Notes: generated from the letters alone by a model not told the origin. Counted from the stretch's first letter, positions 1 through 64,000 are shown. The stretch: DNA of 64,000 nucleotides from Dehalogenimonas sp. W (GCF_037094495.1 NZ_CP146612.1:496001-560000), one strand, 5' to 3'. Numbers and translations are program-made.

Positions 1-562
1 TGTCTTGGGTAGAGGCATCTTTTGTAAAAAGACTGCGGGTTTTATCATCTATTTTGAGAAAATGTACTTCAGGCGACCCTAGATAACTCATCGCCGCGCG
101 GATGATACCAGCCCCTTCTTCCGGGGTCCCCGTCCATCTATCGGCACTATCAACCTTCGTCCAACCTAAATCATCGGGATTGGTACCTTTCCAGTAATTT
201 GCCGCACTCTTTAAGGCGCTGAATTTGATATCGTAACCTTCCAACTTTTCTGCAGTCCAGACATCTGTGTACGTTGCTTTGTTATATGCCGATTGTTCCA
301 GATACTTCGGCGTTTGTTTTGGATTGGTCGGGCCTCGTTTCCATGGCTTGATTTGATCCCAATCAACATCAACTGTCGGATTATAGGCTTCGCGCTCTCT
401 TACCCACCAGGCATGCTTGAAGTTACCAGAGTGTGAAGCAGCTAGTTCATCAATATCCTTGAAATTCGGCGCTACCAGGGCAGCCGCGCCGATACCGGCA
501 CCTGCCAGCCCCAGACCTTTCATGAATTCCCGGCGATTTACCGTAGTATGAAATTTGCTCAT
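1..562 (-). CDS. rdhA: Reductive dehalogenase catalytic subunit RdhA, N-terminal part (cut by window edge)
   Basis: The frame is open from an ATG at 562 to the window edge, giving about 187 residues of an RdhA. It begins with a twin-arginine leader (NRREFMKGLGLAGAGIGAA), followed by the RdhA motif HAWWVREREAYNPTVDVDWDQ and a TGTPEEG...RAAMSYLGSPEVHFLKID stretch typical of the cobalamin-binding half. The Fe-S cysteines lie outside the window. The protein closely resembles the neighbour at 900-2231, so the two are probably tandem duplicates. The ribosome site is AGGAGAG just upstream. RdhA proteins are corrinoid/Fe-S enzymes that remove halogen from organohalides as respiratory electron acceptors at the outer membrane face. 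The substrate cannot be read from sequence. Confidence 0.93.
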   Translation of the reverse strand, partial: MSKFHTTVNRREFMKGLGLAGAGIGAAALVAPNFKDIDELAASHSGNFKHAWWVREREAYNPTVDVDWDQIKPWKRGPTNPKQTPKYLEQSAYNKATYTDVWTAEKLEGYDIKFSALKSAANYWKGTNPDDLGWTKVDSADRWTGTPEEGAGIIRAAMSYLGSPEVHFLKIDDKTRSLFTKDASTQD

Positions 563-719
563 TGTTCTCTCCTTTAATTAATCTAAAAGTACTCTTTTAT
601 GGTCAGCTTCTATTTATCCCAGACAATTCCTCCTTCGCATTGTTTTTGGCTTACCGGTTTCCTTGATAGTTTTTCTTCTTTACCTTATTGTTGTATTATA
701 TTACTGTCTTGTTATATTT

Positions 720-753
720 ACATCGTACTAAAGGACTAGTGGCTCTAAGCATT
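720..753 (-). promoter_or_regulatory. Bipartite rdhA promoter element (copy 1)
   Basis: Read on the minus strand, this 34-base stretch is AATGCTTAGA, five variable bases, then TAGTCCTTTAGTACGATGT. The same two blocks with the same spacing occur at 12406-12439, upstream of the HTH/rdhA genes. It lies about 160 bases upstream of the rdhA start at 562. An AT-rich stretch containing TATAAT follows it in the direction of the gene. I infer a shared regulator-binding site or promoter; which protein binds is unknown. Confidence 0.6.
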
Positions 754-758
754 TTGGC

Positions 759-791
759 TATAGACTTTAGTCTATATTTTTCGCGACTTTA
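759..791. promoter_or_regulatory. Palindrome and repeated ACTTTAGT motif upstream of rdhA
   Basis: Positions 759-776 form an inverted repeat with 8-base arms (TATAGACT and AGTCTATA) around TT. The motif GACTTTAGT occurs at 763-771 and again at about 783-791. A related CCTTTAGT lies on the other strand in the adjacent 720-753 element. Such clustered half-sites suggest an operator region, but no binding protein can be named. Confidence 0.4.
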
Positions 792-840
792 GTATATTTA
801 GGACATTAGTTACGTATATCCAATGTTTAAAAAACAAAAA

Positions 841-873
841 AGCTGCCACCAGGGTGAAATCCTGGTGGCAGCT
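841..873. terminator. Rho-independent terminator between the two rdhA genes
   Basis: AGCTGCCACCAGG and CCTGGTGGCAGCT form a 13-bp stem around a short loop. A-rich sequence precedes it and T6 follows it, so it can act on both strands. It lies directly downstream of the minus-strand rdhA ending at 900 and separates it from the upstream region of the next rdhA. Confidence 0.9.
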
Positions 874-899
874 TTTTTAAATGTGATGTTTTTAGATGT

Positions 900-2231
900 T
901 TATAGCAGGTTATCACCACCCGGCCTGACATCATGCGGCCAGGTGACCAGATCACGTTTCCACCAAGTTTCAACGCCTTCTACAGTTCGGGCGTAACCGG
1001 CAGGTGACAATTCAGTCGGCTTGCTCCCGTATTCAAACAGCCGATCCATACTGGCGAAGAAACTGTTAAAAATCCCAGTCTGCGGTATGGTGGCTCGAAT
1101 CAGATCATGCGCAAAGGCATGGTTCAACTGGTTGAAGGTGCAGTCCTGCCAGCAGGCATGGATACACCGACAATAAGCATAGTCAGCAAACCATTTCTTG
1201 ACGCCAACCCGTTTATAGTCGGCGACATTGCCGTCTGAAGCAGGCAGTCGGGTCGGCAAATCCCAGGTCGGTTCAGTTTCCATGGACAGGGCACTTACTC
1301 CGTCCCCTTGCAGTTCACAATTCTCTGCACAAACCTTGCAGGTATGGCAGAACCGCGTGATGCCGGCATCAATAGGTTTCTCCTCAGGTAATTCAAGATC
1401 CGTCGCATAAATATTATGGACCTTAATAGCCATGCCGAATCTAGGGCTACAAGCATGATCGATACGACTGAGCTCTGAGCTGCCGGACAAAACACCAAAG
1501 GCTGAATTTGACGGCTGGGGAACACTGACACAATTATACCCAAGATTGGTGATGAATTTAATCATCCGGTTTTGAATGACACTGCGGTGACTGTAGCCGA
1601 AAGGATCAGCTCCACCACGACGGCCTAAAGCAGTGTCTTTCTGAACCATTGAAACTAAAATGGATTTACAGTTGCCAGCTTCCAGATCAGCCGTAGATGA
1701 ATCTTTCTGGAAGAGTTTTCGGGTCTTTTCGTCAATTCTAAGAAAATGGGTTTCCGGTGAGCCCAGATAACTCATGCCAGCGCGGATGATATTAGCCGCT
1801 TCTTCCGGAGTGCCCTGCCACTTTTCGGTAGCCTCTAATTTGGTGAATTGAGATGGAGCCGTACCCAGAGTATCACTTGAACCCGCTTGCAACGCTTTGA
1901 ATGGGCGTCCCCATTTCCCCTTATCAAGCTTATCAGTAATATTCGTAGCATCCGATATCGCTTTAGCTAAAAACCAAGGTGTCTGCTTAGGATTGGTAGG
2001 ACCGCGCTTCCACTGGACTATCTGGTCCCAGTCAACGTCAACGGTCGGGTTATATGCTTCACGTTGTTTAACCCACCAGGCATGCCGAAAATTAGCCTCA
2101 GGCGCACCAATCAGCTCGTCCATGTCCTGGAATTGAGGCGCGACCAGAGATGCAGCGCCGATGCCGGCACCAGCCAGACCGAGACCTTTAATAAAATCTC
2201 TGCGATTTACCGTAGTATGAAATTTGGTCAT
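900..2231 (-). CDS. rdhA: Reductive dehalogenase catalytic subunit RdhA
   Basis: 443 residues, within the usual RdhA range. A Tat leader (NRRDFIKGLGLAGAGIGAA) is followed by the conserved HAWWVKQREAYNPTVDVDWDQ region and GTPEEAANIIRAGMSYLGSPE. The first ferredoxin motif is canonical in spacing (CHTCKVCAENC, CX2CX2CX3C). The second is CRCIHACWQDC, spaced CX1CX3CX3C, so its second Cys is shifted by one relative to CX2CX2CX3CP. The start has a clear AGGAGAG site. No rdhB-like membrane-anchor gene lies upstream or downstream, and the gene is closed by the terminator at 841-873. It is probably a cobalamin-dependent respiratory dehalogenase exported by Tat; its substrate is unknown. Confidence 0.95.
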   Translation of the reverse strand: MTKFHTTVNRRDFIKGLGLAGAGIGAASLVAPQFQDMDELIGAPEANFRHAWWVKQREAYNPTVDVDWDQIVQWKRGPTNPKQTPWFLAKAISDATNITDKLDKGKWGRPFKALQAGSSDTLGTAPSQFTKLEATEKWQGTPEEAANIIRAGMSYLGSPETHFLRIDEKTRKLFQKDSSTADLEAGNCKSILVSMVQKDTALGRRGGADPFGYSHRSVIQNRMIKFITNLGYNCVSVPQPSNSAFGVLSGSSELSRIDHACSPRFGMAIKVHNIYATDLELPEEKPIDAGITRFCHTCKVCAENCELQGDGVSALSMETEPTWDLPTRLPASDGNVADYKRVGVKKWFADYAYCRCIHACWQDCTFNQLNHAFAHDLIRATIPQTGIFNSFFASMDRLFEYGSKPTELSPAGYARTVEGVETWWKRDLVTWPHDVRPGGDNLL

Positions 2232-2347
2232 TGTCTCTCTCCTAATAATTTCAATTCATTCCCGTTAAAAAACCCGCTTTCTTCCCAGGCATTCCTCCTT
2301 CACTCTATTAACCTTACCAGTATATTTACCAGCCTTTATTGTTGCCT

Positions 2348-2393
2348 ATTATAACCTTTGCAGCATAATAAACAATACGCCAAATGGCGTATT
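2348..2393 (-). promoter_or_regulatory. Promoter with adjacent palindromic operator for rdhA at 900-2231
   Basis: On the minus strand a consensus TATAAT lies at 2353-2348, with TTGTTT-like sequence about 16 bases upstream as a weak -35. A perfect inverted repeat (AATACGCC, loop of 4, GGCGTATT; 2374-2393) sits beside the -35, a typical position for a repressor or activator site. The predicted transcript would have a leader of about 110 bases before the ATG at 2231. Promoter strength and the regulator are inference. Confidence 0.5.
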
Positions 2394-2461
2394 TTTAATT
2401 ATGAATAGGCAACCTATTTATTACATTTTTTTTCTTATATATCCGCTTGCCCCCTAAAAAG

Positions 2462-2495
2462 AAATGGGGGAGAGCATTTAAGCTCTCCCCCATTT
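2462..2495 (-). terminator. Terminator of the radical SAM gene
   Basis: AAATGGGGGAGAGC and GCTCTCCCCCATTT form a 14-bp stem with a six-base loop. On the minus strand it is followed by C and T5. It lies 20 bases past the radical SAM stop codon. Confidence 0.9.
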
Positions 2496-2514
2496 ACCCG
2501 TTTAAAGACGTGAG

Positions 2515-3357
2515 TTAAAAGAGTTTTATCGTTTCATAAATAGGTTGCTCATCCCCCTGGACGCAGAACACGTTGTCCAGATATTTCCGCGCCGCCGCGG
2601 CCACTTTTTCCATATCTGCAGGGGTCGGCCGCCGCCAGGGATTACAACCCGTCCTGATATAAGGCAACACTATATAGGGTATGGTTCGGTCAACACCGGC
2701 AACAAATTCTGCCATCTGTTCAGTCTCTTCAATGCCCACCAAACCCGGAATATAAACCGATTCAACAATCAGTTTCATGCCGGAGGCGTGTAATTTTTTG
2801 AAATTCTCCAATATTTTTTTATTGGACTTACCAGTGTAGGCGATATGCAAATCATCATCAATGGATTTAAGCGCAATTTCCACAGAATCAGTGTGGCTGA
2901 GATCGCCCGGCAGTTGCAACGCATTGGTCAGCAGGATATTGTGGGTCCCGAATTTTTCATGCAGAGTACGGGCGATTTCGGGATACAACGGGTCAAGCGC
3001 CGCCTCGGCACCTTCCATGACCACATGTTTGATTTCACGCCCTTCAAACAGCTTAATAACCTCATCAAATTCCAGGAATTTCGTCGGCGACGCGGTGATA
3101 TCACCTGGTTCCTCATTCGCCGCCCCGATGTATTCTTTCAGCATCAGGCTGTAAATATTTTTCTGACGGTAACAGCCACGGCAAGCCAGATTACAGCCCC
3201 AGAAAAACAGCACCATCTGATGGGCTTCCGGGGAATAGGTAACATGATAAATATTGGTTGTCCGGGGCGTCACACCCACGGATTTATCAATCTGAGTGAC
3301 ACCGGGCAGGCCAAAACCAGCCATGGTGTTTTCACAACCGATTAATTTGTCATTCAT
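2515..3357 (-). CDS. Radical SAM protein (activating-enzyme-like)
   Basis: 280 residues with a radical SAM cluster motif CNLACRGCYRQ (CX3CX2C) near residue 56, preceded by VLFFWG as in activating-enzyme-type members. The later HVVMEGAEAALDP and IVLPYIRTGCNPWRRPTPADMEKVA segments fit a partial TIM barrel of SPASM-less type. Such enzymes cleave S-adenosylmethionine to a 5'-deoxyadenosyl radical; the partner or substrate is not evident here. It is a single-gene transcript with its own terminator, divergent from nothing obvious. It could be a pyruvate-formate-lyase-activase relative, but no glycyl-radical enzyme is in the window. Confidence 0.85.
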   Translation of the reverse strand: MNDKLIGCENTMAGFGLPGVTQIDKSVGVTPRTTNIYHVTYSPEAHQMVLFFWGCNLACRGCYRQKNIYSLMLKEYIGAANEEPGDITASPTKFLEFDEVIKLFEGREIKHVVMEGAEAALDPLYPEIARTLHEKFGTHNILLTNALQLPGDLSHTDSVEIALKSIDDDLHIAYTGKSNKKILENFKKLHASGMKLIVESVYIPGLVGIEETEQMAEFVAGVDRTIPYIVLPYIRTGCNPWRRPTPADMEKVAAAARKYLDNVFCVQGDEQPIYETIKLF

Positions 3358-3526
3358 GGGTATTTGATTTCCCTTTCAACAGGACTCCGACCCCAATACT
3401 GTCCCTCGGGATTATATTAAAACCGGTCGGCATTGTCATCTCATGCCACCTCAACAAGACCATTATTAGCTCTGAACTGCGAGCCCAAAGATCGTTCAGA
3501 TGTTCACACCTGGTCTTCCCAAGGGC

Positions 3527-4198
3527 TTATATCTCCAACCGGTAACCGTTATCCTTAAGCCAGCGTTGGCGCTCCAAATAATCCGGACAGTACCGCTTAA
3601 CCATAGACCAGAATTCACGGTCATGCCCGTGGCACTTCAAATGCGCCAGTTCGTGCACCACCAGATAATCAACCACTTCAAGCGGCGCCATAACCAGCTT
3701 CCAGTTGAAGTTCACCCCCCCGCCCGCCCCGCAGGATCCCCACCGCCGACGCGGACTGGTGATACGAATAATCGTCGGCTGACAGCCCATAATGGCGCCG
3801 TATTCAGCCACCCGCTGTCTAAATATTTCTCGCGCTTTAGCCTTGTACCATTTGATAATAACTTCCCGGGCCCGCGGCAGTGCGGTAATTGAAAGCAGCA
3901 GGCGTCCGTCAAAAACAACGTCCGGGGATGATGTCTCAACCACCTGAAGCCGGTAGCTGTGTCCCAACAACCAGAACTCTTCTCCGTCAATGAACGACCG
4001 GGGTTCCGGGCGAGGCCGCGTCAAAGCTATGGTCTGCTTACGGTCAATCCACTCGGCATGCTTCTCCACAAAGCAACGCACCTGGTCCAACGGCGTCCGC
4101 CGGGGGGCCCGGACTACCAGCGAGGCATCCGGCTTGATTTCCAGAGCCAGCGTCCGGCGTGATGAGCGGATTAACAGAAAGGTTTCGTTATGGGTCAT
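3527..4198 (-). CDS. YgjP-like zinc metallopeptidase (DUF45/WLM-type)
   Basis: About 223 residues from the ATG at 4198; a longer frame to 4252 lacks a better start. The C-terminal half has the signature HELAHLKCHGHDREFW (HExxH with a further His), followed by the conserved YRLEI tail region. RRRWGSCGAGG, typical of the YgjP/DUF45 family, lies about 40 residues before the HExxH. The family is cytoplasmic and generally of unknown substrate. The gene is separated from upstream degV by a strong terminator at 4219-4244, so it is probably transcribed independently or by read-through. Confidence 0.88.
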   Translation of the reverse strand: MTHNETFLLIRSSRRTLALEIKPDASLVVRAPRRTPLDQVRCFVEKHAEWIDRKQTIALTRPRPEPRSFIDGEEFWLLGHSYRLQVVETSSPDVVFDGRLLLSITALPRAREVIIKWYKAKAREIFRQRVAEYGAIMGCQPTIIRITSPRRRWGSCGAGGGVNFNWKLVMAPLEVVDYLVVHELAHLKCHGHDREFWSMVKRYCPDYLERQRWLKDNGYRLEI

Positions 4199-4218
4199 TA
4201 AACTACAATACCAAAAAG

Positions 4219-4244
4219 CGGCGCGGGACTCACGTCCCGCGCCG
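4219..4244 (-). terminator. Terminator of degV
   Basis: CGGCGCGGGAC and GTCCCGCGCCG pair perfectly over 11 bp with a four-base loop. On the minus strand the stem is followed by C and T5, 34 bases past the degV stop codon. The next minus-strand gene begins just beyond it. Confidence 0.85.
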
Positions 4245-4277
4245 GCAACCATCTATTCTTAAATTCTCCCGCGGGCA

Positions 4278-5120
4278 TCAGCCGGCGGTACGCAAGGCTA
4301 CAAACAGGGTGCCAGGGCCGGCGTGAGTCCCCAGCACGGCACCCAGACGCGCTTTGATAATCTGGTCCTGAGTAAAAGTACCAGCCAACAGCCCGGCCAG
4401 TTTGTCCATTTCTTCCGGAGTCGTGGTATGCCCAACGGACATATCGGCAATATCTTTGAAACTGCCGGCCCACTCCACCAGCCGCTCGATGCCCTTAACC
4501 CGACTGCGAACCTGACCGGCCGGTTGCATTTCGCCATCTTTGACAATCAGCACCGGTTTCACATTAAGCATGGAACCCACCAGTGCCTTGGCCTTACCGA
4601 TACGACCGCCGGCGGCCAGATATTTCAAGGTATCAAACAAGGCTAGAACGTGAATCTCAGGGACCGCCTTTTCCACGGCCGCTTTAATTTCCGCCAGGCT
4701 GCGGCCTTCTTTAGCCATACACCCGGCCATCAACGCCAACAGTCCCAAGCCCATGCTCACTGACACGGAATCAACCACTTCAACCGAGGCTTTGCCCTCC
4801 AGCATCTGTTTAGCCTGCATGGCGGAATCGCAGGTACCGCTTAGTTTCTTGGATATGTGGATGGAGATAATTTGGTCATCGCCCTCAGCAGCCAGCTTTT
4901 CATACACCTCCAGAAAATCCTGGGGCGACGGCTGTGAGGTGTTGGGATGAATAGGATCGACCGGTAACCGGGCATAAAATTCATCCTGGGTGATACCAAT
5001 CCCGTCCTTATAAACCTGTTCACCGAAGAGAACATACAACGGGACGGCAATGATACCGAGTTCTGACAGAATTGCGGGGGGCAGGTCGGCGGTGGAGTCG
5101 GTTACTACCCTGACGGCCAT
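4278..5120 (-). CDS. DegV family fatty-acid-binding protein
   Basis: 280 residues, the normal DegV length. It opens with VVTDSTADLP, the family's fatty-acid-carboxylate binding loop, and carries HPNTSQPSPQDF and ISKKLSGTCDSA motifs in the N-terminal half and AAGGRIGKAKALVGSMLNVKP in the second lobe. Family members bind a fatty acid between two lobes and present it to fatty acid kinase FakA; no fakA is seen nearby. The start has a good AGGAGGG site. Transcription ends at the terminator at 4219-4244. Confidence 0.92.
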   Translation of the reverse strand: MAVRVVTDSTADLPPAILSELGIIAVPLYVLFGEQVYKDGIGITQDEFYARLPVDPIHPNTSQPSPQDFLEVYEKLAAEGDDQIISIHISKKLSGTCDSAMQAKQMLEGKASVEVVDSVSVSMGLGLLALMAGCMAKEGRSLAEIKAAVEKAVPEIHVLALFDTLKYLAAGGRIGKAKALVGSMLNVKPVLIVKDGEMQPAGQVRSRVKGIERLVEWAGSFKDIADMSVGHTTTPEEMDKLAGLLAGTFTQDQIIKARLGAVLGTHAGPGTLFVALRTAG

Positions 5121-5320
5121 GTGAATCCCTCCTTTTTATCTTATCCTGAATTGGATTGATGGATTATCATATCTTGAATCATCGTTCAATGCAAAGAATT
5201 ATTTTCAAGCCGCCTTATGGCGGTGAACGCCGCGTTCAGTCCACGGCAATATAACTGAAAGCCTTGAGATCTGCTAACATTGACACCCCGACCGTCGTTA
5301 TGACTATATATCGGTAAAGC

Positions 5321-6499
5321 ATGAGTAAAATGAAAGAAAAACTCCGCAGCTTCCGCCGCTGGCCGCATTTTTGGCTGGCGGTTATTATCACCGTATCTGC
5401 GCTGCTACATTTAGGGCTGATGTGGTTTCCTAATGAGCTGGTGCTGGATGAACAGTACTATATTGAGGGTGCCCGCAGTTACCTTGAAGGCGGCGCCTTG
5501 CAGCAGCCGGAACACCCCTCACTGGGCAAAGCCTTCATCACCGCCGGCGTGTGGCTGTTTGGCGACAATCAGTTCGGCTGGCGGTTCATGCCCGTGTTAT
5601 TCGGTCTGGCGGCGATTCTGTTCTTTTATCTGATTTGTCGGGAACTCAAGCTGTCCCCGACAGTGACGAACATCGTTACCGCGCTTTTTGCCTTTGAAAA
5701 CTCGGCCTTCCTGATGGCAAGTGTGGCCATGCTGGATATCTTTTCCATCGCACTGATGCTGGGTGGTTTCTGGGCTTACCTGGGTCGGCGATATCCGTTG
5801 GCAGCAGCGATTCTGGTGCTGGCTTTGCTCTGTAAACTGACCGCCGCTCTCGGCATCGTCGCCGTCGGTCTGCACTGGCTGTTCTTCCGGCGAGACCGGC
5901 TTCTAACAGTGGCTGCCTCCGGGCTGGTGGCGTATCTGGGCATCATGGCGCTTATCCCACTGACCGAAGTGGTACTGACAGGCACGTGGAACAACCCATT
6001 TACCCGGATAGGCGAAATTATATATATCCCCACCACCATCACTTTTGAAAATTCCAGTCACCCCTCGGCGATTCACCCCTGGCAATGGGTATTGACCTAT
6101 CAGGTGATGCCCTTCTGGTGGACGCCGCAATATATCAGTGCCATCAACCCCACCATTTGGCTAGCGACGCTGCCGACCTTTTTCTTTACCGCCTGGCTGG
6201 GCCTTAGTAAAAAGCAGGAAGCCGCCTATTTTGCCGCGGCCTGGATTTTCACCACTCTTATCGTCTGGATAATCCTCGGCTTCATCACCGACCGCATCAC
6301 TTACATCTTCTATTTTGCCCCGGTCGCCGGCGGTGTTGCCCTGGCCATCGGAGTATTTATGGACAAAGCTGTTAACTGGGGGCAGGAACGCGGCCGGGGC
6401 AGGCTGGTTACCCGGCTGATCGCCGTCTTTGTTATTATCCACCTGCTGTTTTTCCTGGCCTTGTCCCCGTTTACCGGTCTGTGGCCGGTTTCCGCCTGA
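5321..6499 (+). CDS. GT39/PMT-like membrane glycosyltransferase
   Basis: 392 residues with one hydrophobic segment at about 17-36 and many further membrane spans. The first loop holds LDEQYYIEGARSYLEGG and HPSLGKAFITAG, the acidic motif and downstream HP motif characteristic of dolichyl-phosphate-mannose-type protein mannosyltransferases and related polyprenyl-phosphate-dependent enzymes. It probably transfers a sugar from a lipid carrier on the outer face of the membrane. It is monocistronic, with about 200 bases of spacer on the 5' side and the mscS promoter beginning soon after. Acceptor and sugar are unknown. Confidence 0.8.
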   Translation: MSKMKEKLRSFRRWPHFWLAVIITVSALLHLGLMWFPNELVLDEQYYIEGARSYLEGGALQQPEHPSLGKAFITAGVWLFGDNQFGWRFMPVLFGLAAILFFYLICRELKLSPTVTNIVTALFAFENSAFLMASVAMLDIFSIALMLGGFWAYLGRRYPLAAAILVLALLCKLTAALGIVAVGLHWLFFRRDRLLTVAASGLVAYLGIMALIPLTEVVLTGTWNNPFTRIGEIIYIPTTITFENSSHPSAIHPWQWVLTYQVMPFWWTPQYISAINPTIWLATLPTFFFTAWLGLSKKQEAAYFAAAWIFTTLIVWIILGFITDRITYIFYFAPVAGGVALAIGVFMDKAVNWGQERGRGRLVTRLIAVFVIIHLLFFLALSPFTGLWPVSA

Positions 6500-6606
6500 T
6501 TCGGTCTGCCAGAGAATGGTTGCGGCAGACTAAGTTTCAAGTGTTATAATGTAGGCGCCTGGTTTAATATCAGGCAGTAAATCTTTATTCTGAGGGAAGT
6601 ACCGTC

Positions 6607-7533
6607 ATAGAAGCATTTATTACATGGATGGGCGACCACGGCTGGCGAATCCTGCTGATAATCGTCGGCTCTTACTTCATCTACAAGACCCTCAAGGTTT
6701 TTGTCAGCCGCCTGGTTCAACGCTATATTGAATACCGCACCCGTACCCATCAGGCCAAGGAAGACAGCATCCGCCGGGTTAAAACCATCACCGGCATGAT
6801 CGTCGGTGCGCTGGGTGTAGTCGTGGCTACCCTGGCCGGATTTATGATTCTGTCGGAATTCAATATTGATATCGGCCCGCTGATCGCCAGCGCCGGTGTG
6901 GCTGGCGTGGCTATCGGTTTCGGTGCCCAAAGCCTGATTAAGGACGCGCTCAACGGCTTGTTCATCGTGCTGGAAGACCAGTTTAATAATGGCGACGTAG
7001 TAAAAATTGCCGGCATTTCCGGCCTGGTGGAAGATCTTAATATGCGCCGGACAGTGCTGCGGGATCTTGACGGCATCGTCCATATCATCCCCAATGGGCA
7101 GATAATTACTGTTTCCAACTACACACGGGAATGGGCGCGGGTTAATCTGAACGTGCCGGTAGCCTACGCGACTGACCTGGACCGGGCGGCTGAGGTCATC
7201 AACCGGGTCGGCAAGGAACTGGCTGCCGATGCCGAATTCGGCCCGATGATAATCAGTTCTCCCCAGGTTCTGCGCATTGATAAATTTGGCGACTCCGGCA
7301 TAGAAATCAAAATCTTAGGCGATGTTAAACCGATGAAGCAGTGGATGGTTACCGGAGAACTTCGCCGTCGGCTGAAAAAGGCCTTTGATCAGGAAGGCGT
7401 AGAAATACCCTTCCCTCACACCAAGCTGTTTTTTGACGATGCGCAACTGGCCAACATCGCCGGTCTGGCACGGCTGGCGGAGGTGAAAGCAACCACCACA
7501 GATAAACCAACTGATGAGTCGCCCGTAGAGTAA
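6607..7533 (+). CDS. Mechanosensitive ion channel MscS family
   Basis: A small-conductance mechanosensitive channel: three membrane segments, then the pore helix SAGVAGVAIGFGAQSLIKDALNGLFIVLEDQF and the beta domain GDVVKIAGISGLVEDLNMRRTVLRDLDG. The first ATG is at 6628 but has no ribosome site. A GAGGGA site at 6592-6597 sits nine bases before an ATA at 6607 that is in frame and would add seven residues (EAFITWM...). I give the ATA as the probable start, and this is uncertain. A TATAAT lies at 6544-6549. It probably protects cells against hypo-osmotic shock. Confidence 0.9.
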   Translation: MEAFITWMGDHGWRILLIIVGSYFIYKTLKVFVSRLVQRYIEYRTRTHQAKEDSIRRVKTITGMIVGALGVVVATLAGFMILSEFNIDIGPLIASAGVAGVAIGFGAQSLIKDALNGLFIVLEDQFNNGDVVKIAGISGLVEDLNMRRTVLRDLDGIVHIIPNGQIITVSNYTREWARVNLNVPVAYATDLDRAAEVINRVGKELAADAEFGPMIISSPQVLRIDKFGDSGIEIKILGDVKPMKQWMVTGELRRRLKKAFDQEGVEIPFPHTKLFFDDAQLANIAGLARLAEVKATTTDKPTDESPVE

Positions 7534-7686
7534 TTATCAAACTCTGGCAACCGTAACCTGCATTTACCTCAAGCACTTATTGCCCAGCCCCAACCAAAAT
7601 ACCGTCCCACGTCAAGCATTTCCTCCGGGGGCTTGAAGAGTAAGGTATAATGTAAGGGTAATATTTATTCCCCTTGAGGTTATACT

Positions 7687-9882
7687 ATGGTTGTCGCTCG
7701 TCGCCCGGAATTTCAAAGGAATGAATCCGCCACCACCGGCGGGGAGGTCAATACTCCCATCAATTTCAGCGATGCCGCTCAGGCACTGAAGATTACTAAT
7801 CGCTTTTTGGAAATCGCGAACCGACATTCCACCATGCAACCGCTACTGGATGAATTCGCCGCTGAAATCAAAGCCATATGCAGTTGCGAAGCCATAGGCA
7901 TCAGGGTGCTGGACAATAAGGGCAATATCCCCTACCAGTCATGTACCGGATTCAGCCCGGAGTTCTACCGTGAAGAGAGCGATATCTCCATCCATACGGA
8001 AACATGCGTCTGTCCGGACGTCATTACCGGGCTGCGCAAACCTCATCTTCTTCCATACTATACCGGTAATGGGTCCTTCTGCATGGGCAGTATTGCGCGG
8101 CACCGGGCCAACAATACTCAGTCAGTTATTACGAAACCCGGCCGCGGCGCCTGCCGCCGATCCGGTTATGACACGCTGGTACTGGTGCCCATCCGTCAGG
8201 GAGACCGTGTGCTCGGCCTCTTTCACCTGGCGGACCCCAAACCCGACATGGTGCCGGCCGAAATGGTCAGCCTGCTGGAAAAAGTGGGCCTCCAACTGGG
8301 AACGGCACTGGTCAGGGTACAGATTGAAGAGGAACTGCAGAAGTATCGTTGCCGGTTGGAAGACATGGTGCTGCAACGTACCAGCGAGTTGCAGCGGCTG
8401 AATGACAAATTGACGGCCGAAAGCGCAGAGCGTCAGAGACTGACAGAATCATTGCACCAGAGCGAAGACAAGTATCGGTCACTCTTCAACGCTGCCTCGG
8501 ATGCCATTTTTGTACACTTCCCCACTTCTGATAATCATGCAGGGAAATTTGCCGAGGTCAACGAGGCAGCCTGTACGATGCTGGGCTATACCCACGAAGG
8601 AATACGACAACTCCGCCCGTCGGACATCATTGACGCCGACAAAGCCCCCATGACTCCGGAACAAGCGATTATAAAACTCAGGAAATCTGGAAAACAGTTA
8701 CTGGAATCAGCTTTTATAACCAATAACGGTAACAGCCTGCCCGTGGAAATTAACCAACACCTTTTTGAATTCCAAGGGATACCGGCAGTACTCACCATCG
8801 CCCGAGATATAACCGAACGCAAAAACCTGGAAGCCGCTATGCAGGAGAGCCGGGAAAAGTTACGGCTGATGCTCAACCAAATGCCCTGCATCCTTTGGGC
8901 CATGGACACAGATTTAAGATATACATCAGCGTCGGGACTGGGTCTCAAACTGACCGGCAGAAAACCAGAAGACCTGGTGGGCAAAACTATTTTTGAGTAT
9001 TCATCTTCATTTTCTGAAAATTCGCCTCTGGTAAAGGCCTTCAGGAAAACTATCAAAGGCAAATCAAACGTATGCGAACAGACCTCAATGTTGAATGATC
9101 GGACCATGCTGGTTCATATGGAGCCGATGTACGATACTCAAAACACGATTTGCGGTATTGTTGGAGTCAGCGTCGATATTACTGAAACTAAACGTACCGA
9201 AACAAGATTAAAAACGCAGGAAGAAAAAATCAACCAATTGATTAAAGCCTATATCCACGCTCAGGATGAGGAGCGGGAATGGCTGTCTCTTGAGGTCCAT
9301 GACCGGGTAATCCAGCCTATGTCCGCGGTTTTCCAGCAATTACAGGGGGTTTTACCGGCTGCTGAAGAATGTTCCGGTGTCAGCCACGGCCTGAACCGCG
9401 CGATTGAACTTACCGATGAGGTTATCCGAGAAACCCGCGCCGTAATGAAAGAACTGTACCCTTCAACTTTAGGGCGCTACGGACTACCCAAAATCATCAG
9501 TGAGGAACTCAAACACATGAAGGCTGATATCGGCTGCCGGGTCAAATTTGACCTTGACTCTGGGTACATCACCGTGCCTTTAATGGAAAAAACCTTGTAC
9601 CGGTTGTTTCATGAGTCCCTGCTGAATATCCGTAAATATGCCGCGGCCTCGCACGTCTCAGTCGCACTAAAGCAATCCGATGATTATGTCACCCTCCGGA
9701 TTGCCGACAACGGGGTCGGCTTTGAACCTGAAAACATGCCGGATAAACCGGGCGGGCTGGCCTCCATGCGGAGGCGGACTGAGCTATTAGGCGGTACGTT
9801 TGAGATCAAGAGCCGCCCCGGCATGGGAACCATCATCATTTCCCACCTGCCTTGTAATAAACAGGTTTTGGAGACCACATAA
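7687..9882 (+). CDS. Soluble GAF-PAS-PAS sensor histidine kinase (HisKA_3 type)
   Basis: 731 residues and no membrane segment. An N-terminal GAF-like domain (about 30-200) carries seven cysteines at 65, 67, 86, 107, 109, 132 and 156, a pattern that suggests a redox or metal/cluster sensor. A coiled coil is followed by two PAS domains (about 265-385 and 390-505), a HisKA_3 dimerisation helix (SLEVHDRVIQ, His538 predicted phosphoacceptor) and an HATPase domain (IADNGVGFEPEN, GGLASMRRRTELLGG). The stop overlaps the next gene's ATG (TAATG), so the pair is co-translated with its response regulator. It lies directly upstream of an rdhA, as PAS-containing kinases often do in Dehalococcoidia, so control of that rdhA is a reasonable inference. 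Confidence 0.93.
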   Translation: MVVARRPEFQRNESATTGGEVNTPINFSDAAQALKITNRFLEIANRHSTMQPLLDEFAAEIKAICSCEAIGIRVLDNKGNIPYQSCTGFSPEFYREESDISIHTETCVCPDVITGLRKPHLLPYYTGNGSFCMGSIARHRANNTQSVITKPGRGACRRSGYDTLVLVPIRQGDRVLGLFHLADPKPDMVPAEMVSLLEKVGLQLGTALVRVQIEEELQKYRCRLEDMVLQRTSELQRLNDKLTAESAERQRLTESLHQSEDKYRSLFNAASDAIFVHFPTSDNHAGKFAEVNEAACTMLGYTHEGIRQLRPSDIIDADKAPMTPEQAIIKLRKSGKQLLESAFITNNGNSLPVEINQHLFEFQGIPAVLTIARDITERKNLEAAMQESREKLRLMLNQMPCILWAMDTDLRYTSASGLGLKLTGRKPEDLVGKTIFEYSSSFSENSPLVKAFRKTIKGKSNVCEQTSMLNDRTMLVHMEPMYDTQNTICGIVGVSVDITETKRTETRLKTQEEKINQLIKAYIHAQDEEREWLSLEVHDRVIQPMSAVFQQLQGVLPAAEECSGVSHGLNRAIELTDEVIRETRAVMKELYPSTLGRYGLPKIISEELKHMKADIGCRVKFDLDSGYITVPLMEKTLYRLFHESLLNIRKYAAASHVSVALKQSDDYVTLRIADNGVGFEPENMPDKPGGLASMRRRTELLGGTFEIKSRPGMGTIIISHLPCNKQVLETT

Positions 9883-10565
9883 TGGAAGTAATCATTGAGC
9901 CGACCGAATGCCGTGAAAAAATCCGGGTCCTGATAATTGATGACCATGATGTGGTCAGAGAAGGACTCCGCACCGTATTGCAGAATGAAACGGATATGGA
10001 AATCGCCGGAGAGGCAGAATCTGGTCGACAGGGTGTGGAGATGACGGACAAAGTAAATCCTGACGTCATCCTTCTGGACCTCAAGATGGCCGATATGGAC
10101 GGTTTTGCTACCGCCAAAGCCATCAGCACTACCCATCCTGACGCCCGAATAATCATGCTGACCGGATACGAGAGCGACCTTTACGCCGCTGAAGCAACAG
10201 AATCCGGCATCCACGGTTTCCTTGGTAAAAATACCCCTCGCAAACTGCTGCTCAACAGCATCCGGGTCGTCAATGACGGCGGCACAGTCTTCAATTACAC
10301 CGACATGCTCCACGCCGATATTTCGGGCAACCCTCCGCTACCCAGTAGTTCCGGTGGTATGAATGCATCGGAAATCATACTTAAACCACGGGAACGAGAG
10401 GTTTTGGCGCATATCATCAAGGGCCTCACCAATAAGGAAATAGCCCTTAAGTTAGGACTGGCAGAAGTAACGGTCAAGAAAATCAACACCCGTCTGCTGC
10501 ATAAACTAAAAGCCACCAACCGCACCCAGGCAGCGTTAAATGCCAAGCAATTGGGGATTGCCTAA
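9882..10565 (+). CDS. NarL/LuxR-family response regulator
   Basis: 227 residues: a receiver domain (VLIIDDHDVVREGL, phosphoacceptor Asp66 in VILLDLKM) and a C-terminal LuxR-type HTH (LKPREREVLAHIIKGLTNKEIALKLGLAEVTVKKI). The ATG overlaps the kinase stop codon by one base, so the two form a cognate two-component system. The next gene on the same strand, 235 bases away, is rdhA. Regulation of that dehalogenase in response to the Cys-rich GAF/PAS sensor is inferred. Confidence 0.95.
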   Translation: MEVIIEPTECREKIRVLIIDDHDVVREGLRTVLQNETDMEIAGEAESGRQGVEMTDKVNPDVILLDLKMADMDGFATAKAISTTHPDARIIMLTGYESDLYAAEATESGIHGFLGKNTPRKLLLNSIRVVNDGGTVFNYTDMLHADISGNPPLPSSSGGMNASEIILKPREREVLAHIIKGLTNKEIALKLGLAEVTVKKINTRLLHKLKATNRTQAALNAKQLGIA

Positions 10566-10642
10566 ATAAAACTCACTAAAAATTGCCACTGTGTTGTTCA
10601 ACTTGCTTCGGATGGCATCCACGTCAAAATTCAACAACTTAA

Positions 10643-10800
10643 ATGCAGATGGCTTGTAATATTATTTTTACTTTCCTTGTCATTATTTTATTGTTATTAT
10701 TTTTACGCATATTGGCGGATATACAACACCCATATTTCGGTTTACAATGTGGCGAACTCAAAAAAATAAGAGTCAACGTGAAAGGAGAAATTACTCTCAT
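10643..10800 (+). other. In-frame hydrophobic extension upstream of rdhA
   Basis: The reading frame of the following rdhA stays open 52 codons upstream of its likely start. It begins at an ATG with a strongly hydrophobic stretch (IIFTFLVIILLLLFL) and continues without a stop into the Tat leader. The rdhA ATG at 10801 has its own GAAAGGAG site, so this stretch is most likely untranslated leader. It could also be a decayed or alternative membrane-anchor segment. It is not similar enough to rdhB to call it one. Confidence 0.3.
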
Positions 10801-12220
10801 GCCAAAGTTCCACGGTACCGTAAACAGAAGGGATTTCATGAAAGGACTTGGACTGGCTGGGGCTGGCTTAGGGGCTGCTGCCGCTGCCGCTCCTCATTTC
10901 AAAGATCTGGACGAGGTCATGGCGTCTTCAGATAATGTGGCCCCCCGGCCCTGGTGGGTGAAGACAGTTGACCAACCGGCGGTTGATGTTGACTACAGCC
11001 TGATGGAACGCTACGACCAGCGAGAAGGTGCTTTCCAGATCGGCCTTCAAAGGTATTTTGGTAATGGAGATGTTGCCAAGGGTACCATTGTTGTCAATGA
11101 ACAAAATAAGCTATTCAGTGAAGCCGGGGCTAAATATTTCAACGAAGGCAAGCCTGGATATGCGTTACGAGATGTTGCTCTAACAACCGCCCGCGGTGCC
11201 ATGTCCGGCGGATATAGTTTCCTGGGCCGTCAAAAAGCCGCCACACCTCAGGACCGCGGTGCCGCCAAGTGGCAGGGCACTGCCGAGGAAAATTTCCTCA
11301 TGCTTCGTAATGCCGCAAAAATTTGGGGAGCAACTCATTTTAACGTTGTTGAACTTGAACCTGCGACTACCAAGAAGTTCGTCTGGGAGTGGGACCATGA
11401 CGGTCGGAAAATTGAGTTTGAAGACATTGATGTCCCTTATATGACCAATGACAAAAAAGCCATACCCAATGCTATACGGTATGCTGTGGTTTTCTACGTT
11501 CCCGGTTCAATCAGAACTAACACCAGAGTGGGAGAGGCAATGGGAGACATTGCCCGCTGCTACGAGCATTTCTTCAACATGCAAAATCAGTTAATGGAGT
11601 TCATCCGGGGTTTGGGTTACCAATCCGTAGGCCAAACTTCTAATCAGTCCTTGACCACCAAAACCGGTATGGCAGTGCTGGGTGGCAGCCATGAGCAGTC
11701 CCGTATGCTCAGCGCCATCGCCCCTATTGCCGGCCCCACACCTCGCCCGGGCATGCTGTTCACTGATTTACCGCTCGCCCCTACTAAACCGATTGATGCG
11801 GGCATCCACCGTTTTTGCGCCACTTGTATGAAATGTTCACATGCTTGTCCGACCGAATCCCTTTCGTTTGAAAAAGAACCAACCTACGAAATTCTTGGCG
11901 GCTTTAACATGAAAGGTGCAAAGAGGTTCCAGGTGAATGGTGCAACATGCCGCGCTGGTGCCAACAACGGAGAGGTTAATCCCTGCCGCCTGGGCAACTG
12001 GAATACCTGCATGCGCGCCTGCACTTTCTCCAAGCTTGATGATGCCATTGTTCACGCAGCCGTGCATATGACCGTATCAACTACGTCGCTCTTTAATGGA
12101 TTCTTCACTAATATGGACGAATTTTTCGGCTACAACTCACCCATAACACCTGCCGAATGGTGGACGATGGATATGCTGCCATTTGACCAGGATCTTAATC
12201 AGGGGCAGTGGTTGAAATAA
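10801..12220 (+). CDS. rdhA: Reductive dehalogenase catalytic subunit RdhA
   Basis: 472 residues from the ATG at 10801, preceded by AAAGGAG. Tat leader NRRDFMKGLGLAGAGLGAA; conserved PRPWWVKTVDQPAVDVDY and WQGTAEENFLMLRNAAKIWGATHF segments; VLGGSHEQSRM before the Fe-S region. The first cluster motif is canonical (CATCMKCSHACP). The second is expanded to CX11CX7CX3C (from CRAGANNGEVNPC to NTCMRAC) and lacks the usual final Pro. The gene is downstream of a kinase/regulator pair and closed by a 30-base perfect palindrome. There is no adjacent rdhB. It is a Tat-exported respiratory dehalogenase of unknown substrate. Confidence 0.95.
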
Positions 12221-12247
12221 GCCCCCAAGTAAGAGCGTAGCTTCAAA

Positions 12248-12277
12248 AAAGGCCGGGTGGCATGCCACCCGGCCTTT
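12248..12277. terminator. Palindromic terminator after rdhA
   Basis: Positions 12248-12262 and 12263-12277 are exact reverse complements (AAAGGCCGGGTGGCA and its complement), so a very stable hairpin can form on either strand. It starts 28 bases after the rdhA stop. A6 precedes it and a short T-rich stretch follows. Confidence 0.8.
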
Positions 12278-12405
12278 ACATTTGCCACATCCTGGATATA
12301 ACCCATAACGACTTCTCCGTCCAAACCAACGTTTTGCAAGTGTAAATATTTTATCTTTCTTTATACTTTTGTATATATACTTATGTATATTACCTTATTA
12401 TACTA

Positions 12406-12439
12406 AATGCTTAGACATATTAGTCCTTTAGTACGATGT
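12406..12439 (+). promoter_or_regulatory. Bipartite rdhA promoter element (copy 2)
   Basis: AATGCTTAGA, five bases, then TAGTCCTTTAGTACGATGT: the same blocks and spacing as at 720-753 on the other strand. It lies 46 bases upstream of the small HTH gene and about 340 bases upstream of rdhA at 12777. A GCTATAGT sequence that could act as a -10 lies between the element and the HTH gene. A binding site for a regulator shared by two rdhA loci is inferred. Confidence 0.6.
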
Positions 12440-12484
12440 TTATCCATTCTACCCATGCTATAGTACCTACATGGGGGCACAGTA

Positions 12485-12709
12485 ATGGCAAAGACCAGAA
12501 AGGCGAATGCTGAATTAAGCCAAAGGAATTGCACCATCTATGAGTATTATCGCTCACACCCGGATGTTTCTTATTCAGAGATTGCCAAGACCTATTCCAT
12601 TTCCAGTCAACGGGTTCAGTTTTTGGTCCAACGCCAAATCCGCAATGAAGTCATCAAGGATAAGAATATCCTTGTGAATGAAATGCGAAAAAGGAGCGCC
12701 AATGAATAA
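12485..12709 (+). CDS. Small HTH protein (sigma region 4-like) upstream of rdhA
   Basis: 74 residues, basic. The core DVSYSEIAKTYSISSQRVQFLVQRQI looks like a helix-turn-helix related to sigma-70 region 4 or Sigma70-r4-like DNA-binding folds. A GGGGGCAC stretch just before the ATG can serve as ribosome site. It ends 68 bases before the rdhA at 12777 on the same strand, with no terminator between, so the two are probably one transcript. The shared promoter element at 12406-12439 precedes it. It might be a local activator or repressor of the dehalogenase gene. I do not recognise a named family. Confidence 0.7.
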   Translation: MAKTRKANAELSQRNCTIYEYYRSHPDVSYSEIAKTYSISSQRVQFLVQRQIRNEVIKDKNILVNEMRKRSANE

Positions 12710-12776
12710 TGACTCCCGGAAGAGACCGAGTGGCAGAGGGAAAGACCTCAACCAGTAAAATAAGGAGGAATTTCTA

Positions 12777-14120
12777 ATGTCCAAGTTTCACAGTACAGTA
12801 AGCAGAAGGGATTTTATGAAAGGCCTCGGACTAGCCGGGGCAGGTCTGGGCGCAGCTGGATTAGCAGCTCCGGCTTTCCATGACATGGATGACGTGATGA
12901 GTTCGGCGACGGCCGAAATTAAACATCCATGGTACGTCAAAAAACTAGAGCTTGAAAAACCGACGGTAGAAATTGACTGGACTATTTTTGAACGATTCGA
13001 CAGGACGATAAAGTTCACTAGTCGAAAGTACCGGGAGGGACAAGGAGACGTTAGTGTAAAATACATGCAGGATCTTTTCCCAGATTATAAAGGTCCTAGT
13101 TTAAGAGATTTGGCTCTAGCAAATGCTTCTTCAGCCTCTTCCAAAGGTCGGGTATCTCCTAAATTTGATGGATCAATGGAAGGTGTTAACATTCCTACCC
13201 CGGCGAGCCAAGATATGGTCAAATGGCAAGGAACGCCGGAGGAAAACCTCAGAACACTTCGAAGCGCCTTCAGGTTTTTTGGTGCCAGTGATGTGGCTGT
13301 TGTTGAACTGACAGCCAATACTCGTAAACTTATCTATAAAAATAACGGGAAAAAGCCCTATAGTTACAAGGATGCGGATATTCCTGAGGAGACCGCCACC
13401 GAATTTATCATTCCCAATAAGACCAAATATGTCGTCTTTTTCAGCACCCTTGAAGCAACGAAACAAGCCATGCAGGCACCGGCACCAACTTGGAGTGGTT
13501 ACGATCACTACAACCGAGTCACCAACCGAGTTCATTATTTCCTCGGAGCCTTGGGGTATCAGCATATTGAAGCAGGTGGTATCTCCACCTCAAACTCCTT
13601 TGCTGCCTTATCCGGTGTTGCAGAACATTCCCGAGCTGGTCACATAGCTACGTCCTACAAATACGGCAACATGCTACGCGGTATGCACCGTATTATTACG
13701 GATATGGAGCTGATGCCGACAAATCCGATTGATGCCGGAATTGCTAAATTTTGTGAAACCTGCAAAACCTGCTCCGAAAGATGTCCATATGAATGTATGG
13801 ACATGGGGGAGAAATCTTGGACACACTGGGATGCTGAAGCCGAGAGCACCAAGAACTATGTACCGGGATTTAAAGGCTGGCGTACAAACGTCATCTATTG
13901 CCAGTTCTGTAAGAATTGCCATGCGCAATGTCCGTTTAATGCAGCGGATGACGCTGTCGTACACGAGTTTGTCAGAGCCACATCAGCCATCACACCTGTT
14001 TTTGATGGATTTTTCGCCACGATGCACAAATCTTTTGGCTATGGAACGAGAAATCCGAACGATTGGTGGGAAACGGACGTTCCAATTGGGCGTTGGGACC
14101 CGGCGTTCATCAAGCCGTAA
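12777..14120 (+). CDS. rdhA: Reductive dehalogenase catalytic subunit RdhA
   Basis: 447 residues. Tat leader SRRDFMKGLGLAGAGLGAA; HPWYVKKLELEKPTVEIDW; WQGTPEENLRTLRSAFRFFGASD. Both ferredoxin motifs are canonical CX2CX2CX3CP: CETCKTCSERCP and CQFCKNCHAQCP. It is the only complete RdhA in this window for which both are intact. A strong AAGGAGGAAT site precedes the ATG. It is probably co-transcribed with the 74-residue HTH gene. No rdhB lies downstream; a hairpin at 14155-14183 and convergent ispE follow. It is a corrinoid/Fe-S dehalogenase of unknown substrate. Confidence 0.96.
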   Translation: MSKFHSTVSRRDFMKGLGLAGAGLGAAGLAAPAFHDMDDVMSSATAEIKHPWYVKKLELEKPTVEIDWTIFERFDRTIKFTSRKYREGQGDVSVKYMQDLFPDYKGPSLRDLALANASSASSKGRVSPKFDGSMEGVNIPTPASQDMVKWQGTPEENLRTLRSAFRFFGASDVAVVELTANTRKLIYKNNGKKPYSYKDADIPEETATEFIIPNKTKYVVFFSTLEATKQAMQAPAPTWSGYDHYNRVTNRVHYFLGALGYQHIEAGGISTSNSFAALSGVAEHSRAGHIATSYKYGNMLRGMHRIITDMELMPTNPIDAGIAKFCETCKTCSERCPYECMDMGEKSWTHWDAEAESTKNYVPGFKGWRTNVIYCQFCKNCHAQCPFNAADDAVVHEFVRATSAITPVFDGFFATMHKSFGYGTRNPNDWWETDVPIGRWDPAFIKP

Positions 14121-14135
14121 TCAAACGATGCACAG

Positions 14136-15041
14136 CTATTGGGGCAATTCGCGGAGAGAGAGGGAACTAACTTCCCTCTCTCTGGTCATTCTAAGCCCCC
14201 CAACCCCCGCCAAATACACCTCCACCCCGCCGTGCCGTAAAACCCGGAACACCTTGTCAGCCTCCGCCTTATTCCGGTGCAGGCTGTACAGTGCCGGGCC
14301 TGCACCGGAAAGATATACTCTTATCGCGCCGGCCTTGAGCATCTGCCACCGGCATTCCTGAATTTCCGGCCAAACCAGCGTGGTCACCCGGTCAAAGGCG
14401 TTCCCCAGCAATGCTGGCTCAACCGGTTGGTTTTGCACCAGGGCTTCCACCAGTTCTTCCGTCCTTGAGCCATCGCTGAAATCTTTGGCGTTCAGATTGC
14501 CGTAAAGCCAGCCGGTTTTATCGCCTTCAGCGTCCACCCTGGGAATCACAATTACCGCCCAGCCTGCGGGGTACGGCCCCAGCGGGGTCACCAGTTCGCC
14601 CCGGCCTTCAATCAGCGCCGTACCGCCGAAGAAAAAGAAGGGCACGTCGGAGCCCAGTTCCGCACCGATCTCCATCAATTGGCCTTTGCCGATTCCCAAC
14701 CGCCACAACCGGTTAAATCCTTTTAAGGCCGCTGCAGCACAGGAAGAATCCCCCCCCAACCCGGACATGAGCGGAATCCGCTTTTTAAGCCGGACGCGGG
14801 CGCCGGCATCAATGTCGTATCTGGACTTGAGCAGTCGGGCCGCCCGGGAAATCAGACTCTTTTCACCGTCCCAGCCAGGCATATCGGCGCTGAAATCCAG
14901 TTCGGCGGCGGGGCTGAAATCCAGTTCATCGGCCAGTCCGATCGTCTGCACCACACTTTTGATATTGTGATAGCCGTCAGGACGCTTACCCAGCACCTCC
15001 AGCGACAGATTGATTTTGGCCGGAGCCATAATCTTAAACAT
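14136..15041 (-). CDS. ispE: 4-diphosphocytidyl-2-C-methyl-D-erythritol kinase
   Basis: About 301 residues of a GHMP kinase: MAPAKINLSLEVLGKRPDGYH at the N-terminus, the ATP-binding PLMSGLGGDSSCAAAALKGF (normally P-x3-GLGGGS/D) in the middle and YLSGAGPALY near the end. It phosphorylates CDP-methylerythritol in the MEP isoprenoid pathway. I prefer the ATG at 15041 because AGGA lies eight bases upstream; another in-frame ATG is at 15050. It overlaps the end of rsmA by eight bases, a common bacterial pairing, so the two are translationally coupled. Confidence 0.93.
   Translation of the reverse strand: MFKIMAPAKINLSLEVLGKRPDGYHNIKSVVQTIGLADELDFSPAAELDFSADMPGWDGEKSLISRAARLLKSRYDIDAGARVRLKKRIPLMSGLGGDSSCAAAALKGFNRLWRLGIGKGQLMEIGAELGSDVPFFFFGGTALIEGRGELVTPLGPYPAGWAVIVIPRVDAEGDKTGWLYGNLNAKDFSDGSRTEELVEALVQNQPVEPALLGNAFDRVTTLVWPEIQECRWQMLKAGAIRVYLSGAGPALYSLHRNKAEADKVFRVLRHGGVEVYLAGVGGLRMTREREVSSLSLRELPQ
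14155..14183. terminator. Hairpin between convergent rdhA and ispE
   Basis: AGAGAGAGGGAA and TTCCCTCTCTCT pair over 12 bp with a five-base loop. It begins 35 bases after the rdhA stop and lies inside the last codons of convergent ispE. There is no T tract, so termination strength is uncertain. Confidence 0.5.
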
Positions 15042-15894
15042 GTCGCTCATCCTGAGCCTTCGTCAGTTTCAGCCATTCCTCAATAGTCAGGGTTTCCGCC
15101 CGTCGGGCCGGGTCAACACCCGCCAGTTGCAGCAGCTCCAGCACTTCAGCCTTTTCCAGCTTGAGCCCACCGGCCAGAGCATTGGCCAGTTGCTTGCGCC
15201 GGGTACCAAACCCCGCTCTGGCCAGGGTAAAAAACAGTTTTTCCTGTTCCGGAGACAGTTCCCGCTGCTCTTTCACGCTGATGTGTAAAATAGCCGAATC
15301 AACCTTTGGCGCCGGATGAAAGCACCCGGCAGCCACATACCCGACAATCTTCGGCCGGCCGAAAAACTGGACCCCCAGCGCCAGCAAACTCATTTCCGGA
15401 GGACTGGCGGTAATCTGCCGGGCAACTTCCTTCTGAACCATCACCGTCAGACTCAATGGCTGGTGTGCCCCCTCCAAAAAGTGCCGCAGCACCGGCGAAG
15501 TAATGTAATAGGGCAAATTGGCCACCACTTTATAGGGGGCCTGTCCCACCAAATCCGCCACTGGGGTTTCTAAGATATCACCGGAGATAATCTCAACGTT
15601 TGTCTTGTCACCCAATGTTTCCCGGAGCAGTCCAGCCAAGCCTCGGTCCAGTTCCACGGCGATGACCTTTCCGGCCTGGGCCGCCAGCGCACGGGTTAAA
15701 ACCCCCAGTCCGGGGCCGACCTCAATAACGGTCTCCACCGGCCCGACGTCCGCCGCCCGAACAATCTTCTCCAGCACCCCCCGGTCAATCAGGAAGTTCT
15801 GACCCAGACTTTTGCGGGCTGCCAGACCATACCGCTCCAGCAAAGAGCGGGTCTCAGCCATCAATGATTGTTGATGAGGCAGACTTTTATCCAC
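15034..15894 (-). CDS. rsmA: 16S rRNA dimethyladenosine transferase (KsgA)
   Basis: 286 residues if the GTG at 15894 is used, or 275 from an ATG at 15861; neither has a strong ribosome site. The family signature RKSLGQNFLIDRGVLEKIV is followed by the SAM-binding VIEVGPGLGVLTRALA, the acidic motif ISGDILE and catalytic VVANLPYYITSPVL (NLPY). The C-terminal RRKQLANAL segment is also typical. It dimethylates two adjacent adenines in helix 45 of 16S rRNA during small-subunit maturation. It overlaps ispE. Confidence 0.95.
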   Translation of the reverse strand: MDKSLPHQQSLMAETRSLLERYGLAARKSLGQNFLIDRGVLEKIVRAADVGPVETVIEVGPGLGVLTRALAAQAGKVIAVELDRGLAGLLRETLGDKTNVEIISGDILETPVADLVGQAPYKVVANLPYYITSPVLRHFLEGAHQPLSLTVMVQKEVARQITASPPEMSLLALGVQFFGRPKIVGYVAAGCFHPAPKVDSAILHISVKEQRELSPEQEKLFFTLARAGFGTRRKQLANALAGGLKLEKAEVLELLQLAGVDPARRAETLTIEEWLKLTKAQDERHV

Positions 15895-15995
15895 AGTTAA
15901 TGTCTATCCTAAACTCACCGGCCATGGTATTAAAGTTCCTTTGGTTTCATAAATACCGGATGTTACAGCCCATAAATGCGCCCATCTGGTCATTA

Positions 15996-16733
15996 TTATT
16001 GCCCTCGTTCCAGGCGGGAAATCAACCGGTACGGCAGGTTATAAGATACCATCTTACGCTGTACCGCGGCGACATCGTAATCCAGCCGCCTCAGCGTGAT
16101 CAGGTTTTTATCAGTATCATAAATAATATAAGCCGCCCGCGGGTCGCCGTCGCGCGGCTGGCCGACACTGCCGGGGTTGAAGAAAAAGCGGCCATTCCCT
16201 ATATTTAACGGCACATCCGGCGCCAGCGGCGTATATTCAACCCGGTCATCGTCACTCAACGCAAAAACCAACGGCAGGTGAGAGTGCCCTACCGCGCCGT
16301 GACGAGTCAGCAACACTCTGAAGTTCTGCCGGGCGGCGGCTTCCGTGGTCAGGTACTCAGAAACTGGTTGCCGCGGGCTGCCGTGAGCCAGCGTGAAATC
16401 CCGACATTCCAGTAATGTCGGTAAAGCGCTGAGATAGGCAATCTCCTCTGCGTCAATCTGTTCCGCCGTCCAATTAACCGCGGCGGCGGCTTCAGGATGA
16501 AAATTGAACGACAGCCTGCCGGCTTCTACCGCCGCCAGGTCATGATTGCCGGCCACGACCAACCCCGGCAGATCCCGTACCAAGGCGATACAGCTATGGG
16601 GATCCGGCCCGTAGCCGATGATATCACCCAGTACCCAGAACTCATCAACACCGCCCCGGCGTTCCGTATCAGCCAGCACGGCGCTCAGCGCTTCCAGATT
16701 AGAATGAATGTCGGCCAGTACCGCATAACGCAT
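15996..16733 (-). CDS. Calcineurin-like metallophosphoesterase
   Basis: About 245 residues from the ATG at 16733, which has GGGGGC before it; six extra codons upstream are unlikely. The metal-binding motifs are in order: LADIHSNLEAL, GDIIGYGPDP, VVAGNHD, LAHGSPR and GAVGHSHLP, followed by NPGSVGQPRDGDPRA. This order matches the YfcE/MJ0936-like family of small phosphodiesterases. The physiological substrate is unknown. It is divergent from the rdhA at 16938 and lies downstream of no clear partner. Confidence 0.9.
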   Translation of the reverse strand: MRYAVLADIHSNLEALSAVLADTERRGGVDEFWVLGDIIGYGPDPHSCIALVRDLPGLVVAGNHDLAAVEAGRLSFNFHPEAAAAVNWTAEQIDAEEIAYLSALPTLLECRDFTLAHGSPRQPVSEYLTTEAAARQNFRVLLTRHGAVGHSHLPLVFALSDDDRVEYTPLAPDVPLNIGNGRFFFNPGSVGQPRDGDPRAAYIIYDTDKNLITLRRLDYDVAAVQRKMVSYNLPYRLISRLERGQ

Positions 16734-16937
16734 GTGCCCCCATAATATCATAAGAATAGTGAACCAGCATTCATTTTCAGAGTTATTACCGCGTATTTTT
16801 AAGTACCCGTTTAAAATAAATTAAGTATATTTACGAATTCCGCCATTGGCATCCGAGTAATAGAATGAGAGCTCTGAGTCAGGTCTGTGTTCTGAGAATG
16901 GCCAGATTTTCAAAATTAAAGAGGGGGAACCAAACAA

Positions 16938-18443
16938 ATGAGTAAATTCCATTCCACCATATCCCGCAGAGATTTCATGAAAGCATTGGGGATTACCGGG
17001 GCCGGTCTGGGAGCCGCCTCCTTGCTCAGCCCCCAGTTTCAGGATCTGGACGATATGATTTCAGCCAGCGCATCCCAAAACCAATACCCCTGGTGGGTCA
17101 GGCGGGTTGACGAGCCTACAGTAGAAGTAGATTGGACCATGAAGTCCCGCTGGAGTGAGGTCAATACGCTTCGTGGCTCAAGTTTCTATATGAATTCATA
17201 CATTACTCCGGAGGAGCAGAACGCCAGACAGGCCCAACAGGCCGCGTGGCATCAGCAATGGCTGGAAGAAAACAAACCCGGGTGGGCTTTACGAGACCGG
17301 GCGTTCTCCGGAGCGGCGGATGAGGGCGGCGTTTCCAACACTTTCATGGGAACAAAACGAGTCGCCGGTCCGGAAGACCTGGGTGTGCCAAAATACTCGG
17401 GGACCCCGGAGGAGAATTCGCGTCTGATACGAAGCGCTTTACGCTTTTTCGGTTGTATGAGCGTAGGTTTCGTAGAACTGGATCCATTGACAACCGAAAA
17501 ATTCATCTACTCGTATGAACCGGGCGGACGTCGCCAAATCACCTGGAAAGCAGACGGGCCTTTTGAAACCGCCACAGAACACGCTCATCCGCTGGATGCC
17601 CGGAATGTGATTGTCATGGTCAACCAGGAGAACCATGAATTGTGGAAACGCTCCAATACCTTGTTACAAGTCCAGATTCGTTACCAGCGGGCGGCTAACA
17701 TCCAGGAAAGGGTTCAGAACTTCCTCGGCGGTCTCGGATACTGGGCTTTGTCCGAGGGAGGAAATGGCACCGGTAACGCACCGGCTTTATCTATCATGGC
17801 CGGTTTGGGCGAGTTAGGCCGAATCCAGCGGACCATCACACCAGAATGGGGCCCGACTGTCGGTATTTTCCGTTACATTACCGATATGCCGGTTGAGGCA
17901 GGAAAGCCGATTGACGCCGGTTTCTGGCGCTTCTGCTTTACCTGTAAGAAATGTGCCGAGGCTTGTGGTGAGGGCGCCTTAAGCCTGGCAGATGAACCGA
18001 CGTGGGATCCCTCGGAAAACGCCACCCCCTATACACCGGTAACCGGCCATGATCCGGCTGACCGCCCCGGAGCCCTCCCCGCTCAGCCCGGCGGCTGGCA
18101 CCAGGGTGGCGCCAAGGTCTTCTATGAAGACTCACGCAAATGCCGGGCATGGAAGATGCACGCCAATACCTGTAACTCAGGCCGCTGTCACGGCGTCTGT
18201 ACTTTCACTAAACACCACTATGCCTCTATCCATGAAACCGTCCTGGCGGTTCAGTCGGCAACACCTATTTTCAATTCATTCTTCAAGGAGATGGATGATC
18301 TGATGGGTTACGGCCTAGCAGGTTGGGCGCACGACGATTATTCCGCACCAGATGATAAACGGACCAGTGCGGTGGATGAATTTTGGAACTATCAGCTCCC
18401 AGTGTACGGCATTGATACGTCAGTGGGCCAGAGCTACCAATAA
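16938..18443 (+). CDS. rdhA: Reductive dehalogenase catalytic subunit RdhA
   Basis: 501 residues, the longest in the window. Tat leader SRRDFMKALGITGAGLGAA; YPWWVRRVDEPTVEVDW; SGTPEENSRLIRSALRFFGC. The first cluster motif is CFTCKKCAEAC with Gly in place of the usual Pro. The second is expanded to CX9CX4CX3C (from KCRAWKMHANTC to RCHGVC). The start follows AGAGGGGGAA. The 200-base upstream spacer lacks the bipartite element found at the other two loci. There is no neighbouring rdhB. A strong terminator follows at 18465-18496. It is a Tat-exported dehalogenase of unknown substrate. Confidence 0.95.
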   Translation: MSKFHSTISRRDFMKALGITGAGLGAASLLSPQFQDLDDMISASASQNQYPWWVRRVDEPTVEVDWTMKSRWSEVNTLRGSSFYMNSYITPEEQNARQAQQAAWHQQWLEENKPGWALRDRAFSGAADEGGVSNTFMGTKRVAGPEDLGVPKYSGTPEENSRLIRSALRFFGCMSVGFVELDPLTTEKFIYSYEPGGRRQITWKADGPFETATEHAHPLDARNVIVMVNQENHELWKRSNTLLQVQIRYQRAANIQERVQNFLGGLGYWALSEGGNGTGNAPALSIMAGLGELGRIQRTITPEWGPTVGIFRYITDMPVEAGKPIDAGFWRFCFTCKKCAEACGEGALSLADEPTWDPSENATPYTPVTGHDPADRPGALPAQPGGWHQGGAKVFYEDSRKCRAWKMHANTCNSGRCHGVCTFTKHHYASIHETVLAVQSATPIFNSFFKEMDDLMGYGLAGWAHDDYSAPDDKRTSAVDEFWNYQLPVYGIDTSVGQSYQ

Positions 18444-18464
18444 ACATATCCCATCATTCGCCAA

Positions 18465-18496
18465 CCGGAGGGGGTGCAGCACTGCACCCCCTCCGG
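18465..18496 (+). terminator. Terminator after rdhA
   Basis: CCGGAGGGGGTGCA and TGCACCCCCTCCGG pair over 14 bp with a four-base loop, starting 22 bases after the rdhA stop. The following ATATTTAAG is only moderately T-rich. Confidence 0.8.
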
Positions 18497-18661
18497 ATAT
18501 TTAAGCCCAAACCGGCAAGGATGACCATGTCGGTCATCCTGTGCTATAATCAATGCACTTTGAACCCGTGACACACTGATTAACACATCTCTTCACTCCG
18601 CCTGGGACACCCGGTGGAGCTTCTTTTATTCACCATTGATTTTTAATTTCCAGGGGCTGTC

Positions 18662-20269
18662 GTGATTTCCAATATTGAAGAAGACAAAACAAATTTAACG
18701 CCGTTTCAAAAAGAGGTGGCCCGGCGGCGCACCTTCGCCATCATTTCGCACCCGGACGCCGGTAAAACCACCCTCACGGAGAAGTTCCTGCTTTACGCCG
18801 GTGCCTTGGCCTTGGCCGGTTCGGTGCGGGCACGCTCCAGTCAGCAGCATACCGCATCAGACTGGATGAGTATGGAAAAACAGCGGGGTATCTCCATCTC
18901 CGCCACCGCCCTGGAAATGGAATATCAGGGCTTTCATATCAATCTGCTGGATACCCCCGGCCATCAGGATTTTTCTGAAGATACCTACCGCACGCTGATG
19001 GCGGTTGACAGTGCGGTCATGGTGCTGGACAGCGCCAAGGGTATTGAACCGCAGACTGAGAAACTCTTCAAGGTCTGCCGGATGCGGGGCATCCCGATTC
19101 TGAGCTTCATCAACAAGCTGGACCATCCCGGCCGGGACCCGCTGGAACTGCTGGATGAAATTGAACGGCTGCTGGGCATTACCGCCGTGCCGATGAACTG
19201 GCCGGTCGGGCAGGCACCGGACTTTAAAGGGGTTTATGACCTCAATGACCACCGGCTGCGCCTGTTCCAGCGGACGGAAGGCAACAAGTTCCGGGTGCCG
19301 GTACGGCTGTCCGGCATGGATGACCCTTCGTTACCTGCTTTAATCGGTGAAGCCACCCACCGACAGCTGACCGAAGAAATCGCTTTGCTTGCCGGAGTGG
19401 TCAGTAAGTTTGACCGGGCGCGTTTCCTGGCCGGTGAAATGACGCCGGTTTATTTCGGCAGCGCCTTAAATAATTTCGGCGTAGAGCCATTTTTAGAGGC
19501 GGTGCTGGAGCTGGCGCCGCCGCCGTCTATCCGTCATACCGAACAGGGTATTATTGACCCGATCAGCGAAGATTTTCGCGGTTTCGTTTTCAAACTCCAG
19601 GCTAATATTGACCCGCGGCACCGGGACCGCATGGCCTTCGTCCGGGTCTGTTCCGGACATTTCAAAAAAGATATGCAGGTGCTGAATCCACGTTTAAAGC
19701 AGCAGATACGCCTTTCGCGGTCCTTCCGCCTATTCGGTCGGGAACGGGAAACAGTTGAGGAAGCCTTCCCCGGCGACGTCATCGGCATCATCAGCCCCGG
19801 CCAGTTGACCATCGGCGATACCGTCACCACCGGCAAACCTATTGATTACGCCCGGATACCCACCTTCCCGCCGGAACATTTCGGACTATTGTTCAATGAT
19901 GATGTCACCCGCTACAAACAGTTCAACAAAGGCCTGGAACAGTTGGAAGAAGAAGGCGCAATCCAGATCTTCTTTGCAGAAGATTCGCTCAAACGGGAGC
20001 CGATCATGGCTGCCGTCGGCGAACTCCAGTTTGATGTGGTAATGGCGCGGCTGAAAGATGAGTACGGCGTTGAAGCCCGGCTATCCCGGCTGGGTTTTAC
20101 CGGAGCCCGGTGGGCAAGAAACAGCAAATCCGAGCGGCTCGCCCTACCCCGAAGCGTCCGGCGTTGCCGGGATCGCCACGGTGAAACGGTCATCCTGTTC
20201 AATTCTGAATGGGAACTGGACTATATCCGCCGGGAGAACCCGGGCCTGACGCTGGCGGAGATGGTCTGA
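18662..20269 (+). CDS. prfC: Peptide chain release factor 3
   Basis: 535 residues from a GTG start. Translational GTPase motifs: FAIISHPDAGKTTLTEK (P-loop), QRGISISATALEM (switch I), LLDTPGHQDFSEDTYR (switch II), SFINKLDHPGRDPLEL (NKxD). The long domain II/III with FGLLFNDDVTRYKQFNKGLEQLEEEGAIQIF is specific for RF3 rather than EF-G. It recycles RF1/RF2 after peptide release. It is monocistronic with a leader of about 100 bases. Confidence 0.95.
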   Translation: MISNIEEDKTNLTPFQKEVARRRTFAIISHPDAGKTTLTEKFLLYAGALALAGSVRARSSQQHTASDWMSMEKQRGISISATALEMEYQGFHINLLDTPGHQDFSEDTYRTLMAVDSAVMVLDSAKGIEPQTEKLFKVCRMRGIPILSFINKLDHPGRDPLELLDEIERLLGITAVPMNWPVGQAPDFKGVYDLNDHRLRLFQRTEGNKFRVPVRLSGMDDPSLPALIGEATHRQLTEEIALLAGVVSKFDRARFLAGEMTPVYFGSALNNFGVEPFLEAVLELAPPPSIRHTEQGIIDPISEDFRGFVFKLQANIDPRHRDRMAFVRVCSGHFKKDMQVLNPRLKQQIRLSRSFRLFGRERETVEEAFPGDVIGIISPGQLTIGDTVTTGKPIDYARIPTFPPEHFGLLFNDDVTRYKQFNKGLEQLEEEGAIQIFFAEDSLKREPIMAAVGELQFDVVMARLKDEYGVEARLSRLGFTGARWARNSKSERLALPRSVRRCRDRHGETVILFNSEWELDYIRRENPGLTLAEMV

Positions 20270-20294
20270 ACGGTGGCAGGATTGTTTATTCTTA

Positions 20295-20323
20295 TTGACC
20301 CAAGCCCCGTTGGTGCTTATAAT
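20295..20323 (+). promoter_or_regulatory. Promoter of the uspA-trkA operon
   Basis: TTGACC at 20295-20300, a 17-base spacer and TATAAT at 20318-20323: eleven of twelve consensus positions. The uspA ATG follows about 31 bases later. Confidence 0.75.
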
Positions 20324-20354
20324 AGCCTGACGTGATGTTATTGCGTCGCAAAAT

Positions 20355-20789
20355 ATGATTGAATATCAAACTTTACTGGTTCCGGTGGCTGGACGTCCCG
20401 AGGATGAGGATGCCCTGGAGCTGGCCTGCAATCTGGCCAGGTGCGCCGGTAATCCCCGGGTGGTGGTGACCCACGTCATTTCAGTTGACCGATCACTGCC
20501 GCTGGATGCCGAGCTTGACGCTGAAATCGCCCGCGCCGAAGGCGTGTTGTCGCGGTTTGAAAATCTGGCCCAAAAATTCAACATCCGGATTGAAACCAAC
20601 CTGCTGCAGGCCCGCTCGGTCGGGCCGGCCATCGTTGATGAAGCGGTGGAACAGAAAGCCGACGCCATCATCATCGGTTCAGGCTACAAGACCCACTTCG
20701 GAGAATTCTGCCTCGGCGAAGTGGTGCCGTATGTCCTTCAAAACGCCCCGTGCCGGGTAATTCTGGACCACCGGCCCCAGTTCCTGTAA
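20355..20789 (+). CDS. Universal stress protein (UspA family)
   Basis: 144 residues with a single Usp fold: LLVPVAGRPEDEDALELACNLA at the N-terminus, AIVDEAVEQKADAIIIGSGYKTHFGEFCLGEVVPYVLQNAPCRVILDHRP at the end. The ATP-binding Gly motif (G2xG9G(S/T)) is modified here, with FCLGEVV in place of GSV. It is followed after ten bases by two TrkA-type genes on the same strand. Usp domains paired with TrkA suggest a role in regulating potassium or amino acid transport, but this is inferred from position. Confidence 0.88.
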   Translation: MIEYQTLLVPVAGRPEDEDALELACNLARCAGNPRVVVTHVISVDRSLPLDAELDAEIARAEGVLSRFENLAQKFNIRIETNLLQARSVGPAIVDEAVEQKADAIIIGSGYKTHFGEFCLGEVVPYVLQNAPCRVILDHRPQFL

Positions 20790-20799
20790 GGAGTTTCGC

Positions 20800-21198
20800 A
20801 TGAAAGTCATTATCATGGGTTGCGGGCGCGTCGGCGCTCAACTGGCGTCGCTGCTGGATGCCGAAGGCCACGACGTCATCGCTTTGGATACCGACTCCTA
20901 TTCCTTCCGCCGTCTGCCGCAGGAATTCAAGGGTACCGCCCTGGTGGGCAACGGCCTGGAAGAGGACACACTGAAGAAAGCCGGCATAGAAGATGCCGAT
21001 GCTTTCGTCGCCGTCACCGAGGGCGACAACCGCAACGTCATGGCCGCGCAGATGGCTCAAAAGATCTTTAACGTCCCCAAGGTGCTCTGCCGCATCTATG
21101 ACCCGTTGCGCCGAGACCTGTATACCATCCTCGGTCTGGAGGCGTTGAGCCCCACCACCATTTTTGCCGAACTCTTGAAAGAAAAGCTGGAGAGCTAA
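20800..21198 (+). CDS. TrkA-N domain protein (NAD-binding potassium transport regulator)
   Basis: 132 residues, essentially a lone RCK/TrkA-N Rossmann domain: MKVIIMGCGRVGAQLASLLDAEGHDVIALD, then DADAFVAVTEGDNRNVMAAQMAQ and VLCRIYDPLR. No TrkA-C domain. It ends one base before the next TrkA gene's ATG. Together they resemble split or paired regulatory subunits of a Trk/Ktr potassium uptake system. No TrkH/KtrB membrane subunit is in this window. Confidence 0.9.
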   Translation: MKVIIMGCGRVGAQLASLLDAEGHDVIALDTDSYSFRRLPQEFKGTALVGNGLEEDTLKKAGIEDADAFVAVTEGDNRNVMAAQMAQKIFNVPKVLCRIYDPLRRDLYTILGLEALSPTTIFAELLKEKLES

Positions 21199-21864
21199 AT
21201 GTACATCATTATTGTCGGCGGCGGCCGCCTGGGTTATTCACTAACTAAAGCCCTGCTGGGCGAAGGCCATGAGATACTGGTCATTGAACGTGATGCTGCT
21301 GTTTGTGACAGCATCAACCGGGAACTGGGCAGCATCTGCCTGCGAGGCGATGCCTGCGAAACCGCCACCCAGGCAACCGCCGGAACCGGCCGGGCAGATA
21401 TGATGATTGCCGTCACCGGTGGTGATGAGGACAATCTGGTAGCCTGCCAGGTGGGCAAATACCGCTTCAATGTCCCCCGCACCGTAGCCCGGGTTCGCGA
21501 TCCCCGCAACGAAGCTATTTTCAAGAAACTGGGCGTTGACGTCACCGTCAATTCCACCAATATTATTCTGGAGCGCATTGAACACGAGGTGCCTTCGCAT
21601 CCGCTGACCCACCTGTTCTGCATCACCGGTGATCAGCGTGACCTGGAGATACTGGAAATCAAAGCGGACACCGGGGAAGCCATCGGTAAGACGATGAATG
21701 ACATTGACCTGCCGGATAAGGTGGTATTGAGCCTGATCATCCGCCGCAATGAAAAGCCGTTCGTCCCGCGTGGCGACACCGTATTTCAGAAGGGCGATCA
21801 GATTATCGCGGTGGCCCCAACTGAAGCAGAAGAAACCCTGCAGCGGTTGTTCAGCGGCAGTTAA
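21199..21864 (+). CDS. TrkA family potassium transport regulator (TrkA-N plus TrkA-C)
   Basis: 221 residues: TrkA-N Rossmann domain (MYIIIVGGGRLGYSLTKALLGEGHEILVIERD; GDACETATQATAGTGRADMMIAVTGGDEDNLV) and a C-terminal RCK_C domain (about 140-221; DKVVLSLIIRRNEKPFVPRGDTVFQKGDQIIAVA). It is adjacent to, and immediately follows, the shorter TrkA-N gene, the third gene of the usp-trk operon. It is probably a cytoplasmic nucleotide-sensing subunit of a K+ transporter. Confidence 0.92.
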   Translation: MYIIIVGGGRLGYSLTKALLGEGHEILVIERDAAVCDSINRELGSICLRGDACETATQATAGTGRADMMIAVTGGDEDNLVACQVGKYRFNVPRTVARVRDPRNEAIFKKLGVDVTVNSTNIILERIEHEVPSHPLTHLFCITGDQRDLEILEIKADTGEAIGKTMNDIDLPDKVVLSLIIRRNEKPFVPRGDTVFQKGDQIIAVAPTEAEETLQRLFSGS

Positions 21865-21875
21865 AAAAAGAGCCG

Positions 21876-22373
21876 TCAGACGGCGGCTTCAGCCGGTTCC
21901 CCGTCCTCTACCAGCGGAATGCCCAGTTCCCCGGCGATCAGCCGTGCCGTTTCCTCAGCTATTTCACCAGTAATGGCAATGCATTGGGCCATATGCACCG
22001 GAGAACCCATGACCATATCACGGGTCAATTTACGGCAGCAGACGGAGTGCCGCCGGGAGATAAAAAATTCATGCAGTTTGCGGGACAGCGCCAGGGCTTT
22101 TTCTGACCGCGGATCTCCAGGTGCCGTCCGGCCGAAAAACATCCCGATGGCCAATACTCCGCCGGACAGGGCGCCGCATGTACAGCCAGCCCCGCCAAAG
22201 CCTACCGGAAAGCCTGATGCCGCCGCCACCAGCTCTTCCGGCCAATCGGTTTCAAACTCATCACTGATCGTCTTAACGATGGCTTCGGAGCAATAGTAAT
22301 CCCAGTTGGTGTAATAGCCCTAGGCAATGCGCCGAACCCGCATCGGGTTAATAAAGCAGGCTCTGGATGTCAT
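21876..22373 (-). pseudogene. C_GCAxxG_C_C family protein gene interrupted by an amber codon
   Basis: The frame from an ATG at 22373 gives MTSRACFINPMRVRRIA, then TAG at 22322-22320, then continues in frame (GYYTNWDYYCSEAIVKTI...) to 21876. The rest carries GFGGAGCTCGALSGG and a downstream CC pair typical of the Cys-rich C_GCAxxG_C_C family (putative redox or metal-binding proteins). The family's first conserved Cys (YYCSEA) lies between the TAG and the next possible start, a GTG at 22229, so initiation there would lose it. Either the gene is broken, the TAG is suppressed, or there is a sequencing error. Because the stop is UAG, selenocysteine does not explain it. Confidence 0.65.
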
Positions 22374-22481
22374 CGGCACGCACCTAACATTTTATAATTA
22401 TTCTACCCGATAAACCTGATTCCGGCAATTTTGGTCCGGCCTGTGGTAAAATCAGGCCATCAATTCAGGAGTAACTCTATT

Positions 22482-23477
22482 TTGCGCTACCTGCTGGCTG
22501 GACCGGATGATTTTTCCCTCAAAGCCAGGCTGGCTGAGATTAAAGCCGGACTGGGCGACCCTCAAATACTGGATACCGCCACCAATGTTTTTGAAGGGGC
22601 ATCCGTATCGCCGGGTGAATTTCGCCTGGTAGTGAACGCCATGCCTTTCCTGGCCCCGGTGCGTTTAATCATCGTAAAAGGGTTGCTGAGCCGTTTTAAG
22701 AAATCAGAAGCCGCCGGGAAAAAGAAGAAAACGAAGGAAAATCAGGATTCAGACGTTTTGGAAATGGCTGAAATCATCCGCAACGCCCCCCCGTCAACCG
22801 TACTGGTGCTGATAGAAAGCGAATTACTGAAAAGCAATCCGCTGTTCAAAGCGCTTGAGACTGACCTTAAAACCGAGGATTTCCCGCCGCCGAACAAGCC
22901 GCGAGTGAAGGAATGGGTCGGTCAGAGAGTGAACCAGGCCGGCGGACACATCACGCCCCCGGCCATCAACCTGCTGGTCCAATATATCGGTACCGATCTC
23001 TGGACAGCCGCCGCGGAAGTGGAGAAACTGACGCTTTACGCCGATAACCGCCAGATCACCGAAGAAGATGTGAAGTTACTGGTGGGCAACGCGCAGGAAG
23101 CAAGTATCTTCAGCCTGGTGGACGGTATTTTTGAACAACGCCTGAAAAACGCCGCAGCGGCGCTGGAAAGCCTGAAAGCCGGCGGCGTATCCTCTAGTTA
23201 CATCATCACCATGATTGCCCGGCAACTCAAAATGGTCATTCAGATCAAGGACCTGAAAGGCCGCGGCGTAAAAGACACAGAAATCAGACGACTATTGGGT
23301 TTAAGCAATGATTTCGTCTGGCAGAAAACCCTGCAACAAGCCGGGCGTCAATCCATCGCCCGCTTCAAGGAGATATTCAGCCGGTTGCTGGAAACCGATG
23401 TCGCCATCAAGACCGGTCAACTGGATGAAATCACCGCCGTTGACTTGCTGGTGGCGGAACTGGCCTCTGCCGGCTGA
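22482..23477 (+). CDS. holA: DNA polymerase III delta subunit
   Basis: About 331 residues from a TTG at 22482 preceded by CAGGAG; a longer frame upstream overlaps the promoter. The N-terminus LRYLLAGPDDFSLKARLAEIK and RLIIVKGLLSRF match the HolA clamp-loader fold, with AINLLVQYIGTDLWTAAAEVEKLTLYA and EASIFSLVDGIFEQRLKNAAAALESL in the helical domains. Delta opens the beta clamp for loading onto DNA. It is monocistronic and ends at the terminator at 23500-23527. Confidence 0.9.
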   Translation: MRYLLAGPDDFSLKARLAEIKAGLGDPQILDTATNVFEGASVSPGEFRLVVNAMPFLAPVRLIIVKGLLSRFKKSEAAGKKKKTKENQDSDVLEMAEIIRNAPPSTVLVLIESELLKSNPLFKALETDLKTEDFPPPNKPRVKEWVGQRVNQAGGHITPPAINLLVQYIGTDLWTAAAEVEKLTLYADNRQITEEDVKLLVGNAQEASIFSLVDGIFEQRLKNAAAALESLKAGGVSSSYIITMIARQLKMVIQIKDLKGRGVKDTEIRRLLGLSNDFVWQKTLQQAGRQSIARFKEIFSRLLETDVAIKTGQLDEITAVDLLVAELASAG

Positions 23478-23499
23478 TTAAACTTGCGGACGAAAAGCT

Positions 23500-23527
23500 A
23501 AGGGGGAGTCTGAAAAGACTCCCCCTT
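23500..23527. terminator. Bidirectional terminator between holA and rdhB
   Basis: AAGGGGGAGTC and GACTCCCCCTT pair over 11 bp around TGAAAA; GTTTTT follows on the plus strand and AGCTTTT on the minus strand. It closes both holA and the convergent rdhB. Confidence 0.9.
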
Positions 23528-23555
23528 GTTTTTACGATATTCAGTTGTCCTGAGA

Positions 23556-23822
23556 TTAGGCCTTGTGGCGGACTACCAGCTGCCAGGTCACGACCAGCAG
23601 GATTACGGCCGGGAGACCGGTAATCAACAGGAACATGTTGGCGGCGGTGGGCTCCAGCTCAGCCAGAGAACCGAAGTAGTTCTGGATGGTGAAGAGGAGC
23701 AGGAACAGGCCGACCAAACCGACGACCCATTCGTACCATTTCATGGTGATGCCCTTGTCCTTCAGGAAGCTGAAGAGCCAGATCAGGAAGGCGCCCAGTA
23801 GAAGACCGATGATTAACCACAT
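23556..23822 (-). CDS. rdhB: Orphan reductive dehalogenase membrane anchor RdhB
   Basis: 88 residues with three hydrophobic segments. The sequence WYEWVVGLVGLFLLLFTIQN, then FGSLAELEPTAANMFLLIT and LPAVILLVVTWQL, is the RdhB pattern as I know it from Dehalococcoidia (WYEW, FTIQN, E-x-EPTAA, GLP). RdhB is thought to hold the Tat-exported RdhA on the outer face of the membrane. Here it stands alone between holA and selB with its own promoter and terminator; the nearest rdhA is over 5 kb away. AAGGAGGT precedes the ATG. It may serve several RdhA proteins; that is inference. Confidence 0.88.
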   Translation of the reverse strand: MWLIIGLLLGAFLIWLFSFLKDKGITMKWYEWVVGLVGLFLLLFTIQNYFGSLAELEPTAANMFLLITGLPAVILLVVTWQLVVRHKA

Positions 23823-23873
23823 AGTGCTTGATACCTCCTTATTTTTTCCTTATTATTCCCTAACTTTTGACTT

Positions 23874-23902
23874 ATTATAATGGCTGTCCGGCCACCTGTC
23901 AA
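23874..23902 (-). promoter_or_regulatory. Perfect-consensus sigma-70 promoter of orphan rdhB
   Basis: On the minus strand TTGACA (23902-23897), a 17-base spacer and TATAAT (23879-23874) match the consensus at all twelve positions and in spacing. The predicted start is about 45 bases upstream of the rdhB ATG. No palindromic operator is seen beside it, suggesting strong constitutive expression. Confidence 0.85.
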
Positions 23903-24046
23903 GACCCTGTATCTTAATGTTTTAATCGTAAACACTGTTTTTAGGCCTAAGCATTTATGCTTAATTTTTTGAATTACCAAAAATAACCCCGGGCAAAGTT
24001 ACCAAAATCTCAGTTTTACGGGTCAAACAATAACACCGCCGTCCGG

Positions 24047-25930
24047 TTATGCCAGTTTTCTGGCCGGTACCCGGATGTTATCCTGGCGGCGGGTCAGGCC
24101 CTCCTGATCAAGGCGGGTCAGGAACGGAATGCTGTACTTGCGGGAAAACCCGGTCAAGCTGCTCATGTCCTGAATGCTCAACTGCCCCTTTTCTTTCAGC
24201 AGGTCAATTACTTTTTGCCGGAGGGTGGTGTATTGGGCGGCCGTCAGCAGTATTCCATCCGGCAATTCAATAATCTTGCGTTGCTCCAGCATATAACGCA
24301 ACACCGGTGACGCCCCGGCAACAGACTGCAGCAATTCGGTGCGGGTCGGCGGTGCAGCCGGGTTATGCTCAATAGCGCCCACAATTCGTTTTTCCATTTC
24401 GGTCTGGCCGCCGGAAAGCTGCGGCCGATGGGTTGACAACGCCAGCGTTTCTTCGGTGCGGCTGATAAGACCTTCTTTGGTCAGCTCTGCCGTCAGCGCC
24501 GTAAACAGCTCCGCTGGTAATTTTAGCCTGGCCGATGCTTCCGCCAGCGACAAGCCTTGTTTGAGCGGCTGCGCCTTGTGTTCCGCCGCCAGGTGTTCCA
24601 GGAGCGACTGCCGGCTGCTTTTCCAGAATGCGGCATCAACGAGCCATTCTCCCCTGATTACGATATCACCGTGTTTGGCCATTGCGTCAAGGGCTCCGGC
24701 AATGGTATTCGTACTGTAAGCACTGGCTTCCAGAAAACCGGTCCGCCGCTGAAAACGGGCTTTTTCAAGTTCGGTCAACACCAATGAATCCAGAGTCAGT
24801 GCCTGCCGGGCGGTGAGACGGGCAATCCGGTCGTCCGCCGTCTTAAGTTGGTAGCGTTCCGCCGCCGGATCCAGTATTTTTCCGCCGCCGATGGTATCCA
24901 CCGGAGAACTCCTGCGTAAAACAAACCGTTCGCCGATAAAACCGGCCACTTCCTGCGGTAGTCGCAATTGCACCAGCACCGGGCCGGCCGCGGCGGATAA
25001 TTCCTTACCGGCCAGCGGGATTACCCGGGCCGGAAGCTCCGCCGTCTCAAAGAACAGCGTTAATTCGGTGCCGGACTTGAGCGGCTGTTTAAGCCTCGGC
25101 AGCAGGCGCAATTCAGCGTCAAGGTAACGGGATAGCGGGGTCTCCGCGCCGCGGCGGACGATAACATCACCCCGCTGCAATTGTTCTTTCTTCACCCCGG
25201 ACAGATTCAAAGCCACCCGGGAACCCGGTCGCACCTGCCCCAAATGTTCCTTATAACTTTCAACGCCGCGGACCTGGGCCTTAAGACCTCCGGGCAGCAC
25301 CGTCACTTCATCGCCGACGGCTAGCGTGCCGTGGTGCAAGGTACCGGTAATTACCGTGCCGGCCCCTTTGATGGTGAAAACGCGGTCAATCGGCAGACGC
25401 GGTTTGCCGGTATCGTCCTGCCCTATCTCGTTCACCAGACTGCCGATGGCATCTTTCAGCGCGGTGAGCCCATGCCCATTTTTGGCGCTGAATTCAATGA
25501 TCGGCGCCTTTTCCAGCGAAGTTCCGGCCAGATGCCCAGCGATGTCGGCCATAACCAATTGCCGCCAGTCTTCATCAGCCAGGTCAACCTTATTCAGTAC
25601 CACCAGACCGCGTGAGATGCCCAGCAGGTCAATGATTTGCAGGTGTTCTTCCGTCTGGGGCATCCAACCATCATCAGCGGCTACAATAAGCATGACGGCA
25701 TCAATCCCGGTCAGACCCGGAATAACGTTGCGCACAAAATGCTGATGCCCCGGCACATCCACCAGTCCGATTTTTTCGCCACTCGGCAGCGCAAACCAGG
25801 CGAAACCCAGGTCAATGGTCATGCCGCGCTCTTTCTCTTCAGGCAGACGATCCGGATCAATAGACGTCAGCGCCTTGACCACGCTTGATTTGCCGTGGTC
25901 AATGTGGCCGGCAGTCCCGATGGTAATCAT
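24047..25930 (-). CDS. selB: Selenocysteine-specific translation elongation factor SelB
   Basis: 627 residues. GTPase motifs at the N-terminus: [51 protein letters not shown]-Tu-like domains II and III follow, then C-terminal winged-helix domains (about 430-627) that bind the SECIS hairpin in selenoprotein mRNA. It delivers Sec-tRNA to UGA codons. It starts three bases after selA and is the last gene of the selC-selD-selA-selB locus. Two UGA-containing genes in this window (selD and the DsbA-like gene at 46693-47313) are likely clients. Confidence 0.97.
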
Positions 25931-25933
25931 AGA

Positions 25934-27313
25934 TTAAGCTCCGGCGGCGGCGATAACCGCCTGGGTCAGGTCATTATCCTGAGTCAGAAAAACAGTCCGC
26001 AGATCAATAATAAAGCGGCCTTCCCAGACGCGCCCCAGTACGGGCGGCGTGCCCAACCGCAAACGGCGGCTGAACTCGTCCATGTTACCCCTGACCGCGA
26101 CGGCAACCAGCTTTGTCGGCAGGGTTTCATCGGGCAGGGAGCCGCCGCCGGCCAGACTTTCACCGTCAATAACCTCAGCGGATAACCCGGCGGCGTTCAA
26201 TAGTCCGGCCATCGCCCACCCCCGCGAGTCAAGTTCTTCAATGGGCGCCGCCATCATGGCATAAGCCGGCAGTTTGCCGGTGTCCCCCTTGAGATATTGC
26301 AACACTGTTGCGGTCAAAGCCACGGCGGCGTATTTATCCACTCTCACCGCCCGAAGCAGCGGATGCTTCCGGAGCTGGTCAATAAACACCTCTTTACCCA
26401 GAATGATGCCGCACTGCGGTCCGCCCAGCAGTTTGTCACCGGAGACACACACCAGATCGGCCCCAGCATCCAATGCCTGCCCGACAGTCGGCTCATGACT
26501 CATACCGTAGCCGGCCGTATCAACCACCGCCCCGCTGCCCAGGTCATAAACGAACGGCAATCCGAAGTTGCCGGCGATTTCCCTGAGTTCGGACAATGCG
26601 GGGTCATGGGTGAAACCGCGCAGAGCAAAGTTGGAACGGTGAACCGACAGCAGCATGGCAGTATTGTCGTTAATAGCCTGCTCAAAATCACGGGCAAAGG
26701 TCTGATTGGTAGTGCCAACCTCACGCATTATGGCGCCGGACTGAGCCATAACGTCCGGCACCCGGAAGCCGCCGCCTATCTGGACCAGCTCTGAGCGGGA
26801 CACAATGACTTCACGGCCTTTGGCCAATGCCGTCAGCACTAACAGAACCGCGGCGGCATTATTGTTGACTACCAGCGCGCTTTCAGCGCCGGTCAGCAGT
26901 GTCAGCAGTTTTTCCATTTCCCGGGCGCGGATACCCCGCTCACCGGTATTGAGATCAAGCTCCAGCGCATAATAGCCGCCCAGAATGTTGGCCAGGGCGG
27001 CCATGGTCTCCGCCGACAACGGCGCCCGACCGAGATTAGTATGCAGAATAATACCGGTGGCATTGATTACCGATTGCAGCAGCCCCGGCCATTCTTCGGC
27101 CAAATGCCTTTTTACCAATTCAGCGACCGCTCCCGGCGCCGGTGTCTTGTTCCCCGAAGCCGCGCTTTGGCGCAGCCGGTCAATGACCGCCCGCACCGCT
27201 TCCGTCACCACCGGATGAGAATAACGTTCAATGGCCGCTGTCAGTGCCGGATCGGCCAACACCTTTTCCACGGCCGGCAGTTTGCGTAATTCATTCTGTA
27301 TTTCGTTGGACAT
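25934..27313 (-). CDS. selA: L-seryl-tRNA(Sec) selenium transferase SelA
   Basis: 459 residues, a PLP enzyme. [16 protein letters not shown] and [44 protein letters not shown] match SelA; the PLP lysine is in [17 protein letters not shown]. It converts seryl-tRNA(Sec) to selenocysteinyl-tRNA(Sec) with selenophosphate. It lies between selD (10 bases upstream) and selB (3 bases downstream) and is co-transcribed with them. Confidence 0.97.
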
Positions 27314-27323
27314 TCTTCAGCCC

Positions 27324-28367
27324 CTATTCGGTAATGACTATGCGCCCTGTTGGTTCAGCCAGAACCTCACCGATGATGGAAGTCTCAGAAAAACCTTGAT
27401 TCTGAATACGTTCCACCATTATGTCAGCCGTCTCCGGAGAAGTGGCGATGAGCAAGCCGCCGGATGTTTGCGGATCAAACAGCACATCCAGCATCCATTC
27501 CTCCAGCGTAAATAACGGATCCATTATCCCCAGGCGGTATTCCCGGTTGGAGTAAGCCCCGCCCGGTACCAGGCCGGCTTCCGCCCACTGCTGTACGCCG
27601 GCCATCAGCGGTATCCGACTGAAGGACAGATTGAAAGACACCTCACCCAGGCTGATCATTTCGGCGGCATGGCCGATGAGCCCGAAGCCGGTGATATCAG
27701 TAGCCGCATGAGCCCCCAGTTCGGTCATCACCTCTGCCGCTGCTTTGTTGAGCGCCGCCATCTGGTTGATGACCGCGGACATTGCCTCAGCCTCCAGCAA
27801 ATCCGCCTTCAGCGCAGTATTAAGGATACCTGTACCCAGCGGCTTGGTCAGTATCAGTTTGTCGCCGGGCCGGGCACCGCCCTTGGTCAGCACCCGCTCT
27901 GGATGGACCACACCGGTCACCGACAACCCGAACTTAATTTCCTGGTCTTTAACCGAATGGCCGCCCACCAGCGCACATCCGGCTTCATCCAGCTTGGACA
28001 ATGCCCCGGCCAGTATCTGCCGCAGGACTTCAATATCGGTAGTCTCAAGCGGAAAGCCGACAAAGCTCATCGCCGTCACCGGGCGCCCGCCCATGGCATA
28101 GACATCAGAGAGTGAATTAGCCGCTGCGACCTGGCCGAAAGCAAATGGATCGTCTACCACCGGTGTAATGACGTCAATCGTCTGCACCAGGGCAATTTCA
28201 GGCGTAAGCTTATACACCCCGGCGTCGTCAGCCTTTTCCAGACCGACCATAACTTCGGGATAAGACTTGATAGGCAAGCCGCAAAGCGCTTTTGAAAGGT
28301 CACCCGGACCTATCTTGGCCGCTCAGCCGGAGTACGCAGAGTATTCGGTCAGGCGTTTATCATCCAT
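27324..28367 (-). CDS. selD: Selenide water dikinase SelD, itself a selenoprotein (Sec15)
   Basis: From the ATG at 28367 (AGGGGGTGA upstream) the frame reads MDDKRLTEYSAYSG, TGA at 28325-28323, then AAKIGPGDLSKALCGLPIKS and the full SelD fold (DDAGVYKL; TQTIDVITPVVDDPFAFGQVAAANSLSDVYAMGG; VGGHSVKD; TDITGFGLIGHA). The UGA falls exactly at the catalytic Cys/Sec of SelD (SG[C/U]xxK), so it encodes selenocysteine; a standard caller starts the gene later at 28277. The complete protein is 347 residues. SelD makes selenophosphate from selenide and ATP for SelA. A small hairpin follows the UGA. Confidence 0.95.
28294..28314 (-). promoter_or_regulatory. Candidate SECIS hairpin of selD
   Basis: Nine to thirty bases after the UGA, the minus strand can fold as AGGTC-CGGGT-GACCT, extended below by GA/TC across a T-T mismatch. 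The G-rich loop and the position fit a bacterial SECIS element that SelB binds. Folding was judged by eye only. Confidence 0.5.
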
Positions 28368-28402
28368 GCGGCTCACCCCCTTTCGTGCCTGAGTGGGGTA
28401 GA

Positions 28403-28497
28403 TGGCGGAGGGGAAGGGAATCGAACCCCCCGCGGCGGTTTGCGCCGCCGCCTACGGTTTTGAAGACCGCGAGGCCCACCAGAGCCTATCCGCCTCC
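28403..28497 (-). tRNA. selC: tRNA-Sec (anticodon UCA)
   Basis: 95 nt, with the long extra arm (GGCGGCGG...CCGCCGC region) and a T arm GTTCGATTC. The anticodon loop CTTCAAA carries UCA (28463-28461 on the minus strand), reading UGA. The 3' CCA is encoded. The acceptor stem is of the long bacterial tRNA-Sec type with one apparent C-C mismatch. It lies 36 bases upstream of selD, first in the sel locus. Confidence 0.95.
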
Positions 28498-28571
28498 ACT
28501 AGAGGGGTATTATAGCATAAGATATTGGGATTGACGCCAGTAGGTATTACCACTCAGGGTCAGTCAGGGTT

Positions 28572-28898
28572 TCATTTCCAAATCCGCCTGACTGCTTGAA
28601 CCCCCATCAGTAATCCGATAACGGCTAGAACGATAGGTATCATCACATACGATACGCCGTTCAACCACAGAATCAGGCCAAATACTACTAGGGTAATCCC
28701 GACAAATGCTTTGGTTAGTTCCGCGTTTATCCAATGGAGACCCGCCAGAAATAGCGCTAACCCCGGTAGACCGAAAAATACCCAGATAGCCACTACACCA
28801 GAGAATTCCACGCGTTCAACTGTCACCCATAAAGCCAGGGCAAGCATGGAGATTCCGGTAACAATGCTCGCTCCGATTTCAATTTTTCCCCGTTTCAA
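28572..28898 (-). CDS. Small four-span membrane protein, unknown
   Basis: 108 residues, almost entirely hydrophobic, four predicted spans. It contains the segment WVFFGLPGLALFLAGLHWI, which resembles the FGIPG...GxxLL motif of the paralogs at 32958-33317, 33908-34255 and 35547-36038. The start is TTG, overlapping the stop of the upstream gene (TTGA). It is the last gene in a run of coupled minus-strand genes from 31125 down. No function can be assigned. Confidence 0.65.
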   Translation of the reverse strand: MKRGKIEIGASIVTGISMLALALWVTVERVEFSGVVAIWVFFGLPGLALFLAGLHWINAELTKAFVGITLVVFGLILWLNGVSYVMIPIVLAVIGLLMGVQAVRRIWK

Positions 28899-29740
28899 AC
28901 CTGACTATCCTCCCGATACCCCGCTCGCCTCAACCAGTAATAGACACCCGCGCCAATCAATAACCCCGTTGCGATAATGCCGGCGTACATCAGCCACTGA
29001 CTCAAGGGAATGGGGATTGAGGTTACGTTAGGGTACATATGCACAATCTTACCGGTCTCAAGGTTGACCATCACTTCAAGACCTTTCACTGTGCCTTCAA
29101 GATAATATGTCTTCTCATCGCGATAAGGTGGGTTATATATGTCCCCTTTGAATTTATATTCTTTATTAAAGGTGAAAGTGATGAATACTCCCGGTCTGCC
29201 GGTATCTTCACCTCCTGAACGCGGCAACATCCCGTCCATCCGGGCAATATCGTAAGGTTTACCATCAAGAAATGCGGCAACCAACGGGTCAGCCAGCGCC
29301 AAGTCCAATCCCCGTTGTTCCTGAAATTCGGTCAGCGCCACCCGCCCCATGATAGGCAACTTGTCTATGCCGCTGTCTATCAGATAGTAACCGACAACCT
29401 TCGTGATTGAGCTATTAACGAAAACCATAAGCTGCGCAACCTCATGACCACGGAATTGGAAGCGCTCGGTGAAAACCAGCGTTATCTCAATTTCACCGGT
29501 TGGCACGGGTGGCGGCGGTGGCACTGTGGACTTTGAAAACTGTGGCCCGCTATATACATAAAGTTTTATATCAGCGATAATATACTGCCTTCCATCCAGC
29601 AGTTCCGCTACTTCTGCATTGCCCTCCGCAACAGCCAGCGCCTGGTCGACATCTTCATCCGAGACTTGTGCCGCAATCGTTATTGGAAAAGCGGCGGAGG
29701 TCATCATCATCAATATTAAAGTCGCAACAAGCCGTTTCAT
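28895..29740 (-). CDS. Secreted/anchored protein with duplicated PepSY-like domain
   Basis: About 281 residues from the ATG at 29740 that overlaps the previous stop (ATGA). Signal peptide (MKRLVATLILMMMTSAAFPI), two tandem repeats of about 110 residues, each starting QALAVAEGNAEVAELLDGRQYII or LALADPLVAAFLDGKPYDI and ending in beta strands, then a C-terminal membrane span. The protein is therefore external with a C-terminal anchor. The same domain appears once in the product of 34336-35142. I do not recognise an exact family; PepSY-like is a guess from the layout. Confidence 0.65.
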   Translation of the reverse strand: MKRLVATLILMMMTSAAFPITIAAQVSDEDVDQALAVAEGNAEVAELLDGRQYIIADIKLYVYSGPQFSKSTVPPPPPVPTGEIEITLVFTERFQFRGHEVAQLMVFVNSSITKVVGYYLIDSGIDKLPIMGRVALTEFQEQRGLDLALADPLVAAFLDGKPYDIARMDGMLPRSGGEDTGRPGVFITFTFNKEYKFKGDIYNPPYRDEKTYYLEGTVKGLEVMVNLETGKIVHMYPNVTSIPIPLSQWLMYAGIIATGLLIGAGVYYWLRRAGYREDSQV

Positions 29741-30231
29741 TTTCTGACGCTCCAGGCTTTTGGCAGAGACTTGGCCACTGTCCATGCCCCCAACCCCAGA
29801 AGTGCCGCTAAAAGAAGCAGTATGGCGCCGTACCAGGCAGACATTTCATAATTTATAACGAGGGCGCTGATACCGGGAATTATCAGCATCACCGCCGCCG
29901 TTGCCACCAGCGATGCCCCAAGCAGCGGCCGCCGCCGGGTAACCAGCCATGCTGCCGCCAAAGGCAAGGCGTAAACCAATCCGTAGCCGGAACCGCCATA
30001 TTTGAGTGTGACAAACACGGTGAAACCAAGAATAATCGCTGTTGGAACAGCTATGATTACCAGCCCCGCTTTCCTGAGTTGATGCCGCGCCGCTTCAACT
30101 TCATCCGTATCCTGAGAACGCTTGAACGCTCTGACTTTCAGCATTGAATACCGGAAACTGAGCAACAAAAGCAACCACAAGACTATCTGCGGTAGAAGGA
30201 TGAATAACATCTGTTGAGTAGCAGCGCTCAT
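29737..30231 (-). CDS. Membrane protein, unknown
   Basis: 164 residues from the ATG at 30231, chosen because it overlaps the preceding stop codon by four bases (ATGA). One N-terminal span, a polar stretch rich in charged residues (FKRSQDTDEVEAARHQLRK), then four to five further spans. It is part of a tightly coupled run with 30228-30785 upstream and 28895-29740 downstream. No recognisable domain. Confidence 0.65.
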   Translation of the reverse strand: MSAATQQMLFILLPQIVLWLLLLLSFRYSMLKVRAFKRSQDTDEVEAARHQLRKAGLVIIAVPTAIILGFTVFVTLKYGGSGYGLVYALPLAAAWLVTRRRPLLGASLVATAAVMLIIPGISALVINYEMSAWYGAILLLLAALLGLGAWTVAKSLPKAWSVRK

Positions 30232-30785
30232 GATTTGACCACCATCCCGAGGCATGAACCACCGAAAATTCCGGTCAAGCTCCATCCGAGTACATACATC
30301 GGAGTGAGCCCTGAATACAGGGGAGCAGTAACAAATTGTGCTATCCCGAATCCAAGAAGGCCCGCGATAGCTAGGCGAACAGCAAGACGCTTCCCATCCA
30401 AAACCATTCCTAAAGCTGCGCCTGTTCCTGCCCCGATTGCGGCACCTAAAAAGAACATGTGCCAGGTTTCTGTCCCGAAGCGGTCACTAAAAGATTCAAA
30501 TCCAATTGAAGTAAGTAAAACATACAGGGGTAAAATCATGGTGAAATAAACAATGATAAAACCGGAAGCTCCCCAAAATGCTAGAGAAGCTAGTTGTCTT
30601 TTTGTTATTTTTAACGATATGCCAAGTGCGATACCGCCAAAGGCCCCCATGAGCACCGGGATAAGCATGAGGGCTCCGGAAAATAGCCGTGCTCCGATGA
30701 AACCACCTAACCCGAAACCGACGGCTCCAAGTATTGTTGATTTTAAAAACTGCATTTTTAACTTTAGCCTGTCATTACCATTCAT
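30228..30785 (-). CDS. Glycine-rich multi-span membrane protein, unknown
   Basis: 185 residues with about five hydrophobic segments rich in Gly and small residues (GAVGFGLGGFIGARLFSGALML; GAAIGAGTGAALGMVLDGKRLAVRLAI). Such glycine patterning resembles permease-like or glycine-zipper membrane proteins. It overlaps the gene upstream (30775-31125) by 11 bases and the one downstream by four, so all are co-translated. Function unknown. Confidence 0.65.
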   Translation of the reverse strand: MNGNDRLKLKMQFLKSTILGAVGFGLGGFIGARLFSGALMLIPVLMGAFGGIALGISLKITKRQLASLAFWGASGFIIVYFTMILPLYVLLTSIGFESFSDRFGTETWHMFFLGAAIGAGTGAALGMVLDGKRLAVRLAIAGLLGFGIAQFVTAPLYSGLTPMYVLGWSLTGIFGGSCLGMVVKS

Positions 30786-31125
30786 TGTAAAACCGGAAAT
30801 TGTTATTCAATATGCTCAACAACAATGAGCCAATAAACAAGGAAAAGAGTATGTATGCCGTATATTTCATATAACTGAAAAATGGAAAACCACGATGTCT
30901 TTTATTGACTATCGCCAGAACGGTCAATATTCCTGCTACGCCGTTTCCTATCAAAAACCAGGTGAACCAGCTGCGATCATGACCGAACGTACCCGCTCCC
31001 CAAATAAAGCTGATAAAAACGAAATAGAAATATGCCAAAACGCTCGCGTAGCGCCAATAGTATGCGCTCACGATCAATAATATACTTAATATGCCTGTGA
31101 CGATGGCGAAACCTGTTAAAGTCAT
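30775..31125 (-). CDS. Small membrane protein, unknown (duplicated copy 1)
   Basis: 116 residues, four predicted spans, beginning MTLTGFAIVTGILSILLIVS. It is nearly identical over its first 95 residues to the product of 31887-32225, including AYYWRYASVLAYFYFVFI and RSWFTWFLIGNGVAGILTVL. The copies diverge at the C-terminus and in flanking DNA. It is followed by a coupled gene (30228-30785). Unknown function; the strong conservation of both copies suggests a recent duplication. Confidence 0.7.
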   Translation of the reverse strand: MTLTGFAIVTGILSILLIVSAYYWRYASVLAYFYFVFISFIWGAGTFGHDRSWFTWFLIGNGVAGILTVLAIVNKRHRGFPFFSYMKYTAYILFSLFIGSLLLSILNNNFRFYNEW

Positions 31126-31213
31126 CTCCGTCAGATACCCTCTTCGTTATTTCAACTTAACCCGGAGTTTCACGACCAAAGCGATAGAAATCATGAGTGG
31201 TGGAGTTCATTGT

Positions 31214-31474
31214 CTACTTGTCCTTTTTGTTTGCTGTGGTCTTTAAAACTATCAACGAAATCATAAATACTACTCCCGCCATTGCTGCGTTAATTATCGG
31301 CAACAGGCTCGGTTCGATACTGATAATTAGGCCCATATAACTGAAAAATATCACACCACTGGCGATTGCAGAGACAAGCACGTAGCCCTTTGCCCGTTTG
31401 ATCAACAGGTATATACAGACCGGAATCCAGCCGAAAGTGTAGGTCAAATACAATCCAAGACCGAATACGTTCAT
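31214..31474 (-). CDS. Small membrane protein, unknown
   Basis: 86 residues with three predicted spans and a basic C-terminus (TTANKKDK). It lies between 31493-31741 and 30775-31125 on the same strand. It has no counterpart in the second duplicated unit at 31887-32480. No recognisable family. Confidence 0.55.
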   Translation of the reverse strand: MNVFGLGLYLTYTFGWIPVCIYLLIKRAKGYVLVSAIASGVIFFSYMGLIISIEPSLLPIINAAMAGVVFMISLIVLKTTANKKDK

Positions 31475-31492
31475 CTTTTTATCGCCTTTTCA

Positions 31493-31741
31493 TCATTTCA
31501 AAATAATCCTGGCTTTTTTAGCCAATGCGAATGAGATGATTGACCCTGTAATGCCTATTCCGACAAAGGCGGCATTACCAAATCCCAACCCAAATCCAGA
31601 AATCAAGGTCCAGACACCAACTACAATTAGAAATACAAAATAGCCCAAACTAAGTTGAATGTAGTGAGGTTTCTTGACTGCCAATACCAACAGTACAACA
31701 CTGTAAGCCGCAACTCCGGAGATAACAAGCAAAGCGCCCAT
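31493..31741 (-). CDS. Small membrane protein, unknown (intact copy; degenerate copy at 32267-32480)
   Basis: 82 residues, three spans, with the segment KKPHYIQLSLGYFVFLIVVGV. The region 32267-32480 encodes a frameshifted relative (RKPYYIHFELGYFLFLVIAWV), so this gene belongs to a duplicated unit. It is the first gene of the minus-strand run and faces the divergent leader copy at 31784-31858. Function unknown. Confidence 0.6.
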   Translation of the reverse strand: MGALLVISGVAAYSVVLLVLAVKKPHYIQLSLGYFVFLIVVGVWTLISGFGLGFGNAAFVGIGITGSIISFALAKKARIILK

Positions 31742-31783
31742 CTCAGATTACATCGCATGGCAAATAGACTTAAATCGATCCAT

Positions 31784-31858
31784 GCTTATGATACAATTGG
31801 CGAAGGGTTAATACATGGGCCTTTAGGCCTAAAAAAGAGCGAAAAAGAGGAATTGTTG
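31784..31858 (+). repeat. Kinase leader repeat, copy A
   Basis: First of five copies of a plus-strand leader: GCTTATGATACAATTG (a -10-like box), a short variable spacer, GGGCCTTTAGGCC hairpin, an A-rich stretch with AAGAGG ribosome site and a TTG start codon followed by AACAT. After that, similarity to the kinase gene at 37386 ends. The other copies are at 33737, 35265, 36306 and 37325. Confidence 0.8.
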
Positions 31859-31886
31859 AACATTCCCCGGTCTCCCAATAATCTGA

Positions 31887-32225
31887 CTAAAAACGGAATA
31901 ATGTATCCAACATGGCCATAATAAACGAGATAATAATCAGTGAAAAGAGAATATAAGCCGTATATTTCATATAACTGAAAAATGGAAAACCATGATGTCT
32001 TTTATTGACTATCGCCAGAACGGTCAATATTCCTGCTACGCCGTTTCCTATCAAAAACCAGGTGAACCAGCTGCGCTCATGACCGACCGTGCCTGCTCCC
32101 CAAATAAGGCCGATAAAAACGAAATAGAAGTACGCCAAAACGCTCGCGTAGCGCCAATAGTATGCGCTCACGATCAATAATATGCTCAATATACCCGTCA
32201 TGATGGCTAATTCCGTTAGGGTCAT
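31887..32225 (-). CDS. Small membrane protein, unknown (duplicated copy 2)
   Basis: 112 residues, nearly identical to the protein of 30775-31125 for the first 95 positions and different at the C-terminus (IISFIMAMLDTLFRF). It is bounded by leader copy A on the plus strand and by a degenerate partner gene (32267-32480). Transcription is minus-strand. The nucleotide match extends into the upstream region, as expected of a tandem duplication. Confidence 0.65.
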   Translation of the reverse strand: MTLTELAIMTGILSILLIVSAYYWRYASVLAYFYFVFIGLIWGAGTVGHERSWFTWFLIGNGVAGILTVLAIVNKRHHGFPFFSYMKYTAYILFSLIIISFIMAMLDTLFRF

Positions 32226-32266
32226 CGCTTTGAGATACCTCTCTCAAATCAGCTTAATCCGGAATT

Positions 32267-32480
32267 TCACCGCCAAACTAACGATCCGGCAACGCTTATT
32301 CCGACGATTGATAGATTGACTACTCTAAACCCGTCGAAAAGCCCACCCACGACCCAGGCTATGACCAGAAACAGAAAATATCCCAGCTCAAAATGAATGT
32401 AATACGGTTTTCGGAGTGATAAGACCGGCAATACGACGCCGTAAAGTGCAAAGGGGGAGATAAATGATTAAAGCGCCCAT
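32267..32480 (-). pseudogene. Frameshifted copy of the 82-residue membrane protein gene
   Basis: The ATG at 32480 reads MGALII like the intact gene at 31493-31741, then one frameshift near 32450 is needed to continue as ALYGVVLPVLSLRKPYYIHF and on to a TGA at 32267. Similarity to the intact copy runs through nearly the whole length. It is therefore a decayed duplicate, adjacent to copy 2 of the 116-residue gene as in the original order. Confidence 0.7.
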
Positions 32481-32574
32481 CTGAAGGGTCCTTTCCGTTC
32501 GCACCGCTTACCCACCGCCGTTTCCTCTCCCCGCCTTCTTTTCAAGAAGCGGCTTTCCAATAATGTGAATTCGC

Positions 32575-32940
32575 TCATCCAGGCGCTTTTCTATACAAAT
32601 AAACGTGCCAGGCTAGACCTGCATAGTAGAACGCCATATTCAAGAATGTAGCTTGCGAGAAGCTTCTATTCAATAGCCATGGATCGCCCATCATGCCTAC
32701 CCATGCTGCGAAGATAAGGGGGCCATTTATAATAGCCGCGAATACCCCGCCAATAAAGGGCAAACGCATGGCTGTCCATAATCCGAATAGCATTGGAGAA
32801 ACAATAATGAAACCATACACGGGATCTGTAAGAAATCCATAGCTAAGTTTAGAAATACTTAATCCGGCAAACACCTGTAATACAGATGCAAACAGCATTA
32901 ATAATAATCCAAAATTGCGTGCCTTGCGGGATTTATCCAT
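32575..32940 (-). CDS. Small membrane protein, unknown
   Basis: 121 residues from the ATG at 32940, which has GGAAGG upstream. A short basic N-terminus (MDKSRKARN) is followed by three to four spans and a basic end (YLYRKAPG). It begins 17 bases after 32958-33317 ends and is probably co-transcribed with it. Nothing recognisable. Confidence 0.6.
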   Translation of the reverse strand: MDKSRKARNFGLLLMLFASVLQVFAGLSISKLSYGFLTDPVYGFIIVSPMLFGLWTAMRLPFIGGVFAAIINGPLIFAAWVGMMGDPWLLNRSFSQATFLNMAFYYAGLAWHVYLYRKAPG

Positions 32941-32957
32941 CAGTATGCCTTCCAAAT

Positions 32958-33317
32958 TTATACATTCTTCCCGTTCCGCCGCCTATCCTTCGCCAGCAAC
33001 TGCACACCATGAAACATCAGTATTATTCCCGGTATTCCAAAGAAAAATATTGCGAAATAGTCCAATAGAGGGTTTTCGCTAACCTTCATAAGAAAATATG
33101 CTGCAACGAAAGCCGTTACGCTCCAGAAAAACGCCCATAGTGCCTCATGAATTTGATATGCCGCATAACTTATCAACAATAATCCTATGAATCCGGTTAT
33201 AAAGCCCCAGCCCCCGATTGGGATAATGCTGAGTTTCCCAGCCATTAGAGCCTGCGACGCAATCAAAAGGGCAATTCCGATCGTGCCCGTTATCGCTATT
33301 CTTTGACCTTTTCCCAT
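32958..33317 (-). CDS. Small membrane protein of a local paralog family
   Basis: 119 residues, four spans. Contains GLLLISYAAYQIHEALWAFFW and FFFGIPGIILMFHGVQLLAKDRRR. The same pattern (LLISYAxYQxHExLxAFFW ... GIPGxxLxxxGxxLLxK) occurs at 33908-34255 and, more diverged, at 35547-36038, so these genes form a local family. They are all on the minus strand and in the block punctuated by kinase leader repeats. Function unknown. Confidence 0.6.
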   Translation of the reverse strand: MGKGQRIAITGTIGIALLIASQALMAGKLSIIPIGGWGFITGFIGLLLISYAAYQIHEALWAFFWSVTAFVAAYFLMKVSENPLLDYFAIFFFGIPGIILMFHGVQLLAKDRRRNGKNV

Positions 33318-33355
33318 TTCACTCCACTCCGGCGATGCTCCCTAAGATTTGAGCG

Positions 33356-33679
33356 CTAATTTTTAGATAGTATTAGAATCACTGCCCCAATCAGCATAAG
33401 TGAAGCGAAAGCTAGCATTAACGAACCTATCAACCGGCTGGCGTCATAATTGTTAAATATAAGAGCTAACGATGCTGCAATGGCAAGTAAAGATAGAATA
33501 ATCGCCAGGCCTCCTCCAATACGCGGACTATTCAATGCCATTAGCGAAGCCATAAGAAACCCATAACTCAGAATCGCTCCTGACCAAAAAGGTCCACCTA
33601 TTCCCACAGCCACAACAACGGATACAGATGAGGTAACCCACATTATGGTTCTCCCGGATTTTCGGGGAATGGTTATCAT
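33356..33679 (-). CDS. Small membrane protein, unknown
   Basis: About 107 residues from the ATG at 33679, which has GGAG seven bases upstream; an ORF extends to 33736 into leader copy B. A basic N-terminus (MITIPRKSGRTI) is followed by three hydrophobic segments. It is transcribed divergently from leader copy B. No family recognised. Confidence 0.5.
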   Translation of the reverse strand: MITIPRKSGRTIMWVTSSVSVVVAVGIGGPFWSGAILSYGFLMASLMALNSPRIGGGLAIILSLLAIAASLALIFNNYDASRLIGSLMLAFASLMLIGAVILILSKN

Positions 33680-33736
33680 TGAGATGCTCCAACTGGCCAT
33701 CCGCCAATGCTTATGGAGAATGCCAAGCCTTTCCAC

Positions 33737-33810
33737 GCTTATGATACAATTGGCAAAAGCCCCGCAACAGGGCCTTTAGGCCCATAAAAGAGCTAAAAAG
33801 AGGAATTTTG
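33737..33810 (+). repeat. Kinase leader repeat, copy B
   Basis: GCTTATGATACAATTGG, variable spacer with CGCAACA, GGGCCTTTAGGCCC hairpin, then AAGAGGA and TTG. The kinase-like reading frame (LNIREMGRH) continues for about 9-10 codons, then departs. Copies B and C also share upstream sequence (GAATGCcaagCCTTTCC-like). Confidence 0.8.
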
Positions 33811-33907
33811 AACATCAGGGAGATGGGACGCCACCCCAGCCGGGTCAATCGCCGTCACCTGCCTTCAGGTTCATATCGTTGTACACCATGCAAGTCATTG
33901 TCGTTCC

Positions 33908-34255
33908 CTATTTTGAGGATGCCCTCCGGCGTTTGAACAACAGCCGAAGGCCAAACACTAACAGCCCTGCCCCTGGGATTCCCATCAGCAATATGGCCAA
34001 TATATCCGTTCCGTAATTTTCGCTGATACTTAGCCAATGAAGTGCGGATGCCAGAAACAGACTTCCCCAGAAAAAGGCCAGCAGTACTTCATGAACTTGG
34101 TATAGAGCATAGCTTATCAGCAACAGGCCTAATAAACCTGGTACGATGCCCAAAACCGCATAGAAACCTAGCTCGCCGACCATCCACAGCCATGACAAGG
34201 CAATCAGCGCGATTCCGGAAGCGGCGATAAATAAATATCTTTGCAATTTATTCAC
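33908..34255 (-). CDS. Small membrane protein of a local paralog family
   Basis: 115 residues, four spans; LLGLLLISYALYQVHEVLLA and LLMGIPGAGLLVFGLRLLFK align with the product of 32958-33317. A basic tail (RRRASSK) suggests a cytoplasmic C-terminus. The gene stands alone between leader copy B and 34336-35142. Function unknown. Confidence 0.6.
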   Translation of the reverse strand: MNKLQRYLFIAASGIALIALSWLWMVGELGFYAVLGIVPGLLGLLLISYALYQVHEVLLAFFWGSLFLASALHWLSISENYGTDILAILLMGIPGAGLLVFGLRLLFKRRRASSK

Positions 34256-34335
34256 TTTGTAACTGCTTTATAGATTTTCAACTTTGCCGTTTTGCGTTTC
34301 ATTTTATCGTTCCTCTCTTATTGGTATATTATTAT

Positions 34336-35142
34336 CTATTGGAGCGGATATATTGCTACGATTTGTTGTCCGGTGGTGTCTATGACCAATACAAACTTAG
34401 ATACCATCCCGGAGAAATGATTGATCTTAGGCACGTATCTGGAGATACCCATCTTGCTTTCGTCATAGTCGAATGCGGGCAAAACAGCCTCTATATCGTA
34501 AGTTTTGTCGAACCATATCTCTAAAACAACACCAAGCTTAACGTTGTCTTCTGAACGCCAAGTGCCAATTCTTTTTTCTGGCGCGATCTCAAACTCTTTG
34601 TCAAAGAGAAGATTCTGAAGTGTTGAATCCACGGCTACTATAGCCAAGGCGCTTTCTTTGTCGGCTTTTGTTAATTCTGGGAGGGTTGGGCCATTATTGG
34701 GCTTTTTCAAGAAATTTTCGACTGTCTGGTTTTCAAGGTTGATGGTAAACGTGTACATATCATTGTGACCTATATAAAGCAAACCCGCATATTCTTTTAT
34801 GATGCTGGTATCTCGGGGTTCACTTTTTAACCATTCCATGATTTTGTCCGGTCCTAGTCCATTCATGAGCCTCGCGCCGACTTGAATTTCGACCTCGTAT
34901 TCAGTCTCTTCTAATAGGGGCTTTATCTTAATATCACTCATGACGATATGCTTCAACAATTCTTCCTGTCCGGTTGGCATTACGAAAAATGGCTCAAGAA
35001 CGAAGACATCCCCTTCGTTGGTTTTGGAGTTTTCTCCCAGAATAGCGCCCTGCAGAATGGCACCGCCGACTAGCAACAAGATGATCGTTGAACCGGCAAG
35101 GGCTGTCAAAAACGATTTTGAATTTACAAGTATTCTCTTCAC
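34336..35142 (-). CDS. Signal-anchored extracellular protein, PepSY-like domain
   Basis: 268 residues. One N-terminal membrane anchor (about 12-32), then a hydrophilic external part. The C-terminal half (ESALAIVAVDSTLQNLLFDK ... VVLEIWFDKTYDIEA ... SKFVLVIDTTGQQIVAIYPL) matches the domain duplicated in the protein of 28895-29740. It ends in a strand motif with ID-TGQ-IVAIYP like PepSY-type domains. It is divergent from leader copy C. Role unknown; the anchored external domain suggests sensing or binding. Confidence 0.6.
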   Translation of the reverse strand: MKRILVNSKSFLTALAGSTIILLLVGGAILQGAILGENSKTNEGDVFVLEPFFVMPTGQEELLKHIVMSDIKIKPLLEETEYEVEIQVGARLMNGLGPDKIMEWLKSEPRDTSIIKEYAGLLYIGHNDMYTFTINLENQTVENFLKKPNNGPTLPELTKADKESALAIVAVDSTLQNLLFDKEFEIAPEKRIGTWRSEDNVKLGVVLEIWFDKTYDIEAVLPAFDYDESKMGISRYVPKINHFSGMVSKFVLVIDTTGQQIVAIYPLQ

Positions 35143-35264
35143 GATTATTTCCTTTCACAATTTTATACCGGGATTTTGAACACTCTTTCACCTGTTCAAG
35201 TCTCATCACTACCTTTCTGTTGGGCTAACCACCAAGGCTTATGAGGAATGCTATGCCTTTCCTC

Positions 35265-35328
35265 GCTTATGATACAATTGGCAATAGCCCTGCAACAGGG
35301 CCTTTAGGCCCAAAAAAGAAATGATTTG
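35265..35328 (+). repeat. Kinase leader repeat, copy C
   Basis: GCTTATGATACAATTGG, a CTGCAACA spacer as in copy B, GGGCCTTTAGGCCC hairpin, AAAAAAGAAATGAT and TTG. It is continuous with the 46-codon kinase fragment that starts at 35326. Confidence 0.85.
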
Positions 35329-35466
35329 AACATCAGAGAGTTAGGAAGCCGCCTGATTACCGGGACATCCGGTGATTTGACCGCCGGTCGCCTCTATGAG
35401 ATGAAGCGCCTGGAATGGCTGTTCATCGGCGCCCGGTGGCTGTGGGTGTTTCGGGGCAACCGGTAG
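35326..35466 (+). pseudogene. Kinase 5' fragment (46 codons) with leader copy C
   Basis: From TTG the frame reads LNIRELGSRLITGTSGDLTA and onwards through MKRLEWLFIGARWLWV, closely matching the first 41 codons of the intact kinase at 37386. It then runs into unrelated sequence (FRGNR) and stops. It is a 3'-truncated copy, probably not functional. Confidence 0.85.
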
Positions 35467-35546
35467 AAACGACCAGCGTCAGTAGAGCGGGTAGCGTCAC
35501 CGAACCCCTCATGGTGATTAGCCGAGTCCCTTTTGCTATTGTCATT

Positions 35547-36038
35547 TCAGTCTCTTTGGCTATTCTTGTTTCGAGCAAACAAATGGACAGAGTAAATAAT
35601 CAACACTATCCCGGGTAGGCCCATGGCTAATACCGGAATCAGGATGTCACCGGTCCATCCCGCGGCGATCGCCCGCCACATCAAACCTAACCACATGACC
35701 CCAAATACAAGCGGAAGCAACGCCTTGTGAAGGTTGTAAGCTGCATAACCTAGTAAGCCCATTCCCGGGATACCCAATAATAAAACGATTCCTAAAACAC
35801 CCTCGGGATGCCCATATAAGTAATATACCCAGACTAGTCCCAAGAGAACTGTTCCCGCGTATAAAAATGGTAGGACTTGAAGGAATTTGTTATCCGTTTG
35901 ATGAGACCATATGCTGACCATAATCCATAGAAACCACAACAGCAATCCAATTGCAAAAATATGTGAAATAAGCCAAGCGAATATTAATATTGATAGCGCT
36001 ACGATGCCAATAAAAACCAGTTTATACGGTTTTCCCAT
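35547..36038 (-). CDS. Membrane protein of the local paralog family (longer form)
   Basis: About 163 residues from the ATG at 36038, which follows AGGAAG; the frame is open further up to 36134, through the large inverted repeat. About five spans. The second half has LLGIPGMGLLGYAAYNLHKALLPLVFGVMW and LAMGLPGIVLIIYSVHLFAR, matching the 32958 and 33908 family with an extra N-terminal pair of spans. A 15-bp perfect inverted repeat lies immediately upstream. Function unknown. Confidence 0.6.
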   Translation of the reverse strand: MGKPYKLVFIGIVALSILIFAWLISHIFAIGLLLWFLWIMVSIWSHQTDNKFLQVLPFLYAGTVLLGLVWVYYLYGHPEGVLGIVLLLGIPGMGLLGYAAYNLHKALLPLVFGVMWLGLMWRAIAAGWTGDILIPVLAMGLPGIVLIIYSVHLFARNKNSQRD

Positions 36039-36065
36039 AGACAAACTTCCTAATTTCAGCATGAT

Positions 36066-36109
36066 GGGGTTATAAGGGGTTTCACACGTTTCACACCCCT
36101 TATAACCCC
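36066..36109. repeat. Large perfect inverted repeat
   Basis: GGGGTTATAAGGGGT (36066-36080) and ACCCCTTATAACCCC (36095-36109) pair over 15 bp with a 14-base loop that itself contains TTTCACACGTTTCAC. It lies between a 3' gene fragment and the start of 35547-36038. It could be a leader structure, a recombination site or a remnant of a mobile element end. Confidence 0.7.
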
Positions 36110-36140
36110 TGACACAAAGAAAGCGCGTTAGCAAAGATTA

Positions 36141-36305
36141 TTAGGGCACATAAATCCAATCCGCATAACCATCACTATGAACATATTCATTGCCTGATAC
36201 CCACCGGGGTGATTCCTCATTCCACATCCACCAATAGTTACGGTAGACATTATCCCACCCCACAGTGTCTGCAATTTTGGATGTTATTGCATATTGAGCA
36301 TCCAC
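36141..36305 (-). pseudogene. Orphan C-terminal fragment of an unrecognised protein
   Basis: The minus-strand frame, open from about 36330 through the edge of leader copy D, reads AQYAITSKIADTVGWDNVYR, then a Trp-rich tail (NYWWMWNEESPRWVSG, EYVHSDGYADWIYVP) and stops at 36141. The upstream part is replaced by the leader repeat. It looks like the 3' end of a real gene left by a rearrangement. I do not recognise the family. Confidence 0.5.
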
Positions 36306-36368
36306 GCTTATGATACAATTGACGACAGGTTAATACATGGGCCTTTAGGCCCAAAAAGAAGTGATTTG
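36306..36368 (+). repeat. Kinase leader repeat, copy D
   Basis: GCTTATGATACAATTGACGA, GGTTAATACAT spacer, GGGCCTTTAGGCCC hairpin, AAAAAGAAGTGAT and TTG. Almost the same as copy E, which drives the intact kinase. Confidence 0.85.
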
Positions 36369-36800
36369 AACATCAGAGACTTAGGACGCCGCCTGATGAC
36401 TGGGGCACCATTTGAGGCGCCCCAAGGCCACCTTTATGAGCTGAAATGTCTGGAATGGCTGTTCATCGGTGCCCGTTGGCTGTGGGTGCCGGCGATCTTC
36501 CTGCTGGCCTGGATGCAAAAGCCGTCGTCGGATACCGCTATCGTGTCAATCGGATTAGTAACCGCCGCAGTCAATACGGCAGCTACGTTCTTGAATATCA
36601 AAATCAGGACGCTGGGGATTCAGCGATCCCTCGGCACCGCCATGCTGGTTATTGATTCTTTGGTAGCCTGGGTCTTGATCCTTCTTTTCGTCAGCGATTT
36701 TTATACCGCCGCCTATGCCGGTTTCCTGTTTGTGGCAATGGAAGGGAGCATCCGCTACGGACTTAAGGGCAGTTTGGTTATGGCCGCCGCTGAGGCCTAG
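36366..36800 (+). pseudogene. Kinase 5' fragment (144 codons) with leader copy D
   Basis: The fragment begins LNIRDLGRRLMTGAP and covers the whole membrane-sensor start of the intact kinase, colinear with it at a fixed offset of 1,020 bases and with no indels. From 36641 to 36790 the two differ at one base in 150, whereas the earlier part is clearly more diverged. After MAAA the sequence departs and stops (EA). No kinase core remains. It could still be expressed as a truncated membrane protein. Confidence 0.85.
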
Positions 36801-36922
36801 ATTAGTTGTTAGAACAAGGTAACAACTGATACCGTCATTAGGGGCAGTTAGGCGTCTAACAGTGGCCCCATAGCGAGGACGATCTGGCCAATAATTAAAC
36901 CGAATTTAATATATAGAACAGA

Positions 36923-37183
36923 CTATACTCTAGCTTTTCCGATTGCGATAAGAACCGCTAAAATGGCAAGACCCATAATTGCTGGAGTGATGTAGATGAA
37001 AACCGCGTCGTATTCTCCAGATTGGTCTACGAGGTATAGCCCAAGAAGGACCACGAGTATGAAATAAGCTGCCCCAATTCGGGTAAACCATCTATCCTTT
37101 CGGGATAGTATTAGTAATAGTACGCCAGCCAAAAATATACTGATATTAAATATAACACCAAAAATCATAGCCCAAATTAGCAT
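36923..37183 (-). CDS. Small membrane protein, unknown
   Basis: 86 residues with three spans (MLIWAMIFGVIFNISIFLAG; YFILVVLLGLYLV; IMGLAILAVLIAIG) and a short polar loop. It lies between the truncated kinase copy D and leader copy E, on the opposite strand, repeating the layout of the rest of the block. AGGAAG precedes the ATG. Function unknown. Confidence 0.55.
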   Translation of the reverse strand: MLIWAMIFGVIFNISIFLAGVLLLILSRKDRWFTRIGAAYFILVVLLGLYLVDQSGEYDAVFIYITPAIMGLAILAVLIAIGKARV

Positions 37184-37324
37184 GTCGTTCTTCCTCCATT
37201 ATGTTACCTGTTCTAGTCGCATCCCCACTTTTCCTTTGGCCAATTAGCCTTATATAAACCCGTTTCTGAGGCGGAGTGGCAGTGCTCCGGCCAATTGTCA
37301 TAGAGAATACCAAGCCATTTCTTT

Positions 37325-37388
37325 GCTTATGATACAATTGACGACAGGTTAATACATGGGCTTTTAGGCCCAAAAAAGAAGTGATTTG
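37325..37388 (+). repeat. Kinase leader repeat, copy E (functional copy)
   Basis: GCTTATGATACAATTGACGA, GGTTAATACAT spacer, GGGCTTTTAGGCCC hairpin, AAAAAAGAAGTGAT and the TTG start of the full kinase. It presumably contains the promoter of the kinase/regulator operon. Confidence 0.85.
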
Positions 37389-38639
37389 AACATCAGAGAG
37401 TTAGGAAGCCGCCTGATGACCGGGGCATCCGGTGAGGTGACCGCCGGTCATCTATATGAGATGAAGCGTCTGGAATGGCTTTTCATCGGCGCCCGGTGGC
37501 TGTGGGTGCCGGCGATCTTCCTGCTGGCCTGGATGCAGAAGCCGTCGTCGGATATCCCCATAATATCAATCGGATTAATAACTGCCTCGGTCAATGCGGC
37601 CGCCATGGTCTTTAACCTCAGAATCAAGACGCCAAAGTCACAGCAGATCCTCGGCACCTCCATGCTGGTTATTGATTCTTTAGTAGCCTGGGTCTTGATC
37701 CTTCTTTTCGTCAGCGATTTTTATACCGCCGCCTATGCCGGTTTCCTGTTTGTGGCAATGGAAGGGAGCATCCGCTACGGACTTAAGGGCAGTTTGGTTA
37801 TGGCCGCCGCCTTCGCAGTCGGACTTCTGGGTGCTTATATCTTCCGGGATGCGGTTTACGGCGTTCGTTTCAGTTATACCGGCTATACCTTTTGGGCTCT
37901 GCTTGTTTTTCTTGTAGCGGTACCCATGGGGCTGATCGTAGATGAGGGGCAAAGACAGCGTCGCCGAAGCGAAACCTATCTGAAAGAAAAAACGCTTCTT
38001 GAGGAGCGCCAGCGTATCGCCCGTGACATGCACGATAATGTCCTCAAAACCCTTCATGGTCTGTCGCTGGAGGCGACAGTGCTGGAGCGAAGGCTGGGCG
38101 ACAACACAGAGTCTTCCGTGAAAGATACAATCAGTTATATCGGTGAAGTCTGTCAGCAAACCAGCCGGGAGATCAGAGAAGTCATTCTTGACCTTCGGAA
38201 TGAGCCTGGAAACGTTGGGATCGGGGCGATAATTTCCAGCATACTTGACCGATGGAGCGTCAGAACAGATATCAAGATTGAATTTGAACTGATTGGGGAA
38301 GACCGCATTGTGGCTGATGCGACGGCGCATCAACTGCGCAACATCATCTCCGAAGCCCTGACCAACGTTGAACGCCATGCCGAAGCCTCACGGGTGGCAG
38401 CGACCCTAACCCTAACACATGACTCATTATCGCTGGTAATCCACGACAATGGCCACGGCTTTGGAGAAGGCGCAAGGGAACCTGATGTAAATATCGCTGC
38501 CGGAAGGTTAGGGCTTGCCGGAATGAAAGAAAGGGTATCATTGATGGGGGGCAGTTTTCAGCTTGAAAGTGCCGGCAGGGGCACCAGGCTGATCATTATC
38601 TTACCGCTTAACCGGGAGACTTCAGATGAGCCGAATTAA
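37386..38639 (+). CDS. Membrane sensor histidine kinase (HisKA_3 type)
   Basis: 417 residues from a TTG start. Five to six membrane spans (about 31-185) make up the sensor region, with no external domain. A HisKA_3 region follows (LLEERQRIARDMHDNVLKTL; predicted phosphoacceptor His216), then an HATPase domain (IISEALTNVERHAEASRV; IHDNGHGFGEG; GRLGLAGMKERVSLMGG). It overlaps the response regulator start by 14 bases. Four degraded copies of its leader and 5' end lie upstream. The stimulus is unknown; the compact multi-span sensor suggests a membrane or lipid-phase signal. Confidence 0.93.
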   Translation: MNIRELGSRLMTGASGEVTAGHLYEMKRLEWLFIGARWLWVPAIFLLAWMQKPSSDIPIISIGLITASVNAAAMVFNLRIKTPKSQQILGTSMLVIDSLVAWVLILLFVSDFYTAAYAGFLFVAMEGSIRYGLKGSLVMAAAFAVGLLGAYIFRDAVYGVRFSYTGYTFWALLVFLVAVPMGLIVDEGQRQRRRSETYLKEKTLLEERQRIARDMHDNVLKTLHGLSLEATVLERRLGDNTESSVKDTISYIGEVCQQTSREIREVILDLRNEPGNVGIGAIISSILDRWSVRTDIKIEFELIGEDRIVADATAHQLRNIISEALTNVERHAEASRVAATLTLTHDSLSLVIHDNGHGFGEGAREPDVNIAAGRLGLAGMKERVSLMGGSFQLESAGRGTRLIIILPLNRETSDEPN

Positions 38640-39288
38640 GGTGCTCATAGTGGACGATAACTTTGTAGCTAGGCGCGGACTACGCAGCTTTTTGGAGATG
38701 GAAAAGGACATCTCGGTGCTTGGAGAAGCCGCCAACGGCAACGATGCCGTCTCATGGGTAAAGGAGAATACACCGGATGTTGTTCTTATGGATGTGCGCA
38801 TGCCCGGCATGGATGGGATAAAAGCTACCAGTGAGCTACTGAATCTAAAACCAGAAGTCAAAATACTCATGCTAACCGTCGTGGAAGACCAGACCACTAT
38901 CTTACGGGCACTGCTGGCTGGAGCAGCCGGATATCTGGTTTACGGTCAGTTCACCCCCGATGAACTGTCGCTGGCTGTCCGAGCCGTCGCTGCCGGTCAT
39001 ACCAAAGTGACGCCGCCGGTCAGCCATGAACTGCTGGAAAAAATCCGCCGGAGCAATTCGCAGATTCATAGTATTGCCGAATCCGAAATCACTGAGCCGT
39101 TAACAGTCAGAGAGGTTGAAATATTAGGATTGATTGCCGCCGGAGCGGGCAATCAGGAGATCGGACAGACTCTGTACATTGAAGAAAAAACAGTCAAAAA
39201 TCACATTAATGTCATCTACTCAAAATTACAGATCAAGAGCCGTTACGAAGCAATAAGCTATATGCTACGGCATAAGTCCAACTCATGA
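38626..39288 (+). CDS. NarL/LuxR-family response regulator
   Basis: 220 residues: receiver domain (KVLIVDDNFVARRGLRSFLE, Asp56 in VVLMDVRMP) and a LuxR-type HTH (LTVREVEILGLIAAGAGNQEIGQTLYIEEKTVKNHINVI). It overlaps the membrane kinase gene, its obvious partner. Its targets may include the leader repeat copies, each of which carries a promoter-like box, but nothing in the sequence proves this. Confidence 0.94.
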   Translation: MSRIKVLIVDDNFVARRGLRSFLEMEKDISVLGEAANGNDAVSWVKENTPDVVLMDVRMPGMDGIKATSELLNLKPEVKILMLTVVEDQTTILRALLAGAAGYLVYGQFTPDELSLAVRAVAAGHTKVTPPVSHELLEKIRRSNSQIHSIAESEITEPLTVREVEILGLIAAGAGNQEIGQTLYIEEKTVKNHINVIYSKLQIKSRYEAISYMLRHKSNS

Positions 39289-39376
39289 TTCCCTGCAACT
39301 GACCTATTGCCATTAACCCTTTTTAAGGCTATCATTAATACAAATACCAGTAATTCATCACTTCAGGAGGGCCATC

Positions 39377-40216
39377 ATGATCAAGATTTCCATCCAGGGA
39401 TCCCGCGGTTCCTTCCATGATATCGTCGCCCGCAAGAAGTTTCCCGGAGACTCCGAAATCATTGAGAGCGAGACCTTCAAGCAGGTCTTTGATGATGTTC
39501 ACAAGGGCGTATCGGACTACGGTGTGGTTGCTATTGAGAACTCTATCTACGGCTCCTTTCTGGATAACTATGACCACCTGCTGAAATACGATACCCGTAT
39601 TGTCGGCGAGGAATATCTGCGTATTGTGCTGAACCTCATCGCCCTGCCGAATACTAAAATTGAGAATATTACCGAAGTCTATACCCACCCAATGGCCATG
39701 AATCAGGCGGAGGAATGGCTGGAGAAGCATCCCAAAATGCAGCGCATTGAAACCGATGACACCGCCGCCGCCGTCCGGTTGATTAAAGAAGATGATATGC
39801 ATACCGCTGCGGCGATTGGTTCCGTATTAGCGGCTGAAATTTACGGCATGAAGGTCATCGCTAAAGATATTGAAACGGAAAAGAAGAACTATACCCGCTT
39901 CCTTATCATCGCCCGGCCCGACGCCCCGTATGATCTGGATGCCGATAAAACATCGCTGGTTATCCGAGCCAAAAATATCCCCGGTGCCCTCTATAATGTC
40001 CTTAAGTGTTTTAACGATGAGGACATCAACCTGTCTAAGATTGAGAGCCGTCCCATCATCGGCAAGAGTGCCTGGGACTACTATTTTTACCTGGACTTTG
40101 AAAAAGGGCTGAACGCCCCGGCTACCCAGCGAGCGCTGAAGGGATTGGAAAAAGTTGCCTCCATGATCAAGATATTGGGGACATACCGCCGCGATGACAA
40201 GGTAGATGCAGAATAG
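39377..40216 (+). CDS. pheA: Prephenate dehydratase
   Basis: 279 residues. The catalytic PDT domain (ISIQGSRGSFHDIVARKKF; YGVVAIENSIYGSFLDNYDH; VYTHPMAMNQAEEWL; DDTAAAVRLIKED) is followed by a C-terminal ACT domain (KTSLVIRAKNIPGALYNVLKCFNDEDINLSKIESRPI) that senses phenylalanine in the family. It converts prephenate to phenylpyruvate in phenylalanine synthesis. CAGGAGGG precedes the ATG. Its stop codon overlaps the probable start of the downstream transporter. Confidence 0.95.
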   Translation: MIKISIQGSRGSFHDIVARKKFPGDSEIIESETFKQVFDDVHKGVSDYGVVAIENSIYGSFLDNYDHLLKYDTRIVGEEYLRIVLNLIALPNTKIENITEVYTHPMAMNQAEEWLEKHPKMQRIETDDTAAAVRLIKEDDMHTAAAIGSVLAAEIYGMKVIAKDIETEKKNYTRFLIIARPDAPYDLDADKTSLVIRAKNIPGALYNVLKCFNDEDINLSKIESRPIIGKSAWDYYFYLDFEKGLNAPATQRALKGLEKVASMIKILGTYRRDDKVDAE

Positions 40217-41802
40217 CCGCCGATAACCTGAATTCACCGGTCTCTCCTTCGTCAACCGGAACATGCTCATTAGGTGCGGCACAGGGGCGATGGATACTGG
40301 CCGCAACCCTGCTCGCATCCAGTTCTTCATTCATATTATGGAGTTCAGTATCAATCGCCTTACCCGCCATTCAGGAATCATTCGGCAGTAACGTGGCCGG
40401 CCTCCAATGGGTGGTCAATGCCCATTTGCTGACCCTGGCCGCATTGCTCCTTATCGGCGGTGCCCTGGGCGACCGTTATGGCCGCAGAAAGATTTTCCTC
40501 ATCGGCATGTCGGTATTTGCCGCCGGAGCCATCGCTTCGGGATTCGCTTCGTCAATCAGCCAGCTTATCCTGCTTCAAGCCCTCCAGGGCGTCGGCTCGG
40601 CACTGATGGTGCCCCAGAGTCTGGCTATCATCAATGTCTGTTTCCGCGATACTGAGCGCGGTAGGGCCATTGGCTTATGGGCTGGCGTTTCCGGCGGCAT
40701 CGCCGCCTTAGGGCCATGGCTCGGCGGCTGGCTGGTGGAAACTTCCGGATGGCCGGTGGTGTTCTGGATGGTACTCCCGGTCATTGGGTTGGCCATGGTG
40801 GTCACCGTCAGATTTGTACCGGAAAACCAGGAGCGGGCCGCCAAAAAACTGGACTGGCCGGGTACGATATTTATCTTTTTGGGTTTACTGGGTATCGCCT
40901 TTGGTCTGATTGCCGGCCCAAATTCCGGCTGGGGCAGTCCGCTGGTGCTGAGCAGTTTATTCCTGGGTGGTGCGTCATTATTCGCCTTCATCATCATGGA
41001 AAAACGCACTTCAGCGCCGCTGATTCCCCTTGGATTATTCAAAAACCCACTGGTTTTCGGGGCCAATGTCGTCACTCTCCTGCTGTATTTTGCCTTTAAC
41101 GGTGTTATTTTATTCAGCGTCTTGAACCTCCAGCAGATCCAGGGTTATTCCCCTTCCCAGACCGGCCTGGGGTTGCTGCCCCCTACTATTATCATTACCC
41201 TGTTGGCAGCCCCGGCCGGAGCACTGGCGGATAAATTCGGACCCCGACCCCAAATGATCGGTGGCCCGTTAGTAGCGGGGCTGGGTATTGCCCTCCTCAT
41301 GACCGGAGGTACCGACGCCGCCTATTTCCGGCATTTTCTGCCGGGTTTGATTGTTATAGGAATTGGCATGGCCATGGTAATCGCGCCACTAACCAAATCA
41401 GCCCTCACAGTGAATCCCGGCAGTTCCGGAGCAGCGTCCGGAGTGAACAACGCCATTGCCCGGACGGCCGGACTTCTGGCAGTGGCCGTACTGGGCGCTT
41501 TCATGCTGCTGATTTTTACCCCCACTCTCCGGCAAACGATCCAGTCATCTGCACTCAGTCCGACCCAGCAAACAGCGATTTTGAGCCAGAGCGACCGGCT
41601 TGGCGGTATCGTTATCCCTGCTGATTTTAGCGAATCTGCCAAGGCGGCCAGTCAAAATGCCATAAGCGGATCTTATATCATCAGCTTCCGTTGGACGATG
41701 GGTTTGTGCTTCTTACTGGTTTTATCAGCTTCCGCCGTCTCCTATTACACTATTGAATGGAAAAACCAGTATGGCAACAGAATTTACACCGATCGGGAAT
41801 AA
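40213..41802 (+). CDS. MFS transporter, DHA2-type drug/proton antiporter
   Basis: A 14-span DHA2-type permease: LLLIGGALGDRYGRRKIFL (motif A), LQALQGVGSALMVPQSLAII (motif B), WLGGWLVETSGWPVVFWM (motif C). The first standard start, GTG at 40393, would omit the first membrane span (WILAATLLASSSSFILW, then SVSIALPAIQESFG), which is encoded in frame just upstream. No ATG, GTG or TTG exists between the preceding in-frame stop at 40195 and 40393. An ATA at 40213 that overlaps the pheA stop, with AAGGT nine bases before, is the most plausible start. A frameshift is the alternative. Likely exporter; substrate unknown. Confidence 0.85.
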   Translation: MAADNLNSPVSPSSTGTCSLGAAQGRWILAATLLASSSSFILWSSVSIALPAIQESFGSNVAGLQWVVNAHLLTLAALLLIGGALGDRYGRRKIFLIGMSVFAAGAIASGFASSISQLILLQALQGVGSALMVPQSLAIINVCFRDTERGRAIGLWAGVSGGIAALGPWLGGWLVETSGWPVVFWMVLPVIGLAMVVTVRFVPENQERAAKKLDWPGTIFIFLGLLGIAFGLIAGPNSGWGSPLVLSSLFLGGASLFAFIIMEKRTSAPLIPLGLFKNPLVFGANVVTLLLYFAFNGVILFSVLNLQQIQGYSPSQTGLGLLPPTIIITLLAAPAGALADKFGPRPQMIGGPLVAGLGIALLMTGGTDAAYFRHFLPGLIVIGIGMAMVIAPLTKSALTVNPGSSGAASGVNNAIARTAGLLAVAVLGAFMLLIFTPTLRQTIQSSALSPTQQTAILSQSDRLGGIVIPADFSESAKAASQNAISGSYIISFRWTMGLCFLLVLSASAVSYYTIEWKNQYGNRIYTDRE

Positions 41803-41819
41803 CCCACTCAATAACACCA

Positions 41820-41848
41820 GGAGCCGCCTGTACGATACAGACGGCTCC
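41820..41848. terminator. Terminator between convergent MFS and glnA
   Basis: GGAGCCG and CGGCTCC with an inner CTGTA/TACAG stem and one mismatch form a hairpin with a three-base loop. A T-rich stretch follows on the plus strand. It sits between the two convergent stop codons. Confidence 0.8.
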
Positions 41849-41872
41849 TTATTTCATCGTTCCTGATGTCAA

Positions 41873-43372
41873 CTAAATGTGGATATAATCATCCACCATT
41901 TTCTGAATCTCATCACCCTTGCCGTAAAAACGCTCGCTGAGGTCTTTGTCCTCATGGTGTTTTAGAATCTTGACTAAACCGTCAATTACAGACGCAGGGA
42001 AAATGCCGTCTTTTTCATAGACCGCCCTGTCTTCCAGCAGGCAATCAGCCGCATCCCAGCAGGAAGTCGGTAACTGCGGCAGAGCGCTCTGGATATCCTT
42101 ATTACTGGAAGCAAAGATATTGACATCAACATACAGTTTTTTCGCCAAATCCAAAGCGTTTTCCATTTCCAGACCGTGCTGAACCGCCACGGCTAACCCG
42201 GCCATTAACAGGTGGATATTGGCTGAACCGTCCGGAGAACGGAACTCCACCGTCTGATTATTGCTGAAATTGCAGGAACTCACGGCTTCATCCAGATTAG
42301 CATCGGCGGCCATGTCCTTGGCATGCAGCCACCCTAGCGGTACGCGGACCAGGCCGGAGCGATTGCGGTCGCCCCAGCAGACATTGGTCGGGGCTTCCTG
42401 ATGGGGCACTAACCGCAGGAAGGACAGCGGAATGGTATTACCGAACGCCGTCAATGACGGGGCTAGTTTCAGGTAACCAGCGATGACACGGCGGGCAAAA
42501 TCGTTCAGCTTGCCGTCATCCACCAGCATGTTCTTGTCGCCCTTCATGACCCGGGTATGAACGTGCATACCGCTGCCGGCGTGGCCAACCAGGATCTTCG
42601 GTGCAAAGGTCAGAGTCACATTATTCCGGCGACCCAACATCCGCAGTATCCACTTGGCGACAACCAGTTGGTCGGCAGCGTCCTCCACGTCTACCGGAGA
42701 AAACTCAATCTCGTTCTGCTCCATCTCGTGGTCGTCGCTGGAGATGTGCCCCACCTCGGAATGACCGTATTTGATCTTCCCGCCGGCCTGGGCAATCAAA
42801 TTCATGGCCTCATACCTTAAAGTTTCCCATTTACAAAAGGGCGCGGATTCCTGATAACCCTTCTGAGCCACAGTTGGATAAAGATGCTGCCTGGGAGCGA
42901 TAACATAGTATTCCAGCTCACCCATGGCTTCAAACCGCAGTCCGGCTTTTTCCTTCAGGTTGTCCTGAGCTTTTTTAAGGATATTTTCCGGAGAACTGGC
43001 TAACCGTTCCCCTTCCTTGGTGAAGTATGTCCCCAGAATATCTATGGACGGGATAGTGGCGAAAGGATTAACAAAGGCCGTCCGGTAACGGGGAACCACA
43101 TACAAATCGCTGGAGGCGGAATCAATGTAAGAGAACAGACTGGAGCCGTCCACCCGTTCACCGGCGGACAGGATTTGGTCCAGTTGCTCCCGACTGTTGA
43201 CTATGAAATTAAGGGTCTTCAGGCGACCGTCGCCGCCCAGATGCCGAAAATTGACGGCGGCAATACCGTTTTCTTCTACAAACTTGATGATGTCGGCCTT
43301 GGTAAAATCGGCTGGAGCCTTATCCAGATACCTGGCGATGGTGTTGGCATTGAGATTTGCAGCTTGGGACAT
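41873..43372 (-). CDS. glnA: Glutamine synthetase
   Basis: 499 residues. GS landmarks in order: FRHLGGDGRLKTLNF (beta-grasp), MGELEYYVIAPRQHLYP (metal site), YGHSEVGHISSDDHEMEQNEIEF, VTLTFAPKILVGHAGSGMHVH (metal/ATP), RLVPHQEAPTNVCWGDRNRSGLVRVP, and VEFRSPDGSANIHLLMAGL. It makes glutamine from glutamate and ammonia. AAGGAGAG precedes the ATG. It is monocistronic; no obvious GlnR-type operator is seen. Confidence 0.95.
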   Translation of the reverse strand: MSQAANLNANTIARYLDKAPADFTKADIIKFVEENGIAAVNFRHLGGDGRLKTLNFIVNSREQLDQILSAGERVDGSSLFSYIDSASSDLYVVPRYRTAFVNPFATIPSIDILGTYFTKEGERLASSPENILKKAQDNLKEKAGLRFEAMGELEYYVIAPRQHLYPTVAQKGYQESAPFCKWETLRYEAMNLIAQAGGKIKYGHSEVGHISSDDHEMEQNEIEFSPVDVEDAADQLVVAKWILRMLGRRNNVTLTFAPKILVGHAGSGMHVHTRVMKGDKNMLVDDGKLNDFARRVIAGYLKLAPSLTAFGNTIPLSFLRLVPHQEAPTNVCWGDRNRSGLVRVPLGWLHAKDMAADANLDEAVSSCNFSNNQTVEFRSPDGSANIHLLMAGLAVAVQHGLEMENALDLAKKLYVDVNIFASSNKDIQSALPQLPTSCWDAADCLLEDRAVYEKDGIFPASVIDGLVKILKHHEDKDLSERFYGKGDEIQKMVDDYIHI

Positions 43373-43630
43373 GCTTGATTACTCTCCTTGTTATTTGATT
43401 CTGAATTCACTGCCAGTACCGCCCGGACCCGGCTTGAAAAACAACAACATGCCTCCTCACAAGCACCGCGGGAGGCCGAGAACAGGAAAAAACAAACCGT
43501 ACTTTAGCCAAATAGAGCGGCATTGGATTTATTAAACGCGGAGTATGATACCCCAGACCGCCGATTTTGATAATACGGTATTTATACCTATATAATACCC
43601 ATATAATATAGGTAATAAGGACGATATACG

Positions 43631-44596
43631 ATGCCGCAAAACCCAAAAGCCGATACACCGGCGAATGATACGGCAGCCAGCCACCATGAACCGCCGCCGT
43701 TATGGAGACTGCCGCTGCCGGCGACAATTTCCGGGCGCACGGAAATCGCATTGAGAGAAAGAGTTAAGGAGCTTAATTGCCTCTACGGTATTACTAAATT
43801 GGCCGGGCAACACCACTCTTCTTTGGATAACTTCCTGCAGGAGTTGGTGGAATTTCTGCCGCCTTCGTGGCAACATGCTGACCACACCTGTGCCGAAATC
43901 ACCTTTGAGGATCGGCTTTACCTATCCCTCAACTTCCAGGAAACGCCCTGGCATCAATCAGCACCAATATTTCTGAACAATAAAGCCGTTGGCAAATGCG
44001 CCATCTACTATACGGTTGAATACCCCACCGCGTATGAAGGCCCTTTCCTGCGGGAGGAGCGAGAATTGTTGAACGCAGTTGCCGATCAGATCGGCAGCAT
44101 CGCCGGCCAGCTATCTGCCGATCTGGAGCTTGAGGAGCTGAATCAACAGCTGAAACTGGAACGCCAAGCGCTGCGGGAAAGTAATACCGCTCTCAAAGTA
44201 ATCCTGTCTCGGAACGAGCAGCAGCAACAGGACATACGCTGTGACATCCGGCATAATGTAGAAAAAATACTGCTCCCGATCATGGACTCGGTGGTAATAC
44301 ACCTGCCGGCTTCCCAAAAAAAATACGTGGAACTCTTGAAAGAAAACCTGAAAGAAATCACTTCGCCGTTCATAGGCAATTTATCCAGCAACTTTTTCGC
44401 CCTGTCGCCAACCGAAATCATCATTTGTAATATGGTTAAAAACGGCATGACTTCCAAGGAAATCGCCGAAATCCGGGGCGTATCCACTACTACCATCCAC
44501 CATCATCGGGAGAAAATCCGCCGTAAGCTCGGTATTGCCAATCAGGAAGTAAACCTGGCCACTTTCCTGCAGCACAATATCATTGAAACCGAGTAA
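43631..44596 (+). CDS. LuxR-type transcription regulator with N-terminal GAF-like domain
   Basis: 321 residues. A proline-rich start, a GAF-like domain (about 45-165; ELNCLYGITKLAGQHHSSLD), a coiled coil (about 170-205) and a C-terminal LuxR HTH (LSPTEIIICNMVKNGMTSKEIAEIRGVSTTTIHHHREKIRRKL). No receiver domain, so it responds to a ligand or redox signal rather than phosphorylation. The promoter region is AT-rich with several TATAAT-like boxes around 43585-43615. Divergent from glnA; a role in nitrogen control would be only a guess. Confidence 0.88.
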   Translation: MPQNPKADTPANDTAASHHEPPPLWRLPLPATISGRTEIALRERVKELNCLYGITKLAGQHHSSLDNFLQELVEFLPPSWQHADHTCAEITFEDRLYLSLNFQETPWHQSAPIFLNNKAVGKCAIYYTVEYPTAYEGPFLREERELLNAVADQIGSIAGQLSADLELEELNQQLKLERQALRESNTALKVILSRNEQQQQDIRCDIRHNVEKILLPIMDSVVIHLPASQKKYVELLKENLKEITSPFIGNLSSNFFALSPTEIIICNMVKNGMTSKEIAEIRGVSTTTIHHHREKIRRKLGIANQEVNLATFLQHNIIETE

Positions 44597-44604
44597 AGGT
44601 TAGT

Positions 44605-45192
44605 TCAGGCAGAAGCCGCGTCAGATTCGCCGAGTTCAGCGCCGATAAAGATAATATGGTCTCGGTTAACGGCGACGAAATTAAAGGCCTCAGTCCCATC
44701 AACCAGCGGATGATCGAGCCGAACTCCGGTTACCGGTAAAAAGGACTCGTTGCGGTGCAACGCCCCCGGGAGGTCCTGCCAGGTCTCGGCGTAAATAGCC
44801 CCCTTTAGCAGTACCTGCGGCAGTTCTATTTCGGTCATGATCGGTTTCTTGTCCCGCATCGGATGTGGTTTATCCACCCGGCAATGTTCCAGACATTCCC
44901 GTTCACCGACAAAAATGATGTTACTGCGGCGGGCATATCCGACTTCCAGGCGCTTGACGGGGCTTTGGCCAGTGCGGTCAAAAATTGTCATGTCCCTGAT
45001 TTCCAGAAAATCATGGCTCAGTTGATTGTTCATATTGGCACGGGCGTTGAGCACGTCCAGCAGACGCTGTTGCGGTTTACAGATGATGCGACCGTTGAAC
45101 TGGGCGTTAACGGTAAACACCGTTACCTCAATTTGTTGAAAGGCTTGCGCCCCGATCTGTTGCGGTTCACCAGATTGAAAATCCGTATCCAT
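44605..45192 (-). CDS. Conserved hypothetical protein with an internal duplication
   Basis: About 195 residues from the ATG at 45192, preceded by GGGAGG; a longer frame to 45255 lacks a better start. Two halves share a layout: VFTVNAQFNGRIICKPQQRL ... RLEVGYARRSNIIFVGE and ELPQVLLKGAIYAETWQDLP ... FNFVAVNRDHIIFIGAE. Both look like small beta-rich domains. No signal peptide or membrane span. I do not recognise a function. It is convergent with the LuxR-type gene, only eight bases apart. Confidence 0.65.
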   Translation of the reverse strand: MDTDFQSGEPQQIGAQAFQQIEVTVFTVNAQFNGRIICKPQQRLLDVLNARANMNNQLSHDFLEIRDMTIFDRTGQSPVKRLEVGYARRSNIIFVGERECLEHCRVDKPHPMRDKKPIMTEIELPQVLLKGAIYAETWQDLPGALHRNESFLPVTGVRLDHPLVDGTEAFNFVAVNRDHIIFIGAELGESDAASA

Positions 45193-45301
45193 ACTCCACC
45201 TCCCAGGATGGCGTGTCGTAAAGAAAAGTAATCCTAAGCAAGTCAATACTAGCACTTACTGAATGGATGTTCAATAGGATGTTTCGGCGCAGTGCCGCCT
45301 G

Positions 45302-45493
45302 TTATCTGATAGCTTTCACCCGTCCCACCTCACCGCTTGCCAGCCGCACCTTGATGCCGTGTGGATGCGCCGGGGATTTGGTCAGAATCTCCTGGACAAC
45401 CCCTTCGGTTAGCTTGCCCGATTGCTGATCAGCTTTCAGGACTATGGAGACCCGTGTCCCCGGTTTTATGTCGGACCGGCTGGTTCCGTTCAA
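45302..45493 (-). CDS. YwbE family protein (DUF2196)
   Basis: 63 residues, matching the short YwbE family: RSDIKPGTRVSIVLKADQQS, then LTEGVVQEILTKSPAHPHGI and KVRLASGEVGRVKAI. The family is a small beta-barrel-like protein of unknown role found across bacteria. The gene is monocistronic. Confidence 0.88.
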   Translation of the reverse strand: MNGTSRSDIKPGTRVSIVLKADQQSGKLTEGVVQEILTKSPAHPHGIKVRLASGEVGRVKAIR

Positions 45494-45642
45494 ATTGCAA
45501 CCTGCCTTTCTGATTCGTGCGGCTTGAATATACCGGAAGTGTTGGTCATAAACAACCTCAAGGCGTGTTCTCAGGCCGAATGGAAAAACAACGTTGTGTT
45601 CAAACCGGTCATCAAATTAACCATGACTAATACTCCGGCAGT

Positions 45643-45756
45643 ATGAAAATCACATACTCCGTTGCTGCCCGCCATCCTAGAGGGAACGCCTATCTGGCTG
45701 CAATACTGGCAGCGATGGGCGACGCAACACCTGCACCTAGAATAGAAAATCAATGA
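45643..45756 (+). other. 37-codon frame within a hairpin-forming spacer
   Basis: The spacer 45494-45757 has no established gene. It contains a short plus-strand frame from 45643 (MKITYSVAARHPRGNAYLAA, then ILAAMGDATPAPRIENQ) whose ATG overlaps the end of another tiny frame (GTATGA). The same DNA can fold, with GTTGC/GCAAC and GCCC/GGGC arms around 45661-45730. No clear ribosome site. It may be a small RNA, a tiny gene or nothing. Confidence 0.25.
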
Positions 45757-45757
45757 C

Positions 45758-45789
45758 AAAAAAGCCGCCGGGGCAAACCCGGCGGCTTT
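45758..45789 (-). terminator. Terminator of the smpB-ssrA transcript
   Basis: AAAGCCGCCGGG and CCCGGCGGCTTT pair over 12 bp around a five-base loop; T6 follows on the minus strand. It starts ten bases past the mature tmRNA 3' end. Confidence 0.92.
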
Positions 45790-45798
45790 AAGATTTAC

Positions 45799-46151
45799 TG
45801 GTGGAGACGGGGGAGAGTCGAACTCCCCGTCCAGAGTAGACTGTCCGGAATATACTACAGGTTTAGCCGGCTATTTGTTCTTGCCCTTTGAGCTTCAACC
45901 GGCGGAATATCGCCGGGCAAGCCGATTTTTCTTTCGCATCCCATATCGGCATCAGGTCAGCGGCACCCCGGCTGTCAGCACCCGGTCCGCACCCGTCGGG
46001 GTAAGGTGCGGCGGATGCGCTAGCTGTTTTTAGCCAGCGAGAACGAGTTCACGTTCGCCAATTGTTTTTTGCCGCCAGGATTAATGAGCTTAGCGACAAG
46101 CTCAACCTGCAATTCCGTAACTAACCTCCACTGTCGAAACCACGCGTCCCC
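45799..46151 (-). ncRNA. ssrA: Transfer-messenger RNA (tmRNA)
   Basis: 353 nt on the minus strand. The 5' GGGGACG pairs with 3' CGTCTCC ahead of ACCA, and the T arm GAGTTCGACTC is present, so this is a one-piece tmRNA. The tag frame at 46059-46030 reads GGC GAA CGT GAA CTC GTT CTC GCT GGC TAA, giving (A)GERELVLAG, which I recall for Dehalococcoides tmRNA. smpB ends three bases upstream on the same strand. It rescues stalled ribosomes and tags their products for proteolysis. The tag ends in AG rather than the usual AA. Confidence 0.95.
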
Positions 46152-46154
46152 AGA

Positions 46155-46613
46155 TTATTTGAGCCGGCTTTTTAGTACCCGGCCCAGCTCACGGTCGGAA
46201 TCACGCTTTTTGATGACCTCGCGCTTGTCGTAGAGTTTCTTACCCCGGCCGACGGCCACTTCCACCTTAGCCCGATTGCCCTTGATGTAAATCTTCGTCG
46301 GCACCAGGGTCAAACCCTGTTCCTTGATACGGGCCAGCATCTGGCGCATTTCCTTTTTATGGATGAGCAGTTTACGCCGCCGGGTCGGTTCATGACTCAT
46401 GTAGGAGCCGGGGTCATAACGGGCGATATGCGCGTTAAGCAACCACATCTCACCGTTGTCCGACCGCACATAAGCGTCGCCCAAGCTAATCCGACCGCCC
46501 CGGATGGATTTAATCTCCGTGCCGGTCAGCACCAGCCCGGCTTCCATCGGGTCACTGATGTAGTAGTTGTGAAACGCCTTGTGATTGGTGGCGACGACTT
46601 TTATCTCAGCCAT
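46155..46613 (-). CDS. smpB: SsrA-binding protein SmpB
   Basis: 152 residues from the ATG at 46613. KVVATNHKAFHNYYISDPMEAGLVLTGTEIKSIR at the start, then GEMWLLNAHIARYDPGSY and TRRRKLLIHKKEM, and LTLVPTKIYIKGNRAKVEVAVGRGKKLYDKRE at the end are the SmpB signature. It carries tmRNA to stalled ribosomes. A TATAAT lies eight bases before the ATG, so the leader is very short. It is transcribed with ssrA, three bases downstream. Confidence 0.96.
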   Translation of the reverse strand: MAEIKVVATNHKAFHNYYISDPMEAGLVLTGTEIKSIRGGRISLGDAYVRSDNGEMWLLNAHIARYDPGSYMSHEPTRRRKLLIHKKEMRQMLARIKEQGLTLVPTKIYIKGNRAKVEVAVGRGKKLYDKREVIKKRDSDRELGRVLKSRLK

Positions 46614-46692
46614 ACACCACAATTATATCATAAAGGCGTTGTGTTGGGTGTGCCCCGTTCAACTGGAAACACTGCTAATCAGCCGCTGCCGG

Positions 46693-47313
46693 TTAAGCTG
46701 AGGTCTGGCCGGCTTCCTCTTCAACCCGACCGAAAATCTGACGGAAGGTCTCAATGGGCTGCGCGCCGACAATAGCGTAGCGATCGTTGATGATAAAGGT
46801 CGGCACGCCGGTAACACGAAGTTCGTGACCCAGGTCTTGCGACTTCTTCAGCCGCTCCTCGTACCGGTTTTCGTCAATCGCCTTCAACATTTCTTTCCCG
46901 TCCAGACCGGCGCGATCAGCTGTTTCAGCGATAACTTCCCGCAGACCAATATTCTGTCCCCGGGCAAAAACCGCTTCCAGCATCTCGCGATGGAACTCTG
47001 GAAAGCGACCGTTGTCCCGGGCGTATTCGGCCCCGGCCAGCGCCAGCGCAGAATTAGCCAGAATCGGCGACGGGTTATAAGGCAGCCCCAGCTCCTCGGC
47101 CCGGCGGGCCAGCATGGCTTTCATCTGAGCCATGTCATCGGGATCATAGCGTCCGCTGAGGTCGGCGCCGCCCGGCGGCGTTTCGGGATGAATTTCAAAG
47201 CCCAGCCAGGTCTCTTCAATGTCAAACTCATTATGCAAACTGTCGACAAGGCCCTTGCCGATATAGCAGAATGGTCAGATGTAGTCGGAAAATACCGTAA
47301 GTTTAATCGTCAT
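46693..47313 (-). CDS. DsbA/FrnE-like thioredoxin-fold selenoprotein (UxxC)
   Basis: From the ATG at 47313 the frame reads MTIKLTVFSDYI, TGA (47277-47275), PFCYIGKGLVDSLHNEFD and on to 46693; 206 residues in all. In the FrnE-like DsbA family this site is SDYICPWCYIGK, so the UGA replaces the first catalytic Cys, giving U13-P-F-C16. The rest has the family's helical insert and the cis-Pro loop RVTGVPTFIINDRYAIVGAQP. A standard caller starts it 25 codons late and misses the active site. A 7-bp hairpin follows the UGA, and the full sel locus is in this window. A TATAAT six bases before the ATG implies a leaderless transcript. Probably a cytoplasmic thiol oxidoreductase, as there is no signal peptide. 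Confidence 0.9.
47243..47260 (-). promoter_or_regulatory. Candidate SECIS hairpin of the DsbA-like selenoprotein
   Basis: About 14 bases after the UGA the minus strand reads CGGCAAG-GGC-CTTGTCG, a 7-bp stem with one G-T pair and a G-rich apical loop. Position and loop fit a bacterial SECIS. Folding was judged by eye; coordinates are accurate to a base or two. Confidence 0.5.
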
Positions 47314-47415
47314 ATGACTATTATAACACTGGTCGCTGATAACTCCTTTATCCCGGCCATTAGGCCTTGTGTTGCTGCCTTGCGGCGGTATTGCTATACT
47401 TACAAGGTTAATTTT

Positions 47416-48891
<1,476 letters not shown>

Positions 48892-48895
48892 ATAA

Positions 48896-49114
48896 ATGCT
48901 CACCTTTTTGTTAATAGCCCAGATTATCATCGCCGTGACTCTCGGCCTGTCCACCCTGCTTCAGGTCAAGGGCGGCGGGCTCGGCGGCATCTTCGGTCAG
49001 GCGGACACCGTTTTCCGGACCAAGCGCGGGATTGAGAAAACCCTGTTTCAACTTACCATCGCGCTGGTAATACTGTTCGTCCTGATTTCCATCTGGATAC
49101 TGCTGATCATTTAG
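48896..49114 (+). CDS. secG: Preprotein translocase subunit SecG
   Basis: 72 residues, two membrane spans joined by the SecG loop QVKGGGLGGIFGQADTVFRTKRGIEKTLFQ. It is an accessory subunit of the SecYEG channel. It starts four bases after gatB and is co-transcribed with it; secD and secF lie 7 kb away. Confidence 0.93.
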   Translation: MLTFLLIAQIIIAVTLGLSTLLQVKGGGLGGIFGQADTVFRTKRGIEKTLFQLTIALVILFVLISIWILLII

Positions 49115-49145
49115 GGCTGACAACAGCCCGGACCGGGGAGCGGAA

Positions 49146-49982
49146 ATGAACTCCGTCATCACCCTGACAACTGATTTTGGTACCACCGATGCCTATGTCG
49201 GAGCGGTTAAGGGTGTTATCCTGGGAATCAATCCCGCCGCCCAAATCGTAGATATCAGCCACCAGATCCAGCCACAGAATATTCACCAGGCGGCTTTTAT
49301 CCTGTCGAGAGCGTTTCCCTATTTCCCTCATTCCGCCGTTCATCTGGTGGTAGTTGACCCCGGCGTCGGCTCCAATCGCCGCATCATCATCCTCAGAACC
49401 CCGGTGGGCACTTTCATCGGCCCGGATAACGGGGTATTGTCCTATGCCGCCCGGGGCTATATTTTGCAGGAAACGGGCAGTGCCGCCCGTGGGCCGCAAC
49501 TGGCCACTTTGACCGGCGAGGCCCGCGCCGTGGCGGTCACCAACAGCCATTTCTTCCGCCAGCCGGTATCCGACACCTTTCACGCCCGGGACATCATGGC
49601 GCCGGTTGCGGCGCTGTTATCGCAGGGATTTCAGATCAACGCCTTCGGTGAAACTATTGACCGGCTTCAGATGTTACCGCTGTCCCGTCCGGCCAGTGAC
49701 GGCGCCGTTGTACAGGGGCACGTTATCCATATTGACAGCTTCGGCAACATCATCACCGACGTCCGCTGCGAGGACCTGCTGCCAGGCAGCAACGACCTGC
49801 GACTGGAACTGCACGGCCATTTGATCAGCGGGCTGGCCCAAAATTACGCCGACACTAACGGCCTGCTGGCGCTGTTCGGTTCATCCGGCTATCTGGAAAT
49901 TGCCTTGAAGAACGGAAGCGCCGCGGCAATTACCTCCGTCCGCATCGGTGATGAGATAAAAATAAGGGCGGGTGCCAGCTAG
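49146..49982 (+). CDS. SAM hydroxide adenosyltransferase (DUF62 / SAM_adeno_trans)
   Basis: 278 residues. ITLTTDFGTTDAYVGAVKGVILGI at the start, VDISHQIQPQNIHQAAF, HLVVVDPGVGSNRRIIILRT and FIGPDNGVLSYA are family landmarks, with VIHIDSFGNIITD in the C-terminal domain. Members hydrolyse S-adenosylmethionine to adenosine and methionine, using the Asp-Arg-His set seen here. Relatives include fluorinase and chlorinase, but the plain bacterial forms are hydrolases. It is 31 bases after secG on the same strand. Confidence 0.92.
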   Translation: MNSVITLTTDFGTTDAYVGAVKGVILGINPAAQIVDISHQIQPQNIHQAAFILSRAFPYFPHSAVHLVVVDPGVGSNRRIIILRTPVGTFIGPDNGVLSYAARGYILQETGSAARGPQLATLTGEARAVAVTNSHFFRQPVSDTFHARDIMAPVAALLSQGFQINAFGETIDRLQMLPLSRPASDGAVVQGHVIHIDSFGNIITDVRCEDLLPGSNDLRLELHGHLISGLAQNYADTNGLLALFGSSGYLEIALKNGSAAAITSVRIGDEIKIRAGAS

Positions 49983-50440
49983 TCCGCTTAACACCCACCC
50001 TTTGAAGTCCTTATTAAATTTTCTTGTTTCCTGGATTTGGCTTTCGCTTCGCTCTTTACTTCTCCAGCACTGGTCAGGAGACCAGACGGTTTTCAACCGA
50101 TTTACGAAAAGCTCAAGAGCCTTCTTCCAGGCTCCTCGCTACAGTCAATCTCTAGGATGCCCAGCCTCCCAGCGAGGAGCATTTGCAAGGAAAGAGCCAC
50201 ATTCCCAGAACGGCTTGTCTCTTTACCAACCATTCCTCCCTTCGCTAGATAATTATTTCGCGAGTTTTCTCCCGCAATCTCAATATACTCGCAAATATCA
50301 TTCTGGTCAAGACCGGAGGCAGGCTGTAGGAGATAATTAGCCGGATTGAAGTTTAATAATGACTGATGGTTTTTCCGCCATTAATTCAGTGTATCTCCCA
50401 AAATCGTCGTTTTTCTGCCTTTTTCATTCGTGAAAGCGCC
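49983..50440. other. 458-base spacer without a confident gene
   Basis: Contains several hairpins, such as CTGGTC-AGGA-GACCAG near 50086 and GAGCCT/AGGCTC near 50118-50140. A minus-strand frame of about 100 codons with no good start is open from about 50380 to 50112 (…LLQPASGLDQNDICEYIEIA…, ending RRLLSFS), and its neighbour frames are open for shorter runs. It may be a decayed gene, an insertion remnant or a structured RNA. No known family recognised. Confidence 0.3.
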
Positions 50441-50464
50441 CCACCGGCTGCCGGCAGCCGGTGG
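50441..50464. promoter_or_regulatory. 24-base perfect palindrome upstream of trmD
   Basis: CCACCGGCTGCC is followed directly by its reverse complement. It ends just upstream of a TAAAAT box (50469-50474) that is six bases before the trmD ATG. This position would let a bound protein or a hairpin affect trmD transcription. It could alternatively be a loop-free terminator for the opposite direction. Confidence 0.45.
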
Positions 50465-50482
50465 TTGTGGTAAAATCCAGCC

Positions 50483-51241
50483 ATGCGGATAGATATTCTG
50501 ACTCTGTTTCCAGAAATGTTTGCCGGACCTTTCAGCTCCAGCATCCTGAAGCGGGCTGTTGACCGCGGCCTGCTGCGGATTGAACTACACAATATCCGGG
50601 ATTACACCCATGACCGCCATCATGTGGTTGACGACACCCCTTACGGCGGCGGCGCCGGCATGGTCATCAAACCGGAACCAGTGTTTGAAGCGGTAGCAGC
50701 GGCGCAATCAGCAGCGGAAGAGCCTGCCGAAATCATCTTGCTGTCGCCGGCGGGGCGGCTTTTCACTCAGGCGATCGCCGCCGAGTTGGCGCTCAAGCCG
50801 CGACTGATTCTCATCTCCGGCCATTATGAAGGTCTTGATGAACGGGTCAGAACCATCATCAGCGATGAAATCAGCATCGGGGATTATGTGCTTTCCGGCG
50901 GTGAACTGCCGGCGATGGTGGTTGCTGACGCGGTCGCCCGGCTGGTACCCGGTGTTTTAGGTTCTAGTGATTCCCACCTGGATGAATCCCACAGTGACGG
51001 GCTGCTGGAATACCCGCACTATACCCGCCCGCCGGAGTACCGGGGTCTGACCGTCCCCCCGGTCCTGCTGTCCGGCAACCATGCCGCCATCGCCCGCTGG
51101 CGACGGCGGGAGTCACTGAAGTTGACCCTTAAACGCCGGCCGGACCTGCTGGACTTAAAAAACCTGTCCGCCGCCGACCGGCGTCTGTTGGCAGAAATTG
51201 AAGCTGAATGTCCCGATACCCCGGATATCGCCGGCTCTTAG
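50483..51241 (+). CDS. trmD: tRNA (guanine-37-N1)-methyltransferase
   Basis: 252 residues. [58 protein letters not shown] and [20 protein letters not shown] are the TrmD signature, including the trefoil-knot SAM site. The enzyme methylates G37 of tRNA to prevent frameshifting. No ribosome site; a TAAAAT box six bases before the ATG suggests a leaderless mRNA. rplS follows after 143 bases. Confidence 0.95.
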
Positions 51242-51384
51242 CAGTCGCCGGCGGAGCTAAAATGGTTGATTTCGCCGCCCGACTTGAATTTTAGGTGCTA
51301 TTTGTGATTTACTATTCAGTCTGTTACATTTAAGTTTTCCCCGGCTGGTAAACACCGGACCGGCAGGATAAAGGAGTTCACAAA

Positions 51385-51747
51385 GTGAGAGTTTCAGAGC
51401 TGGTACCGGCCGAGGTCAAAGCTGATTTCCCCGAGGTTAATCCCGGTGACACCGTCAAGGTTCATGTCAAGATAGTTGAAGGTGAGAAGGAACGTATTCA
51501 GGTATTCCAGGGTGTGGTGCTGCGGGTCCGCGCCGGCGGCGACGGCGGTAATTTCACCGTCCGACGCGTCAGCTACGGCATCGGCGTGGAGCGGGTGTTC
51601 CCCTTTGCCTCCCCCCGGGTAGATAAAATTGAAGTGCTTCGCCGCGGCAAGGTTCGCCGGGCCAAGCTTTACTATCTGCGCAACTTGTCCGGCAAGGCTG
51701 CCCGGATTAAGGAACGTCGCGAGCCGGTCGCCAAGGCATCCGAATAA
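51385..51747 (+). CDS. rplS: 50S ribosomal protein L19
   Basis: 120 residues. [58 protein letters not shown] and [21 protein letters not shown] match L19 closely. A good GGAG site lies before the GTG/ATG region at 51385. It follows trmD as in most bacteria and precedes priA by 17 bases. Confidence 0.97.
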
Positions 51748-51764
51748 ACTAAGCGAGTAAACGC

Positions 51765-54188
51765 TTGCTCTATGCCGAGGTCAGTGTCAATGCACCGGCC
51801 GCCGGCCGGAGTGCCTTCAGCTACCAAATTCCGGCCGGCATGAATGTCCGGCCGGGGCAGGCGGTGCTGGTTCCCTTCGGTCAGAAAATCCTGCAGGGCA
51901 TTGTCATTGAGGTGGCTGAACAGCCACGTTTCGCTGAAACCCGGCCGCTGGACGGCCTTATTCAGCCCCCGATTTGCCTGACACCGCAGCAATTAGCCGC
52001 CGGTCTCTTCATCAGCCGTCACTACCTCGCCCCGCTCTTTGCCTCTCTGGCCTTATGGCTGCCGCCGGGCTTTGAACGACAGGCTGCGGCCGAAATCTGC
52101 CGCACCAGTCAGCCGGCAGACGTTGCCCTCACCCCGCTGGAATCAGCCATTATGGCGGTGCTGCCTGACACCTGTATCGGGCAAAAAGCACTGGAGCAAC
52201 AGTTCGGAGCCGCCAAAACCGGTCCCGCCTTGCGTCATCTGCTGGAACAAGGCCTTATTGACCGCTCATACCACCTGGCTCCCACCCGGATTAAACCCCG
52301 CCTAGAACGGGTCATCATTTTAAATATCAGTGCCGACGCCGCTGCGGATACTGCAGCCGGCCTCACAATCAGAGCCCCCAGACAAGCCGATATTCTATTC
52401 CGACTGGCCAACTCGCGCGGCCGCCTGCCGCTCAGCGAACTGCGACGGGAACTCGGCGACATAACCTCTTCCGTGAACACCCTGAAAAACAAGCGCCTTT
52501 TAAACGTCATTGAGGAAGAAGCGCCGCGAGTGCCGTGCCTGCCGGCCGCCATGGAATTACCCCTGACCCCGGCCTTGACGGCCGCACAACAATCGGCCTT
52601 GACTGCCGTCAACCAGGGACTGGGCACCGCGGTCCCCGGCCGGGCGCCGGTTTTCCTGCTGCACGGCGTTACCGGCTCCGGCAAAACAGAGGTTTATCTG
52701 CACGCCACCGCCCACGCGCTGCAACAAGGACGTCAGGTCATCATCCTGGTGCCGGAGATTGCCCTGACGCACCAGATCGTGGAACGTTTTACCGCCCGCT
52801 TTCCCGGCCGGGTGGCGGTACTCCACAGCCGGTTGTCGCTGGGCGAACGCTTTGACCAGTGGCGCGCCATCGCCGAAGGCGGCCTGGATATCGTCATCGG
52901 CCCCCGAAGTGCCTTGTTTGCACCGGCCGCCCGCCTCGGCCTGATCGTCATGGATGAAGAACACGAATGGGCCTACAAACAACAGGACACCCCGCCGCTG
53001 TACCACACCCGCACCGTCGCCCGCCGCCTGGCGCAGGAATACGGTGCGGCGCTGCTGCTCGGCTCCGCCACGCCGGATGTTGAAAGCTACCACCTGGCGG
53101 TCACCGGCCGCTACCAGTTGCTGGAACTACCGGACCGGCTGACCCCCCACGTCAACACCCCCCTGCCGCCGGTAACGCTGGTGGACCTGCGCCAGGAGTT
53201 GAAAAGCGGCAACCTGTCCATTTTCAGCCGCCGGCTTAAAACAGAAATGACCGCCGCCCTGCGCAACGGCGAACAGATTATACTTTTTTACAACCGCCGC
53301 GGCGGGGCCACCTTTATCCAGTGCCGCGACTGCGGAGAAGTCATCAAGTGCCACAATTGCCGATTGCCGCTGGGTTATCATCCGGTGGAAAACCGGCTGG
53401 TCTGCCATCATTGCAACGCCGGCTACCGGCTGCCCGAAACCTGCCCGGTTTGCCGCAGCCGCCGCATTAAATACCTGGGACTGGGCACCCAAAAGCTGGA
53501 AGAGGAAACCAGGCGGGAGTTCCCGGAGTCCCGTATCCTGCGCTGGGATTCGGACGCCGCCCGGGGCAAAGACGCCGGTTACCGCATTTTTGACGAATTC
53601 CGTTCGGGCAAGGCCGATATCCTCATCGGAACTCAGGTCGTGGCCCGCGGTCTGGACCTGCCGGGCGTCGGCCTGGTCGGCGTCATCAACGCCGATACCG
53701 CTCTGAACCTGCCGGATTTCCGCGCCGGTGAACGCACCTTTCAACTGCTGGCCCAGGTGGCCGGCCGCGCCGGACGCGGTGAATTTGCCGGCCGGGTGGT
53801 CGTCCAGAGTTACCAGCCGGAACATTACGCCGTCGCCGCCGCGGTCGGGCATAATTACGCCGAGTTTTACCAAAAAGAGCTTGATTATCGCCGAATGCTG
53901 GGCTATCCGCCCTTCGGAGAACTGGCGGTCATCACCACCCGGCATGTCCGCGAAGCCGAAAGCCTGCGCCAGGCCCAAAACATCAAACAGAAATTGACCG
54001 GGCAACTTGACGCTCGCGGCCTGACCGGCATTTCCTTCATCGGGCCGGCCCCAGCGTTTGTCCCCCGCCGCCGCGGCTGTTATCGCTTTCAGTTAATCGT
54101 CAAGGGTGCTGAAGTCACCGATTTTCTGAACCGGGCCGGTCTGCCGGCCGGCCTCAGCATTGATGTTGACCCGCTCGGCCTGAGCTGA
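51765..54188 (+). CDS. priA: Primosomal replication protein N' (PriA helicase)
   Basis: 807 residues from a TTG start. An N-terminal DNA-binding domain, a helicase core with LHGVTGSGKTEVYLHA (Walker A), LIVMDEEHEWAYKQ (DEEH), LLGSATPDVESY, then a zinc region with paired CxxC motifs (CRDCGEVIKCHNC; CHHC; CPVC) and RGLDLPGVGLVGVINAD ... QVAGRAGR (motifs V, VI). It reloads the replicative helicase at stalled forks. It is close behind rplS, so a shared transcript is likely. Confidence 0.96.
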   Translation: MLYAEVSVNAPAAGRSAFSYQIPAGMNVRPGQAVLVPFGQKILQGIVIEVAEQPRFAETRPLDGLIQPPICLTPQQLAAGLFISRHYLAPLFASLALWLPPGFERQAAAEICRTSQPADVALTPLESAIMAVLPDTCIGQKALEQQFGAAKTGPALRHLLEQGLIDRSYHLAPTRIKPRLERVIILNISADAAADTAAGLTIRAPRQADILFRLANSRGRLPLSELRRELGDITSSVNTLKNKRLLNVIEEEAPRVPCLPAAMELPLTPALTAAQQSALTAVNQGLGTAVPGRAPVFLLHGVTGSGKTEVYLHATAHALQQGRQVIILVPEIALTHQIVERFTARFPGRVAVLHSRLSLGERFDQWRAIAEGGLDIVIGPRSALFAPAARLGLIVMDEEHEWAYKQQDTPPLYHTRTVARRLAQEYGAALLLGSATPDVESYHLAVTGRYQLLELPDRLTPHVNTPLPPVTLVDLRQELKSGNLSIFSRRLKTEMTAALRNGEQIILFYNRRGGATFIQCRDCGEVIKCHNCRLPLGYHPVENRLVCHHCNAGYRLPETCPVCRSRRIKYLGLGTQKLEEETRREFPESRILRWDSDAARGKDAGYRIFDEFRSGKADILIGTQVVARGLDLPGVGLVGVINADTALNLPDFRAGERTFQLLAQVAGRAGRGEFAGRVVVQSYQPEHYAVAAAVGHNYAEFYQKELDYRRMLGYPPFGELAVITTRHVREAESLRQAQNIKQKLTGQLDARGLTGISFIGPAPAFVPRRRGCYRFQLIVKGAEVTDFLNRAGLPAGLSIDVDPLGLS

Positions 54189-54360
54189 GTCACCTTCCGG
54201 CCGTTTCCTGAGGACAAAAGTATTCAGCAAATATGAATATACATGAGTATACACGAATAAATTTATCCAATTGTGGCTGACGTGTTTTGAAAACCGATAA
54301 TTTATGACTATTGTCCAAATAAGCCCTTGATTATCAATAATTGTATGTTATAATACGGCC

Positions 54361-54777
54361 ATGGTCAGGGTTATTGACTCCAGCGTGCCCGACAACGTAT
54401 CTCCGGTGGAATTCGGAAAGATGCTGCGTCTGCGGCGGCAGGCGATACCGCTGACCCTCCAGGAACTGGCTGAGCGCAGCGGCATTTCCACCTCCCACAT
54501 CGGCCGGATTGAGCGGGGCGAGCGCTTCCCCTCGGCCAAAGTCCTGCTGAAACTGGCCTGTCATCTCCAGTATGATGAAAATGAACTCTTCACCCTGGCT
54601 GGCTACCTGACCTCTGCGGACAGCCCTAATCTTCACAGTGACCTCGCCAAACCGTCGCGGCAGCTTGACCCCCAGGTCGCCCGGGTGCTGGCCGCCGAAA
54701 CCCCGGAAATTCAGCGGGCCGTCATCAGCCTGCTGCCCGCGCTGAAAACCGCCGCCCGGGATATCAACCACCACTAG
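54361..54777 (+). CDS. XRE-family transcription regulator
   Basis: 138 residues: a Cro/CI-type HTH (about 17-75; FGKMLRLRRQAIPLTLQELA, ERSGISTSHIGRIERGERFP) and a C-terminal tail. The ATG is six bases after TATAAT (54349-54354) with TTGATT 16 bases further up, so the mRNA is probably leaderless. It is 17 bases or more before the next gene on the same strand. Its targets are unknown. Confidence 0.88.
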   Translation: MVRVIDSSVPDNVSPVEFGKMLRLRRQAIPLTLQELAERSGISTSHIGRIERGERFPSAKVLLKLACHLQYDENELFTLAGYLTSADSPNLHSDLAKPSRQLDPQVARVLAAETPEIQRAVISLLPALKTAARDINHH

Positions 54778-54824
54778 TTCGGCTCTCTGATTCCTTGCCC
54801 CGCCTTTTTAATGCCTGTATAGTT

Positions 54825-56342
54825 ATGGCGTTGGCCATGACTGAACAAATGTCATCTGAAATAACCGTCGCCGCCTCGCAACGCGCTGTCATCGCCGCCG
54901 TGGCGGAGACGGCTGCTTCCCTGGACATTCCAGCCGCAGTCGTCGGCGGCTTTCTCCGGGATACTGTGCTCGGCCGCCCCTCCGTTGACCTGGACGTGGC
55001 GGTCTTCGGCGACGCCGGCTTAATGACGCAGCGCCTGGCCGAAACACTGAACGGTACCGCCTTTGCCCTGAGCCATGATAACGGCATGTACCGGGTCACC
55101 CTGCCGCCGGGCAGCGCCTTTGACCAGATAGACCTGGGCACGGCTGCCAGCACGCTGGAGGCTGACCTTGGCCGCCGGGACTTCACCGCCAACGCTCTGG
55201 GTGCCCGGCTGACAGATTTTAACGCCGATTCCGGCCGGCTGGCCGTCATGGACACCACCGGCGGACTGGCTGATATCAAGCACCGCTGTCTCCGCGCCGT
55301 CGCGCCGGACGTTTTCCGCCAGGATCCGGCCCGGTTGTTGCGCGGCGTCCGGCTGGCCGCCGAACTCGGATTCACCATTGAGCCGCAGACTGCCGACCTG
55401 CTGCGCGCCGATGCCGGGCTGGCCGCCGGAGTGGCCGGCGAGCGCACCCGGGAGGAACTGCTGCGGCTGTTGGCGCTGCCGGGTGCCGGAGCCAGCGTGA
55501 CCCAACTGGATCGCCTGGGTCTGTTGACGGTCATATTCCCGGAATTAACCCCTTCACGGGGGGTGGAACAACCCAAAGAACACGCCTGGGATGTCTTTAA
55601 CCACCAGTTGCAGACCATCTACGCCCTGGACTGGATCATGGGACAGGGTGACTGGCCCCATGCCGACGATTCCGTCGGGGATCTTATTCCCATGCCGCCG
55701 GAAGTCACCGGCTACTTTAACACTCCCACCGGCCGCGGCGCTGGCCGACTGGCACTTACCCGCCTGGCGGCTCTGCTCCATGATGTAGCCAAGCCGGAGA
55801 CCAAAATCCTGACTGACTCCGGCCGTATCCGCTTTTTCGGCCATGCTCAGAAAGGCGCGGAAGTCGTCCGGCAGATTCTGGAGCGGCTGCGCTTTTCCCA
55901 CCGGGAAACACTGCTGGTAACTGCCATGGTACGGGCCCACCTGCGACCGGTGCAGATGGGGCCGGAGCGGGTCCTGCCGACCCCCCGGGCGGTGTTCCGC
56001 TACCTCAGGGACACAGGAGAGGGCGCCGTCGGCACGCTGTATCTCAGTCTGGCCGACCATCTGGCCGCCCGCGGTCCGGCGCTGGAGCTTGATAACTTTC
56101 GTGAACATGTTACAATAGTGAGCTATATTCTGGCAGAGTTGGAGCGGCAGGCAGTCAAGTCACGGGAAACGCCGCTGATCACCGGGCATGAATTACAACA
56201 ACGCTTCGGCCTTAAGCCGGGGCCGGCCATAGGCCGGGTGCTGGCCGCGACGCGGGAAGCCCAGGCCACCGGGGAGATTCACACTCCGGCAGAGGCCGCC
56301 GAGTTCGTCCGCGAGTTCATCAACCGGCCGGACGACAATTGA
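54825..56342 (+). CDS. CCA-adding / poly(A) polymerase-like nucleotidyltransferase with HD domain
   Basis: About 505 residues if the ATG at 54825 is used; the start is unsure, since an ATG at 54837 and a TTG at 54795 are in frame and none has a strong ribosome site. Head motifs: AAVVGGFLRDTVLGRPSVDLDVAVFGD (GG and DxD metal site), LGRRDFTANALGARL, FRQDPARLLRGVRLAAELGF. An HD domain follows (LAALLHDVAKPETKIL). It may add or repair tRNA CCA ends; class II tRNA nucleotidyltransferase or poly(A) polymerase cannot be told apart by eye. Confidence 0.88.
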   Translation: MALAMTEQMSSEITVAASQRAVIAAVAETAASLDIPAAVVGGFLRDTVLGRPSVDLDVAVFGDAGLMTQRLAETLNGTAFALSHDNGMYRVTLPPGSAFDQIDLGTAASTLEADLGRRDFTANALGARLTDFNADSGRLAVMDTTGGLADIKHRCLRAVAPDVFRQDPARLLRGVRLAAELGFTIEPQTADLLRADAGLAAGVAGERTREELLRLLALPGAGASVTQLDRLGLLTVIFPELTPSRGVEQPKEHAWDVFNHQLQTIYALDWIMGQGDWPHADDSVGDLIPMPPEVTGYFNTPTGRGAGRLALTRLAALLHDVAKPETKILTDSGRIRFFGHAQKGAEVVRQILERLRFSHRETLLVTAMVRAHLRPVQMGPERVLPTPRAVFRYLRDTGEGAVGTLYLSLADHLAARGPALELDNFREHVTIVSYILAELERQAVKSRETPLITGHELQQRFGLKPGPAIGRVLAATREAQATGEIHTPAEAAEFVREFINRPDDN

Positions 56343-56373
56343 GAACAATTTTTTACTGGATTCAGGAACAATA

Positions 56374-57720
56374 ATGAAAAAACATCTACCCAAGCTTATT
56401 ACCATTCTGGCATTGTTCGTGCTGTCGGCGCTCATCGTCCTGCCGGCCGGCAAAGGCCTTCTTTTAGAGAAGCCCATTGAACTGGGACTGGATCTTCAGG
56501 GCGGCATCCATCTGGTCTATGAAGCCGATCTGAGCGGTGTAGCAGACGGGGACAAGGGCGCCACCATGGAAGGCATCATGGGCGTCATCAACAACCGGGT
56601 CAACCCGCTGGGTGTCAGCGAGCCCAACATCTTCGTCCAGGGCGATAACCGCATCGTGGTGGAACTGCCCGGCACGGAACTGTCCGACGCTCAGAAGCAG
56701 CGCATCGGCTCCACCGCGCTGCTGGTCTTCGGTGAAAAAACCGAGAACGAGGACGAGGCTGTCTGGACCAACTCATTGGGCATGTGGAAGCCGGCCACCG
56801 CCGAGATTGACGGTGTGGTTTATGAGCTCACATCCTCCTATTTCAAGGAAAACACCTACGTCAGCACCGACCAGTTCGGCCGCATCCAGATGAACTTTGA
56901 GTGGACTGAAGAAGGGTCCAAGATTTCAGAAATCGTCACTGGGCGACTGGTCGGCAAGAGCCTGGGCATCTTTGAAGGCGATTCCGCTCTTTTGGGCGAT
57001 GACGGTCAGCCCATTGCGCCGACGGTGAACACAGTCATTACCGATTCCGGCATCATCACCGGCCTGTCCACCACCGAAGCCCAGCTGCTGTCCAAGCAGC
57101 TTAACGCCGGCCGCCTGCCGGTATCGCTGGAAGTCATTTATGAAAACACCATCTCGCCGGTACTGGGTGCCGACTTCGTAGACCTGAGCGTGCTGGCCGG
57201 GGTTATCGGCCTGCTGCTGGTCATCATCTTTATGGTCGCTTTCTACCGCCTGCCCGGCGTTATGGCCGGCCTGGCGCTTATTTTCTATGTGGTGCTGGTA
57301 CTGGCGGTCTACAAGATTGTGCCGGTGACCCTGACGCTGGCCGGTATCGGCGGCTTCATCCTGTCCATCGGCATGGCGGTGGACGCCAACGTGCTCATCT
57401 TTGAACGCATGAAGGAAGAACTGCGGGCTAAACGCACCGTGGGCGCGGCCATTGAGTCCGGCTTCTCCCGTGCCTGGAGCGCCATCTGGGACGCTAACGT
57501 GACCACCCTCATCGTCTGCGCCGTACTGTACTGGGTCGGCTCCAGCGTGGCGGCCGGCGCGCCCGTTCAGGGTTTCGCCCTGACGCTGGGCCTCGGCGTC
57601 CTGGCCAGTATGTTCACCGCCATGTTCGTCACCCGCACCTTCCTGCGGTCGCTCATCGGCTCCAGCTACGCCAAAAAACTAAATCTATTCACCACCGAAA
57701 CAGGGGAACAGCATGCCTAA
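56374..57720 (+). CDS. secD: Protein translocase subunit SecD
   Basis: 448 residues, short for SecD but complete. N-terminal span, then IELGLDLQGGIHLVYEAD, the periplasmic domain with INNRVNPLGVSEPNIFVQGDNRIVVELPG, and five C-terminal spans with ISPVLGADFVDLSVLAG, IGMAVDANVLIFERMKEEL and SGFSRAWSAIWDANVTTL. It uses the proton gradient to help late steps of Sec export. It overlaps secF by eight bases. Confidence 0.96.
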   Translation: MKKHLPKLITILALFVLSALIVLPAGKGLLLEKPIELGLDLQGGIHLVYEADLSGVADGDKGATMEGIMGVINNRVNPLGVSEPNIFVQGDNRIVVELPGTELSDAQKQRIGSTALLVFGEKTENEDEAVWTNSLGMWKPATAEIDGVVYELTSSYFKENTYVSTDQFGRIQMNFEWTEEGSKISEIVTGRLVGKSLGIFEGDSALLGDDGQPIAPTVNTVITDSGIITGLSTTEAQLLSKQLNAGRLPVSLEVIYENTISPVLGADFVDLSVLAGVIGLLLVIIFMVAFYRLPGVMAGLALIFYVVLVLAVYKIVPVTLTLAGIGGFILSIGMAVDANVLIFERMKEELRAKRTVGAAIESGFSRAWSAIWDANVTTLIVCAVLYWVGSSVAAGAPVQGFALTLGLGVLASMFTAMFVTRTFLRSLIGSSYAKKLNLFTTETGEQHA

Positions 57721-58615
57721 TATCATCGGTAAAAGAAAACTATTTCTCAGCATTTCCGGGGCACTGATTGCCCTGTCGCTGGTGTTCCTGGCCGTCTTCG
57801 GCTTGCGCGCCGGCATAGACTTCTCCGCCGGTTCCATGCTGACCATCGCCTTTGACACCACCCCGCAGCTATCCGAACTCAACGCTGAACTGGATAACCT
57901 GGGCTACGGCACCGCCATCGTCCAGGAAACCGGCACCGAAGATTTCATGATCCGGCTGCCGGCCATTACCGATGGGGAAAAAAACAGCCTCAAGGCCGGC
58001 CTGACCGCCGCCCTGGGCAACCTGACCGAACGCAGCTTTGAGACGGTTGACCCGGTCATCGCCAGTCAGACATCCCGTGTCGCTCTGATTGCCGTGGCGC
58101 TGGCCGCCCTCGGCATCCTGCTGTACCTGACCTACGCCTTCCGCCGCATGCCCAAGCCGATGCATTACGGAGTGGTAGCCGTGGCCGCGGTGTTGCACGA
58201 TGTGCTGGCAGTGCTGGGCATTTTTGCCCTGCTGGCCGCCATCTTCGGCTTGGAAATTAACCTGGTCTTTATCATCGGCATCCTGGCGGTCATCGGTTAC
58301 AGCGTCAACAACACCGTGGTCATCTTTGACCGCATCCGCGAGAACAAGCTCCGCGGCGTAGCGCCCACCTTTGAAGGCGTAGTCAACCGCAGTGTCGGCG
58401 AAACGCTGATCCGCTCCATCAACACCTCACTGACCACCATCATCGTGGTGCTGGCGCTGATGCTGTTCGTGGGCGCCACCATCCAGAACCTGGCGGTGGT
58501 GATGCTGATCGGCATTATCGTGGGTACTTATGATTCGGTGTTCGTAGCCCCGGCCATTCTGGTCATCTGGGATAACCTGGACCGGCGGCGGCTGGGCGGG
58601 CGGGTCACCGCGTAA
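57713..58615 (+). CDS. secF: Protein translocase subunit SecF
   Basis: 300 residues with six spans: FGLRAGIDFSAGSMLTIAFD near the start, then FETVDPVIASQTSRVALIAVALAALG, VLHDVLAVLGIFALLAAIFG and YSVNNTVVIFDRIRENKLRG ... SVGETLIRSINTSLTTI. It is the partner of SecD and is translated from an overlapping start. A strong terminator follows. Confidence 0.96.
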   Translation: MPNIIGKRKLFLSISGALIALSLVFLAVFGLRAGIDFSAGSMLTIAFDTTPQLSELNAELDNLGYGTAIVQETGTEDFMIRLPAITDGEKNSLKAGLTAALGNLTERSFETVDPVIASQTSRVALIAVALAALGILLYLTYAFRRMPKPMHYGVVAVAAVLHDVLAVLGIFALLAAIFGLEINLVFIIGILAVIGYSVNNTVVIFDRIRENKLRGVAPTFEGVVNRSVGETLIRSINTSLTTIIVVLALMLFVGATIQNLAVVMLIGIIVGTYDSVFVAPAILVIWDNLDRRRLGGRVTA

Positions 58616-58635
58616 AATATCACCGGAAAAAGCTG

Positions 58636-58665
58636 AAGGGCGGTCAAGATGACCGCCCTTTTTTT
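58636..58665 (+). terminator. Terminator of secDF
   Basis: AAGGGCGGTC and GACCGCCCTT pair over 10 bp around AAGAT; T7 follows. It starts 21 bases after the secF stop. Confidence 0.93.
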
Positions 58666-58682
58666 ATGGATAACTGGAGTAA

Positions 58683-58759
58683 TGGCGCGCTTGGCGGGGC
58701 TCGAACCCACGACCTCAGCCTTCGCAGGGCTGCGCTCTATCCATCTGAGCTACAAGCGC
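58683..58759 (-). tRNA. tRNA-Arg (anticodon GCG)
   Basis: 77 nt. Acceptor GCGCTTG pairs with CAAGCGC; D arm AGCTCAGATGGATAGAGC; anticodon loop CTGCGAA; T arm GTGGGTTCGAGCCCCGC-like; CCA encoded. Reads CGC (and CGU if unmodified). Confidence 0.95.
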
Positions 58760-58812
58760 ACGTCGCCTGATAACCAGGTAATCGGGGATGGTTGCCTTAC
58801 TTGGTTATAAAA

Positions 58813-58898
58813 TGGTGCCGAAGGAGAGATTTGAACTCTCACGCCCTTGCGGACACTACGCCCTGAACGTAGCGCGTCTGCCGTTCCGCCACTTCGGC
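58813..58898 (-). tRNA. tRNA-Leu (anticodon CAG)
   Basis: 86 nt with a class II long variable arm. Acceptor GCCGAAG pairs with CTTCGGC; anticodon stem CTACG/CGTAG with loop TTCAGGG; variable arm near TGTCCGCAAGGGCGT; T loop TTCAAAT; CCA encoded. Reads CUG. Confidence 0.95.
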
Positions 58899-58964
58899 TG
58901 GTTTGGACAACAGGCAAGTGTCAATTATACTTAGCTGGGTATATACTGTCAATCGGAGGCGTTG

Positions 58965-60170
58965 ATGCGCGTAATCCTGTTCACCGGCAAGGGCGGCGTC
59001 GGTAAAACCAGTATGGCGGCGGCTACCGCAGTGCGGTGTGCCGAACTGGGCCACCGCACCATGGTGCTGTCCACTGACATCGCCCACAGCCTGTCCGACT
59101 CCCTGGACCTCCAACTCGGCAATGACCCGAAGCAGATTGCCCCCAACCTCTGGGGTCAGGAGATTGAGATCTACCAGACCATGGAGAGTTACTGGGGCAC
59201 CATCCAGCGCTATATCTCGGCCTTAATGGCCTGGCGGGGTATGAGCGGCATCACCGCTGATGAGATGGCGGTCCTGCCGGGTATGGAAGAACTGGCTAAC
59301 CTGCTGTATATCTCCCGCTACAACCGTGAGGGTAATTACGATGTGGTGGTGGTGGACTCCGCCCCGACCGGCGAAACGCTGCGGCTGCTGTCCTTCCCCG
59401 ACATGCTCAACTGGTGGATGAACCGGCTGTTCCCCATCCAGCGCCGGGTGGCCAAAGTGATGCGTCCGGTGGTCGGAGCGGTATCGGATATCCCGCTGCC
59501 GTCCAACTCGGTGATGGACGCCGTGGCCGAACTTTACGCTGAACTGGAGGAAGTCCACAAGCTCCTGATTGACGGCGAGCGGTCATCCATCCGGCTGGTG
59601 GTCAACCCGGAGAAGATGGTCATCAAGGAAGCCCAGCGGACGCTGACCTATCTCAACCTGTTCGGCTACGTCACCGATGCCGTTATCGTCAACCGCATCC
59701 TGCCCGAAGGCCTGAATGACGCCTACTTCCGCACCTGGCAGTCCAGTCAGCTCAAGTACCGGGAGTACATTGACGAGGCCTTCTCACCGCTGCCCCGGCT
59801 CAATATGCCGCTGCTGGATCAGGAAGTGGTCGGCCTGGAGATGCTCCGCCGCATGGCCCGGGCTGCTTACGGCGACGATGACCCGTCGCGCTTCTATTAC
59901 CACGGCGTATCCCAGACGGTGGTAAAAACGGACGAGGGCTACACCCTCAAGCTGAAACTGCCCTTCGCCACTAAAGAGCAGGTGGACCTCAGCCGCAACC
60001 GTGATGAACTCAACCTCAAGGTGGGTCATTACCGCCGCTCGGTTGCCCTGCCCCATGTCCTGAGCCGGCTCAGAGTCACCGGCGCGGCCATGGAAGGCAG
60101 TGAACTGCACATCCGCTTTCACGACGATAACCCGCCGCCGCCGGTCAAAGACCGGAAGAATCACAAGTAA
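58965..60170 (+). CDS. ArsA/GET3-family ATPase with C-terminal HSP20-like domain
   Basis: 401 residues from the ATG at 58965 (GGAGG five bases upstream). VILFTGKGGVGKTSMAAATA is the deviant Walker A; LSTDIAHSLSD (switch I) and VVVVDSAPTGETLRLL (switch II) are family motifs. The last 80 residues (TLKLKLPFATKEQVDLSRNR ... LNLKVGHYRRSVALP) form an ArsA_HSP20-type beta domain. No arsenite-binding Cys triplet or arsB nearby, so it is more likely a GET3-like chaperone or ATPase of unknown role. A 74-residue gene follows after 12 bases. Confidence 0.92.
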   Translation: MRVILFTGKGGVGKTSMAAATAVRCAELGHRTMVLSTDIAHSLSDSLDLQLGNDPKQIAPNLWGQEIEIYQTMESYWGTIQRYISALMAWRGMSGITADEMAVLPGMEELANLLYISRYNREGNYDVVVVDSAPTGETLRLLSFPDMLNWWMNRLFPIQRRVAKVMRPVVGAVSDIPLPSNSVMDAVAELYAELEEVHKLLIDGERSSIRLVVNPEKMVIKEAQRTLTYLNLFGYVTDAVIVNRILPEGLNDAYFRTWQSSQLKYREYIDEAFSPLPRLNMPLLDQEVVGLEMLRRMARAAYGDDDPSRFYYHGVSQTVVKTDEGYTLKLKLPFATKEQVDLSRNRDELNLKVGHYRRSVALPHVLSRLRVTGAAMEGSELHIRFHDDNPPPPVKDRKNHK

Positions 60171-60182
60171 AGGAGAGCTGAA

Positions 60183-60407
60183 ATGAGCGACAATATGTTT
60201 GAATTTGCCTTCAACCCCGGCGAAGAAGTAGTCATCAAGATCAAGGCGCCGGACCTGAAGAACAAGATGGGCGGGGAAACCCTCCAGCACCTGATGGGCG
60301 CCAAAAGGGAAATGCTGCTGGCCCTGCGGAGCCTGCTGGATGATGCCATCGCCCGGACCGATGCCGCCGATTCGCCGGCGGAGAAGACGCATATTGATAT
60401 TGAGTAA
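60183..60407 (+). CDS. Small conserved protein of the arsA-like operon
   Basis: 74 residues, acidic and soluble (FNPGEEVVIKIKAPDLKNKM; ETLQHLMGAKREMLLALRSL). AGGAGAG precedes the ATG. It lies 12 bases after the ArsA-like ATPase and is probably its partner or co-regulated. No recognised domain; a helical C-terminus is likely. Function unknown. Confidence 0.7.
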   Translation: MSDNMFEFAFNPGEEVVIKIKAPDLKNKMGGETLQHLMGAKREMLLALRSLLDDAIARTDAADSPAEKTHIDIE

Positions 60408-61073
60408 ACCGAAGCTGTCCGCCGTCGGCTATCAGCTTTCAGCCGTTGGCTTTCAGCTTCCTGGATTACCCGCTTTCGCGGGTAATGACAACAAACAAAA
60501 TGCCATCCTCGGCGAAGGCCGGGGGTCCACCGGGGCGGGCTTGGCATGCCAAGCCCCTACAAAAAGTTCGGGGGCTATTCTTGTATGATTGCCCCGATCG
60601 CTTCGCGCTTTCACAATGACGGTGAAGGGACGGAATCAGTAATCAGCAGACAGCTGTTAGTAGGCCGTATACCGGGGAGTTGTAGGCAGGAATTGTTTTT
60701 TGTAATTTCAGCCCGGTCTCAATTGAAGGAAACGACTCCAATTTTTTAGCTTTGGCGGCGGACAGCCTCAAACGTGATTAGTTTTCCCTCAAAAATATAA
60801 ATCAATTAAAACAATTCCTTGCTGTGCCGACTGGGACCGGTTTTGCCGGGAATCCGGTGAGAATAGTTAACCGGAAGCGACGGCAGATGAATTTCTTGTC
60901 AGACTGGTGTTCTTTTTTAGAGAACAGTATTTTAGTGCATATTAGTAATTTTGTCAATAAGCCCATGTCTCATTTTCCCGTTTTATTTTCGCCGGGACCG
61001 TTTTGCTCCCGGTTGAAAACCCTCTATACTATACAGAGTAACAAATATTCATACATTTATAACGAATACCGCT
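60408..61073. other. Palindrome-rich spacer without genes
   Basis: 666 bases with no supported coding region. Contains ATTACCCGC-TTTC-GCGGGTAAT (60465-60486) and a 20-base perfect palindrome GGGCTTGGCATGCCAAGCCC (60537-60556), plus short direct repeats of CAGCTTTCAGCCG. These look like dispersed intergenic repeats related to those in 62010-62830. A CTCTATACTATACAGAG palindrome lies near 61020. Confidence 0.6.
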
Positions 61074-62009
61074 TTGACGACTGCTATTATCTACGACCAG
61101 ATTTTTTTGAAGCATAATCCCGGCCCGCTCCACCCGGAGTCGCCGGAGCGGCTGAGTGCGATTATGAACCATCTGACGGAGACCGGTCTTCTGGACCGGC
61201 TGACCAGTCTGCCAGCGCGCCCGGCCGAACCGGCAGAATTAACGGCGGTCCATACCGCGGACTATCTCCGGATGGCGGAAATCCTGGGCAGCAACGGTGG
61301 TTCGCTGGATGTGGACACGGTGCTATCGGCCGATTCCTGGCGGACAGCGGTGACCGCCGCCGGCAGTGCGGTGGCCGCAGTGGCAGCAGTTACTGAAGGC
61401 GGCGTTGACGGCGGCTGTTTCGTCCTGTCGCGGCCGCCCGGCCACCATGCCTTCGCCGACCGCGGCAGCGGCTTCTGTCTCCTGAATAACGTCGCCGTGG
61501 CAACCCGGGCGGCGCTTGGGAAATACGGCCTGGGACGTGCCGCCATCATTGACTGGGACGTCCACCACGGCAACGGCACTCAGGCTATCTTTGAAGGTGA
61601 CGAGGCCGTCTTTTATGTGTCGCTGCATCAATCACCGCACTATCCCGGCTCCGGCGCCGCCAGCGATACCGGCCGATATCATAATCAGCTCAATATCCCC
61701 CTGCCCGCCGGCAGCGGCGACCAGGAGTATCTAAACGCCTTTGATAAACTGGTGATCCCGGCCATCATCCGGCACTGCCCGGACATCATTTTGGTTTCGG
61801 CCGGCTACGACGGCCACCAGGCTGACCCGCTGTCAGCGATGAATTTGTCGGCAGCGGGCTTTGCCGGCATGACGGAGCGGGTGAAAAAACTGGCGGAAGA
61901 GTTTTGCGGCGGGCGGCTGGTGTTGCTGCTGGAAGGCGGCTACCATCCGACGGCCACGGCCGAATCGATTGCCGGCACGCTGAGGGCGATGATGGGGGAA
62001 TTTCAGTAG
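61074..62009 (+). CDS. Histone deacetylase-like amidohydrolase
   Basis: 311 residues from a TTG start. Family motifs in order: HPESPERLSAIM, VHTADYL, FVLSRPPGHHA (catalytic His pair), GFCLLNNVAVATRAAL, AAIIDWDVHHGNGTQAIFEGD (zinc Asp-x-His), SLHQSPHYPGSG, DIILVSAGYDGHQADPL (zinc Asp) and LLEGGYHP (Tyr). Bacterial members deacetylate polyamines, acetoin-pathway substrates or protein lysines. The substrate cannot be told. It stands alone between two repeat-rich spacers. Confidence 0.93.
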   Translation: MTTAIIYDQIFLKHNPGPLHPESPERLSAIMNHLTETGLLDRLTSLPARPAEPAELTAVHTADYLRMAEILGSNGGSLDVDTVLSADSWRTAVTAAGSAVAAVAAVTEGGVDGGCFVLSRPPGHHAFADRGSGFCLLNNVAVATRAALGKYGLGRAAIIDWDVHHGNGTQAIFEGDEAVFYVSLHQSPHYPGSGAASDTGRYHNQLNIPLPAGSGDQEYLNAFDKLVIPAIIRHCPDIILVSAGYDGHQADPLSAMNLSAAGFAGMTERVKKLAEEFCGGRLVLLLEGGYHPTATAESIAGTLRAMMGEFQ

Positions 62010-62830
62010 ACAGTAACGAGTAAGCAGTACGGGGGAAATCCTAATATCCAATATCTAATCCCTAAACAATATCAAATACCAAAATTATAATGACCTAAAC
62101 AGGAACCGGGATTGCCACAGCCGACAGAGAAATACTACCAATACTACAAATAATACCAATTTCAAATAATTCAATAAGAGTACCGAGACTGCTTCGCGCC
62201 TGCCGGCCGCTCGCAGTGACGGGGGAGGGTGTACCGGGCGGGCCGATCTGAGTTCGGCCCCTACGAGAACGGTGGACTATACTTGCACGATTGTAAAGCC
62301 GCCTGACGGCGGCTTCGCAAAGACGGGAAAATACTACCAATGCCACAAATACTACCAATTTCAAATATTTGAATAAGGGGACCGAGACTGCTTCGCGCCC
62401 TGGCAGGAAATCCTAATATCCAATATCTAATGCCTAAACAATATCAAATAACAAAATTATAATGACCTAAACAGGAACCGGGATTACCACAGCCGCCTGA
62501 CGGCGGCTTCGCAAAGACGGGGCGGAAGTCGGTATTAGATTGCCACGGCCGCCTTGGCGGCCTCGCAATGACGCATATAGGTAGCTGACGGCTGACAGCT
62601 GATGGCTGATTGCTTCGGATACTACCAATTTCCAATATTTGAATAAGGCTTACCGTTATTATAACCGCCGTGGTCTGCTGTTTACTGTCTACTACCTACT
62701 AAAAAGCTGACCGCTGAAAGCTCGCTTTGCGAGGCTACGCCGAAACAATCCCGGTGCTTTTTACTGATAACTGTCTACTGCCTACTAAAAAGCTGAATGC
62801 TGATGGCTGATGGCTGACTGCTTTCAGCCC
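62010..62830. repeat. Repeat-rich noncoding spacer
   Basis: About 820 bases without genes. Repeat A, about 90 bp, occurs at 62034-62123 and 62406-62495. Repeat B, about 69 bp, occurs at 62132-62200 and 62331-62399. The order is A-B-B-A, all in the same orientation, with a partial third B at about 62619-62648. GCCGCCTGACGGCGGC (62298 and 62492 regions) and GGCCGCCTTGGCGGCC (62548) are palindromes of the dispersed intergenic kind. Several stretches repeat GCTGACGGCTGACAGCTGAT-like words. Confidence 0.85.
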
Positions 62831-62835
62831 GCCCG

Positions 62836-63327
62836 CTACCGCTTCATATTAACGAACTGCAGCGGAATGTCATAGTCCTGCTCTTTAAGCTGCCGCATGA
62901 TTTCCTGAAGGTCATCAATGCTCTTGCCGGTGACCCGCAGTTGTTCGCCCTGGATGGCCGGTTCTACTTTCAGCTTCAGGCTTTTGATGAACTTGACGAT
63001 TTTCTGGGCGGTTTCCTTGGCAATGCCTTCTTTGATTTTGACTTCCATCTCCGCCTCGCCCTGCGCCGTGGCATCCATCTTGCCGAAATCCAGGCACTTG
63101 GGGTCCAGGTTAAAGCGCACCGCCTGGCCGATCAGCATTTCGGTCATGGCCTTGACCTTGACGTCATCCACGCTTTCCAGGTGAATCTTCTTTTCCTTGC
63201 GATCCAGCGTTATCTCGCTCTTAACGTTGCGGAAATCATAGCGGGACGTGGTTTCCCGTTTTACATTATTGATAGCGTTGTCCAGCGCCTGCAGGTCAAC
63301 GTCGCTGACGATATCTACTGAGGGCAT
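62836..63327 (-). CDS. YajQ family nucleotide-binding protein
   Basis: 163 residues, the usual YajQ length. PSVDIVSDVDLQALDNAINN at the start, SRYDFRNVKSEITLDRKEKKIHL, IGQAVRFNLDPKCLDFGKMD and IQGEQLRVTGKSIDDLQEIMRQLKEQDYDIPLQFVN are family motifs. Members bind cyclic di-GMP or nucleotides and RNA. AGGAGGA precedes the ATG. It is divergent from the nurA-like gene. Confidence 0.93.
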   Translation of the reverse strand: MPSVDIVSDVDLQALDNAINNVKRETTSRYDFRNVKSEITLDRKEKKIHLESVDDVKVKAMTEMLIGQAVRFNLDPKCLDFGKMDATAQGEAEMEVKIKEGIAKETAQKIVKFIKSLKLKVEPAIQGEQLRVTGKSIDDLQEIMRQLKEQDYDIPLQFVNMKR

Positions 63328-63465
63328 GTCTGAATCCTCCTTCGTGCCGGTTTGACTGCGCTAATTGTACCTGAAAAGACCCCCTGTCGTCAGCCGCCGC
63401 CGAAATCCGGACTGACAGCTGTCACGGTTTTGGCTTATACTGTACATATCAACGGGAGGTACCGC

Positions 63466-64000
63466 TTGTCGCTGGATATTACCAAAGTAGCCGGGCAAAT
63501 CGGCGCCATGGCCGCCGGCCTGAAACAGGGCGCCGCTGAAAAGCGGGCTCATCTGGATGCCGCGGCTAAAACCATCAGCACCGCCGACGGGGCCGTACTG
63601 AGCGAAAAGGTTCGCCTCAGCAAAACCTCCTTCCTGCTGGCCGCCCCGACCGGCAACCTTAACGAGCGCTACCCTGCCCCACCGCCGCCCGCCGATTACT
63701 CCGTGGTGGCCGCCGACGGCTCCCATATTGACCTTGACCGCCACCAGGCCGCCGCCTGCCGGCTGATCAATATCGGCACGGTGCGGCTGGATTACGGCGC
63801 CATCCCCGACGCGGCCCTGGACAGCCGCCCGCGGCTGCTGGCGGATGATGCTGATTTATACATTCAGGACCCGGACGGCCCCCGGGCGACGCCGCTCACC
63901 GGGGCTTTGCTGGGCATCAAGCGGGACGTGGAAGAGTTCCAGGCACTGGCGGAGCTCTCCGCCGCCCTGCCCCCGGAACATCCGGCGCTGGCCTTGTCCG
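63466..64000 (+). CDS. NurA-domain nuclease, N-terminal part (cut by window edge)
   Basis: 178 codons from a TTG at 63466 with GGGAGGT upstream. YSVVAADGSHIDLDRHQAAACRLINIGTV has the NurA-type DGS/D motif in which the Asp binds metal; the rest is beyond the window. NurA proteins are 5'-3' nucleases that act with the HerA helicase in end processing. No HerA gene is visible, as the window ends here. Confidence 0.75.
   Translation, partial: MSLDITKVAGQIGAMAAGLKQGAAEKRAHLDAAAKTISTADGAVLSEKVRLSKTSFLLAAPTGNLNERYPAPPPPADYSVVAADGSHIDLDRHQAAACRLINIGTVRLDYGAIPDAALDSRPRLLADDADLYIQDPDGPRATPLTGALLGIKRDVEEFQALAELSAALPPEHPALALS

Follow-up and report, generated by a model that had tools for sequence, protein, structure and literature searches.

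A probable membrane-gene cassette array in Dehalogenimonas sp. W, built by capture at the 5' end of a sensor kinase gene

A growing array of membrane-gene cassettes, placed under one membrane-sensing two-component system and built by capture at the 5' end of the kinase gene, is probably what lies between a tRNA-SeC gene and pheA in Dehalogenimonas sp. W. The window analysed here is a stretch of 64,000 nucleotides (GCF_037094495.1, NZ_CP146612.1:496001-560000), in which positions are counted from the first letter. The model starts from features that can be observed directly: the copies of a leader and their geometry, a site that is occupied, partially occupied or empty depending on the genome, a mosaic kinase fragment, and the deep conservation of an operator-like element together with the HTH domain of this particular response regulator.

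Five copies of the leader are located at 31784-31830, 33737-33783, 35265-35311, 36306-36352 and 37325-37371, all on the plus strand, in agreement with a preliminary description of this DNA. The constant part of the leader consists of TATGATACAATTG, exactly 17 nt, and the palindrome GGGCCTTTAGGCCC; in copy 1 the box is at 31784-31799 and, after the 17-nt spacer, the palindrome (GGGCCTTTAGGCCT) is at 31817-31830. With at most one mismatch, the 16-mer of the box, GCTTATGATACAATTG, is found five times in the 1.77-Mb genome, always at the array, and the control gave no matches; the palindrome, searched in the same manner, is also found five times genome-wide, always inside the leaders, as compared to three matches of the reversed-pattern control. 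Altogether eight leaders are available from three species (G001 and G005 in addition to that of the window, G000), of which only about 5-6 are independent. All eight share 13 invariant nt in the box, and the distance from the start of the box to that of the palindrome is exactly 33 nt in each. The 17-nt spacer, on the other hand, differs more strongly, with identities as low as 12-35% when the two leader types are compared, and no conservation is seen in the left flank. Identity is 98% for leaders 4 and 5. Directly to the left of each of the eight leaders there is a gene on the minus strand, or the remnant of one. An Rfam search of the leader gave nothing near the gathering score.

Leader 5 precedes an intact sensor histidine kinase gene (37386-38639, plus strand; 417 aa), whose product has about 5 TM helices followed by HisKA_3 and HATPase_c domains. 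The adjoining response regulator (38626-39288, plus strand) has a receiver and a LuxR/GerE HTH domain, and is the proposed binder of the palindrome. PF07730, PF02518, PF00072 and PF00196 all scored above cut-off, i.e. the pair is a two-component system of the NarL/LuxR type. As LiaS, NarX, NarQ or UhpB the kinase obtained 69-80 bits as opposed to curated NCBIfam cut-offs of 408-578, which places the pair outside the LiaFSR, NarXL and UhpBA equivalogs, and a scan of genome contigs found only distant kinases. The orphan leaders are followed by truncated copies of the kinase gene. Counted from the TTG start, the similarity extends over 8 nt in copy 1, about 28 nt in copy 2 (TTG at 33808), 41 codons in copy 3 (35326-35448, plus strand), 141 codons or 424 nt in copy 4 (36366-36789, plus strand) and all 417 codons in copy 5, so the earlier count of 2, 9-10, 41 and 141 codons and full length was right. 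The preliminary description also took the ordered nesting of these fragments as evidence. The increasing order is weak evidence by itself, since it has a 1-in-24 chance of arising at random, and it is not significant alone.

The genes between the leaders are on the minus strand and code, as described earlier, for small membrane proteins, for most of which 2-6 TM helices are predicted; the set includes two pseudogenes (32267-32480 and 36141-36305). The cassette to the left of leader 1 (30228-31741) contains m185, m116, m86a and m82, and that of leader 2 (31887-33736) contains m112, the first pseudogene, m126a, m119 and m126b. The cassettes to the left of leaders 3, 4 and 5 are made up of m115 and m268 (33908-35142), m195 and m54y (35547-36305) and m86b (36923-37183), respectively. 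The second pseudogene, m54y, retains the 54 C-terminal codons of a secreted-type gene that is intact in G001 (219 aa), and the cut coincides exactly with the left edge of the leader 4 box. Pfam and NCBIfam searches gave no name for any of the cassette proteins. They form few and diverged families, i.e. m112/m116, m119/m115/m195 (m115 was modelled as four helices), m82/m54x/m86b and m182/m126b.

The variable locus is bordered by selD and tRNA-SeC on the left (minus strand; the tRNA is at 28404-28498, with selD beyond it) and by the kinase/response-regulator pair and pheA (39377-40216) on the right. The preliminary description had proposed that relatives be compared for gain or loss of cassettes, and such differences are indeed found: at one syntenic site there are no leaders in G006, one in G005, two in G001 and five in the window, and the gene sets differ. 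In G006, a member of the same genus, the site can be considered empty: the interval between pheA and selD is just 857 bp, and nothing but the tRNA was recognised in it. In G005, m86a and m82 have orthologs to the left of the single leader. In G001, m182 stands to the left of the first leader, and m112, an intact m54x, m126a, the 219-aa gene and a 304-aa m268-like gene stand to the left of the second. In four further genomes of the genus (G002, G003, G004 and G007) the borders are far apart and there is no close kinase. The tRNA-SeC gene adjoins selD/selA, also at locus L075, and is conserved through the genus. We considered this tRNA as an integration site and rejected it, as the island is located 5' of it and inspection of the other border by eye revealed no copy of its end.

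Sequence comparison of the cassettes points to exchange between species. The region 31880-32952 is 93% identical to G001, intergenic DNA included, and the similarity drops abruptly at 32952; between 32503 and 32952 the identity is 94-100% in every 50-nt step and 99-100% over most of them. Since the flanking genes are only about 70-73% identical, this region is the result of a recent between-species exchange. Cassette exchange has also affected the leftmost, nominally oldest position of the array. The genes m82, m54x and m182 and the copy 3 kinase fragment are closer to their counterparts in other genomes than to their paralogs within the array. This does not hold for m112 and m116, which carry a conversion tract.

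The operator-like composite TAYAAT-19 nt-GGGYYTTWRGGSCY was searched without mismatches in 393 genomes of the class and in G140. It was found five times in the genome of the window, twice in G001, once each in G005, G024 and G140, and nowhere else among these genomes. Three further matches with one mismatch in the class were attributed to chance, given that the reversed pattern matched about as often or more often. In both G024 and G140 the composite precedes a gene that fuses the membrane N-terminus of the kinase directly to a LuxR HTH, skipping the kinase and receiver parts: the N-terminus is about 40% identical over 194-215 aa, and the HTH is 58-59% identical to that of the response regulator in the window. 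Here too, a minus-strand gene with a hydrophobic N-terminus is found to the left of the composite. On the other hand, we did not find the palindrome before relatives with separate kinase and regulator genes (31-41% identity), whose HTH has a different C-terminal stretch. The sensor and the HTH are the only parts shared by the fusion and the system of the window, which ties the palindrome to that HTH. Since the exact composite accompanies only this regulator/HTH, fused homologs included, the palindrome is most likely the response regulator's own operator, located between the kinase and the divergent membrane-gene cassette. The fusion genes (G024 L041, 1368-2228; G140 L093, ORF 6962-7822 of the reverse complement) represent a one-component version of the same regulator, and they come from two different families of the order.

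The direction of the promoter is a separate question. The stretch TATGATACAAT is readable as a -10 element on both strands, as TATGAT/TACAAT on one and as TATCAT on the other. If TATCAT is the minus-strand -10, the centre of the palindrome is computed to be at -42.5, which we take to be the position of a class II activator; if TATGAT is the plus-strand -10, the centre is at about +25. From these two positions, we infer that the cassettes would be activated by the regulator and that the effect on the kinase would be negative or neutral. The TATAAT-19 nt spacing that is shared with G024 and G140 would suit a rightward promoter of the regulator as well as a leftward one. A sigma-70 scan gave no excess over shuffled sequences, with only copy 1 scoring, on the plus strand; a terminator scan gave no excess over shuffles either.

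The clearest trace of the recombination itself is found in the copy 4 fragment, which is a mosaic with respect to the intact kinase: there are 54 differences in nt 1-274 and a single one in nt 275-424, up to the break (LR 43). The dS between copies 4 and 5, calculated for codons 1-95, is 0.37, equal to that between G000 and G005. This is exactly the pattern expected if an incoming and a resident kinase had crossed over near codon 91 and the resident had been joined illegitimately at its codon 141; plain conversion is an alternative for the near-identical tract. Capture would need an extra conversion event, because leaders 4 and 5 are 98% identical and codons 1-91 are not. A duplicated tract next to the break with diverged sequence upstream is present at copy 4/5. 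Of the four junctions, only this one shows the signature of one-sided homology clearly. The copy 3 fragment has 97% nucleotide identity to the kinase of G005 as opposed to 93% to the intact kinase of its own genome, a modest difference over 124 nt.

We suggest the following mechanism for the growth of the array. The leader would be a copied control region shared by the kinase gene on its right and the divergent membrane gene on its left, holding a -10-like box and, at a fixed distance, a palindrome bound by the system's own LuxR-type response regulator. Incoming DNA from relatives would have the form membrane cassette-leader-kinase 5' part, and would integrate at its right end through a homologous crossover within the kinase gene and at its left end through illegitimate joining. 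The resident kinase would be truncated by the integration, its leader and 5' fragment would stay behind, the new kinase would be intact again, and each old leader would remain the promoter and operator of the cassette on its left. Between-species exchange, gene conversion and deletion would later rework the array. The leaders, then, would have been kept because the membrane genes on their left use them. The binding of the regulator, the leftward promoter activity, the recombination route and this selective reason are the parts of the model that we infer. Repeated cassette capture at the kinase 5' end, as put forward in the preliminary description, largely stands, based on gain and loss in the relatives, the recent cassette transfer and the copy 4/5 mosaic; the nested order as such is only weak evidence for it. 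It is not needed that the leader be re-created each time, since this is better read as operator and promoter arriving with each kinase 5' end. We tentatively extend the model to a self-extending regulon, in which the 5' end of the kinase gene serves both as a homologous landing site and as a carrier of the operator, so that each uptake renews the kinase and adds a controlled membrane cassette. If this speculation is true, the orphan leaders and kinase stubs are a readable, ordered record of the former resident kinases.

Could the leaders be just the promoter of the kinase and a 5'-UTR hairpin, with the orphan copies being dead leftovers and the membrane genes using other promoters? An RNA hairpin in the kinase leader is possible: each of the three variants of the palindrome is a C to T change that keeps G-U pairing in the plus-strand RNA (3/3), the element is always just upstream of a regulator start, also in G024 and G140, and the -10 (TACAAT/TATAAT) is at the same distance in all. 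There is no need, however, for a UTR hairpin to keep the same distance to the -10, and nothing is conserved at the rightward -35 position. Moreover, the orphan leaders 1-3 and G001-A, in which the kinase is reduced to 3-41 codons, keep the box and the palindrome (at most one change per 27 nt) even though their spacers have diverged. We consider this explanation somewhat doubtful.

Local tandem duplication followed by decay is unlikely, in our view. Here a unit of membrane gene, leader and kinase would have been duplicated in place, the kinases would have eroded with age, leaving the shortest one leftmost, and the membrane genes would have diverged. Fragment length does decrease from right to left, and there are local paralogs, namely m112/m116 (84% aa identity), m119/m115 (42%) and m82/m54x (41%). 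However, the genes mostly differ between cassettes, and one tandem duplication of several genes is no adequate explanation, given that the majority of the cassette genes are either unrelated or no more than 25-42% alike; a simple tandem duplication had also been dismissed earlier, and on this point we agree. Furthermore, m54x and m82 are nearer to their counterparts in other species (78% and 72%, respectively) than to each other, apart from the stretch beside the break, the distance of the copy 4 fragment to copy 5 equals that to another species, the copy 3 fragment resembles the kinase of G005 more than that of its own genome, and the cassette at 31880-32952 was recently shared with G001. A third explanation, that the leader is an integron- or Xer-like site of site-specific recombination for cassette insertion, would account for the abrupt loss of similarity at the left edge of the box (L4/L5 and L1/G001-B) and for the cut of m54y exactly at this edge. 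Yet the junctions in the kinase are at varied positions (8, 28, 123 and 424 nt) rather than at one site, there is no recombinase gene in or beside the array as there would be in an integron, and the element is also found in single-copy loci without an array (G005, G024 and G140), so we regard it as highly improbable.

The proposed array can be compared to other loci that grow by displacement. In the orphan immunity-gene arrays of Vibrio cholerae type VI secretion, the resident gene is replaced when a module comes in, while remnants and partner genes stay in order, and homology-facilitated illegitimate recombination as well as ordinary between-strain exchange were proposed (PMC5361080). Like these arrays and the Rhs orphan 3' ends, the locus in the window has ordered remnants, with truncated kinase copies beside an intact one and non-homologous modules in between. 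In contrast, the displaced gene is a sensor kinase, the part that is kept is a 5' end with a control region, and the genes collected are uncharacterised membrane proteins instead of immunity genes. In blp/gallocin-type loci, a highly specific repeated motif precedes every operon regulated by the adjacent two-component system (PMC8545106). The layout is similar here, as the two-component system adjoins its putative targets and one specific motif, the putative binding site of the regulator, is found before every cassette and, apart from the fused homologs, nowhere else in the searched genomes. The DNA-binding domain of BlpR is of the LytTR type and its motif is a direct repeat, whereas here a LuxR HTH is combined with a palindrome, and a fragment of the kinase gene is still attached to each operator copy. 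The HisKA_3 kinase with a LuxR regulator is reminiscent of LiaFSR/NarL-type systems, and a membrane-sensing, autoregulated layout is plausible, although, unlike in LiaFSR, no liaF homolog was seen in the locus. Judged by sequence only, TATGATACAAT also resembles the bidirectional bacterial promoters that share a symmetric -10 (PMC12825309). In a limited literature search, we did not meet a regulator whose own 5' end is landing site and operator carrier combined. The model suggests a concrete route of regulon expansion, in which target genes bring a ready-made operator along, as they enter at the control region of the regulator itself. It also gives a candidate operator for an uncharacterised two-component system, backed across families by the fused one-component homologs, and suggests that a small-genome bacterium has recombined with other species at this locus.

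A few cassette proteins deserve a further remark. The m268 protein (34336-35142) and its 304-aa counterpart in G001 are secreted or anchored; m268 has one TM helix and an extracytoplasmic domain, modelled with two similar alpha/beta repeats that are weakly similar to cystatin/PepSY-type propeptides. Its fold search was weak, the best hits being amine-oxidase domains (E 5e-3), with the vibriolysin propeptide ranked lower. The m296 protein (28895-29785) may be a distant relative of m268. Finally, relatives of m185 and of the four-helix m115/m119 family occur together at a leaderless locus in G002 (L080, 4775-6425) and in G007 (L082, 4505-5450), which is a possible source of cassettes; in G002 three m115-like genes stand in a row.
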